From: Aphrocallistes beatrix
Taxonomy: Eukaryota; Porifera; Hexactinellida; Sceptrulophora; Aphrocallistidae
Assembly (NCBI GenBank): GCA_963281255.1
Contig: OY725498.1
Span: forward strand, 3,596,001 to 3,660,000
DNA length: 64,000 nucleotides
Direction of reading: 5' to 3'
Shown piece after piece: positions 1-64,000 of the stretch. The notes below the pieces were generated by a model. The model saw nothing but the letters and a program-made list of their open reading frames with translations. It was not told where the DNA came from and did not search any database. The translations under genes and the position numbers were made by a program. Each line of letters begins with the position of its first letter. The stretch's first letter is position 1.

Positions 1-181
1 CCTTTGGTTTGGCCGAATTGGCTCGAGTTTTTAAGATAATGTAAACTTCGAAATCTGAAAACCGTCTTGCATTATTACATTTATATTTTTAGATTCTGTC
101 AATTGGTTGTTGGTGAAGTATAGCGAAAAACATCAAAAATTTCGACAATTTCAAAATGCCATTATTAGTGTATGCTCAACG

Positions 182-648
182 CATAGACTCCTTTAAGTAA
201 GGACTGTAGACGTTCAATCTCGGGTCCTGGAACTTGGGTCCATTGTGTATTATTGATATCCCATTTCAAATGGAACGTTTCCATTCCAGCAACGCTGGAA
301 TGTAGCAACATTCCATTTGAAATGTCCAAATATTTCAAATTAACCCGTTCCTACCTTGATTATCTTCGAAAATCACACATTAATAACGCTTTAAAATGTG
401 CTTAAAACAGGTCAGAAAATTGCCAAAATGTATCTTAAATCTGTGAAAAACCACATAACTCACATTCCACACATAGTTGAGGTAGGCCATCATGACCAAT
501 GGACTCTAAAAATACGACTTCCTATTCAACAATAATACATCTCCCATGTCTAACTTGAGCGGATTACGGGATATCAATAATACACAATGGACCCAAGTTC
601 CAGGACCCGAGATTGAACGTCTACAGTCCTTACTTAAAGGAGTCTATG
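182..648. mobile_element. MITE with ~80-bp inverted ends and 8-bp target duplication
   Basis: The ends are inverted copies beginning CATAGACTCCTTTAAGTAAG and running about 80 bp. The element is flanked on both sides by the same 8 bases, GCTCAACG (174-181 and 649-656). An 8-bp duplication is typical of hAT-type transposons, although the terminal bases are not classical hAT. It has no coding capacity. The interior carries the pair GCAACGCTGGAATG / CATTCCATTTG seen in the foldback elements further right, so these families are related. A decayed second copy lies at about 7548-8030. Confidence 0.8.
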
Positions 649-656
649 GCTCAACG

Positions 657-1175
657 AAAAAATTAGCTTGCACAAAAAGCACTAACAGGAACTGTAATAC
701 GTACTAAAATAGTTCGAACACATGAATCAGCGATTTATGTCTTTCAGAACATCAGGTAAAATTTTGTCAACATTTACAAATCGCCTTTTGTAGGATCTTC
801 TGTTGTGGGATGCAATGCAGTTTTGCACGCAATATGTAGGGCCCATGGCTTATCCCGATCTCCAAGTTTTATATCAAAATAAGCGAAATAGGATCTTTTA
901 ACAAAATCAGTGATAGATATCCTCTGTTCTTTAATGGTGTTTTCGCCACAAATGTAGCAAATCTCATCAGGGTGGTTAGTACAGCTTTTCGTAATGAGAT
1001 GATTGTTTCAATAGTACTAATGTAACGATATCTTGAATAGTGTAAACTAACAACGTGTTAAGAAAATACATATAAGATTTGCAGTTCCCTGATCAGAGTT
1101 CTCATTTAATTTTAAGTTAAATTTAGCTACTTTGAGTGGTTAAATTTAGTTATTTGGGTCAATTTAGTCATTTTT
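657..1175. other. No gene recognised
   Basis: This is AT-rich sequence between two mobile elements. I see no ORF of note, RNA gene or clear repeat boundary. It may be intron of the gene whose last exons lie at 2073-2951. Confidence 0.4.
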
Positions 1176-2000
1176 AGTGTGCTTCCTATATTATTATATT
1201 GGATCTATGATCCAATATAATAATATAGTAGCACAGTACTAAAATGAGTGCTGGTGTCCGGCCGGCCGTAAGTGGTGCACAAACCAGAGTTTAAAAGATA
1301 TCTCCCTGAAATCTTTTGTGAAGCTGCGGACATATATATAGATGTGTACCTACTCATACGATTTTCAATATATGTTAAATCATCATCATTACGTAGCATT
1401 TTGTGATTTCATTCTTTTGCTTATTCCACAAAAACAAGAAGAGCTAGAAACTTGAGATTGGTAACACTAGTGAAATATGAGGCCCTCTAAAACCTATTTC
1501 ATTCCTAGATCCATCAGAAATAGGACCTCTGAGCAATTTGCGGTTAAAAATTTTGTCGCGTCATCATCGCCTAATTTTAATGATAAATGCCTATTAGAGC
1601 TCAAATTTTAATAGTTTGAGATAAACAATTGTTCAATAAAGTGTTCAATATAGATGTCTCAACAAAATTATGTTAATTAATTATGCTGACGTCATCATGA
1701 TGACACAGCAATAATGATGAATGGTTAATAGAAATAAAATGATGAGATAGAAATAAACATATATTGTATGTTGAGTGTTCAGTCTCAAGCCCCTCACAGA
1801 GCCCGTCTGTGAGGGGCTTTGTCAAGACCCTCACAGACGGGCTAGACGTGTGCTTCCATATTCCTGGGATGACATGTATTGTGTCATCATCCAAGAAATG
1901 TGGAAGCACAATTCTAGCCCAACTGTGAGGGGCTTTTTTATGGGGAGCAAGCTCCCCAGACCCCCGAGATTTATATTTTTGTGTATTGAACCGCTCCACT
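1176..2000 (+). repeat. Unclassified GGCCGGCC-bearing repeat, copy 1
   Basis: This family occurs four times: here, at 3523-4095, at 15037-15395 (minus) and at 44651-45520. It opens with a perfect hairpin around TATATTGGATC-TAT-GATCCAATATA (about 1190-1231), followed by the palindrome GGCCGGCC. After some 500 bp of AT-rich sequence there is a TGACGTCA site (1687-1694), and the element ends in a GC-richer hairpin block built on CCCCTCACAGACGGGCTAG (about 1782-1935). No protein is encoded and no target duplication is clear. The right edge is approximate. Confidence 0.65.
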
Positions 2001-2072
2001 TTTATTTTGTCTTCCAATGCCGTGTTTGATTAATGGGTGACCTTTTGAATTAATCATCAATCTTCCTTTCAG

Positions 2073-2951
2073 GATATTTCCCAAGCTATCACGCTAGCAC
2101 CTGAAACTAAAGAGCAAGAGATCTCTCCTAGTGACTTTATTATACCTCGGAACAATTCTAAACTACCAATAATCCCGGCAACACCTACAGGCAGTCCAAG
2201 CACCCTTACTACTAAGGAAGACTCATTCGATAGTTATTCTTCAAACCAGAGATTACCAGGTGTGGATTTATCTCCATATTGTGGTAATATCAATATATAT
2301 ATATTGCATTGTATTTACAATTAAGAAATTTTATGTGATTATGAGACTTTGAACAGATCATTTATAGAAAGTTATATCTCTTTTTTTTTCCTTGTTTTAG
2401 CCATATCTTCAGAACCAATATATGAAAACATTCATGATGTACATGAGAGTATTATTTCAGAAGTCGTTGAACCTAGCGATTCAAGAGAAAACCCAGTTAC
2501 CCATACTGTAAATATAGTCTCGCTGCAGAAGGGAAAGAGAAAATCTCTGAGAGGCGATACTCCTAGTCCGCCAGCAAAGAAACGCAATCGAACTTCTAGA
2601 TTACTAAGAGGGAGTAGAGATAAGAAAAGGAATTCTGATAGAAAAACGAAAGAAAAACTGAGATGCGAGAATTTAACTCAAATTGCACTAACGCCGATTC
2701 CAGAAACTGGTACACCTAAAAAAGGTTTCCAGTTTTTTCATTCTCCTTCAATCCGAAAATTAAACAAAAATAGCACTCCTGATGAAAAATCTAACCCTGT
2801 GATTCCTTTGCCTTTATTTTCTAAAGAAAAAAATAAGACAAAATCTAAAAAAAGGTTATTTAAAAAGTCAGAAATTTCAGCTCCACTTGAGTCAATGCAT
2901 TCCCCATCAATACCTGATAATCCTCTTAGAAGACTTCGTCCCAGAAAGTGA
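2073..2951 (+). CDS. Last two exons of an unidentified basic, Ser/Pro-rich protein
   Basis: Two exons are supported by splice sites: 2073-2283 (preceded by TCTTCCTTTCAG, followed by GTAATA) and 2401-2951 (preceded by TTTTTTTTTCCTTGTTTTAG). The junction keeps frame and gives PYC-A-ISSEPIYE. About 253 codons are visible, ending in LRRLRPRK and a TGA stop. The protein is low in hydrophobics and rich in Ser, Pro and Lys, with Ser/Thr-Pro sites (for example TPSPPAKK, TPIPETGTPKK, HSPSIR) and basic clusters resembling nuclear localisation signals. A disordered, possibly CDK-phosphorylated nuclear protein is plausible, but I recognise no domain. Upstream exons are presumably left of the window or hidden among the repeats. 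Confidence 0.6.
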
Positions 2952-3522
2952 ATCGTACTTTATAGTTTCTACCACAATTTTGTCTGTTTCTTTTCGTACT
3001 ATTAGTTCATCCTATCTTCACAGTGACTTTATGCATCAACTTACTTAAGTAAAGTCACATCTTTATAATTGGTTTATTCATCAGATTTATTGAAACAATG
3101 ATTTGTCACTAATTCAGGGCTCAGCTTACGGTTAAACCATGAAAAAATTGTTAAATTTTTCAAAGGTAAATTTCACGATTTTGTATCTTTTCAATATTAA
3201 GTCCACACAACTTTAAAACCTTGGAATGACTCAGAATGTTGCTTACTCATTTCCAGTTATTCGGGTTATTTTATCTAAATAGAAAAAGCTATTCTGGTTT
3301 ATTCATTAATAACATCAAATGTTATAATTGAAATATTCTTACTCCGCACCCAAAAAACAATGTAATAAATTGATTTTGTTTATTACAGATTAGTGCATTT
3401 CTACACCATATAGTTAACACTTTTTTCATCAAATATTAAGACCAGAAATTGTACCCACCCAAGAGGATTTGATGTCTAGCCGATGCTCATATTGTGATCC
3501 ACTAGCGTCAGCCCGAGTATGA
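2952..3522. other. 3' flank of the preceding gene, no gene seen
   Basis: The region is AT-rich. A possible poly(A) signal AATAAA lies at about 3363. No repeat or RNA gene was recognised. Confidence 0.35.
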
Positions 3523-4095
3523 TCCTATATAATAGTGTAGATGACACTGCACAGTTCTAAAATGAGGCCGGCCGGCCGTATCTACTCCCCTAACCACTTT
3601 TAAAAGATAATAACTGAATTTTTGTGATGTTGGGACATATGGAAATTTGCACCTAACCTTCGATTTTCAAAATATGCTAAATCCTAAGTTGACTAATTCA
3701 CGAATTAATTAATAATTCATAATTCATCAAGCCTAAGAAGAATTATTCAAAATTGCACGTTTTTTACAGGATAATATCATAAATTCTATGAATAAATTTT
3801 TTCGAATAATTCATAAATTATGAATTATTCAAAACTTCATATTTCAGGAATTATGAATTATGCGAATTATTCATTAATTCATGAATTAGTCATCAACATA
3901 GCTTATGATTGACTAATTCATGCTTGAATAATGAATTATTCGAATAATTCATAATTCTTCGCCATTTTTAATGAATTAGTCAACTTAGGCTAAATCATCA
4001 TGATTATGCAGCATTTGATTATAACTCGAAAACTATTAGACATATCAATTCCAGATTCCCAACCATCTGTAAGGGGCTTGTTTTTAACAGGAAAC
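3523..4095 (+). repeat. Unclassified GGCCGGCC-bearing repeat, copy 3 (interrupted)
   Basis: A diverged copy of the 1176-2000 family. It keeps the TAGTGTAGATGACACTGCAC-like start, GGCCGGCCGG at about 3567-3578, and a relic of the terminal block (CCATCTGTAAGGGGCTTG, near 4065). It is split by the MITE at 3684-3988. Confidence 0.55.
3684..3988. mobile_element. hAT-like MITE with perfect 8-bp duplication
   Basis: Inverted ends CTAAGTTGACTAATTCA are flanked by GCTAAATC on both sides (3676-3683 and 3989-3996). The interior is made of ATTCATAATTC/GAATTATGAATT palindromes. A 90-bp relative with the same ends and its own 8-bp duplication lies at 22808-22897. Non-coding. Confidence 0.85.
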
Positions 4096-4663
4096 GGGAC
4101 CCAATTTTGAGCATGAAAAGTGAGAATTGTAGAAAATGTGTAGAAAATTAGAACATTCAGAATAGAGTAGGAATGGTATGATTTAAGAAAGGAATTAGAA
4201 TAGAAAAGGTGCAAATCAAATGTTTCAGTTGGTTAATAGGTAAGAACGCAGCGGTGTAGTTATCAGGTTTAATTTCAGGCTCAACGAGGAATGGGGAGAC
4301 AAAGATGGAAATATAGGGTAGAGTGTTCTTTCCAGGCCCCCCAAAGTTATGCATTTGATCCTATCTATGTGAAGGTGTTTTTGAAATTATTATCACAATG
4401 AGAGCATTCCAATTTTTGAGGGACATAAACTTGATCTGGAATACGATTTTGTTTCGTTAAGTGACTAATTACGAAGCGTTCTTTCATTGTGCAATTGCGA
4501 AATACCTAATAAACAAGGAACATTTACTAAAAGAACTAAAGAGCAAAAAACATTTAAAACTGAAACTATTACTAAGAAAACCCCCACTAGTAATCACACT
4601 CAAGTAATACGCATGTCCAAGCATTTATCCACCAATTTATTGTATCATATTATAAACACCTAG
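4096..4663. other. 5' flank of the NHL gene
   Basis: No gene or clear repeat is seen. The start codon at 4664 is preceded by TATTATAAACACCTAG. No convincing promoter motif could be assigned. Confidence 0.3.
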
Positions 4664-5899
4664 ATGGCCAGTATTGGTACAGCAACAGACTCATTCCTTT
4701 CACAGGTTGAGATAGCACGTGGTGATATAAAAGACAAATTCTCGAAAGCTCACGATTTGTTAGGGGAATTAGAAACTGCGCTACTATCTGAATTGGACGA
4801 GCTATCAGCTAGATACAGGGGAGAAAGCATTGCTGCTCAGCTCTTACAGCTATCCACTTCTAAAGAGCAACTCATAGCTACTCTAAAAGGGAATGACAAC
4901 TATATTACATTAAAACAGAGTTTGTCATTGCTAGACTCTCGTATCAAAGAACTCGAAGATAATCTCGAAACTTCAAGGAATTCTATGTCAGGTGTTGTGC
5001 TAGAATGGGATTTAGAATTAAACCGAAGAATTAAAAAAATTGGCACGATCAAGGTGAAGGGACCAATGGATTACAAAAAGAAAGAATATCCAAAATGTAT
5101 CTGTTGTAAACATAGACCCATAGAATCTACAGCTGGTGAAATATTTTACTCTCCTAAATCAGTCTCGATTGATGCTCAGACAAAAGACGTTTATATCTGT
5201 GACTTTGGGAATAATCGAGTTCAAGTTTTCAATAGTTCCTTCCATTTCTTGTTCATGTTTAGTGATCGAATGAATGAACCAGTCGGGATTTGTGTCAACC
5301 AAGGGAAAGTTTATGTAGTACAGAGTATTACCCATTCCCTTAACGTTTATAATAATGCGGGAGACTTCCTTCAATCAGTTGGAAAAAAAGGAGAAAATGA
5401 GTTAGAATTTCAATGGCCTAGAGGAGTAGATGTTTATTCAGCTACAAATTTGATTTATATTTGCGACTGTAACAACAATAGAGTTCAATGTTTGAATGTT
5501 GACCTAAGTTTCAATTCTTTTATTACTAATATTTACCATCCTAAGGATATAAAAGTTGTTCCTGGTCTTATTGTTATTCTGAAGAAAAATAGTCCCTGTA
5601 TTCTTCAATACAATCTTTCTCATCAACTTATTCGAGAGATAATACATTTTGGAGAAAAAGAAAAGAGCGTTATTAATCCCAATTACTTCTGTATTGATGA
5701 TCAACGCAACATCGTGATGACAGATCAGATAGCAGAATGCGTACTTGTTTTCTCAAACAGCGGAGAACTGTTACACAGGTTTGGCAAACGAGGTGAAGGA
5801 AAGGGAGAGTTTATCGGACCGAGAGGGATAGCACTTGATTCAGAAAACAGGATTATAGTTGTATCTAACAACCCAGAAAACTGTGTGCAAATATTTTAA
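4664..5899 (+). CDS. Coiled-coil / NHL beta-propeller protein (TRIM2/TRIM71-like, no RING)
   Basis: A single-exon ORF of 411 codons. Residues ~10-115 are a heptad-rich coiled coil (for example SKAHDLLGELETALLSELDEL, read in two parts). Residues ~145-152 hold CICCKHRP, a short Cys cluster that is not a full B-box. From ~158 to the end there are NHL-type repeats with the usual Y-x-CD-x-NNR-V-Q core (YICDFGNNRVQVF, YICDCNNNRVQCL) and a final FGKRGEGKGEFIGPRGIALD strand. In animals such propellers bind RNA or protein partners, often in TRIM E3 ligases. No RING is visible, so ligase activity is not implied. An AATAAA lies at about 6071. The gene is isolated among repeats and intact. The architecture is certain; its role is not. 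Confidence 0.9.
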   Translation: MASIGTATDSFLSQVEIARGDIKDKFSKAHDLLGELETALLSELDELSARYRGESIAAQLLQLSTSKEQLIATLKGNDNYITLKQSLSLLDSRIKELEDNLETSRNSMSGVVLEWDLELNRRIKKIGTIKVKGPMDYKKKEYPKCICCKHRPIESTAGEIFYSPKSVSIDAQTKDVYICDFGNNRVQVFNSSFHFLFMFSDRMNEPVGICVNQGKVYVVQSITHSLNVYNNAGDFLQSVGKKGENELEFQWPRGVDVYSATNLIYICDCNNNRVQCLNVDLSFNSFITNIYHPKDIKVVPGLIVILKKNSPCILQYNLSHQLIREIIHFGEKEKSVINPNYFCIDDQRNIVMTDQIAECVLVFSNSGELLHRFGKRGEGKGEFIGPRGIALDSENRIIVVSNNPENCVQIF

Positions 5900-6118
5900 T
5901 TAATTTACTTGAACAGTATATAGTGTAAGGTGAATAATGAGATACTCGTAGTACATTTGTATGTTTTATTCCTCCTTTCCAATTGCTCTTTGAAGATTTA
6001 TTATGCTGATGAGCTTATTTCCTATTTTTGTACTTTATTTGTTAATATCTGTTATTACTTATTTTTCTTGTAATAAATACCTTTTCCTCCACTTTTCTCA
6101 TGCAGTTACCATCTAGAC

Positions 6119-6314
6119 CAGTGGTCTTCAAACTGGGGTACGCGTACCCCTGGGGGTACGCGAGGCTTCTCATGGGGGTACGCGAGCTCTCTTTGAGACG
6201 AGTCTGTTAAGTATGTTATATCTCATTCAACCATAATTTCTCCTTACTTGGGGGTACGCGTAAAGTTCAAAAATAGCCACGGGGTACGCTGGGAAAAAAG
6301 TTTGAAGACCACTG
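6119..6314. mobile_element. hAT MITE with 16-bp inverted ends and perfect 8-bp duplication
   Basis: The ends are CAGTGGTCTTCAAACT and its reverse complement. They are flanked by ATCTAGAC at 6111-6118 and 6315-6322. The interior repeats GGGGTACGCG. The CAGTGGT...-type end plus an 8-bp duplication is classical for hAT non-autonomous elements. It is inserted into an older inverted-repeat element whose ends are AGTTACCATC (near 6104) and GATGGTAACT (near 6430). Confidence 0.92.
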
Positions 6315-6597
6315 ATCTAGACATCCCACTAAATGTCTCGCTGCCAACTGAGTATAGTTAAGCGTAGAAACTTCGCATTGAACAATGACTGTGCTCGACT
6401 ATTAGCGCGGGACTTTGTTGGATGTCTGGATGGTAACTCCATTTGAAAAGTGGAGCAAACTGGTATATTTTTGATATTTCTTGAAACATGATATAATTGA
6501 TATACTTTTGTAAATTTTAATATTACATCGTTGTGTAATTCTATTTTAATAATTCACTTTGATTATAATAAGAACTAATGAACTAGAATATATTACA

Positions 6598-7475
6598 GCG
6601 GTGTTTGGAAGTATTCGCCATTCACATATATCCGGACACCGGATATTTTTAGCCAGGTATCGGATATCCGTTTAACAGCATGTCTTTGAATTTGGCCCAA
6701 TTTCATATATGACCCAATTATACATGTAGTATAGATCATTTAATAACCATGTTTATCGAGGATCTGAATAGTATGTAGATATCTAAACGAGCCAAGGTAT
6801 AGTAAGTACTTTTTATTTTAGTTACAAATTAGGTACAAATATTATGCTATGAAAGGCATTGGCTTCGCATTGCACTTGTACAACTTGACAATAAATTTCT
6901 GTATCACAAACGTTACAGCTTGCTAGCTATCGCCGCCTCCAGAAAAATGATCCCAAACTTCCGACTTTTTAATCCTTATTTTCAAAAAATCATAACTGTA
7001 ATAATTCTTATTGACTATCCCCACAGTTAGGCTTCCATAATAAGCATTTTACTTAAATTATGGATCTTAAGGCGAGTATCATAAACAAATATCTCTGAAA
7101 ATTGATACACATCGATATCAGTGAAATTGTAAATAATATAATGATAGTGACTCTCTGAATCCTTGACTAATTACCAGTTGCAGTCAAGATATCTAAATGC
7201 AGTCGACTCCGCTTAATAGGGCCACATCGGTCAGAGGACATTTTGCCCCGATTAAGCGGAGGACCCTATTAACCGAAAATATTTTGTATTAGCTTCTATG
7301 TGTGAGAGCTATTCCGGTCCTGCCAAAAGTGGCCCGATTAAGCGGCTGACCCGATTAAACAGTGGCCCTATTAAGCGGAGTCTACTGTATCCTAAAAATC
7401 CGGATATCCGACTATTTACTATCCGGATACCGGATAATTGTAGTAGCTTTGCTATCCGGATTCCAAACACTAATA
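6598..7475. mobile_element. Degenerate hAT-like element with GGATATCCG ends
   Basis: The left end reads GGTGTTTGGAAGTATTCG, then ATCCGGACACCGGATATTTTT. The right end carries the inverted equivalents, finishing ATCCGGATTCCAAACAC. About 850 bp apart, they bracket non-coding AT-rich DNA with a Tigger-type MITE (7200-7387) inside. The target duplication is not clear, so the edges are approximate. Confidence 0.5.
7200..7387. mobile_element. pogo/Tigger-type MITE, copy 1
   Basis: Inverted ends are CAGTCGACTCCGCTTAATAGG, given here as its first 20 bases CAGTCGACTCCGCTTAATAG. The right side is followed by TA; the left TA has decayed. Sister copies at 12811-12999, 42273-42460 and 44328-44482 show intact TA duplications. 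The ends resemble those of Tigger elements. Non-coding. Confidence 0.85.
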
Positions 7476-7547
7476 AGAATACCTTAGGACTGGAGAAAAT
7501 TATATAATATGGCATAAAATCCAATCCAATACGCATATTCCTATTAT

Positions 7548-8030
7548 ACAGACAACTTTAATTAAGGACTGGAGGCTGCCAGCTCCGGTCCTGGAACTTG
7601 GGCCCATTAGTGTACTTCTTGATATCTCGTAACCGGCTGAAGTTAGACATGGGAAATGTATTATTGTTGAATAGGAAATCCTATTTTTGGAGTCCATTGG
7701 TCATGTTGACTTACTTTAACTATGTATGGAATGTAACATCGAATTATAAATTTTCGAGATATGGTACAATGTATTTTATGAAAAATATTTGATAAATTCG
7801 GCATTTGTGACTTCTCTATTTTGGTTTGAATCTTACCTCACTAATAAATTATATTATAAGTATATAGGAAGTCGCCTATTACCTATCATATGACATCATT
7901 TATTAGTGTTTAGCACTTACAGTTATTAGGATATTGCAGAAGTTAGGCAGATTACGTTTCCCTGGCAACGTAGGAATGTGTGTACATTCCAATGAAAATT
8001 TCTACATATTTTTCAACAACTGGTTCAAAG
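7548..8030. repeat. Decayed second copy of the 182-648 MITE
   Basis: The segment from TTAATTAAGGACTGGAGGC through CCTGGAACTTGGGCCCATTA, and the following GACATGGGAAATGTATTATT, match the 3' half of 182-648 in reverse complement. The rest is too diverged to place an end. Confidence 0.55.
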
Positions 8031-8780
8031 TGAGATTTCCTAAGCTAAATAGCATTAACAAGCGCGCTTCGCTTGCTTGCGCTGCGCGGCTGTCGGACAG
8101 TGTCCGCAGGAGGCACCCTTTGGGGCCTGGGCTCACAATGATTATGAGAGATAATATCTCTAAATACGTCTGTCTTACTAGTAGTAATATAATCGATATC
8201 ACTCGAAAAATCATTAAATTTGTCAATTTTTTTAATGATTATTGATGACGTCATAACAGAGTGATGAGTCATCATTTTTAATTATAGTTATATCATTTGT
8301 GAAGAATATTAATATACACATTCTATTAAAATTTCAGCATTCTATCACCTTTTTAAATGATTGAGTTATATATAGTAAAAAACTGAAATTTCTAATTATA
8401 AAAAAGGTGACAATGACGTCATAAATCCATGATAAGTGCTCATTTACATCTGCGGCCGTATTCACTAAGAACTTAAGATCGATCTTAGTGCTTAAGTCTT
8501 AAGTTCGATCTTAAGTCGTATTCACTAAGATTTAAGTTCGATCTTAAGACCGAACTTTAAGCAACCTAGGGAGGTGTCTTAAGTATTGTAATTGATTCGA
8601 TTTTCACTAATTACTCCATAAATGTTGTTCAAACTTACTTCTATCGAACTTTGAATCTACGTAGTTTGATTGATATTAGACTTCAAATGAAATTTAAATA
8701 TTTTAAACAATTCTCTTATTGTGTGTAACATCGCAACATTTATCACATGCTATAATTCGTGGCAAATTCTTCTTGGGTTT

Positions 8781-9426
8781 AAATAATTAACAAAGCACAA
8801 TAGAGCTTAGGAATGTATTATCAGCATATATAAATATGGTGTCAAAGTACCCATATCCGTTGTTAAAAATTTGATTAGTCACCATATGGTTGCGCAATAG
8901 GGTATATTTGTGACAAATTTGCTGATTTTCAGAGGCCGTTTAGAGGCACTTCTAAGTGTTTTTATTGTAAATTTTTTCGCATAGAACTGAGATGTGAATG
9001 GGTTAATACGAAAAAAAAATTATCAAATGTGACCAATATGGTACATTGTCGAATATATCATAAACTATTGAATTTAGAGGTCGAAATTATATTATCACTT
9101 AATAGGAAGTAGTATATTCGCTATCAAATGGAATTACATTTGAATGTGTAGCTATTGCAGTTTTCAAGATATAACGCCAACTGACCAAAACACGTTTCCA
9201 TAGCAACACTGGAATGTACCAACATTCCATGACAATTTACAATAAAAACACTTAGAAGTGCCTCTAAACGGCCTCTGAAAATCAGCAAATTTGTCACAAA
9301 TATACCCTATTGCGCAACCATATGGTGACTAATCAAATTTTTAACAACGGATATGGGTACTTTGACACCATATTTATATATGCTGATAATACATTCCTAA
9401 GCTCTATTGTGCTTTGTTAATTATTT
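8781..9426. mobile_element. Foldback element with ~190-bp arms
   Basis: The left arm starts AAATAATTAACAAAGCACAA and is mirrored by the right arm ending TTGTGCTTTGTTAATTATTT. The arms share GCATATATAAATATGG and GGAATGTATTATCAGC motifs with the other foldbacks in the window. Non-coding, nested in the Harbinger-like element. Confidence 0.8.
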
Positions 9427-9595
9427 AAGGCAGCTCATGTATTAGTTCAACGGTCTTCCTCCGCATCCCTAGTCCCAAATCCGCAAGTTACTGTGAGGCC
9501 TTATATACAGTAGGCTATGCCTTACACTAATTCTAATATGCACAATTATAGAGACAGGCTTTATATATTGATTCACATGACTGATAATAATCACT

Positions 9596-10052
9596 TTGAT
9601 CCTATTTTCCTATTTACAAAGATTTTTCCAACAGTCTGAAGTTTCAATCTATAATAGTCCCTCTGTTCTTCTATCAACTGTAGCTGTGCTGAAAATACAG
9701 CCATCTGTTGAAACAAAACTTCCTGCTGTAATGGAAGTAAGTCTGCAGCCGTCTTCTACCTGTCCAGCAGTGTTTGTACCCCCTCCAGTCTTCCTGGCTT
9801 CCCTAAAGCTTTCATCAACTTCTTTGTGTTTAGCTTTAGGTTGGTCCATTTCTTTCTAATATCTTCTACAGCTCTGCCATTGCCATGCACCGAGTTGAGT
9901 TTGGCTGCAATGTCTCTCCAGATTTGCTTTCTCCTTTTGTTTTTGTCAGCAGAATTTCCTGACCCTCTCAAAATCTCACCTGCTGATTCAATTTCATTAA
10001 TGAGACTGCACTATTCTTCTCTGGTCCAATTTGCTTCGCGGGATTTATACAT
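9596..10052 (-). pseudogene. Myb/SANT-like DNA-binding protein of a Harbinger element (broken)
   Basis: Reading from ATG at 10052, the protein begins MYKSREANWTREE, meets a stop, then continues in frame through CSLINEIESAGEILRGSG, KQIWRDIAAKLN and IRKKWTNLKLNTKKL. This is the W...W...W pattern of a Myb/SANT-like (MADF/trihelix-type) domain. A second stop at about 9757 is followed by LQQMAVFSAQLQLIEEQRDYY, a Gln-rich helical tail common in this family. Harbinger transposons encode such a protein alongside the transposase and need it for DNA binding and nuclear import. With two in-frame stops it is a pseudogene. The surrounding element ends (8453, 12727) agree with the assignment. Confidence 0.75.
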
Positions 10053-10626
10053 TTGTTTTGATATTGTTAATGCAAGTACTCAGCAGCAATTTATATACAC
10101 GGGAGGACGCCGACTTACCATAACCACTAATGACACCAATTATTTTCCGAACACCAAATAACGCAGAAATTTTAACGTCGATAGATTCAATTTATTGTAT
10201 TTCTCATACCCAGTTTTATATTTTGTTTTAGAGAGGTTTTCATGTTACAATATACAAAGACACTTATTGTTTATATGTTTTGTTTAATATAATATTATGA
10301 ATAAATGAGATACAACTTGTGCTCTTTGATAACTCTTCCTTTGATATTGACTAGTGTAGAATAATTATAGATTACATACATAAAACATTGAATTTTCATA
10401 ATAGAATTCAATCAAGTCAAAACAACGATTTCACCACAGATATTCTAAGAGACTCACCAGGCATTCCCGGCGGTACAACTACATAGATAAAAGCTATGTC
10501 TTACAGGAGTGGGATAATTATTAATCAATCTTCTTTACGCTCCAAATATTTTGACATTAATTGCCTCTATTTTGCTCAAAAAGAAGAAATACAGTTTATT
10601 TTCACTAGATCAATAATAAATGACTA

Positions 10627-12547
10627 CAGTCGAAATCGGGGTTTTTTGCCTCCCAAAATACACGGAAATAGAGGCAAAATAACCCGATAGGCAAAAACAC
10701 ACGTATTTGGAAATAAACTACAATATTGGATGCTAAATAGTCTAAATCATCAACAATTTGATCAAGTGCGAAGATAATGTGCTAATAATATAGTAAATTC
10801 GCATAAGTACGTACAAAAGGTCAAAAAGTACCTAATCTATCGAATAATCAATCATTGTTGGCAAAGAATTCCGTTATCATTGTCTGAACCTGGGGACCTG
10901 ATTCTATCCTCAAGGTTGGATATTTCAATAGGCGGTTCCATACCGACCGAAATAAATTTATTTGTGATATGTTTAAGATATTCCAGGCACTCAGCAGACG
11001 TCATCACATCAACTACACTCTCATCGGATACATCTTTGGTAACTACCATCCTCATCGTCCTCAGATACATCATGAAACTCCAAACTTTGGAAATCGTCTA
11101 TCACCTGGTCAATATCTGTCTTTTCAGGAGCAGCAACAAGTGTCTCATCCTCAATCAAATCCAAATTAGTTTGCACTACGTCAGAACCCTATCATTATCA
11201 ACCATTTCTTCTAAAAAGAGCCCCGACTTTCTCCATGCATTTAATACCACCTCTGCAGTCACCTCTGTCCATGCAGCTTTTAACATCATTAACCCATTGT
11301 ATAGATTCACATCTTTGGTCTGATCTGCAGTTAGCATCAAGTTAGACAACCTAACTCTATACTTTGCTTTCATACTCCTGATCACACCCTGATCGCAAGG
11401 CTGTAACTTGCTCGTGGTATTGACTGGCAACTTCATAATGATCGTATGGCTGAGTTCGCTTGCGAATTTATGGACAGAGCAGTTATCGACAAATAGCAGG
11501 GCACGCCTACCCCTTATCCTCATGCGGTTGTTGAAGGCATTTATATATTTGACCCACACGACTTCTGTCATCCAACCTTTTTTTGAGCTGTCGTAGTCAA
11601 CAGGTGAATTTGCTTTCTTTCCCATCACTACTGGCCAACGGGGATTTTTGGATTTACCAATACAAAGAAGTGGCAGCTTCTCCCCAGCAGCAGAAACAGT
11701 AACTAAGATCGTCACGCGAGCTTTGTTCACCTTTCCACCATGAACCTGTTCATTTACACCTGCAAATGTATGGGCTTCTTGCATCCTGTAAAATAATGCT
11801 GATTCATCGGCATAATATCCTGCCTTTCATACTCAGCTAGCACGGGATGGATGTATTCTAACCATTCACTAAAATCGGGGCAATCCAAAGACTCGCCATG
11901 AGTACCTACAAACTTCACCCTGTGCCTATTCCTCCAGCGCTGAATCCACGAGGTAATTGCTCCTTCTGATGGAAAGTCATGGCCCTGCCTCTCCAGAATG
12001 CGCTTGAATGAGGCGGCTAACAAATGACCATTTATGACTGTTCTGATTCCTCATATTGAGAAACCATTGAAGTAGAATAGGGTCAGCATCTTGGAATGTC
12101 TGGCACTCTTTAAAACTTTTTCCAGAAATAGTCACCTTTCCACTGTCCAAAGCATCTTTGATTTTATCAGGATCTTTGGCTATGTAGCCAATTGCCTGAC
12201 GCTTTACCCCAAATTGCTTCGCAATATTCGATTGAGAAATGCCTTCATCTAAAAGACAAACAATTTGTCTCTTCTGTCCAAATGAAAGGCGATTCTGTTT
12301 CTTGTCCGACATTTCTAGAAGAGCTAATTTAATGGGGCAAAATAACCCAATGGAAAATACATTAAAATAGTTCATATTTGCATGGTCAAGGTAGCAAAAA
12401 GACCCGATACGCAAAAAAAACCGCTAGCAAAAATACCCAGTAATTGTCTAATAGAAATAGTGTTATGGAGAAACAAACACATTGAGAGGGGCAAAAAAAC
12501 CAGGGGAGGCAAAAAAAACCAGCGGCAAAAAAACCCGATTTCGACTG
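10627..12547 (-). mobile_element. Tigger/pogo element, 1.9 kb, with TA duplication
   Basis: The inverted ends CAGTCGAAATCGGG...TTTTTTGCC (24 bp, one length difference in the G/T run) are flanked by TA (10625-10626 and 12548-12549). It contains a minus-strand CENP-B-like transposase (11176-12312). It is probably the autonomous type related to the CAGTCGACTCCGC MITEs in the window, though the ends are not identical. Inserted into the Harbinger-like element. Confidence 0.9.
11176..12312 (-). pseudogene. Tigger/pogo (CENP-B-like) DDE transposase, two frameshifts
   Basis: The start is ATG at 12312 (MSDKKQNRLSFGQKRQI). The N-terminal Psq-type helix-turn-helix (GISQSNIAKQFGVKRQAIG) is followed by a CENP-B-type HTH (AASFKRILERQGHDFPSEGA, then WIQRWRNRH). 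The DDE core has D1 in YYADESALFYR, D2 in LLFVDNCSVHKF, and the third Asp in TSKLQPCDQGVIRSMK. The reading frame shifts near 12020 and again just before YYADES near 11800, so no intact enzyme is made. The C-terminus (AWTEVTAEVVLNAWRKSG) is family-typical. The element boundaries are clear, and the family assignment is confident from the D-N-C-S-x-H and P-x-D-Q-G motifs. Confidence 0.88.
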
Positions 12548-12810
12548 TACTTAGCATTACTAATATTATACTTCAGTTTTGTATTTTATTAGTACTGTAT
12601 AATGCTATATTCAAATCATATTAACCTTAACGTTATTTCTAAGTTCGATCTTAATTCTTAGTGAGAATAGCTCTAAGTTTGGTCTTAAAATCGATCTTAG
12701 TGCTTAAGATCTTACTGAATACGGCTGCTGAGGTCAGAACTTAATGGAGCCATAGCCAAAAGACTCCCACACGTCAAAAATCAGCTTTCTGTGCCTAGCA
12801 GTTTAATATA

Positions 12811-12999
12811 CAGTCGACTCCGCTTAATAGGGTCACTGTTTAATCGGGTCAACCGCTTAATCGGGCCACTTTTGGCAGGACCGGAATAGCTCTCACACAT
12901 AGAAGCTAATACAAACTATTTTCGGTTAATAGGGTTCTCCGCTTAATCGGGTCACAAAGTCCTCTGACCGATGTGACCCTATTAAGCGGAGTCGACTGT
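12811..12999. mobile_element. pogo/Tigger-type MITE, copy 2
   Basis: Ends CAGTCGACTCCGCTTAATAG and inverse, flanked by TA at 12809-12810 and 13000-13001. It is inserted in the AT tract of the Helitron-like element. Confidence 0.9.
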
Positions 13000-13016
13000 A
13001 TATATATATATATATA

Positions 13017-13730
13017 TGGGGATTCCATGTCAAAAAACCAATAATTTCACCACCATCAACCGATTGGTCTGAAATTTGCTGTGTGACAGGGCACGTATAT
13101 GTCTTTACTTTTGTGAAAATTTCAGATCAATCGGTCATGTGGTTTTTGAGTTATGACGTCACAAATCTTTGAATTTTTGCTGTTTTGACCAAGGATTTTC
13201 ACAATGGTAAAATCCCATCCCATTTTAAACTCGAATAACTCGAAAAATATTCATCAAATTCTTTCATAAATTGCAATACTTATGTTTTTACATATGGAGA
13301 AAACGAAAAACTTGAGTAAATTAAGTTTTGAGTTCCTTTTCTTTGTGAAAACTGGAACTGAAACCAACTCCCGAAGCAAACCGGAACTATAACGTAACAA
13401 AAATGTATATTTTTGAAACTGTTTTATTTTTGGGTATTTTACTGTTTATATTCATAATTCATTGTATAAAAAAATTCATTTGGTTTCCATATGTTCTCTT
13501 TGAGTTATTCACATTTTTGTACCTGTAAACGCTTTCTATATATAATTCAAAATTTTATGCCTTTTGTAAAATATAAAATTGACCTGACAACTCTCAATTC
13601 TACCATTTTGAAAATGCTTTTTTGTCTTCCTCTATAATATCACTAATTCTTACAACATTCTGCAATTGATATGTGCACTTGGAATTATAAGTATGTTGCA
13701 TATTTGACCACAGACAGACTAAACATAAAC
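13017..13730. other. Repeat-like AT-rich stretch, no gene
   Basis: It holds repeat-like text (CCATGTCAAAAAACC..., GATCAATCGGTCATGTGG, TTTTTGAGTTATGACGTCAC) with a TGACGTCA site at 13154-13161. No ORF and no element ends could be set. Confidence 0.4.
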
Positions 13731-15032
13731 AGTGTGTAATGCTGTTGTTGCTATGTAATAGGAATGCAATAAATGTCACTAATGAGTTGAAAAGGTAATT
13801 TTAGAGGGCTAATATTTGCTAAACAATCCGATATTTAGTCCGGACATAGCACTCTGTATATAAGGCCACCCATCTAAATCTCAAAAATGGACCAGGGATG
13901 CGTTCGAAGATGGTTGATCAAATACATGATCTGCCAAAAATCATGAACGACGCAGAATAGAGCTTCGAAATGTATTACCAGCATATATAAATATGACGCC
14001 AGAGTATCCATATCCGTTGTTAAAATTTCGATTAGTCATCATATGATTGCACAATAGGTTATATTTGGGACACATTTAGTGAATTTCAGAGGTTGTTTAA
14101 GGGCACTTCTAAATTTGTTTTAGTATAGTTTCTTTGTATAGAACTGAGCTGTGAATGGGTTGATGCGAAAGTGAATATTTTTCATGGAATGTTGCTATAT
14201 TCCAGCGTTGCTATGAAAACGCATTTTGATCAGTTGAGGTCATATCTTGAAAACCGCAATAACTATGCATTCAAATTTGATCCTATTTGATAGCCAATAG
14301 ACTATTTCCTATAAAGCCATTACTTAATTACACGTCTAAATTCAATGGTTTACAAGTTATTAGACAAATGATCACTTTGGTCACAATTGGTAATTTGTCG
14401 AATAACTCGCAAACCATTGAATTTAGACGTGTAAATTAAGTTATGGCTTTATAGGAAATAGTCTATTGGCTATCAAATAGGATCAAATTTGAATGCATAG
14501 TTATTGCGGTTTTCAAGATATGACCTCAACTGATCAAAATGCGTTTTCATAGCAACGCTGGAATGTAGCAACATTCCATGAAAAATATTCACTTTCGCAT
14601 CAACCCATTCACAGCTCAGTTCTATACAAAGAAACTATACTAAAACAAACTTAGAAGTGCCCTTAAACAACCTCTGAAATTCACTAAATGTGTCCCAAAT
14701 ATAACCTATTGTGCAATCATATGATGACTAATCGAAATTTTAACAACGGATATGGATACTCTGGCGTCATATTTATATATGCTGGTAATACATTTCGAAG
14801 CTCTATTCTGCGTCGTTCATGATTTTTGGCAGATCATGTATCTGATCAACCATCTTCGACCGCATCCCTGGTCCATTTTTGAGATTTAGATGGGTGGCCT
14901 TATATACAGAGTGCTATGTTCGGACTAAATATCGGATTGTTTAGCAAATATTAGCCCTCTAAAATTACCTTTTCAACTCATTAGTGACATTTATTGCATT
15001 CCTATTACATAGCAACAACAGCATTACACACT
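13731..15032. mobile_element. 1.3-kb near-perfect palindrome (foldback element)
   Basis: The left end AGTGTGTAATGCTGTTGTTG is exactly mirrored by CAACAACAGCATTACACACT at the right. The mirror symmetry continues with few mismatches to a centre near 14384, giving arms of about 650 bp. It is non-coding. Motifs shared with the other foldbacks include GCATATATAAATATG, GACCAGGGATGCG and CATAGCAACGCTGGAATG. The low arm divergence suggests recent insertion or arm-to-arm gene conversion. Confidence 0.93.
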
Positions 15033-15036
15033 ATTA

Positions 15037-15395
15037 TTATGCTGACGTCATCATGATGAGACAGCCACAATTTTCATCCTACAAACTTTAATTGATGTAA
15101 CAATTAAAGTTTGTAGGATGAAAATTGTTATGGCACTAATTTCGATTAAATCTTTTCATAGGCGAAGAAGAGCACATAATGATAATAAAATTTGACAAAA
15201 TTATATTTTGACTTCAAAACAATTCGGGGGTCTTGGGGGGCTTGCCCCCCATAAAAAAGTCCCTCACAGACGGGCTCTGTGAGGGGCTTGACACTGAACA
15301 CTTTATACTATATATGTTTATTTCTATATCATCATTTTATTTCTATAAACCATTCATCATTATTGCTGTGTCATCATGATGACGTAAGCATAATT
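15037..15395 (-). repeat. Unclassified GGCCGGCC-family repeat, copy 4 (3' part)
   Basis: It matches the 3' half of 1176-2000 in reverse complement (GTCCCTCACAGACGGGCTC..., ATGCTGACGTCATCATGATG). It has a perfect internal hairpin at 15069-15127 (AATTTTCATCCTACAAACTT...mirror). TGACGTCA lies at 15043-15050. It lacks the ~110-bp second hairpin found in copies 1 and 2. Confidence 0.6.
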
Positions 15396-15397
15396 AA

Positions 15398-15955
15398 TTA
15401 AGATAATTTTATGCACATTTTGATGCGTTTGGGCATATAAAATACAAATTTTTTTATAAAATTAGGTGTGAAAGTCTCCCTCTCGTGAAGGATAACTATT
15501 TCCAATTCTGTCAAGTCAGTGAATTCTTGAGTAGACAGTCTCTGATTGAGTATCCCCCAGATGTTTTCTATAGGGTTCCCCGGTGAGTAAGCTGGCCATT
15601 CCAATAACTTCAGATCTTGACTCTCTTTCCATGATTTACTGAACTTTGATTCATGAATCGGGGAATTGTCCTCCTACAGTGTCCATTCATCTGGATAGTA
15701 CACATCTACAATCTCAATTAAACACTCATTCAGGGTATCAATGTACATCTTGGAAGTGAAATTAAATGTAAAGACCTTCAATAAAGTATCCCCTCTAGCT
15801 GAAATACCGCCCCACATCTCTAGCTTTGGTGTGTAACTTTTTTGTGTTCCAAGCTCTTTTTATCTCGAATTAGTGATTTTATTCGAAAAAGGTCTTCATT
15901 GATCTTCCAGTTCTTCGCGAAATATTTCTTTCTGAAGTAGTTTGTCCCTGCATAG
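15398..15955 (-). pseudogene. Tc1/mariner transposase remnant
   Basis: Minus-strand frames give NYFRKKYFAKNWKINEDLFR near the right edge. They then give EDNSPIHESKFSKSWKESQD (catalytic D, preceded by a stop where Gln is usual) and LLEWPAYSPGNPIENIWGIL, with the final catalytic Glu in NPIEN. The order and spacing fit the DDE core of Tc1 elements. A possible N-terminal piece of the same gene, MPSLNIFDSRMAQFDQREMI, lies at 17350-17442, beyond the inverted-repeat element at 15983-17330. That element may have split it. Confidence 0.7.
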
Positions 15956-15982
15956 TCCGGTCAAAATAGGAAGCAAATAGTT

Positions 15983-17330
15983 GCAAGAAATTGTTTTATT
16001 GTATTTTTCCGTTGTATCATGTCTTAGGAGTAACATACTAAAAGTTTACTGAAATCGGAATATCTGAAAGTGATTTGGCACGACCCCGAACTATAAAAAT
16101 CGCCGGTTTTGAAAACTGAGATTTAGCCTTTCAAATGATTGCAAATCAGTTTTTATTGTCATATTCGTGCTCAGCATCAAATCTCTGGCAATTTGATATA
16201 TATATATTGACTATATTTCGAGCAAAAAAATTTTGGCCCTCCCTAGCAACAACCTGGAATGTAAAAATGTAAAAATTAGGCTGTAGCTGGCAGTCTTTCG
16301 GGTGTAACGAAGCTTTTGACTACACTCACTTTCTTGCAGAGGATAGTGTATCTCAAGTCGCGAATACTGTCGCCAAGTTTTGCATTGAACAACGCGATAA
16401 CCACTTTATAATCATTGCTTTCTATCACACAACTGGATCTTGGTCTGGTGCAGAGAACACCCTAGCATAGCTTTTTAAGATGGAATCCTCTTTGAACTTG
16501 TAAAGAGCAGACTTCTTTCCGAGCCCGAAAATGCTGGAAGTGGTGTCACACACGGTGAATGCATGCAAAAAAAGCAGGCTGTGGCAGATTTCGTCCCCAA
16601 GCACCTGCTTTATCACCTTGATGTCATACACTACGGTTGGTTTCCTTTTATCCGAGCGGAAGTATATCTTCTTTGCATTGTTGTTAGGAGTGTAGTGCAG
16701 CAACAGAACCAATAGATCCATATCCTCGCCTATGAGAGTTGTTGTCTTGAAGGATGCCATTGATACTGCTGCCTTCTAAATATTAACATAAATATTAACA
16801 TATCAATCCATCTATGCCACCAAAATTTTCCATTCTATATTTCATAGGAGTTAAAGGGACAAAACAAAAATTTATGAGTATGTTTACCGTTAAAAATACA
16901 TGAATACCACCAGCCGCAAACCAGAATATTTTAAAACTAACGTGTAGACTATTTATATTAAGAAATTCGTACTCAGCAAGCATAGCCGAGAAAAACAAGG
17001 GGTTACTCGATATGATTTACACCAAATTTGGAGATCGGAATTTTTACATTCCAGGTGTTGCTAGGGAGGGCCCAAAATTTTTTGCTCAAAATATAGTCGA
17101 TATATATATCAAATTGTCGGGAATTTGATGCTGAGCACGAATATGATAAAAACTGATTTGCAATCATTTGAAAGGCTAAATCTGTTTTCAAAACCGACGA
17201 TTTTCATAGTTCGGGGTCAACGACGGGGTCGTGTCAAATCACTTTCTGATATTCCGATTTCGGTAAACTTTTAGTATGTTACTCCTAAGACATGATACAA
17301 CGGAAAATGCAATAAAACAGTTTCTTGTAA
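15983..17330. mobile_element. Inverted-repeat element with ~290-bp arms and captured ORF
   Basis: Arms 15983-16270 and 17038-17330 are inverted copies (for example GCAAGAAATTGTTTTATTG against CAATAAAACAGTTTCTTG, and TAGCAACAACCTGGAATG against CATTCCAGGTGTTGCTA). Between them lies a minus-strand coding fragment (16270-16760) and AT-rich DNA. The transposon class is undetermined, and no clear target duplication was found. Confidence 0.7.
16270..16760 (-). pseudogene. Fragment of a transposon-associated conserved protein
   Basis: The start is ATG at 16760. The protein reads MASFKTTTLIGEDMDLLVLL, then HYTPNNNAKKIYFR, LLFLHAFTVCDTTSSIFGLG and APDQDPVV. After a frameshift near 16425 it continues VIESNDYKVVIALFNAKLGD and SVVKSFVTPERLPA. 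I remember the HAFTGCDTTS...FGKGK signature from long uncharacterised proteins common in cnidarians and insects and linked to mobile elements. The next section of the same family (LPPTS.AA.YHSLRVYYQVQ) appears at about 40232 and its C-terminus (IRCNCKSDC) at 39971-40171. The function is unknown to me, and the GEDMDLL acidic motif may suggest a nuclease fold. It is truncated here. Confidence 0.6.
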
Positions 17331-17442
17331 ATTTTTTTGGGTCATGCATCATATTGACCTGACTAGCATCAATTAACATTTTTATCATCTCCCTTTGATC
17401 AAATTGAGCCATTCTAGAATCAAATATGTTTAAAGAAGGCAT

Positions 17443-17894
17443 TCATGAGGAGAAATATGAAACAAGTCTGCTTTGACGAACTTGATTTTGAAATTGTAAT
17501 TTTTCCTATAGCAAAGAGTTTTCAAAAGGCACTCCATAAAATGCAATTATTAAGACGGCTTTCTGAAGTCAAACTTGATTTGTGGATCTAATATGCAACA
17601 GAATTTGGTAATATGATACATGAGAAACTGCATTGTATTCAATTAGCTGATTAATTTTGAATTTACAAAGAGTGCCAATACTTTTGAAACAGACTGTACA
17701 TTAAATCAGAACTGTAGCAGAAAAATTAGTTTCATGATAATTGATAAATATAATTTACTTCATATGAAGCCATCTAATCCTGAATGCAAGAGTTGCAACG
17801 GTCCCACACGGACCGCTGGTCCAGTTATGATCAATCAATTTGATCATAAAATAGATGTATTCGTATAAAATGTTTGGAATTTGATTGGTCAGCA
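17443..17894. other. No gene recognised
   Basis: AT-rich sequence. The phrase CAATCAATTTGATCATAAAAT recurs at 18806 and 29031, so this is probably old repeat DNA. Confidence 0.35.
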
Positions 17895-18055
17895 TATAGC
17901 ATTCTATACACTAAGGCAATGGTGCTCCCTAAATTTGTTGGGCCAGGGATTGGTTGGTATATTCAGATTTATTCACATCATTAACAAAACTTCTTATGTG
18001 CAAGATCAAGAATTTTATTACCGGTATATATAAATAATATATATTCATTTGGGAA
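17895..18055. repeat. Foldback-family fragment
   Basis: TATAGCATTCTATACACTAA followed by GGCAATGGTGCTCCCTAAAT and CAGGGATTGGTTGGTATATT matches the left arm of the element at 55584-56206. Only one arm is present. Confidence 0.6.
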
Positions 18056-18372
18056 ATTTGTTAATTTGTCCGGGTTGATCAGACAGACGGACTTTGTGAT
18101 CGAATTTTATAAAACGCTCAAGGATGACAAAGTGTCATCAATCGGATTCATCAACATATGGCCTCAGCTATTATAATTCATCAAAAAATATTGTAGGTAC
18201 TCCAAATCCCACTTCACACCCTTGGCTGGCGGACTAAATTGGCATAGCACTCTAACAAGCTAAGGCAATGGTTTAAGCTATATTTTTTAACCAAGGTTGA
18301 AATAAAGGAGTAATGCGATTACATAATATTAAGAAGACATGTTTTCTGTGCACGATAGGCCATACAAATGTA

Positions 18373-19138
18373 TCTTATATATTAAAACACTAGGATTCTT
18401 TTCTTTTTGTTTGTTTGTTTGTCCGAATTGATTGAAGAATTGGCAAGTCGTAGAGATTCGAAAATTGGCATGTAGGTGTCAAATGATGAATCTAGGATTA
18501 AATTCGAAGATCTAAGCGAAATGTTCACACCTCGCCGAGATAGGTGACAAAATGTGCTGACCAATCAAATTCGATTATTTTATAATGCAAATACATTGGA
18601 ATAAAATAGTAGTGACTTATGCATACAATCAAAAGAACTATTTGTGATTGAAATTCATTGGTTTATGTGAGAACCAATCAATTATCAGCCTTTTATAATG
18701 CCATTCACACGATTCTATTTCATATAAATGATTGAATACTGCTATTTTGACTCTATAATTTGATTGTTAACAACAATTAAAGTGTGTTATATGCTACGAT
18801 CAATCAATTCGATCATAAAATAACTTTTAATGACATGGACTGGAATAGATTATTTAAGTATAATAATCTTTAGCAATGCGAACTTTGTGTATTCAAATTG
18901 AGCTTACATTCAGGATTAGTTGACTTAATACGAAGTAAATTATATTTATCACGAAACAAAATTTCTGCTACAGTTCTGATTTCATTAATATAACCGTAGA
19001 CAAATGACAATCCAGCGTACTTAGTATAAAACAAGAAAGTGAGTATTGTTTCTCTAATATCCCCAAGCGCCCACTGGGTAAATCTGCGGACACGCAGTGT
19101 CTGCAAGCCGCGCAGCGCAAGCAAGCGAAGCGCGCTTG
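18373..19138 (+). mobile_element. Helitron-like non-autonomous element, subfamily A, apparently complete
   Basis: It begins TCTTATATATTAAAACACTA after an A and ends GCGAAGCGCGCTTG before a T, the A^T insertion habit of Helitrons. It has no target duplication and no inverted ends. The terminal hairpin is CAAGCG-AAGCG-CGCTTG. CTTG replaces the usual Helitron CTRR. No Rep/helicase ORF is present. It contains the uninterrupted site CATATAAATGATTGAATA that is split by another element at 29445-31965. Confidence 0.85.
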
Positions 19139-19180
19139 TTACTAATAAATAGCGTATAACCTCGTTAATATATATATATC

Positions 19181-19552
19181 CCACCATAGCAATCTATACA
19201 TAAGGCACTGCCGTGCTCAAAAAAACCTCGGACCAGGGATGGACTAGTATAGTTAAGGGATTTCACATGAACCAAAGTATTTTTCCTAGGCCGCGATAGA
19301 CCTTCTAAATGGATATTACCAGCATATATAAACCACATGTCGGAGTCTCCGAATCCGTAATCAAAAAAGGGCATTTCATCATCATATTGCTCAACGAGCC
19401 CTTTTTTGAGGAAATTTAGGCAATTTTCTCACCTGTCTTATACAGGTATAATATATCATTAATGTCTAATTATCACATGAAATCTTATTTTGGATCAGTT
19501 GTTTAGAAATATGTAGAAATTTTCATCGGAATGTGTCGATTGCTATGATCCC
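19181..19552. repeat. Foldback-family copy
   Basis: CCATAGCAATCTATACATAA and the following GGCACTGCCG, GACCAGGGATGG and CACCTGTCTTATACAGG match 42838-43180 over about 350 bp. Confidence 0.6.
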
Positions 19553-19619
19553 ACTAATGACCTTCTATTTATAGTATAGACCCCTCTATTTATACCATAG
19601 ACCCCGCATTTATAGGACT

Positions 19620-19893
19620 CCCCTCTGCTCGTAATGCAGCCAAGAATGTTTCGAGGACCCAAGGAACTAATCTTGTCAGGTTGGGAGATAGGTAATATAA
19701 CAGAATCACCAACTTCAGCTTACTTAAATTTCTTGGAGCTAGCATCAAGCATTCTTTCATGCTGCTTTTCTTGATTCCGTTTGATTCCAGCTCTCATCTT
19801 ATCACACGTATCTCTCCTCGATGCCATTTCACATGCGGGACAACCACACTGCTTCTATAGCCTGCGACATCTTAAATCACTGTTACCACATCG
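19620..19893 (-). pseudogene. C-terminal piece of an integrase-type (KRBA2/GIN-like) protein, split by the MULE
   Basis: The minus strand reads RRCGNSDLRCRRL, KQCGCPACEMASRRDTCDKM, QEKQHERMLDASSKKFK, then AEVGDSVILPISQPDKISSL and GPRNILGCIT, with stops interrupting. The order Cys cluster, 'EKMLKRS..KF', 'VGD.V.LPIP..D.......RN..GV' is what I remember from the C-termini of retroelement-integrase-derived proteins annotated as KRAB-A domain-containing protein 2-like. The coding sequence resumes across the MULE target duplication at 23480. It is a pseudogene. The name rests on memory only. Confidence 0.45.
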
Positions 19894-19902
19894 TCTACAA
19901 GC

Positions 19903-20330
19903 GGATCTGTACATTTTGATCGAATTTTCTGATGTCGAACTTTGATCGAATGCTAAAAAGGCCAATTTCGATCAAAATTCTACTTGAACAAACACATGTA
20001 GAACTCTGATCGAATTGATGTGTCGAACTCTGATCGAATGTGTAGAACTTTGATCGAATGTGTAGAACTTTGATCGAATGTGTAGAACTTTGATCGAATA
20101 TGTAGAACTTTGATCGAATGTGTAGAACTTTGATCGAATGTGTAGAACTTTGATCGGATCTGTACATTTTGGTCGAATTTATTGTAGAACTGGATCTGTA
20201 CATTTTGATGGAATTTATTGTAGAACTTTGATCGAATGTATAGAATTTCGATCGAATATGTCGAACTTTGATCGAATACGTCGAACTTTGATCGAATGTG
20301 TAGAACTTTGATCTAAACTGATTCTGCTTT
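19903..20330 (+). repeat. Left MULE terminal repeat: tandem 20-bp units
   Basis: The unit TGTAGAACTTTGATCGAATG is repeated six times without a break at 20041-20160, with variants on both sides. The right terminal region (23230-23479) carries the same unit inverted, and the outer 130 bp match nearly base for base. Multiple units near the ends could serve as transposase binding sites. Confidence 0.93.
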
Positions 20331-20511
20331 AGTCATCATTGTTATTATTACGATTGCAAATTTATTATTAGATTCTACGCGTGTGTTCCATTATCAAACT
20401 ATATTACACGTACCTAATACTTTGGTATATATTTGTTTACATCTATAGTTTGTATTTTTCTCAAGTACTCTTTGTTATCATATACATTCTTCATAATATT
20501 TCTTTCTTTCA

Positions 20512-22075
20512 ATGGAATATAAGATCATTGAAGGTAAAAAAATTGACTCTCTTAACTATGAATGTCAAAGTTTTCGATATATTATATCCTCTTCGACCCC
20601 AACATCTATCCATTTGAGATGCACTCTTTGGAGGAGTAAAGGAATAGGATGTCTTGGTACAGGGAGAATTGATCTTACAGATAATCTATTTTATCCCAAA
20701 CAAGTTCATAATCACACAGAAGCCTCTTACAAATTCCAGTGTAATAGTTCTCAATAATAAAATCAAACGTGCTGCAGAATCGTCGACAGAGAATCTTAGG
20801 GAAATTTTTGATGAAGTGACGTCTGGGGACCAGGCAGGCGCATTATTGAGTTATCGAAGTGTCCGCAATACGATGGTGAAAAGAGGAAGACTTGAATTAC
20901 CGGGGAATCCTAAAACCCTTGAACAATTTGAAATAATGATAAAAAAACACGTTTTTCTCCCTTTTCGATCAATGGTATTTTCATTAGAAGGTTTCGCTGC
21001 TCTATTCTGGTCTGATCTAATGTTTGAATCTCTCAAAAATAGCGATGCGATAAATTTTGATGCAACATTTTATGTTGTACCGAAATTATTCTACCAATTG
21101 TTCACTATTTTCCTACAAGAAGGTCATCATGCTTTGCCAGCCATACACGTATTAATGTCAAAAAAATCCGAATCTCTCTATGATGCTGTTCTTCAAAAGG
21201 TCACAGAATTGATGCCTAATTTCAAACAAAAATTAGCTGTAGGTGACTATGAAAAAGCTTCAAGAAATTCATTTCGTAAAGCTTTTGATTCAATAGAAAT
21301 ATCTGGATGCCTCTTTCATTTTGCAAAAGCTATTTGGAAAAAGTTAACAAAGGTGCATCTTTCTTTTACTTACACAAAAAACTCTGAGTTTAGTGGATAG
21401 GTCAGGTCTATAATGGTACTTCCAATGTTACCTGAAGAAAAAATTGCATCAGTTTGCATATTGCTATACACCACTAAATCTGAATGACAATGAAATTATT
21501 AATCTTCAAAAGCTTAAAAGTTACATAAAGAGAGAATGGATCAAAAGAAAGGATTTATCAATATACCATTCTATGCAGAAAACAAATAACTGTTCTGAAG
21601 TTTATCATCGGGGTTTAAAGTCTCTCATCCGTGTGAAAAGGCCTAATATATGGGCTTTCATGGAATCTCTCGAAAAGACGTTGAAAAATATGATCTTGAA
21701 TATCAAAGATTGAAGAATGGTCTAGATATTGGCGAGCGGAGCACAAAATATATAAATAATGAGAAAAAGAGAATTGAATGTAAAGAAAAACTTCAAAGAA
21801 AGGAATGCACAGCACTAGAATACATTAATGAAATTTCAAATACTATTGGTAATCCACAATTTCATAATTATTCTGAATCTACAGAATTGGAAGAAAGTAA
21901 TAATGAAGATTCTGATGGTACAAGCGATGAAGAATCTTTGTGTAATTTGTTGTCAGTAGAGATTCGACATTTGCTTTCCTACCATGTGGCCATGCTCAAG
22001 TATGTGGAAATTGTGAATTTAATTTTAATCCCGGTGATAGATGTCCCATATGTCGTTCTATTATGACGAGCAAGG
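20512..22075 (+). pseudogene. MULE transposase with N-terminal FLYWCH-like and C-terminal RING fingers (broken)
   Basis: The pieces lie in several frames. (1) 20512-20757: MEYKIIEGKKIDSLNYEC, then RCTLWRSKGIGCLGTGRI and HNHTEA, a FLYWCH-type C-C-H-x-H zinc finger. (2) 20654-21400: a MULE DDE domain with INFDATFYVVPKLFYQLFTI, a second Asp in KLAVGDYEKASRNSFRKAF, and GCLFHFAKAIWKK (the C-x3-H motif). A TAG at 21398 replaces a likely Trp, after which the frame continues VRSIMVLPMLPEEKI. (3) 21444-21713: SYIKREWIKRKDL, QKTNNCSEVYHRGL. (4) 21690-21950: an acidic linker. (5) 21950-22075: CVIC...FLPCGHAQVCGNC...RCPICRSIM, a full C3HC4 RING. At least three frameshifts and one stop break the gene. FLYWCH plus MULE is a known pairing; the terminal RING is unusual. 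Confidence 0.85.
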
Positions 22076-22807
22076 TACAGATATTCCAATAGCAAAGTCA
22101 ACCCAACGTTCTACCTCAAACTATGTTTAGTATCCAGTTTTTGCCAAATATTAGAATTAGGTTTATGAGAAGAAATTTTAGTTTAGTGGAATTAGTGCTT
22201 AGTTCAGTGGAATTTCGCTCTACGTAGTTATACGTATTACTTTTATGTCATTAGATTGATTTTAAGAATGAATTGCATTTCGTGATCTTTGCTATTGATA
22301 TCAAGAGACAAACCATTATAAACGTTGTGCCCCGTCTAATATTTTGAGAGGCATTTCATTAGATTTAAAAGTGTCCGGCTTATCGGATAGACTGATACAA
22401 TGTTTAATTGATCCATGACCCAATAGGGGTTCAGTACTATCAAGAGGGACTAATGCTATTAGTAATTTTTAGCTCCTGAAGGGAGATACAGTATTGGCAT
22501 GGACGGCGTACGATGTCCGATCGATCCTGGGAAATCTTTTTGGTCGATTTGTACCAAATTTAGATTGAACATTCCTTATTTGATATAGATGATCACCTAT
22601 TTTTCATATATTCACATCTCAAAATAGATTACAAAATGTTCTGATCTATCAAATTGTAGGATTTAACATCACCTACATTACATTTTAATTGGTTTATAGA
22701 GATGAACATACGCGTATACCTCAATGAATTGATAATGAAGAATAGAACAACTTTTCTTGGGTAATTGAGTCTTGATGCCGAATATCAAATTGTCAACAAC
22801 ATGTGAT

Positions 22808-22897
22808 CTAAGTTGACTATTTTTGAATTCATTAAAAAATGGCAAAGAATTATGAATTATTCGAATTATTCATTAATTCATGAATTAGTCAACTTAG
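22808..22897. mobile_element. Short hAT-like MITE, 8-bp duplication
   Basis: Ends CTAAGTTGACTA and TGAATTAGTCAACTTAG are flanked by CATGTGAT (22800-22807 and 22898-22905). It is an internally deleted relative of 3684-3988 and is inserted in the MULE. Confidence 0.88.
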
Positions 22898-22984
22898 CAT
22901 GTGATAAATATTTGGTGTGTTTACGTGTGAAGTACCAATCCAAAATATTCTCAAAAATCAGTAACACCATCATTTATATTGGCT

Positions 22985-23061
22985 AGGGTTAGATATCAAA
23001 AGAGTAACAACTGCGGACACAGTGTCTGCAGCCGCGCAGCGCAAGCCAGCGAAGCACGCTT
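22985..23061 (+). repeat. Helitron-like 3' end
   Basis: CTGCGGACACAGTGTCTGCA followed by GCCGCGCAGCGCAAGC and ending CACGCTTG, flanked by T. The 5' part is not resolved. It lies within the MULE. Confidence 0.65.
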
Positions 23062-23229
23062 GTAAAGGTGAAATCTGAATGATCGAAATGAAAAATCTTT
23101 GTCAGACATAAATATATGTACTTGTATCATATATTTACGTAATTATTTATATTTTAAAACCTTTGTTGCTAAATCATATTTTAATGGAGAAAGAAGATCG
23201 CAATAGCTACTATGGGGTATTTTAGGGCG

Positions 23230-23479
23230 TGGATTTGGTTTTCGCACATTCGATCAAAGTTCTACATATTCGATCAAAATTCTACACATTTGATCAAAGT
23301 TCTACACATTCGATCAAAGTTCTACACATTCGATCAAAGTTCTACACATTCGATCAGAGTTCGACATCAATTCGATCAGAGTTCTACATTTGTTTGTTCA
23401 AGTAGAATTTTGATCGAAATTGGCCTTTTTAGCATTCGATCAAAGTTCTACAATAAATTCGATCAAAATGTACAGATCC
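23230..23479 (-). repeat. Right MULE terminal repeat
   Basis: Inverted counterpart of 19903-20330. It contains CATTCGATCAAAGTTCTACA units and ends AATGTACAGATCC against the 9-bp duplication. Confidence 0.92.
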
Positions 23480-23982
23480 TCTACAAGCATGTCTTTAAAG
23501 ATGAGGATGATCAGAGCGAAATTCAATATCGTCATTCATACTACTTTTTTGTTCTTCGTGTTTGCATTTGAAAATTTTGATTTTTTATAAACCACAATAT
23601 TTATAAATGTAGAATCTCGCGTTTACGCCAATCTTGCATTTGCAATGCAACAAAGATCAATAATTTTCAGTAATTTATAATTCTCGAGTCAGAAACAGAA
23701 ATAGAATCATTCTCTAAAGATATAAACAAATGCGTTTTTTAAGTCTTCGTACAGCTACATGGCTTTTCTTACCATATAGACACACAAACTGTTGTACTGG
23801 ACGCAGCAAACACATTCAGGAACTTGGAGAACCATACCCATAAGTTGTTCCCCAATAGAAAATTGTTTCCAAATATGTTGCCGTTATAACGTCAAATCAG
23901 TTATTATGTAAAATACCTCAAAATTTCAGGAATTATGCATAGAAAATGCCTGGATTTCCAGGTAATAATTTATACATAATAA

Positions 23983-24060
23983 CAAACGCGCTTCGCTTGC
24001 TTGCGCTGCGCGGCTGGCGGACAATTGTGTCCGCCGGAGGCGCCGCCTGGACTTGAACTA
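23983..24060 (-). repeat. Helitron-like 3' end fragment
   Basis: Plus strand CAAACGCGCTTCGCTTGCTT then GCGCGGCTGGCGGACAATTG, preceded by A. The body beyond GGCGCCGCCTGG does not match other copies. Confidence 0.6.
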
Positions 24061-24808
24061 ATGACAACCGCAGAAATTCGAACTAATGCGTGCACCCCCG
24101 TGTTGAGGTTAAAATTGAAATTTTGTTAAAAAATCTCACTCTTGGGTGGAACTGAGGCTGAGATTTGTTGTCTACTACAAAAAACACCATCAAGCACCCT
24201 TTGATTTTTTTAACCTAAAATCCCCACATTGTTCAATAATTTAAATTTCGACAAAATTCCCAACCTCGAATCTTGGTGGCAACATACCTCAAAAGGTATT
24301 CATTATATCAAAAAATATCCCAGCTCAAAAAGAAGCAACAAATCCTCCTCTACAAAATGACTGATTTTTGAAAAAGCTCTTTAAGGAACTTATGTTGCTT
24401 CAAATTCAAAAGTTAACCCCAAACTCGACTTTTTTATTTTGAAGCTTTTTATTTTGAAACCAGTGATTTTGTAGATGAGACGACGGGCGTCTTTTGGAGC
24501 AGGGATATTTTTCATATAATGAATACCTTCTGAGTAATGCTGCCACCAGGGTCCGACTCCTATGCCTCCACCGCCTTCCCATTATGAACATCCCCTTCTT
24601 TTCAGCGTATCCCTGAACAAATTGAATCCCCTCTAAGTGGTAGATCCCTCGCTGGGAACCACTGTTCACATCATCTAAATAATACAAAATCTACACATTT
24701 TATATTATAAATAATAGAAATAAGTTCAAGTATGAATTTCTAAACGTAATGAAAAATAACACCACACTCTATTGAACAAACTAATAGGTAGAGAAATAGT
24801 CTTCTTTA
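24061..24808. other. 3' flank of coronin with an imperfect inverted duplication
   Basis: 24273-24400 and 24410-24560 are diverged inverted copies around TATAATGAATACCTT and GCCACCA. A minus-strand open frame (GGGGIGVGPWWQHYSEGIHY, then MKNIPAPKDARRLIYKITG) runs through 24400-24590, but no start, splice sites or homologue is evident. Not called as a gene. Confidence 0.35.
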
Positions 24809-25189
24809 CTAGTCAATATTTTTTAGTTTATCAATCTCAGCTTGCAATTCCTCTATTGTTTTCTTCTGCATATCATTTTTCAGATTCAGTTCCTTTACTT
24901 CCTCACATTTTGCTTCATAATCTATTTTTAGTTTATCATAGGATTCCATATTGATCTCACCTTTCCATGAACCACTAACCACCTTAGAATCAGCTTTACT
25001 AGTAACTTTACCAGAAGCTGATTTTTGCCTTTTAAAATCGTAAAATAATCCATTAAATATAAAGCTAGGCTCAGGTTTTGAGTCTGGACTACAATATTTC
25101 ATCATTCTGGGAAAAGATATCTTTCCAGATATCCATTCATCCGCTGATAAAGCTGCCTCTTTTGCAGGAAAAGTTAGAAAAACATCATC
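24809..25189 (-). CDS. Coronin exon 4 (linker and coiled coil)
   Basis: 126 codons plus stop. The acceptor TTTTTTGAAG lacks a good pyrimidine tract. The text joins as SSNFQ|DDVFLTFPAKEAAL, matching the FQDDLYP...EAAL order of coronins. The last ~45 residues (YDKLKIDYEAKCEEVKELNL onward) form a heptad coiled coil. Confidence 0.93.
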   Translation of the reverse strand, partial: DDVFLTFPAKEAALSADEWISGKISFPRMMKYCSPDSKPEPSFIFNGLFYDFKRQKSASGKVTSKADSKVVSGSWKGEINMESYDKLKIDYEAKCEEVKELNLKNDMQKKTIEELQAEIDKLKNID

Positions 25190-28100
25190 CTTCAAAAAAT
25201 ATATATAAATATTTTGAATATTGTTTAATATCTACAGCTGGGGTTTGGTTTTCAATAGATTTAATTGCAAGTTGCATTCATGTCCAGCACATGCTCATAA
25301 TATAAAGTTTTTCTAATAGCGATTTTCGATCAAATTGGACTGATTGTGCAACCACACAGTATAGATTATACTACAGTATATTTAAAATAATTATAATGAT
25401 ACTTTATTTATATTAAAAAGCCTTATGTAAAATGAAGACGATAAATTACCAGATTGTCCAAAGTACACAAAGTGAGTAGTCGAGTGCAGAAACTTATCGC
25501 AATGAGCAATAACTATGCTCAGCCATACTCACTTGGCAATACGTCACTTTGTGTGGTGTTTAGTTTTAAATTTGTTTTCACATTGATCCATAGGAAGTGG
25601 TAACCTCTTCCTATGGATCAATGTGAAAACCAATTTTATACTCCAAGTAGCTAAATGAAATTTGTCAATTGATACTGGATATCCGATTATTTTCTAAACA
25701 CCATGCGTAATTTAAGGAACCGAAGTCATTTTTGTCCCCCGAAGCATGGCCTACTTAATATACGGCTATATATGTCACCGAGAAGGCCATAAAACGAAGA
25801 GGCCAGGTATAACAAAGTCAAAATTTAATTAGACCGATAAATCAAAAACCGCTTCCGATAGACATTTGAAATGTATTATTACCATATACAAACATTATAT
25901 CAGAGTATCCAACAGGGTTGTTTGATTTAAATCAAGTGATTTAAATCATTGATTTAAATCAATGATTTTTATTAATAAAAATCATGATTTATATAATAAA
26001 GTAAAGTAGCCTCTCGCTAATACGAACACGGATAACGTAAAATACCGGTTAAAGCGAACAAAGTTTGATTCCCCAGCCTGTACAAATGCATGAAATTAAC
26101 TTCGTGTAATACGAATTCCGGATAATACGTACAAGTTTTAATGGTTCCCTGATTCGTATTAACGAGACTCGACTCTATTCGAATTATAATGATCATACAT
26201 ATTATTGTGAACAATGTTCATCAATGCTTTTTTACAATCAAAAATTAAATTATTCAGCTCTGCCATCAAGCGCAGGAATTGAGCGGATATTTTCACCATT
26301 TGGATATATACATTCCAGCATAAGGAATAGATTTGGAATCGATAAGGCGGCCAAGATTGTATTTATCTACAGAATGCTCAATCTATCTATATAAAACTTC
26401 GTACTAAATTTTCTCTTCTACATTTTCCTATTGCAATTAATCATAAACATCCTGAATTAAAGCAAAATTAAATCGACAATATGCTATTAAACTATCTGAT
26501 TCTCAATCTTGTGGATTTATTAGCAAAATAATATGACAAAATGTGAAATGAATTGCAAAAAAGCAATAAAAATCATAAAAATCTGATTTTAAAAAACCCC
26601 CGATTTTTTGGATTTTTTTAAAAAATTTTTTTGGCTTGAGGTCTTCCTATTGTTGCTCTATCAAAAAATTAGGCATTAGAAATGCAGATAACGATGTTTA
26701 ATATGAGCTAGAACAGCAACATCTTCCGCTCTAAAAAGAGCCTATTCCGCAATCACATGATGACATATCAAATTTTTGACAGCGGAATTGGATACTCTGA
26801 TATAATGTTTGTATATGGTAATAATACATTTCAAATGTCTATCGGAAGCGGTTTTTGATTTATCGGTCTAATTAAATTTTGACTTTGTTAAAACTGACCT
26901 CTTCGTTTTATGGCCTTTTCGGTGACATATATAGCCGTATATTAAGTAGGCCATGCCCGAAGATATTTATATTCCACAATATACTTTGTATAGTGGGCGT
27001 AAAATCTAAAAGATTTATCGTGGCGAAAATTCGTTTTCTGAGGATATTAACGTTTTCATCTCTTTGTTGATTATTAGTCAATATATATCACCAACTAATA
27101 TTGGTCACTCTACTAAACAAATTTATGATTTAGAGTGCACTTAATTACAGCTAGTTTAACAATACAAGCGCGCTTCGCTTGCTTTCGCTGCGGGGCTGGC
27201 GGACATAAAGTGTACGCCAGAGGCGTCTTCGGACGCTTAGGCTCATAGTCAATATTTATAAGGTAGATAACATCTCTAAATATGTCTCTGTTTTACCGTT
27301 ATGATCGAAATCACTTGAAAAATCACCAAATTTTCTGAGTAATTATTACGTCATAACATAGTGATGATTCATCAATTCCATGATGAGTTGACATTTTCGT
27401 CTGAGGTCAGAAGTGGAGCAATAGCAAAAATATATACAGGGTGGTCCACGGATAATCTACTGATTTTAAAATGTTATATTTCAGGAATTTCATCTCAGAT
27501 TTTTAGGAATGACCCCTCGTTTTATTGCCCAAACCTATACATTTTGAAATTCAATAAATCGCAAGCTTAGAGATTGCAACATTTGGCATAGACCTAGGGC
27601 ACTATTCTGATTAGAAATATTACACAAAATATGAAAATAGGTGTTACCGATTTTTAACATATCTGTTTGTATTATCCGGAGTTTCATGGACAAAGTTCTG
27701 ATGAGGCTTCTTTTTGTTATACGTATTTAAATATTTTCTGCCAAAACTCTTATATCGTGAGATTAAATATAAAATTTTATGATTTTCCTATATGACGGTG
27801 TTTTCTAAAAATCTGTCCGGGCGAAAAAATTGTCCGGCCTAATAATAAAACTTGGGAAACCATAATATTACTTGTAAAATCATCATATTATTTTCGTTTT
27901 CTCATCAAAGATGACAATTATAAAATTATCCTGTTTCTCATATGAAATATGTTTATACACATTGAGATTGTATTCACTATCGCACACGTGTGCAACCTCT
28001 CTTAACACTGGGCCGTATTGTGCCTCTCAGATTGGGGGCGCTGCATTTGTCAGAATAGTCGTGACTGTCACTTGTCCGAATCCGACGCTGCACTTGTCAG

Positions 28101-31100
28101 AATCTTGAAGTTGTCATTAGTCAGAATTTTCTTTGCTGGCGTTTGTCAGAATAACTTTTATATGTTCTGACTTTGTCAGAATGCGAGTTATAATCTAGTT
28201 TCGTGGGAGGGTGTTTGAGTGGCATTTACTAGAACTAGAAATCCTATTCTGACAATGCAAAACTTAGAAATCTCATTCTGACAAAGTCAGAACTCAATTA
28301 AATTTATTCTGACAAAAGCCAGTAAAGGAAATTCTGACAAATGCTGCGTCATTCAGACAAGTGACTGTCAACCAAAATATTGATTCGGAAAGTGACAGTC
28401 CACCCAACATTGATTCGGACAAGTGATAGTTGACCAAATGTTGATTTGGACAAGTGACAGTCACGAATACTCTGACAAATGCAAACTGGGAAATTCTGAA
28501 AAATGCATGCACCTCAGATGTGTTCACGGGCAGCGATTCGAGCAGTTCATAATCTTCAGATTTAGATTGAAACAAAAAACATTGATTAAGAGTATTGAAT
28601 AGTGAGAATGATTAAGAAATTTCCTCTTTTTACTCGATGAACTCGCCATCTTTACTACGTATACTACGGAATTCAGGCTATGCTTTATCCAATAACAAGC
28701 GCGCTTCGCTTGCTTGCTGCACGACTTGGAACACTACTTGTCCGCAGATTCTCCCTGCAGGTGAAAAGGTTGATTGCTTCTTAATTCTCTACTAAAAACG
28801 TCATTTATCTTCGGACCTACAGTTAATCATGAATTCAGAACCTGGGAAAAAAATTAGGTACATGATAAAAGGAATTTGCATAATATTAATCGATTTAATC
28901 CTTAATGTAAGTAATATCAATTTGAAACCACGTAAAATATTTACATTTCAAAAATTAGTATATTTGAACGACTCAAAAAACTTCAGTCGAGTAACGTTAA
29001 CAACAATTGAGGTATGTTATGTATTATCATCAATCAATTTGATCATAAAATAACTTTTAGAAATAAAATAATAGACTCAAAATAGCTGTATTCAGTCAAC
29101 TTATATATTAAAACGCAATGTTTTGTTTTTTTTGTGCAAATTGATTGAAGAGCTGGGAGGTGCTAGAAATGTGGAATTTGGCACACAGGTAATTAATAAT
29201 GAAACTAGAAGGGAGTTCGAAGATCTAAGCGAAATGCTTGTACCTCGCCGAGATAGGTGACAAAATGTGCTGACAAATCAAATTCGATTATTTTATAATG
29301 CAAATACGTACATTGGGATCAAAAAGTAGTGACTTATGCATAAAATCAAAAGGACTATTTGTGATCGAAATTCATGGTTCATGTGAGAACCAATCAATTA
29401 TCAGACTTTTATAATGCGATTCACAAGATTCTATTTCATATAAACAAGCGCGCTTCGCTTGCTTGCGCTGCGCGGCTGGCAGCGCCTGTGGTTACCATTA
29501 TTTAGTTACATGGGAGATAACATCTCTAAATACGTCTGTCTTACTGTTATAATCGATATCGCACGAAAAATCACCAAATTTGTCAATTTTTAAAATTTTT
29601 GATTTGTAACGATGACGTCATAAGTACTCATAACATAGTGATGAGTCATCGTTTTTTGATAATAGTTGCGTCATATGTAAGGTATATAATATACACATTC
29701 TATTAAAATTTCAGCCTTCTATCACCTAAAATGACTGAGTTATGGTCGAAAAATAGAAATTTCTAATTATAAAAAAGGTGACAATGACGTCATAATTCCA
29801 TGATGAGTCGACATTTTGGTCTGAGCTCAGAACTTAGTGGAGCCATAGCCAAAAAACTCCCACGTGCCAAAAATCAGCTTTCTGCGCCCGGCAGTTTCTT
29901 CAATCAATTCGTTACAGATATAGATATATATATATATACTGTATACAAGCGCGCTTCGCGCTTGCTTGCGCTGCGCGGCTGGCGGACACTTTGTGTCCGC
30001 CGGAGGTTCCCTTCGGTCGCCTGGAGTCACATTGGTTAATTATAAGGGAGATAACATCTCTAAATATGTCTGTTCTACTGTGCTAATCGATATCACTCGA
30101 AAAATCACCAAATTTGTGAATTTAAAAATTTTTGATGCGTAATGATGACGTCATAACAAAGTGATGAGTCATCATTTTTGATGATAGTCGCATCATATGT
30201 GAGACATGTTAGTATACAGATTCTATTAAAATTTCAGCCTTCTATCTCCTATAATGGCTGAGTTATGCCCGAATAACTGTGTTGCTTAACTTTTAAAAAT
30301 GTGACAATGACGTCATAATCCCATGATGACTCGACATTTTGCTCTGAGCTCAGAACTTACTGGAGCCATAGCCAAAATACTCCTACATGCCAAAAATCAG
30401 CTTTCTATGATTGGCAGTTTCTTCAATCAATTCGTTACAGATATATATATATATATACAGATATATATATAAATAAATAAATATACATTAATCGAGTTTT
30501 AATAGTAAGGATATACAGTCTGTAGCATAAAAATTGAGAATTTTACTAGTGTATGTAAGTCATTGAATTCTTGAAAGATTGGCGCCAAAATTGAACAGTA
30601 AACGAATAACTAACTAGGAATCAGTAATTAATGGGGAATCCACCCGACTCTATAACCATTTTGCATCTGTGTGGCATTGAATTGCAGTATGGCTGAAGAA
30701 AATCGGGACCTAGTCTGCCCACAAAAGTTCTAGCTCTTTTTTCAGTTCTTTAATCGTCCTAGGTCCTCTTTTCAAAAGTTCGTGTTTTAGCCAGCCAAAC
30801 AGGTTTTCAATTGGGTTCAGATCTGGACTTTGTGATGGCCATGGGAGTTGAATAGGGATATTTTTTGCCAGGAATTCCTTGGAAATCTTTGAAGTATGCT
30901 TGGGATCATTATCCATGGCAACACGCCATTGGTCCTGGTGAAATACTTTGGCCTGAGTTAGTAAATGACCTTCTAGTATCCGTACAAACATCTCACTATT
31001 CATATTCTCAGTAAATATGCAGTGGAAATGTCCCCATCGAGCTGAATCCTGCCCACACGTTAATTTTGGGAACATGCTTCGTTGTTGGAATTACTCGATT

Positions 31101-31870
31101 TTTATTGGATTTTGTCCACATTTTGATTTTGCCTCTGGGAAGCCAAATCGACATCTCATCTGCAAATACGGTTTGATACCACAACTTCTTAGGGTATTTG
31201 TGCTTTCTAGCCCATTGCACTCTGTTAACACGATTTCTTTCACTTACTAAGGGATGGTTAGATGGATACTTCTTGCTATAGTTGAGGTGTTTTAAGGCAC
31301 GCCAGACGGTTTCATGAGATGGTTTACCTGGAGCCAGATTAGCTAGAGAACGCAATGACAAATAAGGCTTACGTCTGATTTGCTGTGCCAAACTTCTTTG
31401 GATGCAGAGTCTCAGTTTAGGTGGCCTTCCTGATCCGATCTTGCGAGCCATACTAACATTCTTAGAATTTCTAGATTTTATCCGATAGACTGTCGCCAAA
31501 CTTACACCCAGGGATTTCGATATATCCTTCATAGATAGTTCACCACGATTTATTAAAGCATCAATGGCCTCACGAGTCTGTTTCTGATTCATATTTAGAT
31601 CTAACACTACACATTTATTTTAAAAAACATAAAAATGTGAAAATATCAAAAAAAGTCGAATAAATTACGTCACAAATATTTTCGACAGTAATTCTCTCAC
31701 AAAAAATATCCTATAGTCAAAAGATCTAACTAGATTATGCGTTATTTAATACATTTCGAGTAATATGTGTGAGTAGAATCAACCATATAACAGTTTTTAA
31801 TATTTATGAGGCCTGATAATAATGTATCAATTTTCTCAATTCTTATGTTACAGACTGTATATATATATAC

Positions 31871-31946
<76 letters not shown>

Positions 31947-34900
31947 CGAGTTTTAATAGTAAGGATGATTGAATACAGTTATTTTGAGTGAATTATTTGA
32001 TTGATAAAAGTTATTTTATCGAATTGCTTGATCATATACATACACACTTTAATTATTGTTAACTGGGATTGGTTGATTATTCAAGTATTATAATCTTTAG
32101 TAATGTGAACTTTGTAGTTTCAAATTGACGTTACATTCAGGATTATTTAGCTTAATATTAAGCAAATTTCTTTTATCATAAACTTTTTTTAAAAAAAAGG
32201 TTAGAAAAAGCATTTATCAATTAAACCTCGTCTGTATTCACGTAATTACACATCTATTATCGTATAATATTCATTATCTTTTCATGTTTTCATATATTGG
32301 AATAGTAGGCTACAATTCTAGCAAAGTGGCTCTGTCTTCTCTAATTCTCTCAGAGGCCCTGGGTCTTAAGGACATGCTGCATAATGCCTTGATACGTAAC
32401 AATAATTGTCATTCGTGGTGGGGTACGACAATTTGATCGCCTCTCCGCAGAAGCCTTCCTCTGACTTGTATCCTTTTCTGTCGTTGAAACCTCCCTGAAT
32501 AGATTACCCATCGTTCTCCAGCTGACTCAATGCCAAAGAAATGCCTGTCTAAGCGTAAATCTTCTTTATTCCTCGAAAATAATTCATTGAGATCAGGTAT
32601 AGAAAAAGGGGACGCTCGAAATGGTCAACATCATTGTTCATACTCTGGTCTACGTCGCTAGGGAGTCTGGATAGGTAATTCTCCTTTCCTTTTACATATT
32701 GAACTTCGTATTTAATCGCCTCTAGCTCCTGGATTCATCTCGAAAACTTGTGTTTCGGGTCTTTCAGCCGAACGAGCCAGCGGAGTGGATTATGATCAGT
32801 AATAAAATGACCTTGCGTGCTGCCGTCTTTGATATTCTGGAAACATCTGATAGCAAACCTTTCCTTCTCTATACTTTCAAACTGTAGGCTTAGACTGATT
32901 GTTTGGTTCACTCGATCTTCTTCCTTTGAATCATATAAAAGGCAACGATGCTTGGTGGAACACTGGCTGGATTAGTATGAAGAACATCCTGGCAAGAAGC
33001 ATGGAACTGCCCCATCCTTTAGCTTCGGACTTGATCGAGGGATTTCTCTGACTGTACCGTCACCCTTTGGCACCTTGTGTGTGTATTCAATATTATTTTC
33101 TCTAAAGTGTTTGATACAAATGCAATATCAATATGCTCTCGATGTAGTCGAATCCATGTTTGCTTATGTTCAGGTAGGGTTTTTGGAATCCGAATACATG
33201 CGATCTCTGGTCTGTAATAGCTTTTGAAACCGGGAGCTGAGCACGTATTTTGCATTCTTAAAAGGTGACAATGACGTAAAGATTCCACGATGAGTCGACA
33301 TTTTCGTCTGAGGTCAGAACTTAGTGGAGCCATAGCCGAAGACTCCAACATGCCAAAAATCAGCTTTCTGTGCCTGGTAAGGATAATCCTTCTAATTTTC
33401 AAGTGAAAACGAAATGTCGGATTTTAGATCCACTTGTGTAAGTATAATACTTCAACAAAATATTTTGCAGAAGTTTTGGATCACCCTGCATATGGTTTCA
33501 CACAAAATATAAATAATTGTACGACACCACAATTGATTGTCATTGTTATTAATACTTCAAAGCAATAATTTATATTGCTAGCTTAATTACAGTCAGGGTC
33601 GCTTATTATGAACCCGCTTACATGAACATTCGTTTATTATGAACTAACCTCCAGATCACAAATTTCATTCCTTAGATAGGATTTGTATTTAATCAAGTTC
33701 GCTTAATATGAAGTATCTCTAGTATGAACAGATTTTTTGGTCCCCTAGTGGTTCACAATAAGCGACCCTGACTGTATACAAGTATTATAGTGCATATAGC
33801 AATAAAAAAGGTTACATACGTGTATATTTAACATCACTTGACGAATTTTAAAAAATATGCAGCTAGAAACTAGCTTCCTTCCTTTGCACAGCAATGTGGC
33901 AACATGCCGCGGGAATCAGTATCCACAAACAGATGGTCACACTAGACAGGGCTGAGTTGTTGGATAAATTTTATCATGAAATCAGGTTAGGAAAAATGCA
34001 TGTGCCTTCAGCAAAGACATGGTTTGTTGAGATTAAGATAATACCGCTATCACATACATTTATACTATGTTTTGTCTAAAAACTGTTCTAAAATCTACTT
34101 CAAGTAGTATCACACTTATATAAGGATGTAAGTAACTGGAGCTTCGTATATGACATATAGATTTTGATGTTTGGGCGGAGGAACTTTATAGCGTATTGCC
34201 CCCCCCCCCCCCCCCTATTCTACACCTATGTTCATAATGAATAATTCGAAACTGAAATCTGATTAGTTGTATCTCTTTCCGGTTCATGAATAAACAAATT
34301 TTTTAAAATTAATAACTACATAATGGATATCCTTACTATTAAAACTCGATTAATGTATATATGTATATACAGGTGACTCCGCTTAATCACTTTGGTCCCG
34401 GATATTTTGACTCATTCAAAATATCCGGGACCAAAGTGAACGATGACTCATCACTATGTTATGACGTCATCATTATGCATCAAAAATTAAAATTTAACAA
34501 ATTTAATGATTTTTCGAGTGATATCGATTTTAACAGTAAGACAGACATATTTCTAGATATTATCTCCCTTGTAATTAATCAATGTGAGCCTAGGTGCCCA
34601 AATGGTGCCTCTGATGGACACAAAGTGTCCGCCAGCCGCACAGCGGAAGCAAGCGAAGCGCGCTTGTAATGTTATAAATATAATTTATTCTACCTGAAAA
34701 TTAGATGATTTTCTTGGTACCACCACCGAATTAGGTTGCATATTACTTTTACCATAAAGTTTATAAATACGACCTATTTCACAAGACATAAAATCCACAT
34801 CTGATTTAGGTTGAAATCCAAACCCTTTCATTGGTTCACTTGATTGATTCAAAGTAAGAAATTGAATAAAAGGTTCATCAGGAAATATTTCATAAAAACG

Positions 34901-37900
34901 AATAGTCGTATCACCTTTACCGAGAACGGTCAAAACATGTGTATCTTCATCATAGAAAGGATAGAGAACAGCACTACTGGTGTCTAATGCCATCGTAGTA
35001 GGTTTATCATTAACCCAAACTGAAACCTAAAATAAGAATATAATAAAATATTGACAATCTTTTAGAAACAGAATAAAATCTGCAAATCATAGCTCAGTTC
35101 AAAATTAGTGATGGAGCACCATCTATTGTAGCAAGGACGTCCCATAATATTTAGTCTTTAACTTGAGTATATATTTAGATACAGGGTGTTCTCTCAATTG
35201 TCTACATAGGTAAGTTCTCTTAGGTGGATCGGAAAACAATGGACAATTGGCTAAGTTGGTTAAAGTTGAGGGATCAAGGTGGACTACTAAACAGAATATA
35301 GGCAATTAGCGATGATTTACTGAACTAGATACTATAGTATACATCATCATTCTACAAATACTAGTACAATTAAATTAACCAATTTAAGGCTAATATTCGG
35401 AAAATGGGTCGATTTTGAAATTTTCAAAAAAACTTGTTTTGGGCAAGGTAACTTTCTTAATCTCAACCTAAAACTCCCAAAAGCCCCAAATGGGGCTTTT
35501 GGGTGCAAAATTGTCATACGGAACAACAACTTGCAAATGGATCTTTTTGCAAATTTCCCCCCGAATCCTTTTCAGCAGCATAACTCAGTGAGTTTTCATG
35601 CTATCCTGATTTTCTTGACAGTAATCGACCCAGAATGGTCTCGGATTCGGAATCGAGATACGAGATAGTTTTTCCGAGTTATGGTGTTTTAAAGTTCAAA
35701 CATCACGAAAATTGGATAGACCTTTAACTTTACAACACCATAACTCGGAAAACCGTATATCGATTCTGAGCATCTTAAGTGAACGCTGGGACCATTCTGC
35801 ATCAATTCCAGTATAGAAAATCATATGAAAACTCGCTGCCACAAAGGATTAGGGGTAGGGAATTTTGCGAAAAGATCCATTTGATCAGTGGTCAGGATTA
35901 ACCTGAAACATGATCGTTGGTTTTATACGCAAACAGTACGTTTAACAAAATATCAAGAAATTATCCAATTTCTTAGTGAAGTCAGAAGAAAATTCCAGAA
36001 TCAAGAAAAACTAATTTTTAATTGAAATTCTAAACTCACTAAAACACTTCCGACCAATATAGATTTGTCACATTTTATGTACGATTGGTCCAAAATTAAT
36101 CATGTCAGTCGTTTAAAATGTATAGAATTCAAAAAACGCTGTACCAATTTGATTTGAATGCATTCTAGGTCTCAAAATGGGACTGGAACTAACATCTGAA
36201 GTCAAACCGGAACTATGAGATAGCATTCGGGGATATTTTGGGAACCTGAATTTTAGTGATTAAATATGTTGTTTTGAAGCATTTTTCACTATATTGAAAA
36301 TTCCAGACACTCTCCATAATATTCGCATGAGTTATGCGAAAATCCATTACATAGCCTACGCCAACAGAGAGGGGCCTAAATATAAAATCAATAAAGTCAG
36401 GGCCACCGAGGAAATTAAAAAGACCCGGGGCAGCACGTATCGATGGGCCCATCAAATGTATATATAATTTGAATACTAAAGTAATATTGAATGTTTACAA
36501 CAGAATGCTACGTAGTATATAAATATAGATCACATTATTAAAGTATCTCAATAACACTGAATTTTTGGTTAAAAAATGTAATATCCCGGGATCTCAGGAT
36601 GGTTGGAACTATGCTTGACTTCTTGAGGGTTTCGCCTGATAATTTCGCGCGGATCGAAAATCCGCGAAAGGTGAGACCAAAGGAGACCGGGATTAAAAGC
36701 TAAAATGTTATGAAAACTGTGAACAGTTGACAGACTTTCTATTGAAATGTTAAAGCTCGAAAACTATTGCAATTATTGCCAAAAACAATGGATACGTTAA
36801 ATATCTCTCGAGGAACTTTCTACAAATAACGGTAAGGAGAGTTATCACTTTAATCTCAAATCTATAAGAAGAACTTGCCAACCAAGGATATGGACTTCTA
36901 TGGAAACTCTCAGTGACATTATCCAGATACAGATAATAATATAGGACGATTATGCGTAGACAAAGAAATCAGTAGGCCACAAAAAACGATATATTAATCA
37001 TAGTGAACGTAGAAGTATTTGTAAACAGAAGTTGTCTTGTGGTGAGTATAATATATTAATAGTGTTAATGTAGGCTGGGATACCATTTCTCGCTGTTTAC
37101 ATAATCTTGAATATTCCCCTCCTTTCTGAAAAGAATCACCTTTTTAGACTAAAGTGGCCAAGGAAAAGTATTCATAGTCATTGGGAGCACTCAATATGGA
37201 CGAAAAAGGGCAATGTAAGACTTCAATCTATAATGAAACATACTCAAAAATTAATATCTGGGCTGCTTCCTCCTCAATGGGTGCATTTCCTTTGTGAATA
37301 TTGAATGAACATTAAATGGCACAAGCATCTGTTTCCATCAATCAAGATAAGTGGTTTTTAGTCCAGGATAACGATCCCGAACACACCTCAAAATTGAGCA
37401 TGAATGGTGCATGGAGGATGGATGCAAAAAATGTATCGCACATCATTGAATAGCCGAGTCAGAGCCCTGACCTTAATCCAATCGAAAATTTATTTACATG
37501 GATCAAATAAAACTTTGTAAAGCATTCTCCAAAATCAACTTAAAATAATAAAGATATAGCATAGCCTACTCTAATAACTCTGACTGAAAATTATGGACTA
37601 GGGATGAAGTAGTAGCCGAATGGATTAATACACGATTAGCCTAATATCGTTAACCATGCAGAATAGGCATTAAGAATGTATTACCAGCATATATAAACAT
37701 GGTATAAAAGTACATATATCCGTTGGAAAAAAAAACGAGTTTTGAGTTATGAATTGATTTTAAGAATGTGGCCAAAACAGTAAATTGTCGCATAACTCTA
37801 TGGTCTGTGAATTTGGAAGTTTAAATTGTATTATTACCTAATAGGAAGTAGCCAATTGCCTATCAAATACGATCAAACTTGAAGACCTAGTTCTTACAGT

Positions 37901-40900
37901 TTGCAGGATATGGCTCAAACTGATCAAAATACTTTACCATAGTAACGTAGGGATGTAACAACAAAAATTCTAAATTTTTCAAATCAACTCGTACTAATCT
38001 TAGTTCTACACAAAAATTATACCTTAATAACATTTAGAAGTAGGCTTAAAACAGCTTAGAAAATTTCCAAAATCGTGCTTAAAAACCTGTTGCGCAATGA
38101 TATGATGACTAATCGAAATTTTGACAACGATATTTCCCTCCGGACATTCCCCCCCGTTGAGTGTTTATATATTAAGCTGTCTTTAATATATAATGTAATA
38201 ATTATTTGGTTAACTTATTTGAAATTTCATAATAATAGAACGAGTACCATACAATTTAGGCTAAAAGGAATAGAATATAAAAATTTTAGAAAGATAAATT
38301 ATGGGCTATTCTTCAATAGCTTGTATTCTTTTATTAGATTCACGGTAACGTACACTGCCTGGCCAAAAGTATTGAAACATCTACACGTATCTACGGACGC
38401 CAATCAATTAACTAACCACCAAGGTTAATGAAATCTAACATCAATTTCGAAATTTACACACTCGAATACATCAATCTAGAAGCTTCCTATAGATAATCGT
38501 TTCCAAAGCGTAATTACTAGCACCTGTATAACCTTGTGCCACTTGCCACTTGTTATGACCATTATATGGGAACAAGTGGATCAAGGTGACACAAGCGATA
38601 TTAATTACCCTTTAGGCATAAAGATGAATAAAAATCTTCTCAATTGAGTTACTCGAGTGTGTAGATTTCGAATTTGATGTCAGATTTTCAGCAGCTGTCG
38701 TAATTTTAATGAATTGGCCTGCATGGATAGACCCATTTTAGTAATATTTATGATGCAAAGCAATGTGATGTTCCAATACTTTTGGCCAGGCAGTGTATTT
38801 TCTGAGGAGGAGATGCTTCGCCAGCTATTGGGTCAAGTTGTTCTGCCATCTGGGCTACAACCATATCGAATGCATTTATTACGTCATTCAAAGGACCAAA
38901 TTAATGCTGCTAGCATCTTCACGTTGTTTGAGAAAGTTTCATCAGCCATATATTGGTGTTGCAATCCTCCTAACTGGATTTTTCGATAAATATTCTGAGA
39001 AAGGTGAAAAAACATCCAATGGTTACAGTCAGAACCTTACCTTGACTAATATGAAGCTATTTTCGTCCCACCCAACACAACTTCCATGACTCAACGCAGG
39101 CATCATCAAGAACCTCAAGCACCACTACCGCCGGTTTCTTGTTAGGAGGCGATTGTTTGAAGTTGATTCTGAAACGGGGTTCAAACTTTACTTGCTCCAG
39201 GCCCTAGACAGGCTTAAAATGTCCGGAGATAATGTCACCCCTACAATCATCAAGCACTGCTATCAGCACGTTAGGTTCAAGGATTTGCCTACCCTGAAGA
39301 TACCCCAGCACCCGACACATCAATTTGGAACAGTGCTGATGACAAATATTGAGGTCTATCTATCACTTTTACTCGAAGAGTATCGACTTTGTGTTCACAA
39401 TACAGGGTGTAACAAAAGTGTTGTCACCTTTCATCCCAGCACAAATTTAATTGGTGAACAAAAATTTGATAATGGAAAGGAAAAGTGTATTTCGTAAATG
39501 GTGTGATGTCACAAAATATAGTAATGCGTGATAGCTAACGACAGGCTAAGAGTTTGTATTTGATTACTATTGGTTCGATATCAATCAAGCATAATGATGA
39601 ATAATCTAGGGTAACAACACTTTTGTTACGCCCTGTAGTGTTGGGCCATATTAAAATTGAATAAATCTGAGGTTCATTAAAGTATATAATACATATCTAG
39701 AGCTACTTCGGATTTAACGACATATCAAATATGACGACCTTTTTATCTCGCCCAAACAAGTGTCGTTAGATCCGAATTTCACTGTATACTAGTCCAGTCA
39801 ATATGTGGTATAAGTTGGAAGAATTTGCAAAAGAAATTATTCGAAAATTTAAATGAGAGAAGTTGCCTAACTGACATAGTAAAAATCCAAAAAATCCTTT
39901 GGTAGAACATTCTACATAAAAGAACTCAAATTACTAGTCATCTTCAGGGATTAGTTCAGGACTGATGAATTCATGCAGCTTTGTCCTTTACAAACTCCGC
40001 ACTCAGGTGAATAATCAAGACTGTCTTCCACCAGCTGCAGCTCTGAGTTCTGCAGTCAGATTTGCAGTTGCACCTGATTATATCCAGGAGGGATTCATGA
40101 GCTGGTGGCAGTTCAGTTATTAATGGGAGCAAATTCCAATCAGTTAGATTCCAGCCCCAGTCCACAGGCATTAGCTTTTACTAGAAATTATCCACTGGAT
40201 CATCGTTTCTACATCCGGAAAAACCTTCTCCTACATCAGTAGCAGCCGAATACCACAATCTCAGGGTTTATTATAAAGTTCAAGAGTAGAAGGGGAACCA
40301 GTAGCTGCGGCCTGTGGCTGAAATCTAACTAATGGGAAGTTGATTCGATTAATAACTGAACTGCCACCAGCTCATGAATCCCTCCTAGATATAATCAGGT
40401 GCAACTGCAAATCTGACTGCAGAGTACTTGAGCTTGGACAAACTTGTCCCATATGCCGCTCAGTCATAGATTGTTTTAGTTATTCATAGATTATTTATAT
40501 CTTACATTCCCTAAATTAAAGCAATATAATGGTATTTCAATTCTCTTACAATTATGTAACCATTGAAATATATATTAAGAGGTATAAGTACAACTTCTAG
40601 CCTTTGCAATAACAACTAAAGACAGTGTGCCATTTAAATAACTTCTAAACTAATGGTCATACAAAATTAGTTTTGACATAATGATGACACAGGAAAATAC
40701 AAAAGCCAGTTTCGCATCATTTATTTTTTGGACCATGGATGGAATAGTATTTATTGGGCGATTTCACAACCAGTGGCGGCACAGGCACATACATAGCCAA
40801 CTGAATTTTAAGGTGCGGCCAGGGTGGGATAAGGGTGCAGGGATGGTGTGGCAAGGGTTCGCACAAAATTATGGGGTTGAGACCTTGGCCGCACCCTCGC

Positions 40901-43900
40901 TACGCCTCTGGGTACAAATCCCAGAATAATTTGATGTTCTCTCCCCGCGGTGGGACACACTCAAATTCCCACATAACATAATATTCTAACAGACTTCTAA
41001 AATGTTTACTTGTCCATAGTGAGACTTTATACGCCTACATCCGCTGAGTTTTAAATTACTGTATTCGTCCGATCTCTAATCACGACTATTAATAAAATCA
41101 GATTTTTAAAATAATGAAAAAAATAATGAATCGAACTTTTAGATTAGTATAAAATAAAAAAGCTAAAATACAAGTTTTCAAAATAATACAACCTCACGCT
41201 GCTGATCTTTGCTAAATCCAGTTGTTATTATCGTATTGAATGAACCTGAAAAACAAATACGAGAAGCTTTAGTACCCTGGTGTCCAGCGGCCTCCCAAAT
41301 TATATTTTCTTCTTTATAATCCCAGCATCTGATAAATTTATCTTTGCATGTTGTAGCAATAAGACTCCCTTGAAAATTCCAAGCAAAAGAAAATATAATA
41401 TTTGGATGTTGGAATTTGGTAAGTAGCTCTCCCTTATCTATTCGCCATATATAAAGATACATATTATGACATATCCCTCCAATGATGTCTTCAGCTGTGG
41501 GATGCCACATTATACTGGTTATCTAGAAAAGTATCAATAATCAGAGGCGGATCCAGGGTTTTGACCGACTACGGAGTGAGGGTCTATAATACTCTATAAT
41601 ATATACTATGTGGTCGCTCTTCCTAATAAACCATAGTCCATAATAAACATGTGACATGCACAAATAATTCACTACTCCAAATAATATTTTACTAAAATGA
41701 AGACAGTATACTCCAAAATTATGTTAATTTAAGGCTGTAAATAAATAAAATGTTTATCAACCCCGCCCGTTCTAATATAGGTATATCTTCCAAAACTAGC
41801 TAATAATTTGGCATTATTAATTTGAGGGAGTTCAAAGCTTATATTTCTACAAATTTTGTTTTTCATTTAATATTTTGATAACGTATGTGAACCAAATGAA
41901 TAGTAATAAAACAACCTGAATTTGGTAAAAGCGCACCCCCGTCCCCAATTTCTGGATAAATTGGATGATAAACAAGATATTTATCTATGAAAGATACAAT
42001 ATATGAATTAACAAGCGCGCTTCGCGGCTTGCACCTGGAGATATGTAAAACCCGGATGATTGCTCTCTAATAATTTTAATAAAAATTTATATGGTGAATC
42101 ATGAATTCAGAAATGGAGAATAAAAATTAGGTCCATGATAAAATGAATATGAAATCATCTACACACCAAAAAACCCATGTCAACAGTTTAAAGCGACTTG
42201 CTAGCATATTTTTGATATCTGTTTACTTTATGTATCTATTGTAAACAAGAGTAACAGATAATTTATCATATACAGTCGACTCCGCTTAATAAGGCTACAT
42301 CGATCAGAGGACATTTTGCCCCGATTAAACGGAGAACCCTATTAACCGAAAATATTTTGTATTAGCTTCTATGCGTGAGAATTATTCAGGTCCTGCCAAA
42401 AGTGGCCCGATTAAGCATTTGACAAAATTAAACAGTGACGGTATTAAGCGGAATCGACTGTAGACTCGAAATATGATACTTGAAATCTACATATACACCT
42501 GAAAACCCCATGTCAACAGTCGAAAGCTAGTTTCTAGCATATTTTTGAGATTTGTTCACGTTATGTATCTACTATAAACTAAAATATATCAATCATTTCG
42601 TATAGATTCGAAAATATGATATTCATATCTACACAACTAAAAACCTCATGTCAACCGTTGGCAGCTACTCTCTATCCTATTTCTGGAATTTGCGAAAATT
42701 TCGCTTAGATCTTCCGTAGACTCATCATTGGACACCTACCTGCCAATTTTCACATCTCTACGACCTGCCAATTCTTCAATCAATTCGGACAAACAAACAA
42801 ACAAACAAAAACCCTACGTTTTAATATATAAGATGTGCCCATAGCAACCTCTACATAAGGCACTGCCGGGTTCAAATGGACTTGGACCTCACAACTTCAA
42901 CCAAAGCTTTTTTTCCTAGGTACAAGGTCTATTGTACCTAGGAAAAAAAGCGTATTACCAACATACTATAGATGCTTTATTAAGGTACCCGAATCCGTCA
43001 TCAAAATATGTATTTTCATTATCAAATTGCACAACGAGCCCTTTTTGGATAAAATTTAAACAATTTAATCACCTGTTTATACAATTATAATTCATCACTT
43101 ATGTCTAATTATCACAGAAAATCTTACTTTGGACCAGTTGTTTAGAAATATGTGGAAATTTTCATCTCGGAATGTCCACACATTCATTCCTGCAATACAC
43201 TAAGGAAATGTAACTTGATGATTGGACTAATCCCAAAAATTGCAAATGCTAGACACCAATAAAATATACCATTAGGAAGGCAATAGGCAACTTCCTATTC
43301 ACCAATTATACACTTTATCTCTCTAAATATAACAGTTATACAATAATGGAGCAATTTATAATTTCGGACGTACATGGTAAATTGGCCAATAAATGCAAAA
43401 CTATTATATTTAGAGAAATAAAGTGTGTTATTATTGAATAAGAAGTCGCCTATTGCCTACCTCATGGCATCTTTTATTGGTGTTTAGCATTTGCAATTTT
43501 TGGGATATACACTCGAACCTCTCTTATCCGGACCTCCGATATCCGGGCACCTCTCTCAACCGGGCAGCCCTTTCGACATTTAGTCAATATGCATTGTCCT
43601 ATTTTCAAGTCAATTATTAACCACAATTCCAGCAATCATTATCATGTAATATTATTTAATGAACTTTGATAATGAATTTGGAAGATAATTGCGACATCTA
43701 ATATATTCAGGGATAAATACTGCTTAAAATGTATTAATCAATCGCAATGGAATAGTTTCTTTTCCTTTATAGAATATCTATTTTACAATCACCTCTCTTA
43801 TTCGGAACTCAAATTTTGATAACCTCTAAGTTCCGGGCACCAGATATTGTTTAAACTCACCCATTATACAAATTGACAGTTTTAACACTATAAACTGCTA

Positions 43901-46900
43901 TTCAAGTTGATTTCTGAGTTACGGGCACCTCTCTTATCCGGACCTCCGATATCCGGGCAAATTCTGTTATCCGGGCACCCTCCGGTCCGGCACTGCCCGG
44001 ATAAGAGAGGTTCGAGTGTAGTCCAAATCAGTCAAATTACATTTCTCTAGTAATGCAGGAATCGATGTGCAATTTGATAATGACAATAGACAGTTTGATG
44101 ACGGATTAGAAAACATAAATAAAAAAACAAAACGAAGAATTGAAATTAATTCCTAGCCATTCGACTCGTAGAATGAGCCATCAAACGCATATATGCTTCT
44201 TTAACTAACCGTCAAAATTCATTATAAATCTCATTAGGAAATAGTAGAGAAAAAACCAATGTGATCGAATTATTATACTTACGTAAATAGCTAAAAATTG
44301 ATTTTAGGAAATCATTTATCATATATACAGTCGACTCCGCTTAATAGGGTCACATCGGTCAGAGGACATTTTGCCCCGATTAAGCGGGGAACCCTATTAA
44401 CCGAAAATATTTTGTATTAGCTTCTATGTGTGAGAGCTATTCCGGTCCTGCCAAAAGTGGCCCTGTTAAGCGGAGTCGACTGTATATAGATAAATATATA
44501 CTGTAACGAATTGATTGAAGAAACTGCCAAGCACAGAAAGCTGATTTTTGGCATGTTGGAGTGTCTTCTTTTGGCTATGACTCCAGTAAATTCTGAGCTC
44601 AGACGAAAATGTCAACTCATCATGGAATAATGACGTCATTGTCACCTTTTAGTGTACTTCCTATATTATTATATTGGATCTATGATCCAATATAATAATA
44701 TAGTAGCACAGTACTAAAATGAGTGCTGGTGTCCGGCCGGCCGTAAGTGGTGCACAGACCTTATTTTAAAAGATATCGCCCTGAAATTCTTTGTGAAGCT
44801 GCGGACATATATGTAGATATGCACCTACTCATACGATTTTCAATATATGTTAAATCATCATCATTACGTAGCATTTTGTGATTTCATTCTTTTGCTTATT
44901 GCACAAAACTAGAAGAGCTAGAAACTTGAGATTGGTAACACTAGTGAAATATGAGGCCCTTTAAAACCTATTTCATTCCTAGATCCATCGGACATAGGAC
45001 CTCTGAGCATTTTGCGATTAAAATTTTGTTGCGTCATCATCGCCTAATTTTAATGATAAATGCCTATTAGAGCTCAAATTTTAGTAGTTTGAAATAAACA
45101 ATTATTCAATAAAGTGTTCAATGTAGATGTCTCAACAAAATTATGTTAATTAATTATGCTGACGTCATCATGATGACACAGCAATAATTATAAATGGCTA
45201 ATAGAGTTAAAATGATAGGAAATAGAAATAAACATATGTTTAGAAAGTGTTCAGTGTAGATGACTATACAAAACTATGCTAATTAATCATGATGACGTCA
45301 TTATGATGACACAGCCAAAATGTACATCCACAATTTTAATCCTACAAATATAAATTGATGTAAAAATTAATTTAAGATGAATTTTAAGAAAAGTATTAAT
45401 AAAAAAGCCCCTCACAGAAGGGCTAGAAGTGTGCTTCCAAATTCCTGGGATGACATGTATTGTGTCATCATCCAAGGAATGTGGAAGCACACTTCTGGCC
45501 CGTCTGTGAAGGGCTTTTTATATTTAAAATATATAATTATAATATAATATATAATATATAAAAATTATTATCATTAATATATAAAAAATGATGACTCTCA
45601 CTATGTTATGACGTCATCATTACGCATCAAAAATGGGAAAATTGACAAATTTGGTATTTTTCGAGTGATATCGATTAACAGTAAGACAGGCGTATTTAGA
45701 GATGTTATCTACTGGCGGACACAAAGTGTTCAACACCCGCGCAGCGCAAGCAAGCGAAGTGTGCTTGTAATATACAAATACAAATAATTATTGATCGAGT
45801 TTTAATAGTAAGGGTTTACGTATGGGTAATAATTCGATCACATTGGTTATTGCTCTCTATATATCTATTTTCCAATGAATTATATTGAATTTTGACGGTT
45901 AGTTAAGAGGCATATATGCGCTTGATGGCTAGGAATTAATTTAAATTCTTCGTTTTGTTTTATAATTATGCTAGGATACATGTGTTTAATCTCTGCATTG
46001 GTAGGGATGTTGTAATACTTTCACTAATCCACTTTAAATTAGTTTACTTTATGAATGCAATGTAGACAAAGAATATCTCCATTTAAGATCGAAAATACGA
46101 TATTTGGGATCTACACTCCTAAAACCCCCATGTCAACAATTCAACAATCTAAACACCCCACTCAACGGTTGAAACTATTTTCTAGAGCGCATTTTTAGAA
46201 ATTTTTACTTCAGTAGCAATTGTAAACAAAAGAAAACAAATAATTTATCATATAGATTCGAGAATATGATATTTGAAATCTATACCCTAAAACCCCATGT
46301 CAACTTTGGTTAGTTAGTATCTAGCCTATCTTTGGAATTGGTTTACTTCATGCATCTATTTTAAACAAATCTAGCAAAAAAACATCATATTGATCTGTAA
46401 ATATAATATTCGAAATTTATATCACTATAAACCCCATGTCAACCGTTGCAAGCTAGCCTATTTTTGAGATTCGTTTACTCTCATGGTTATGCAGTCCATG
46501 GTTATGTAGTATAAGAACCTCACGGATCTACGATCTCAGGAATCTACGCAACAAGTATATTCATAAAGACGAATCCTTCTAAACGATATGGGATATAACC
46601 AATCAGGATTAAGATTCGAAATATACACATTCGTATTATCCCTAGTGGAATGTAATAATCAATTATTCATTCCCAACGTTTTCAAATTATCAAGAATTGT
46701 CACTTTGTGCCACATATGTCCATTTTGAGGCGCATGCATTTGTCCGAATCATTTTTGGAATATTGTCATTTGTCCGAATTGATTGTATGGGAAATAATTA
46801 AGTGTCCAAATACTTTTGTCCGGTTTGTGTATCCTTGGAGTAAAATCCATTCAAACTATGACAGCTATTTTATATCAAATATTAAATTTTTAATCTACAT

Positions 46901-47900
46901 ATCCGAATTACTCAATTTTGAACTTTCTTATTTATTAATTATTATAAAGGGTAAATACTATCACATATGCCAGCCTGAGCCACTCGTCACTGCTCACCAC
47001 CATTATATATGATGATGACAAGTGGATCAAAGAGGGAGACACAATAGTAATGACCTTCAGGGAAGAATAATTCAATAGAAAGCACTCGAATGTGAGTTAA
47101 TTATATTGTGTAAGAAGATTGAAATTTGAATCACAAGTGTATAATAATAGTCCCACATTTTTATCAGCATAAATTACTCAAGATGACTCATCATTAAGTT
47201 AGTATGTCATCAGATGCATCAAAATCAAACACGTGCATTCATGGACTAGTGAAAGTAATCAATATTAGGCATACGCATGGCGATTCTACGTTAGACGAAG
47301 TAGGCGCTTCGCCCACTTAAGTAACGCAAGTGTGAATAATGGGTCCCTGATCCAGAATGGAGTTAGGTTTCAGATTCCTATAAACGCTCTAACACTAGTT
47401 ATGGCCTACTTTTAGACTATGTATCAGCAGGAGACATTTCAATTGAAAACATTGTACTCGAGATTATCAACCATTAGAATAAAAGTGAAGAAACAAACCT
47501 TTTTTGGAGCCTCACATCTTCCAACAAATGCTTTTTCTTCTATATCCTCTGACAATCCTTCATCCGGAATGCTAAAAGTCTTAACGGTACAATCTTCAGA
47601 GCATGATGCAATAATATTCGTTCGAAATGGACAACATTTAATATCTGTTATTTTGCCTGTGTGAGCACTGACTTTAGGATGATTATTATCAATACGACCG
47701 AATTCGTCAATCTTCAATACAAGATAGGAGCCACCCCCGGTAGTTTCAACAATGATTGCAATAAATTTCCCATTGACATCGCAAATAGTAGAGTCCGAAG
47801 CACCACCAGTCGAAAAATTAATGTTCATCATACATTTTTCAGTCTTGTAAGGAGAACAGAAAACATTTCTGTATTTACTATGTCGCAACTTAGAAGCCAT
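24809..47900 (-). CDS. Coronin (four exons over 23 kb)
   Basis: WD-repeat actin-binding protein. Coronins bind F-actin and the Arp2/3 complex and regulate cofilin-driven turnover. The predicted protein is about 481 residues, normal for short coronins. The exons are 47499-47900, 41193-41522, 34694-35026 and 24809-25189. All junctions are phase 0 with GT/AG sites, and joined text matches coronin order. Residues 1-134 hold the N-terminal signature (KLRHSKYRNVF, IIVETTGGGSYLVL, HTGKITDIKCCPF, ASCSEDCTVK). 135-244 hold WD repeats (MWHPTAEDIIGG, TTCKDKFIRCWDY, ITTGFSKDQQRE). 245-355 hold the DUF1900 region (GKGDTTIRFYEI, PMKGFGFQPKSDVD, VVVPRKSSNFQ). 356-481 hold EAALSADEWISGK, a linker and a C-terminal coiled coil for oligomerisation. 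The introns (about 5,976, 6,166 and 9,504 bp) are packed with transposons. The gene looks intact. Confidence 0.95.
25744..26956. mobile_element. Foldback element with hAT remnant inside (coronin intron 3)
   Basis: The left arm GCATGGCCTACTTAATATAC is mirrored by GTATATTAAGTAGGCCATGC at the right. The arms run about 170 bp (25744-25912 and 26790-26956). Inside lies a hAT element beginning CAGGGTTGTTTGATTTAAAT at 25913, with its transposase tail at 26254, and a small inverted-end MITE at about 26004-26176 (CCTCTCGCTAATACGAAC / TTCGTATTAACGAGA). Confidence 0.85.
26254..26391 (+). pseudogene. hAT transposase C-terminal dimerisation domain
   Basis: It translates as SALPSSAGIERIFSPFGYIH, then SSIRNRFGIDKAAKIVFIYR and MLNLSI before a stop. 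The pattern S-S-x-x-x-E-R-x-F-S...RN.......K...... is the hAT C-terminal dimerisation motif. No upstream catalytic part is found, because a MITE and deletions separate it. A fragment only. Confidence 0.85.
27165..27435 (-). repeat. Helitron-like 3' half
   Basis: Plus strand CAAGCGCGCTTCGCTTGCTT at the edge after A, then GATAACATCTCTAAATATGT and GTGATGATTCATCAATTCC. It is truncated after GAAGTGGAGCAATAGC. Confidence 0.7.
28010..28530. repeat. Inverted repeat studded with TGTCAGAAT motifs
   Basis: The left part contains CATTTGTCAGAATAGTCGTG, and the right part mirrors it (CACGAATACTCTGACAAATG). In between, TGTCAGAAT, or ATTCTGACA in the right half, occurs roughly ten times. Related CATTTGTCCGAAT words occur at 46735-46785. 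Probably a non-autonomous element whose ends carry iterated transposase sites. The class is unknown. Confidence 0.6.
28690..28770 (-). repeat. Helitron-like 3' end fragment
   Basis: Plus strand CAAGCGCGCTTCGCTTGCTT preceded by AA, then diverged sequence. Confidence 0.55.
29101..29444 (+). mobile_element. Helitron-like subfamily A, 5' half (continues after 31965)
   Basis: CTTATATATTAAAACGC near 29102 matches the start of 18373-19138 (the first T of TC is mutated). Collinear matching continues through CCTCGCCGAGATAGGTGACA to CTATTTCATATAAA at 29444. It resumes as TGATTGAATACAG at 31966 after the inserted element. The far end decays near 32200. Confidence 0.75.
29946..30511 (-). mobile_element. 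Helitron-like subfamily B, complete, nested head-to-tail in a sister copy
   Basis: Both ends are present (CAAGCGCGCTTCGCGCTTGC at 29946 and AATAGTAAGGA at 30511). Flanks are A on the plus strand left and T right, again A^T. It is about 566 bp. TGACGTCA lies at 30146 and 30308. It is inserted in the TATATA tract of the element spanning 29445-31965. Confidence 0.88.
30516..31857 (-). mobile_element. Tc1/mariner element, 1.34 kb, TA duplication
   Basis: Imperfect inverted ends CAGTCTGTAGCATAAAAATT and CAGTCTGTAACATAAGAATT (right end shown in reverse complement) are flanked by TA (30514-30515 and 31858-31859). A minus-strand transposase gene fills it. Confidence 0.92.
30710..31607 (-). pseudogene. 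Tc1-like DD34E transposase, one frameshift
   Basis: 31607-31040 gives the N-terminal paired-like HTH (IDALINRGELSMKDISKSLG, VSLATVYRIKSRN). It then gives the GRPP-type linker (KIGSGRPPKL), a second HTH, and the first catalytic Asp in LWYQTVFADEMSIWLPRG. The frame shifts near 31040, within the VWAG...SMG segment. It continues to 30710 with VAMDNDPKHTSKISKEF and QSPDLNPIENLFGWLKHEL. There are 34 residues between the second Asp and the Glu, so it is DD34E as in Tc1. Length and order are otherwise complete. A single frameshift suggests fairly recent inactivation, or a sequencing error at one base. Confidence 0.9.
31857..31941. repeat. (TA)n microsatellite
   Basis: About 80 bp of almost pure TA, part of the AT tract of the Helitron-like element. 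Such tracts are common in these copies and appear to be favoured insertion sites. Confidence 0.95.
32480..32910 (-). pseudogene. Ty3/gypsy RNase H remnant
   Basis: The minus strand reads ESIEKERFAIRCFQNIKDGS, then GHFITDHNPLRWLVRLKDPK and HKFSR, a stop, and IQELEAIKYEVQYVKGKENY LSRLPSDVD (read as two parts). The TDH.PL.WL....... R..RW...L..Y......KG..N..AD.LSR pattern is RNase H of Ty3/gypsy polyproteins. Stops are present and no LTR was found. Sequence from 32330 to 32480 may be decayed integrase. Confidence 0.8.
33019..33400 (-). pseudogene. THAP-like fragment joined to a Helitron-like end
   Basis: 33255-33390 is the 5' part of a Helitron-like copy (ATGACGTAAAGATTCCACGA, CTTAGTGGAGCCATAGCC). 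Next to it, the minus strand reads MQNTCSAPGFKSYYRPEIAC then IRIPKTLPEHKQTWIRLHRE, which loosely resembles the start of a THAP zinc finger (C...C......F..P......W). The second Cys is replaced. The similarity is weak. Confidence 0.3.
33590..33774. mobile_element. pogo-type MITE, TA duplication
   Basis: Ends CAGTCAGGGTCGCTTATTAT and inverse (AATAAGCGACCCTGACTG), flanked by TA (33588-33589, 33775-33776). Non-coding, in coronin intron 3. Confidence 0.9.
34199..34216. repeat. 18-base C run
   Basis: An unusual homopolymer in AT-rich DNA. Its length may be uncertain in assembly. Confidence 0.9.
34330..34666 (+). mobile_element. Helitron-like subfamily B, short complete copy
   Basis: Starts TCCTTACTATTAAAACTCGA after A and ends GCGAAGCGCGCTTG before T. 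It contains a perfect ~24-bp-arm hairpin at about 34390-34440 (CACTTTGGTCCCGGATATTT and mirror) left by a MITE, TGACTCA near 34444 and TGACGTCA at 34462. It stops only 28 bp short of coronin exon 3. Confidence 0.85.
34694..35026 (-). CDS. Coronin exon 3
   Basis: 111 codons after the acceptor TTATTTTAG, starting VSVWVNDKPTTMALDTSSA and ending PRKSSNFQ at the donor CAG|GTAGAA. This is the conserved LDTS...PFYD.DT...GKGD..IR..E region plus the PRKS..FQ motif. Confidence 0.95.
35533..35886. repeat. Inverted repeat, arms ~150 bp
   Basis: GCAAATGGATCTTTTTGCAA and CCGAGTTATGGTGTTTTAAA on the left are mirrored by TTTACAACACCATAACTCGG and GCGAAAAGATCCATTTG on the right. Imperfect, non-coding, in coronin intron 2. 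Confidence 0.65.
35887..37099. other. Coronin intron 2, no gene or clear element
   Basis: AT-rich, with one GC-richer patch (36650-36710) holding TTTCGCGCGGATCGAAAATC. No ORF of note. Confidence 0.35.
37100..37530 (+). pseudogene. Decayed Tc1-like transposase (plus strand)
   Basis: PLLSEKNHLFRLKWPRKSIH is followed by frame changes, then QDKWFLVQDNDPEHTSKLSM and, after a stop, PSQSPDLNPIENLFTWIK. The last two catalytic residues (D in VQDND, E in NPIEN) are still readable. Several stops and shifts. It is distinct in sequence from the 30516 element. Confidence 0.8.
37558..38131. repeat. Foldback-family copy
   Basis: ACTAGGGATGAAGTAG, GAATGTATTACCAGCATATA, CCATAGTAACGTAGGGATG and GATGACTAATCGAAATTTTG occur in the family order. 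The mirror symmetry is eroded. Confidence 0.55.
38353..38795. mobile_element. Tc1-type MITE, TA duplication
   Basis: Ends CACTGCCTGGCCAAAAGTAT and inverse (ATACTTTTGGCCAGGCAGTG), flanked by TA (38351-38352, 38796-38797). Ends of this type are common in Tc1 families. 443 bp, non-coding. Confidence 0.92.
38990..39395 (+). pseudogene. Tigger/pogo transposase, C-terminal third
   Basis: It reads LTLTNMKLF, VPPNTTSMTQ, then NAGIIKNLKHHYRRFLVRRR and LFEVDSETGFKLYLLQALDR LKMSGDNVTPTIIKHCYQHV (in parts), with one or two frameshifts. PPNTTS..QPLDAGII...K..YR is the region around the third catalytic Asp in Tigger enzymes. Here the Asp position reads N after a shift. No element ends match the Tigger at 10627, so it is a different family. 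Confidence 0.8.
39403..39635. mobile_element. Tc1/mariner-type MITE, TA duplication
   Basis: Ends CAGGGTGTAACAAAAGTGTT and inverse (AACACTTTTGTTACGCCCTG), flanked by TA (39401-39402, 39636-39637). 233 bp. Confidence 0.9.
39971..40490. pseudogene. Inverted pair of fragments of the HAFTxCDTTS-type transposon-associated protein
   Basis: On the minus strand, 40171-39971 reads MPVDWGWNLTDWNLLPLITE, then LPPAHESLLDIIRCNCKSDC and RTQSCS. On the plus strand, about 40232-40435 reads PTSVAAEYHNLRVYYKVQE, a stop, then LITELPPAHESLLDIIRCNC KSDC. The shared ~85 bp form an inverted repeat. The plus copy runs on into GQTCPICRSVI, resembling the RING tail of the MULE protein (RCPICRSIM). This family is also at 16270-16760. 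Broken and non-functional. Confidence 0.65.
40771..40910. mobile_element. Small hAT-like MITE
   Basis: Begins CAGTGGCGGCAC and ends CTACGCCTCTG (imperfect inverse), GC-richer than its surroundings. No clear 8-bp duplication. Confidence 0.4.
41193..41522 (-). CDS. Coronin exon 2
   Basis: 110 codons after the acceptor TTTTCTAG, starting ITSIMWHPTAEDI and ending SKDQQRE at the donor GAG|GTTGTA. It covers propeller blades equivalent to the AWHPTA...CDN and W.....GSL..T.CKDK segments of other coronins. Confidence 0.95.
42012..42833 (-). mobile_element. Helitron-like subfamily A, complete, with internal tandem units
   Basis: Plus strand from CAAGCGCGCTTCGC (after A) to GTTTTAATATATAAGA (before T), i.e. 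minus-strand TC...CTTG at an A^T site. Inside are three diverged ~130-bp units, each with CCATGTCAACRGT and CTAGCATATTTTTGA-type text (42160-42690). A Tigger-type MITE has landed at 42273-42460. No ORF. Confidence 0.88.
42273..42460. mobile_element. pogo/Tigger-type MITE, copy 3
   Basis: Ends CAGTCGACTCCGCTTAATAA and GGAATCGACTG, flanked by TA (42271-42272, 42461-42462). Confidence 0.9.
42838..44130. mobile_element. Large foldback element with nested MITE
   Basis: Left text AATCCGTCATCAAAATATG and CATTATCAAATTGCACA is mirrored at 44065-44115. Inner text around 43230-43350 is mirrored at 43385-43505. The centre is near 43360. Family words CATAGCAACC.CTACATAAGG mark the left end. A TA-flanked MITE sits at 43510-44018 in the right arm. 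Confidence 0.7.
43510..44018. mobile_element. pogo-type MITE with CACTCGAACCTCTCTTATCC ends
   Basis: Inverted ends CACTCGAACCTCTCTTATCC, flanked by TA (43508-43509, 44019-44020). The subterminal regions repeat CTCTCTTATCCGGACCTCCG. 509 bp, non-coding. Confidence 0.92.
44328..44482. mobile_element. pogo/Tigger-type MITE, copy 4
   Basis: Ends CAGTCGACTCCGCTTAATAG and inverse, flanked by TA (44326-44327, 44483-44484). It is shorter than its sisters because of an internal deletion. Confidence 0.9.
44485..45767 (+). mobile_element. Helitron-like subfamily B, interrupted
   Basis: CTGTAACGAATTGATTGAAG at 44502 starts the recognisable body. It runs to GTCACCTTTT (44650), is broken by the GGCCGGCC repeat (44651-45520), and resumes through TTATGACGTCATCATTACGC to GTGTGCTTG before T at 45768. 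The outer flanks 44130-44290 and 45812-45965 are inverted copies of each other. Confidence 0.75.
44651..45520 (+). repeat. Unclassified GGCCGGCC-bearing repeat, copy 2 (fullest)
   Basis: About 90% alike to 1176-1935 by eye over the whole length. It ends in a ~110-bp hairpin (45405-45517) whose arms read CAGAAGGGCTAGAAGTGTGC and GCACACTTCTGGCCCGTCTG. TGACGTCA lies at 45160 and 45293. It is inserted in a Helitron-like copy, so it is a mobile unit. Confidence 0.75.
46075..46470. repeat. Diverged tandem units of Helitron subfamily A
   Basis: Three to four units with ACCCCCATGTCAACAATT / ACCCCATGTCAACTTTGG / AACCCCATGTCAACCGTTG and CTAGCCTATTTTTGA words. The same units occur at 42160-42690 and 62930-63190. 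Confidence 0.65.
46471..47498. other. Coronin intron 1, no gene
   Basis: AT-rich. CATTTGTCCGAAT words at 46735-46785 recall the 28010-28530 element. Confidence 0.35.
47499..47900 (-). CDS. Coronin exon 1
   Basis: 134 codons from ATG at 47900, ending CEAPKK before the donor AAG|GTTTGT. It contains the basic N-terminal motif and the first propeller blade. The basic stretch KLRHSKYR fits the conserved actin-binding N-terminus. Confidence 0.95.
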
Positions 47901-48119
47901 CAGTCAAGAAAGAAGGGATTGATAAAAAAAGCTAAATTGACACAATAAAATCAAAGGTAAGACGAGGGTAAGAATCATGAGTATCATTCTTGCTGAGACA
48001 GTTTAAACCGGGTTTATAAACTGGATCAGGGCAGGGGTTGGTAAACCGATTTTAGGCTCGGTTATTTCGGTTTCCTCCAGGGAAGTTAACCGATGTCAAT
48101 AATAAAGTAATATTCATGA

Positions 48120-48425
48120 ATCTTCATCGAAAAACAATGAAATTAATATAGCCAAGCGGCAATGTTGCCATATCATGAACAAAGTTCATAGATTTGACCA
48201 TTTTCATGAACTTGGTATGAAACTTTTACTTTTGACATACACATGGCGAGAAATGTTGTTTTTTTATGAACTTGGAAAAAGACTTTTTGGATTTGGCATA
48301 AACATGACATGAACATTTGAGTTTCGACAAGAACTTGGCATGAACATTTAATGGTGTATGGCATCAACCTTGCATGAACATGCTAAACAACTCATCTGGC
48401 AACACTGATCCACTCAACTTATAAT
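48120..48425. repeat. CATGAACTTGG-rich element
   Basis: About ten degenerate copies of TGAACTTGGYATGAACA lie between CAATGTTGCCA and TGGCAACACTG, imperfect inverted ends. It may be a hAT-like MITE. No duplication was found. Confidence 0.45.
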
Positions 48426-48479
48426 ATTTACGAAAGAAATAACCACACACCACTCATTCACAATCGTTACCAGGGCGAC

Positions 48480-49010
48480 GAACTTTCGTAATCAATGGTC
48501 AATTGTGGCATTTTAGGGGAGTCCCCAAGCCACGGGTTCGGGCCCAATGTTTTTCATTGTCATATCATATTAGTTATTCTCTAATCTGGGAGAACTCATC
48601 CCAATAGACAATTAGGACATATTTGGAATTGTTAGGAGTTCCCTAGTCCTTAGGGGTATCTGGCTATGAAAGATAGGTTGGCAGTACGTGTCCCTGGATG
48701 AAGGTGTTCAGGACGGACCGGCAATACGAACTGGTGAGAGCGCAAGATGCGGGCGAGGGGGAATTATCCTCCTATTGACTCCCTGAAGATGGGACGAAAC
48801 CACTTTCCTACGACATCCCAGTAAGCTTGAGGCTAGAGGACGGCCAGGCTCCCTTGGATGGGAGACGTACCCGATGGTCTAAGTGCTTACGACAGAATGA
48901 TCTATAAATATTTAGAAATATCAACGCCAGTATAATTTCGATTATCCTGAGAACGGACTGAGAAAGGACCATAACCTTTGTATAATAAATATGGATCATG
49001 ACTCTATCTA
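48480..49010. other. GC-richer island of unknown nature
   Basis: A stretch visibly richer in G and C than its flanks. At 48841-48868 it contains GGCCAGGCTCCCTTGGATGGGAGACG, read as CTTGGATGGGAGAC with upstream GGCCAGG, which recalls the 3' half of 5S rRNA. No full 5S fold or internal promoter was recognised. It may be a SINE or a pseudogene. Confidence 0.3.
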
Positions 49011-51093
49011 GTTCACAACTCCATCGCCCACTTCAATGTTTGGCTATCTGTATGTTTGGCACGAAATTATTTATGCAATATAATCATTCTAGTTGTTATT
49101 CAAGCTGTAGTTAACTAATTGTAGAGTTGGGACAGACTTAAGCTTATTCGTCACATTGTCACATTATGTAGAAATTATATTTCGAATAATTACTTCATAA
49201 TATGTCAGAATTAATCCTGATACTGTCTCAAGTCGGAATTGCTTCTACTTAAATATTGTAATTTATAACTGTTTGAATGAAAATATTTGTAAAGACACAG
49301 CACAGAAAAAAATATATATAATCTGACCTGTACCAAATATTTGAAATTCGATTTTTACCTATGACCGTTATAATTATTCTGACTAATTGGAGAGTTCTAA
49401 AATAGACTTATTGGTTAAATGGAGCATCCTTTTCCTCCCATTTCATGCATTCCATATCGATGTATTAAAAGGGCCTTAGCGCATGCGCTACTCTTCCCTT
49501 AGCATCTTAATTAATGAATACCCAGGGGCGGCGAATGCAGTGCGACTGGTACCGCGATCGCTGTACCACCTTTGAGAGAGGACCGGCTCTGCCGCACCTC
49601 ATTTTCGTGTAGCACCTATGTCAGGGCATATACTTATAGAATATGTAATATACAGCACACTACCCATGTATCTCAAATAGAAATAACCTCGATACTAAAC
49701 TAGGTCAGATGTCTGGTTCTTGAATGCAAAATAATTGGTTGACTATACGAAAAGTGCTAAACGTTATGGCAATAGAGTATACTAATAAGTTAAGAATAAT
49801 TTATAGTATATTTTATCACTGAAAAGGAAAAATCTTCTAAAAGAACATCTAAAAGGCTGGAAAAACTGACTGATTATTTAGATAAATTAATTAAAGGTAA
49901 ATAACTGCGTAAATTACAACACATTTTCCGACTGGGATGAAGTTGAATAGTCGTGGTGTTGTCAAACCAGTCATTTTATTGCCGCAAAGGATTTGAGGTG
50001 GTAAATTTAGTCAAAATTTGAATTCAAATTTATTGAGGCTAGTGGGCACTTTAGGTAAAAGAAAAAAGCCTTCAAAGGGTACTTGGCGGAGTTTTTTGGT
50101 TTAAAATGTAATAATCGGCTTTTAATCCGAATATTCGTACTCAGGTTAAAATTTGAAGAATTTTGTGGGGGTCTTTTGAAGGAGTTCTGAAAACAAAATT
50201 TTCTTGACAACGCAGGAATGGGGCCACATTCCATTCTCAAATTTCGTTATAACTGTACCGTGTGACCTTGTTTTGCTTCTGATATCAATTATCCACAAAT
50301 AAACCCTGTATTAGGTAATTTACAATAATTTCTTGAAAAGGGGACCTTCGTCCGAAAATTCAAAATTGGCGAATTTGAAATATGCAAATTAACAACCAAC
50401 TGAAGCCAGATTTTGGATATAATATTACTGGGGAACCATATAATAAGTTAAAAAACAATAAAATAAACTATTTCAATTTGTTTGTGTGAAAACGTATCTC
50501 CTCGATTACTTTCTAAGTGCGAAAATTTACAAAGTGAAATAGCCTGTATTAGCCGTTGATATCCTGTTTCTAGAAGGCGTTCAAATATTAGGCCACTGTT
50601 AATCGGAAACATGTTTCAACTTAACTCCACCGCTCGTATTAATATTTAACTAGGTATATATCTCGTATTAATATTTAACTAGGCATATATTGTTATTATT
50701 GCCATTAGTACAATCAATATCCTATTATATTTCAGATGCAGGGAATTTATTAATATTGATTGAGTTATAGCTGTGCTTTTCAACATTTGTATGCAACCCT
50801 TCGAAATCGTTAACCATATTGAGGAACCCTCTTCCTATACATGGAATATCTAATGGATACAAATTACAATTAACAATCAATGAATACAAGGACTAAATTA
50901 GGCTCGTAGGGTCGACATTTGAACCGGGACAGGCATGGTCGGTTGGCTGGAGCATCGCTACGGCCCTGTAAATAGTTAGTGACTTGTTTGTTGTTTCATT
51001 TTAATTATAGGATCAAAGCATGAAAAATGAGAATTTTTGATTTATCTGAAAATTCATATATTCATATATTGTAGGACAATGTAGGCCATCACA
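49011..51093. other. Gene-poor AT-rich stretch
   Basis: No coding region recognised. AACGCAGGAATGGGGCCACATTCC-like text at 50210 (words AACGCAGGAATG and CACATTCC) recalls the foldback core. A short direct duplication, ATATCTCGTATTAATATT / CGTATTAATATTTAACTAGG, lies at 50635-50690. Confidence 0.4.
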
Positions 51094-52503
51094 TTATATC
51101 TTACATCTGATTATAACAGAGTGTGTTTCGCCTCGCTTATACTCTTCATAGAGTGGAAAGAGCACAGATCTACAGTTTAGCACTACATCTCCCTCTACCA
51201 GCTCTACCTCCCTCATCATACAGGGGAAGAGGTGCACTGGAGGTCGAGAGAAGGTCATCTTCTCATCGCTAGGAACTGCACAGTTGAACTTTCCATGACA
51301 CTTGGTATGTACTGTAATCTTGTATAAGGAACCTTCAGATGGAGTTTGGCTGGAGTCTTGTATGGGATTCATCGAAGTGAGGTAGGAACAATCTTCCTTA
51401 CAACTCATGAGTCGTGCCTCGAATGCAGGATCTCCATAGAATGCAACTTTATCCTGATCGTGGAGCAGCCCCCTACACTCTTCGTCAGCTTCTCCAATCG
51501 TCGCATCTTCAGGAAGGGACGAATGATGAGGAAATTTTCTATGAAGTTTAGCTTGTAGAGACTGATGGTTGGCAAAGAAAGCCTCTGAGAAAGTCATTTC
51601 TCCCGGATTATCGAAGAAGTATGAGTGCACACCCCATCCCGCGTAACCGAACCAGGTGACCACGGTATAGCCAGTCATTTGCACAACGCCCGCCGAGTGC
51701 ATCCAGGACAGAGCCATGCAGTCCTCATCACTAACATGTCCCATCAAACAATTGCCGGCTGCGCTGTATATTTTAGCTTTACCATTGTGTGTTACAGGCA
51801 TTAGCTCGCCCTTCAAATTCCTTCCGCAGAGGCTCCCACCTTGGCTGACTAGCTTTCCACTCTTAAAGGAATAGCCAATGTTCCAATCTCGTTCTGATGC
51901 ATGTCCACTGGTCACCACCATATCCACGCCCTCATCTTTCTCAATATTACGCTGTGCACTTAACTCATTCACTATCTCTTCAGTGGAATCATCAGGACAT
52001 TGTTCTTTCACAATGGAAGGGCATCCCAGCTTCTTTCGATTTGCTTCTCCCTTTACTCCCTCATTGTACCAGACCCCAGACTCACAATTGCTCAGGTTTA
52101 CAGGAGTTCCTGCTAATACGCGTCTAACTATCAAATCTTCCTGCTGTACAGAGAACATGAAGTCTTCTTCATTCCTCGCAGTGAGAACTCCCCATATAGT
52201 GTCGTAGAAAGGGTTAGAAGGGTCAATATCCCTGGTTAAGTGGTGTAATAGTGAAATGAACTTTCTAGAACATTCTTGATGAGATGCTACAAAACAGCAA
52301 AATGAAGGTCTCAGGTTTTGTAATGCCACAAGAATGCTTCCCGGATCCCCCAAGTGTTCCAATAGTGATACTCTCCCAGGCCATTTAGTATCGTATTTTG
52401 TGAATAATGAGTCAACAACTTTTGTGAAGGAAGATTTCGTTTCTTTACTACAAATTATTGCATACATGCAAGGTGAAATAAAATTCATCCTCTCGACATC
52501 CAT
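51094..52503 (-). CDS. Intronless protein with a clan CD-type His/Cys pair (C25-like), possible bacterial origin
   Basis: A 469-codon uninterrupted ORF with no signal peptide or membrane segment, visibly more GC-rich than its flanks. Residues 196-203 read VVTSGHAS (His201) and 247-256 read SAAGNCLMGH (Cys252). These are strand-end His and Cys spaced as in caspase-fold (clan CD) peptidases such as gingipains. The text around them (DWNIGYSFKSGKL; MALSWMHSAGVVQMTGYTVV; TWFGYAGWGVHSYFF; SEAFFANHQSL; VAFYGDP.FEARL) matches an uncharacterised family I remember from Planctomycetes and other bacteria. So does PFYDTIWGVLTARNEED. A peptidase role is inference. Bacterial origin is suggested by the missing introns and base composition, but must be tested. 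Confidence 0.75.
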   Translation of the reverse strand: MDVERMNFISPCMYAIICSKETKSSFTKVVDSLFTKYDTKWPGRVSLLEHLGDPGSILVALQNLRPSFCCFVASHQECSRKFISLLHHLTRDIDPSNPFYDTIWGVLTARNEEDFMFSVQQEDLIVRRVLAGTPVNLSNCESGVWYNEGVKGEANRKKLGCPSIVKEQCPDDSTEEIVNELSAQRNIEKDEGVDMVVTSGHASERDWNIGYSFKSGKLVSQGGSLCGRNLKGELMPVTHNGKAKIYSAAGNCLMGHVSDEDCMALSWMHSAGVVQMTGYTVVTWFGYAGWGVHSYFFDNPGEMTFSEAFFANHQSLQAKLHRKFPHHSSLPEDATIGEADEECRGLLHDQDKVAFYGDPAFEARLMSCKEDCSYLTSMNPIQDSSQTPSEGSLYKITVHTKCHGKFNCAVPSDEKMTFSRPPVHLFPCMMREVELVEGDVVLNCRSVLFPLYEEYKRGETHSVIIRCKI

Positions 52504-52680
52504 TGCTCATCCACTGTAATAATAAGCTTGATATAGTTACAAACTAAATTGGTAAGATATGATATCACAACTGTCTATGAAAATATAATTAAATAATGGT
52601 GCGTGGCTTTTACTAGTGGGACCTGAATAATCTGACATTACTTGAGATATGAAGACATACCTGCCAATTTACTCGTAAAC

Positions 52681-53071
52681 GGAAAATTCGTCGCAGGAAA
52701 ATTCATCGGAAAACCTAAGTTGTATGTACAGTGTGTAAGAAGTGGGTGATTTTAGGTGTGGAAATATGATGAGGGGGCCGAAGGCCGATTTCAAATGAAA
52801 GGAGGAATGGAGCTCGAAACCAGGTGTCAAGGAGGCTTTTGAGGTGGAGAATTAAAGTAGTCACGTAATATCATGGCATTTTAGGCGCATGATAATGTAA
52901 TCATGGGATTTTGCACTACTGTATTTCCATTTTTTCGAGTCATAGCGGCTAAAAATCAAGACATCTAGACAGTTACAAGCTTGTACTTATGCCGGTTATA
53001 TTCTTATTTATGCATTAGATACGATAGCGACGAATTTTCCTTGCGAAGAACTTTCCGGCGACGAATTTTCC
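52681..53071. mobile_element. MITE with GGAAAATTCGTCGC ends
   Basis: The left end repeats GGAAAATTCGTCGCAGGAAA, and the right end has CGACGAATTTTCC twice, as inverted repeats. About 390 bp, non-coding, no clear duplication. Confidence 0.65.
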
Positions 53072-53100
53072 GCCATTCCAATTACTACAGTCAATTCCCT

Positions 53101-53385
53101 GGGCATTTGCTCATATCACTGGACGAGAATCTAAATACGAAAATTTAGTTTCTAATATATCTAAAATCAATATATCTTCTGACGAAGACTATGAACTAGA
53201 AGAGGCAATTTTATCCGAGACCTTACCAGCACAGGAGTGCGAAATGCTAGATACCGTTTCCCCTCCAGAAGACCACCTTGAATCAATTCATCTCATGCAT
53301 GGAAACGTGCAAATGTCTTAATTAGATCAGAGCAGCTAAAGCAGAAGAGGCAATATGATAAGAAAGTCAACGAAAAGAGGTATGC
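53101..53385 (+). other. Coding-like segment, unidentified
   Basis: After ATTACTACAG the frame is open: SIPWAFAHITGRESKYENLV, SNISKINISSDEDYELEEAI, LSETLPAQECEMLDTVSPPE. One shift later it reads SSHAWKRANVLIRSEQLKQK RQYDKKVNEK before GAG|GTATGC. The basic tail resembles the C-terminal end of retroelement integrases (RAN.LI..Q..QK..YDKKV). It could be a retroelement relic or an exon of the next segment. Confidence 0.25.
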
Positions 53386-53466
53386 TACTTTTATTAATGA
53401 CACTAACATAGAGAAATATGGATTATTACTTTTAATACGTGTATGTTCAAACTTAAGGAAGGCATA

Positions 53467-53782
53467 CTGTCCAACCTTCCCGATTTCGTCGGGATTCTCC
53501 CGGTTTAGTTTGTCTATCCCGACTCCCGACGCAAGTCCCGCCGGGAGCTATATAATCCCGATTTGACCTATTTTATCCCTCTTTAACCCGATATTCTACA
53601 TTGTTAATTCGATATTCCCCTTCAACTTTAAGACAATAACCAATAGTTGACAAATTTTTACTTATATGCTATATAAAAAATTGAATATCCATAGTTTGCC
53701 ATAAATAATATAGCCCAAATTTTGGGGTCAAAGTTTACGGTCTGACCCACGTTAGAAATCCCGATTTGAAGTAGTTGGACAG
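53467..53782. mobile_element. TA-flanked MITE
   Basis: Ends CTGTCCAACCTTCCCGATTT and AAATCGGG...AGTTGGACAG, flanked by TA (53465-53466, 53783-53784). The interior repeats TCCCGA words. Confidence 0.8.
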
Positions 53783-53795
53783 TATGGGGAGGGGA

Positions 53796-54170
53796 CAAAA
53801 TACTATTACCAACATGCCTAAATTAAAACAGATGCCCAACACTAAAAGCCAGGGTCAATTTTTTAGACCTTTTACAGCGTCTAGAGTTATTGACAGTCAT
53901 GCTATCATTTCAAAAGAAGAATTAAAATCCAAAAGAGATAAGAAGGTACCCATCCACATCACACAACTCTATTACGAGCGTCAAGAATTTGAGAGCAGAC
54001 TCTCTGATACGAAATCTACGGAAAAGAGGAAAGTTGATCTGTCTGATAACCGAGAGACCAAAAGATTCAAACTTCCACAAGTAGTATGTTCAATATTTCA
54101 CTCAATGCGTCATGATATGATTTGCTTATTTGCCCCCTCTTCTCTAGACCCCAGTTTACAAGTGAACTAA
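53796..54170 (+). CDS. Hypothetical basic protein or exon
   Basis: An open frame reads MPKLKQMPNTKSQGQFFRPF, TASRVIDSHAIISKEELKSK, RDKKVPIHITQLYYERQEFE, then a Lys/Arg-rich stretch to FKLPQ. It could end at a donor (CACAA|GTAGTA, about 54078) rather than at the stop at 54168. The ATG at 53775 lies within the MITE, so the native start is probably elsewhere. I recognise no domain; it may be one exon of a nuclear protein. Confidence 0.3.
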   Translation, partial: QNTITNMPKLKQMPNTKSQGQFFRPFTASRVIDSHAIISKEELKSKRDKKVPIHITQLYYERQEFESRLSDTKSTEKRKVDLSDNRETKRFKLPQVVCSIFHSMRHDMICLFAPSSLDPSLQVN

Positions 54171-54250
54171 TTCATAATCATCTCTCGAATCTCAAGGTGA
54201 TTTGAATAGTTATGTGTTTGTAAAGTAATTATCTCATGCTATGTTTCCAT

Positions 54251-54694
54251 GGTAAAGCGGAATATGTCCTACGAAAATATTGGAGAATGTCCTACAAACA
54301 ATGTAGGAATATGTCCTACACAACTTCTGATGTAGGAATATGTCCTACACAGTTGAGGCGTGGTATAAATATGAGGGTATAATGAGGCTTTTAAGGAATT
54401 TTTGCATTTTTAGTGATTTTTTTCTTTGGAATCGGGTGTCCGAAGCAGAATTTCAAATTCAGAATTATAAAAATCGATTGAAAAGATGCAAAGAGTGTCA
54501 TTGTTGATGTAAATGTTTGTTAAAATTAGGAAAAGGGGACTAATAAAAATTGGAATAATAACATCAAGTCGTAAAAGGAAACAAATCGGTGTAGGACATA
54601 TTCCTACATCAGAAAAATATGTAGGACATATTCCGGAATTGAGGTTGTAGGACATTATATTCTGGTATTTTCGTAGGTCATATTACGGCGACTC
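54251..54694. mobile_element. MITE with GGAATATGTCCTAC repeats and 8-bp duplication
   Basis: GTTTCCAT flanks both sides (54243-54250, 54695-54702). The left end GCGGAATATGTCCTACGAAA is mirrored by TTTCGTAGGTCATATTACGG. TGTCCTAC / GTAGGACA occurs about eight times in inverted halves. Confidence 0.8.
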
Positions 54695-54702
54695 GTTTCC
54701 AT

Positions 54703-55583
54703 GACTTGTTTCATAAGAATGCTGACGCCAACTACTATACTCTCATCGAAATTCTTGTACATGTTTATTTTAAATTTATCACTAGACAAAATAATTGTGC
54801 AACTGTATGCTGTGAGCTTAATTAATAATTAATTAATTCATGAGAATGATTTTTCTCAATCACTAGATAATTCTCAATGAAAACTTGAGGAAAGGTACTT
54901 TCGTGAAGATCTACATAGGAAACTGAATAGATTCCATCATGCTCAAAATGACAGAGCCACCCTATAAATTTAATTTGATGCTAAATGTTTGAATAATATG
55001 AATCTAATAGCGTTGTCTCAAAATTACATATATGCAAAACTGAATCCATAGTTCGATAACACTAGGGTCTCAGAATTCTATGCGTCTCAAAATTCTATTT
55101 AATCCATGGTTCCATAACACTAGTGTCTCAAAATTCCACGCAACAGGCCCTATTTCCTCACCAAAAAAACTCGACAGCCACCCTAAATACCCCTTTCGAC
55201 AACCTGAGAGCCATATTTCCTACACAAAATGCTGCTAAATCGGGTCTGAAATGGGTAGCATTCACCACTGAAAACGCTCAGCGTCAAATACGTATTCAGT
55301 TTAGGAGCTGCACTAATAATAAAGAATGCATATTATCTTACAACAGGTAGCACGTGCAGCAGAAGCAAAATGATTACCAGACGCACTAAAATTACTTGTA
55401 ATTATAGTGAACGAATCATGTAGTCATTTAGAGAAATGTCTACATGATAAGACTCTACTAAGACACAATAAAACAATGATATTAATTAATTATATCGATT
55501 TGACTCTCGCAATTTCTACTCAGCAATCTTAAAAGCCTATTAGTAACTTGTATATAAGGTAAAGTTCAGATCTAGTAGTTTAG
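54703..55583. other. No gene assigned
   Basis: AT-rich. An open frame at 55140-55345 ends at a possible donor (CAACAG|GTAGCA), but there is nothing else to support an exon. Confidence 0.3.
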
Positions 55584-56206
55584 GCATAGCATTCTATACA
55601 CTAAGGCAATGGTGCTCCCTAAAATTTTTGGATCAGGTATTGGTTAGTATATTCAGGTTTATTCACATCACTAACAAAAATTCTTCTTATGCAAGATCAT
55701 TAAAATTTAGTACCGGCATATATAAACAATATATACAAGTGCTTCAATCGGTTATCAAAATGTGCTTAATCATCATTATATTGCGCAACAAGCTATAATT
55801 ACGATTAATTTAATCAATTTCTTGCATGCTTTACGCAGTAATAATAACAGCATTAATGTTTATTTAGTATAGGGAATCTCACGTTGGACCAGTTGTTGAA
55901 AAATACATTCTTGCGTTGCTAGAGAAACGTAATCTGACTGACTCGGGATATATCTCAATAACTGTGCTAGACAAATTTCAACGATTTTACACAGAAGAAA
56001 TTTTGTCAGTGATGTGAATATATCTGAATATACTAACCAATCCCTGGTCCAAAAAAATTAGGGAGGACCCCTTAGTGGTCCACATGATTCAAAATTTTGT
56101 ATTAAGATAAATATGAGGGGTCCATGGAATAAGGAATAATTGCTATAAGGGGGTCCACAGCCAAAAATGGTTGAACACTGCTGCCTTAGTGTATATAATG
56201 ATATGG
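55584..56206. mobile_element. Foldback element with hAT fragment
   Basis: The left end GCATAGCATTCTATACACTA is mirrored by AGTGTATATAATG at the right, and GATCAGGTATTGGTTAGTAT by ACTAACCAATCCCTGGTCC. A hAT-type end (GGTCCACAGCCAAAAATGGT, then TGAACACTGCTG) is inserted in the right arm. Confidence 0.75.
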
Positions 56207-56445
56207 TTTAGGCTTGAAGTAATACAGTTAATATTAGATGTGCAGTCGTCGAGGCATAATTTTCCTTTATATATAGTATGTCCACTAAGACAACCAGTAA
56301 AACATTGTTAAATTAATATTTTGATTATACAGTTGATTTATTTAATTGATATTTTCTCAATTTAAAAAATATGTAAAAATTTCCTACTACGTGTATTATA
56401 AAACGAATTACTAACTGTTTATATTTGTTAAGAACTAGAATCAGG

Positions 56446-58282
56446 ATGGCAGAAAAAATGAAATACTGCGGATTAGGGATATTAATAGTGAATCATTTTA
56501 AAGACAATGCAGAATTGATAAGGCCAGATGCTGAAAATGAAAAGAATAGGATGATAGAACTATACGCAGCCCTGGGATTGGAGGTAGAAAAGCACGAAGA
56601 TCTCACTCTTAAACAGATGGAAGATGTCTTGGTTGAAGTGTCAAAATCTGAAAATCTCAAAAATTATGATATCCTTGTTATCGGAATCAGGTTTGCACTA
56701 AATATAAATAAGATAGTTCATAGAGTCAGATATCTTTTAATAAAATATAGTCACCATACGATATTTACTAATATCTTTGAAGTTCGATTGCAACCCATTC
56801 CCGGTCTATTAGCCTAGGGGTATTTTCAATTTATAGTAACCTCCCCGAATTTTTATGACTCCCACGCCTGTAAAGACTTAAATGGAAATGAGTAAGCAAC
56901 ATTCCTAGGCTTAGGCGGATTTTAATATGTTTTATGTTTGTTGTTTTCACGACATAATAAACCTCATTGTATTAAGTAGAGTCATTGCCTCCTACATTTC
57001 AGACAGTGCGTTCCTAACTGCACAAAGATTAGCCTTGGTTCAGAGCCTCAAACATCCAATGTTATCTCATTCGTCAAGGGAATCAATCTAATTAGGGGGA
57101 AAACCCCGGTTTCGAATGTATAAATTTTAATTAAGAAGCAAATTTCAAAGAATTTGTTAATAATTCGTGCTAAAAAATGAAATCTAATGATTTGTTTTAA
57201 TAATATTGTAATTTTCCTATTAAGTATTAAACATTTATACGACAGAGCCTTTGCCAAAATGGAAAAGGGGTGTTGATATATTTCATCATGTCATATCACC
57301 ACACAATGGCATCACACTGACTACACCTTGATTACAATTTTAACACACATATTGATAAAAATATATGCTTAAAAATTGAACTCTTCATTAGCTACTAAAC
57401 ATTAATTTTTATCTCATTAGTTCGCACGGAGGGGATTCAGGTCTATTTGGAATTGATGTCCAGAAGGATAATCCTGGCGCTGGTGGAAAGGCATTGTCTG
57501 ATGGCTTTATTCATAGAAAATTTAATTCAGAAAAATGTCCAGCGTTAAAAGATAAACCCAAACTGATTATACGTAATGGTGGAAGAGGTAAAACGATTCA
57601 ACTATCCGTTCCCAAGATCACATCCGATGGAAAACCTCCTCCTGTCAAGTCAGGAGATGAAGAAGAGATTGGTACAGACTTTCTAACAATATGTTCAACA
57701 GTAGACGGATACGGACCGTTTAAACAGATACAGAAGGGATCGAATTTAGCTCCATTTCTTAAGGATGCAATTGAGAAAAACCCGAAAGAAAACCTTCTAT
57801 CATTACTAAATGGTGTCGATGAAAAGTTTAGCTCTGTTGGATATCTTGACGAGGATGAGGATGTGACGGTACAGGAATCGCTCTCAGTCACTAATGGGAT
57901 GGAAGAAAAGTCTCTAATCCTAAATAATGGGTAAGGTGTCTTTCTAATTATCCAAATACATATAACATCATGATAAAGCAAAATAACAATTCTTATCACG
58001 AAAAAGCGTGTAATTAAAAGTTAGGTGATCTATACAAACCTAATCCCAAATCAATTTATTTTCGAATAAAAAAACCCTCAGCTGGAATGGGAGCACGATT
58101 CAATTTTCTTAATACTATGGGGTTTACACAATCGTTTTTTCTTACTATTTAAACCTAAACAAATAGGAACATCTAGTTCGACCTTTTTCTGTTATTAAAT
58201 GGAATAATAAGTAAATTTATCTGATCTATTTGTTTGTAGGTCAATGAAAGATGTGTCCTATAAGGCTATTCCTAAGACTTGA
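56446..58282 (+). CDS. Caspase-fold protein lacking the catalytic cysteine (pseudocaspase)
   Basis: The exons are 56446-56690, 57421-57930 and 58240-58282, with GT/AG sites and matching phases. The predicted protein is 265 residues with no prodomain. The p20-like part has CGLGILIVNHFKD, an Arg in ELIRPDAENEK (Arg26), and NYDILVIGISSHGGDSGLFG, with the catalytic His conserved (His84). The active-site loop KPKLII is followed by RNGGRGK, where active caspases have QACRG: Cys becomes Gly136 and Gln becomes Asn134. The p10-like part is DFLTICSTVDGYGPFKQIQK, then GSNLAPFLKDAIEKNPKENL; the usual S-W-R substrate Arg reads P-F-K. The frame is open and the splice sites are good, so it looks like a maintained non-catalytic paralogue that might regulate active caspases. 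It could also be a young pseudogene. Confidence 0.85.
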
Positions 58283-59439
58283 AAGGATCTTCTGCAACGC
58301 AAAGGACCTATTTCATTATGTAAAATATTAACTGTATTTTGGATTACTCATTTTTTATTTTTCTGGTCCTGTTTCCCTGATTATGTTATGTAGATAGTAT
58401 GACACCTTTTGGATTAAACTACGTATGTCTGCATTATTTTATTATTCATCCCAGCTCTTTGGGCTCCTTTTTGGGCTCCACCCAAATTATACTTGTTTGT
58501 TAATGATATTCTCCCAATCTCCACCTAGGATTTCATTCTCACGCGTATACGGCAATGCGATCTACAAGCACGTAAATTCAGGCCAAAATGAATCTAGGCT
58601 GGCGAAACCTTGATCAAAACTAGTAGATCTTAATAATAAATGGCAGTGGCTAGTCGTGCGAAATTAATGGGAGATGTTTAATCTTAGAAAATCTGGAAAA
58701 TATCGCGATTAAATGAATTGAGATTTTCAATGCAAAATTACCTCCGAAATGTGACACTTTCTGACAAACTAACTTTATATCTCCAAATGTATATTTAAAT
58801 ACAATATTTGATCAATTATGTAATATTAATATTTATACCAATTCATTTTACGAGAAACTATTCTTCACCTTCACCTTTAAGACACAAAATCCAAATTAAA
58901 CAAAAATATTTCGATGCCATTGATAGAAATATTAATTTTTCTTTAGGTTGTAAATGGGGATAAAAATGCAAAATCATCCCGATACTATCCGAGGATATAC
59001 AGCATATTATATATGCTGGCGGACACTTGGGGACCAAGGTTCGCATTGATGTATATGAAGAATATTAATATACAGATTCCATTTAAAATTTCACCCTTTT
59101 ATCACCTAAAATGGCTGAGTTATAGTCGAAAAGTTGACAATGACATCATAATTCCATGATGAGTTGACATGAAAAAATATAGAGATGGTGTTTAGTAAAT
59201 AACTTCGACTACTGCAGAAAATAAAAATTCATTCATATGTTGAATTTAACTCATAGGAGCGTAGTTATGATGCTATGCAATGTAGATAGCACTGGAAATT
59301 TATTCAAAACAAGTCAGCAGATAGAAACAAATTTATGATGTAAACAATATTTTCCATTTTTTTTATAGTACCAGCCGAAAGAATAAAATGATTAAAGAAT
59401 TATATTTTGAGATTATAACTCCAAATTGAAATTTAAAAA
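58283..59439. other. Intergenic; Helitron-like remnant
   Basis: 58988-59175 is a decayed Helitron-like piece (GCTGGCGGACACTT, ATATACAGATTCCATTTAAA, AATTCCATGATGAGTTGACA). The remainder shows nothing. Confidence 0.5.
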
Positions 59440-62400
59440 CTAAATCACTAAATGTTTCGAAATTTCTTTCACAGCTAACATCAATGAACATTCTGTTTCT
59501 CTACTTGCATTCACTCGATTCAAAAGCTTCCGAATTGAGCTTCCGATTGAGTCATTCGTATATCCCACAGAGATGCCATATGTTTTCAAGTCAATGATAT
59601 TCTGCTTGAAATCATATACCATGATTAGATCCACTATGGTTCTATGTTCTTGTTTCTGCGGTAACAGTCGTAAATAGAGCATATAACCTTTGGGGATTTT
59701 GTATAAACAGCTTATTCCCGGGTTTATTGAGATTTCACCACTAGTTCTGCAATATGGATTGTCTGGGACTGTGAGACATAACTCTGGCCTCCAGAGCCAC
59801 TCATTCAATGGATTCTGAAAGTGTTTGAAGATATAAGCAGCTGACTTTATTAAACTTGAAGAAGAGTTCATTAATGTGAGATAGCACGAAAGTGCGTTAA
59901 TGCTAAACACGGGGGATTTAATCTTACTAGAATGAAAAAATGTCACAAGTGTTTGGAGTTCAGCATCTCTTAAGGTTGTGTGGGTATCAATTGTGTCATT
60001 GAGAGACAATTTAACTCCAAGATCAGTGAAGTTGGGTTCCAAGAAAATTGACACCGTCACCTTATCGAATTGGACGCAAAAAGAACCTGGTTCAAGTTTA
60101 ATACGGGAAGGGTCGAGGTTAGGAAGGTTGCCAAATTTAACCAGTCGCTCATAGTCCAAGAGGTATGCGGCTCCTAAATAGAAGAAAATAATAACAATAT
60201 GTAGAACTAATGATTCATTTTAGGAATTCATACATTTCAACCGTCCCGTTTATGGCGGGACGTCCCGCTTTTTTCACTCTTTTATTCAGCTAATTTCACG
60301 AGTGTCCCGTTTTTATTAGAAATTTACTCATTACGTCCGGCTTTATTAGATTCCATGTATAATTTTCTATTGCTACCACAATGTCCCTCGCCGTATCCCG
60401 TTTTTATCATGGCTCATGTATTGGAAAATTTTAAAAGTTGAATAGTATATATAAATAGGCGTGCCCGGCGATCCTAGCACACCTGATCCGTGCTGTTGCC
60501 TGAGGTAATTCCGTAGCTACTCCAAGGACAAAATAATACATTCCATGGTTAAATGGATGTATGAACCTCCATTGTGAGTAAGCATTTCCGAACAACAGAA
60601 ATAATAGGAGAGAATAGTATATGCCTATGTGTGTCCATTTAGTGATTTGTAGCATTTATCTACAGTCGCGGAAAAATGTTTAAGACCACTTACTGAAAGT
60701 TAAATATTTTCGACTTAGTTATTTTGGGAATACTACTTACATATTTTACCCAAACCATAATAATCACGCTAAAATTGTTTCTTTCAAATGTACGTACATA
60801 TATAACTAACTAATAAAATAATTTACATATATAACTAACTAATAAAATAATTTACATATATAACTAACTAATAAAATATTCAGGGGAAAAATTCGAATCT
60901 TATTCCTATATTGAAGGCACAAATTACTAATCATTTTCAAAATGGAAGGCTCGAAAGAACTAAAGCATTTCTCGTAGTCGAAACTTCGATAAATCATGGA
61001 TAGCTCTGTAAAGAGTACTTCTCAATTTGCGGCCCTTCCGAAGAAAGATATGTCCTCGATGCCCCGAAGAATATCGGCAATAATTTCAGCTAAAAGTGGT
61101 ATCACGAAATATTAATTTTCAAATGTTATGAAATGTTAATTTACTAAATAAGTACATAGATATAATTAAAGTTTACTTGAGCCAAACTTCTAATCAGAAT
61201 CGTCTACTACTAGTATACTACACATCCTACATGAGTAGGATTTTCTTAGATAACCATTATGGTTGAGTTAGTTAACGGTGAATGCCTGAAATTACCAAAT
61301 ATCTTAAGTGGTCTTAAACATTTTTACGTGACTGAAGTATCTCTAATTATAACCATATTAGTCAACTAATTCAATTATTGACATTGTGCTGTGATGTGAC
61401 GTGATACAATGATACTCATCACTTAATGGTCATCATGTGAGAAATGTGATCACACATCTGTGAAACTTCAACTTTATAACTCTTAATTAAAACCCTCGCC
61501 TGGCTAGGTCTCAAAAGTATAAATAGAGAAAACCCCACTTTCACTTTCAATGTACTTTCATTTTCACTTTCAACATTCCTAGCCAACCGCGGGTTAAAAG
61601 TCGAGTTATCCTGGAACCACTGAGACTTCAAATTATAAAAATGCAACAATAAAATCACAATTCAATGATGAGCTCACACTTTTGCCTGAGAACTTACTCG
61701 AGAAAGCAAAAAAAATTATGGTGTTCCAAAAATCAGCATTTTGAGTACCCATTGCTTCAATCAATACGTTACAGATTTAAGTCATTAGACTTGACCTGTA
61801 ATCTGTTAAGGATTTAAAACTATACTGTGAAGGCAGATGCAGAATGTTTTGAACACTAATTTATGCAGATAATTATATCACGAGCTAATATTACCTCAAA
61901 GCTATTTCTTAAAATAGAACTATTGAATAATTTATCCATAATAGTTCAAAGAGGAGAAAAGGAGGGCACTTCGCACATTCTAAACTCCCCAACCAAAGGT
62001 ATTCGTACACCCTAATATTCATCATTCAAATGGTTATAATACAATTCTGCTAATGGAGTCAATAACATTTAATCGGTAACAAATACGTACAAAAAATTTG
62101 CTTAATTAGCATATGTGTAGAAGTGTTTTGCTTTAAAATATTATTAACACAACGACTGTCGGACGATGATTGGAAATATTTTACCATTTTTTACAGAGGT
62201 GTGAAAATTTCGCTTAGATAGTCGAGTCCGTATGTTCACCATTTGACACCCCATGCCAATTTTCATAACCTTACGACTTGCCAGTTCTTTAATCTATTCG
62301 AACAAATTGTAAAAATATCTAAAAAGGACATAGCGTTTTAATATATAAGATTTAAGCGAGTCACCAATTCAAAAGATTGGATAGATCAGGAAGAAAGGAA

Positions 62401-64000
62401 TCTCAGGATCAAATCGGAAGTTAGAACTGCTGATCCCAGTCATACATTTAAAATATTCCCCTTCTTATTTTCAATAAAGGAATATTTTCTGTGTTTTACG
62501 ATCTTTGATCGAAGATCATAATCTTATCTTATATATTAAAATGCTAGGATTTTTTGTGTGATTGTCCGAATTGATTGAAGAATTGGCAAGTCGTATAGAT
62601 ATCAAAATTGGCATGTTGGTGTCAAATGATATGACTACTATTAAGTTCTAAGATCTAAGAGAAATATTCACACCTCTGCAAAAAATGGACAACTTTTCTA
62701 TAAAATATATATGACTTCACTCCCACAATAGAAAACACTGTACGACACTACAGTAGATTGTCATTGTTATTATGTAATACTTCAAAGCCACAACTTATGT
62801 TAGATATCTTAATTTTATTATAGTGTATTGCAATATGTGCATATTTATGTGCATATTTTCACACCTTTATATACATATTTTCACACCATTTGACGAATTT
62901 TGAAAAATATGCTAGATACTAGCTTCCGGTTGACATGGGGTTTTTAGGGGGTGTAGATCCTGAAAATAGTATTTTCGAATCTATGCGATAAATTCTATTC
63001 GTTTACTTTTGTTTACATTAGATACATAAAGTAAACAAATTACAAAAAAAGGCTAGAGACTGGCTTCCAACTGTTGACATGGGGTTTTCTGGAGTGTAGA
63101 TTTCGAATATTATATTTTTAGATCAATATGATAATTTATTTGTTAAATTTTGTATACAATATTTATATAAAGTAAACAAATTCCCAAAATAGGCTAGATT
63201 GAGTAACTCCAGGCGCCCGCAGGGCGACTCTGCACACGAAGTGTCCGCAAGCCGCGCAGCGCGCTTGTGCCATAATAAAGAATGGCTGAATATTCGTTGC
63301 CAGAACATTCATCATCGAATGTTCCCGTGATGGATACAGCATGAATTAAGCTCATTAGAAATAATTTGAGTTCATTTAGATCTGGTTAACGCATATGTCA
63401 GTTCAATGAGTCCATGGTTCTTATATCAGCCCCCAAATGCCTCTTTTAAAGGCTGGATTCCTTGTCCTAAAATGCCTGAAATTAACTGTATCATTTTCCT
63501 ATCTAAAATACCTGGATTCTCATGACGTCTCGAACAGGAAGGTTAATCCAACACATATTCCTAATACAACGAATATCCCGGCGAAGGATGTTTCGTTAAT
63601 GCTTAATAATATAGTTAGATAAAGTACGTATATGGGGAGGTCACCATTTAAATGAAGAGAGCTCACCTAAAAAAGTGCATAATGGTGGAAGATGAGGTTT
63701 GTCATTACTAGGTAGCAAAAGCGACTTTAGCGTAAAATAGTTGATTGTTTTAGTTGGGTGGGAAGGAGGAACGCTGCTATTGTCTGAGTCATTAGGGGGG
63801 AAGAAATGGTGTGTAGGTTTTGAAGATGTAGGAAGTAAAGGACTAGGCTTGGAGGACGCAGTTGGAGAGTGTAAGAAAGAAATAGGAAACTTTCTAGCCT
63901 GAGAAACAGCAGAAATAGGTAATGAAGGCGGAAAGGAGTCGATAAATTTATCTAGAAGATGTAACACTCGTTCAGTTGGATCTTGTTTTTGTATATGCAA
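59440..64000 (-). CDS. MED14: Mediator subunit MED14, C-terminal exons (partial)
   Basis: MED14 is the backbone subunit linking the head, middle and tail of Mediator in RNA polymerase II transcription. Two exons are visible: 63667-64000 (running off the window) and 59440-60173 (last). The donor TTTTTTAG|GTGAGC and acceptor TTCTATTTAG join in phase 1 to give LPPLCTFLG-AAYLLDYERL. Matches to animal MED14 are LKSLLLPS.......P, WRPELCLTVPD, YMLYLRLLPQKQE.......VDLIMVYDF, and the C-terminal SIRKLLNRVNASRETECSLM LAVKEISKHL (compare VSNILKRFAEMNPPRQGECT...AAVRDLMANL). The upstream exon is rich in Ser and Pro. The 3.5-kb intron holds a MITE and Helitron-like elements. Identification is by memory of the vertebrate sequence. 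Confidence 0.85.
60663..61334. mobile_element. Tc1-type element, non-coding
   Basis: Ends CAGTCGCGGAAAAATGTTTA and inverse (TAAACATTTTTACGTGACTG). TA precedes the left end; the right TA is mutated. The interior contains a tandem triplicate (60787-60881) and a short relic that may be transposase N-terminus (60960-61090). In the MED14 intron. Confidence 0.8.
60787..60881 (+). repeat. 29-bp tandem repeat, three copies
   Basis: Unit ACATATATAACTAACTAATA + AAATAATTT, the last copy truncated. Confidence 0.9.
61620..61790 (-). repeat. Helitron-like 5' remnant
   Basis: TTCAATGATGAGCTCACACT, then CCAAAAATCAGCATTTTGAG and TTCAATCAATACGTTACAGA match the 5' part of subfamily B in reverse orientation. 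Confidence 0.65.
62195..62351 (-). repeat. Helitron-like subfamily A 5' remnant
   Basis: Ends GCGTTTTAATATATAAGA before T (minus-strand TC start). It faces the complete copy at 62527-63267. Confidence 0.7.
62527..63267 (+). mobile_element. Helitron-like subfamily A, complete (MED14 intron)
   Basis: Starts TCTTATATATTAAAATGCTA after A and ends GCCGCGCAGCGCGCTTG before T. It contains two to three of the ~130-bp internal units (TTGACATGGGGTTTTTAGGG at 62931, TTGACATGGGGTTTTCTGG at 63075). No ORF. Confidence 0.88.

Follow-up and report, generated by a model that had tools for sequence, protein, structure and literature searches.

A caspase-fold gene with glycine at the nucleophile site in the glass sponge Aphrocallistes beatrix: a candidate pseudo-caspase

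Results

Structure of the gene

The window analysed in this work is a stretch of 64,000 nucleotides (C12:3596001-3660000) from the genome of the glass sponge Aphrocallistes beatrix, of which 100.5 Mb in 28 contigs were searched. It contains a three-exon gene (hereafter the window gene; Table 1), exon 1 of which codes for the N-terminal part of a caspase fold, with the start codon of the model located eight residues ahead of GLG. Joining the exons yielded 798 bases with the frame intact (265 residues plus stop), which reproduced the first-pass annotation of three exons with GT/AG sites, compatible phases and a 265-residue product. The splice model is supported by the recurrence of both introns, in position and phase, in the paralogue L016. 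If exon 2 is left unspliced it runs into an in-frame TAA, and a two-exon alternative product of 253 residues is possible on the sequence; splicing of intron 2 is nevertheless favoured, because the place of its donor and its phase 2 are common to the window gene and L016. No homology was found between exon 3 of the window gene and exon 3 of L016 (SH3-SH2), and exon 3 is the part of the predicted model held with least certainty.

Table 1. Coordinates of the window gene, its active-site codons and the paralogue L016 (window positions unless a contig is named)
Feature	Position	Strand	Remarks
Exon 1	56446..56690	+	start codon to donor inside first Ser codon of SSHGG
Arg26 codon	56521..56523	+	large-subunit S1 Arg, kept
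Intron 1	56691..57420	+	730 bases, phase 2, GT/AG
Exon 2	57421..57930	+	SSHGG to last caspase strand; without Cys nucleophile
His84 codon	57425..57427	+	catalytic His, kept; SSHGG = residues 82-86
Gly136 codon, GGA	57581..57583	+	nucleophile site; NGGRG = residues 134-138
Lys183 codon, AAA	57722..57724	+	small-subunit S1 Arg column
Intron 2	57931..58239	+	309 bases, phase 2, after last caspase strand, GT/AG
In-frame TAA	57932..57934	+	reached by exon 2 if unspliced
Exon 3	58240..58282	+	final 13 residues and TGA
L016	about 600-2241 of locus L016 (contig C3)	-	active-looking caspase with Src-like SH3-SH2 tail, three exons

Caspase domain

Residues 13-219 of the product matched Pfam Peptidase_C14 (PF00656) with an E-value of 3.3e-19 and 69.9 bits, over the Pfam cut-off of 21.4, which places the window gene in peptidase family C14. 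It was the sole Pfam family in the 265-residue product at E <= 0.1, and no recruitment domain, prodomain or adaptor was found there by Pfam. Among solved structures, 152 distinct sequences matched at E <= 0.001, the lowest E-value being 3.3e-09, and the best 60 of them are mainly caspase-3 and -7 and also caspase-4; among the matches listed, NGGRG of the window protein aligns to QACRG. Chance is excluded as the origin of the caspase-domain match. Structure prediction for exon 2 alone gave a pLDDT of 33.5, too low for the model to be of use.

Relatives in the genome

The genome contains 58 exon-level matches to PF00656 (61 candidates scored). Caspase domains from the fetched loci made up 63 rows, from which 12 were dropped (nine fragments from L024, L025, L030, L031, L038 and L045, the paracaspase-like L036, and two unspliced pieces of L016) and to which spliced L016 was added, giving 52 rows that include three incomplete ones (L025:9020, L030:3260 and L038:413). 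Among the dropped rows, L031 and L036 have Cys in the motif and L045 is without that region. Two long single ORFs, L024:963-4001 and L029:2-3649, combine Roc GTPase and caspase domains, and L024 also has a CARD.

In a tree of the 52 rows, all of them from this genome, the window gene fell into a six-row clade (support 99/93) with L011, L012, L013, L014 and L016. All five sisters keep the His, Cys and Arg, the motif being NGCRG in L011, L013, L014 and L016 and NSCRG in L012. The window gene thus lacks the nucleophile while its paralogues in this genome look active, as had been proposed. Its neighbour in the tree is L012, with weak support (79/53); a topology that unites it with L016 lies 3.1 log units lower and is not rejected by the AU test (p-AU 0.279), and since the shared introns were weighed more, kinship with L016 is preferred over the L012 placement. 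The end branch of the window gene is the longest of the 52 (2.13, the next being 1.64), which is also expected under relaxed constraint. C-terminal NHL repeats were found by Pfam in L011, L013 and L014, and none were reported in L012. The three NHL-bearing sisters (L011:1438-3126, L013:436-2193 and L014:1399-3153) are single ORFs of 563-586 residues with the caspase domain followed by the repeats.

Active site

Asn134, Arg137 and Gly138 are retained in the window protein together with His84 and Arg26, and the catalytic His motif SSHGG is intact, as annotated. The Cys before RG is replaced by Gly136, and of the two S1-pocket Arg columns, in the large and the small subunit, the first is occupied by Arg26 and the second by Lys183. 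Pro181 and Lys183 mark an alteration of the pocket beyond the nucleophile site. The Cys column holds Cys in 51 of the 52 caspase rows and Gly in the window gene alone; the His column holds His in 51, the exception being L018:2226-3377 with Tyr. That row is the only other one of the 52 missing a residue of the catalytic pair, and it resembles the window gene in that one catalytic residue and the small-subunit Arg are both lost; it differs in keeping its Cys, in lying in a tandem array on contig C17 and in belonging to a different clade.

Arg is missing from the small-subunit Arg column in 11 of the 52 rows, one of which has a gap there; ten of the 11 are on contig C17, nine of these in an array at 338-390 kb. 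Pocket damage is therefore frequent in this genome and nucleophile loss is not (11 of 52 rows without Arg against one of 52 without Cys), and the Lys to which the annotation had drawn attention at this column is indeed present but not special. The C17 array (338-390 kb, L017-L022) is a tandem caspase array, and one of its nine Arg-less rows is also without the catalytic His.

The annotation had further set NGGRG against a QACRG norm. The Cys is gone, but the local motif is NGCRG or NSCRG, so that the three apparent differences shrink to one: given the reading of the clade sisters, only the Cys departs within the motif. QACRG as the ancestral motif of the window gene is ruled out by the same clade motifs. 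The nucleophile codon is TGT (26) or TGC (25) in the 51 paralogous codons read and GGA in the window gene, a difference of two base changes, the second of which is silent if the route runs via a glycine codon. This two-step change, in one codon only, hints that the loss of Cys is not brand-new. A six-frame search of positions 50001-63000 for an exon supplying the Cys ([QNH][ACGST]C[RK]) gave four matches, none of which could be placed in a caspase context.

The caspase-SH3-SH2 paralogue

L016 has introns of 81 bases (intron 1) and 97 bases (intron 2, phase 2), and it is split in the same way as the window gene, i.e., in the first Ser codon of SSHG and past the last caspase strand, with equal phases. 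The break in the caspase profile falls at 68-73 in both genes; the other tree rows are single ORFs, or pieces that break at profile positions 39, 48 and 65. Exon 3 of L016 carries an SH2 domain by Pfam (1.2e-14), and its residues 69-204 align with Src SH3-SH2 (8.9e-17); no SH3 was obtained from Pfam in this exon at E <= 10. The two genes are alike in clade, intron positions and phases, SSHG and the N in the NGCRG place, and they differ in that L016 keeps the Cys and the Arg and has the SH3-SH2 tail; 66 of 204 aligned residues (32%) are identical. NHL-like ORFs flank L016 on both sides, as judged by eye.

No comparable tail was detected for the window gene. Exon 3 of L016 gave three tblastn matches on the window, with E-values from 2.8 to 9.3 and all more than 9 kb away from 58240, and the window gene accordingly falls outside the caspase-SH3-SH2 type. 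When the NHL regions of L011, L013 and L014 were used to look for an NHL tail 3' of 58240, the matches fell in a separate NHL gene (4664-5899), with the sole exception of a weak L013 match at 34865-34942 (E 0.16). That separate gene is an ORF on the forward strand for an NHL-repeat protein of 411 residues. In the sponge Amphimedon, TRADD-N proteins differ in their C-terminal domains, some carrying SH2 and others caspase, and the available part of that account describes no caspase-SH2 fusion (PMC8195603).

Constraint and decay

The window gene keeps 37 (0.74) of the 50 columns that do not vary among its five sisters, the highest share in the remaining 47 rows (median 0.54) but barely above that of the best non-clade row, L032 (0.70); its mean identity at 192 variable columns is 15.5%. 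The 13 changed columns include those of the Cys and the S1 Arg, and several of the changes are conservative. Of 48 all-hydrophobic columns (VILMFYWC), 44 stay hydrophobic in the window gene, Gly136 being among the exceptions, and this score is joint highest of the 47, with L044 (median 0.83). When each sister was scored at the columns invariant in the other four (53-61), every sister keeps 50 and the window gene 38-40. The C-terminal stretch of the window protein is divergent, and a clade-invariant Cys at column 230 has become Val; in caspases the C-terminal stretch carries the dimer strand.

With a codon-score table built from the paralogues' own ORFs, the window gene scored 0.195 per codon in frame and -0.03 to 0.03 in its other frames; the paralogues' ORFs had a mean of 0.129 and a minimum of 0.030, and no non-coding chunk that was scored exceeded -0.012. 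Against L016, dS is saturated (pS 0.85) and dN is 0.81. Neutral evolution was simulated for the first 253 codons, with transitions making up half of the changes and an assumed indel rate of 0.1 per change, 80% of the indels breaking the frame. Counting stops and the assumed indels, the open share of the neutral copies is 6.3% after 0.03 changes per site and 1.1% after 0.05; counting stops alone, it is 6.9% after 0.10 and 2.4% after 0.15. Because some copies stay open, a recent loss is possible. The intact frame had been read in the annotation as an argument for selection, which holds to the extent that few neutral copies remain open, but a recent loss fits the same frame. A broken copy serving as control, L038 (C7:527001-528200), shows 91.5% identity to L008 across 745 aligned bases, and its caspase domain is interrupted by a gap of two bases; it is probably a recent, decaying pseudogene copy. 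At the sequence level these comparisons show long constraint on the lineage of the window gene, much of which may predate the loss of Cys.

Discussion

The reading that we hold somewhat probable is that the window gene encodes a pseudo-caspase under constraint, which acts by binding active sisters as a non-enzymatic partner or competitor. In this proposal, the gene would descend from a caspase of the N(G/S)CRG-bearing clade, its ancestor probably standing in the same intron-bearing line as L016. Gly would have replaced the nucleophile Cys, and Lys the small-subunit S1 Arg, with the conserved core of the fold retained. A product without the nucleophile would not be expected to cleave peptides, and selection would maintain it as a binding protein that would most likely pair or compete with the active sisters L011-L014 and L016. 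By analogy with c-FLIP(L), which pairs with procaspase-8, activation of the sisters might be damped or boosted, and the dominant-negative or scaffold role suggested in the first-pass annotation would be an inference of the same kind.

The main rival, which we consider unlikely though a serious contender, is a young pseudogene that lately lost both its job and its Cys and has gathered no stop or frameshift yet. The longest end branch of the 52 rows is consistent with it, as are the joint loss of Cys and S1 Arg with no adaptor tail found, the presence of a probable decaying copy (L038) in the same genome, and the simulated neutral copies that stay open at 0.03 (stops and assumed indels) or at 0.10 changes per site (stops). 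However, the splice sites, frame and codon bias are all intact, and GGA takes two changes in one codon, improbable in a short neutral spell unless they came as a single event; the core columns are also far better kept than the variable ones, although mostly, perhaps, from before the loss. A pseudo-caspase whose function has nothing to do with the sister caspases, i.e., a separate scaffold or binding protein, seems rather improbable. It would agree with the lack of a Pfam prodomain or adaptor that could link the protein to its sisters and with the diverged C-terminal stretch, and FLIP(L) too has caspase-independent roles (PMC7586951, in the part available). The divergent C-terminal region and the absent recruitment domain could mean either such a separate binding role or decay.

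That the protein is still a peptidase, with a nucleophile from another residue or from a different exon, finds some encouragement in the five retained active-site residues, but the six-frame search of positions 50001-63000 yielded no Cys motif that could be placed in a caspase context and every other row of the 52 has the Cys, and we regard this as very improbable. An assembly or base-calling error at the Gly136 codon is scarcely credible: it would take a double miscall within a single codon that left the frame undisturbed, and Pro181 and Lys183 are pocket changes elsewhere.

The constrained pseudo-caspase that we favour would belong to an already known kind of protein. According to the available part of PMC7586951, human c-FLIP(L) is likewise a caspase fold without the nucleophile and a paralogue of active caspases, and it pairs with procaspase-8 in a complex active enough to process neighbouring procaspase-8. 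The same source gives FLIP(L) tandem DEDs, with Tyr and Arg replacing Cys and His; the window protein differs in having Gly for Cys, a retained His and no DED listed by Pfam. Tandem DEDs ahead of the caspase-like domain, which mark the c-FLIP family, are absent from the 265-residue model, and the window gene is better classed as a pseudo-caspase, broadly defined, than as a c-FLIP family member. Caspase-like decoy molecules of Diptera are also inactive caspase homologues from gene duplication (PMC3141678, available part, citing Bryant et al. 2010), and a mosquito decoy enhances a paralogous caspase according to a title cited there; the window protein is likewise a putatively inactive duplicate, in another phylum.

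We infer that the origin of the window gene is likely separate from that of c-FLIP. It is a tentative and rather doubtful extension that a c-FLIP-like pseudo-caspase arose in the glass sponge in an event separate from those in vertebrates and flies, from caspases with phosphotyrosine-reading SH3-SH2 tails or NHL-propeller tails, the nucleophile and the tail being shed to leave a free-standing trans-regulator of the tailed caspases. If the gene is selected, dead-caspase regulators would seem to have arisen more than once in animals, and it would offer a further system for asking what a nucleophile-free caspase does. Its lineage has a large, domain-shuffled caspase set, and the SH3-SH2 and NHL fusions of the sisters suggest caspase circuits wired unlike those of vertebrates. 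No occurrence of the word "caspase" was listed for two glass-sponge genome papers (PMC10280926 and PMC10282587).

Genome setting and other features of the window

A 527-codon stretch of COX1 on contig C28 contains 11 TGA, 2 TGG and 11 AGA codons, and it presumably fits the usual animal COX1 only with AGR read as Ser. This reading of AGR is found in glass sponges and otherwise in select bilaterians only, and TGG is rare for Trp in glass sponges (PMC2267718, available part). The genome has at least 19 exon-level homeodomain matches (24 candidates), and the G+C content of the window is 32-39%; in the glass sponge Oopsacas minuta, homeodomain proteins number 20 and the G+C content is 36% (PMC10280926, available part). 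Among 32 cathepsin matches, the motifs obtained from three of the six fetched loci included no silicatein Ser-type active site. On the reverse strand of the window, positions 51094-52506 form a single ORF of 470 residues, which had no Pfam, NCBIfam or PDB match and no relative in a scan of prokaryote genomes; its SGH and GNC motifs recall gingipain-like peptidases of clan CD.
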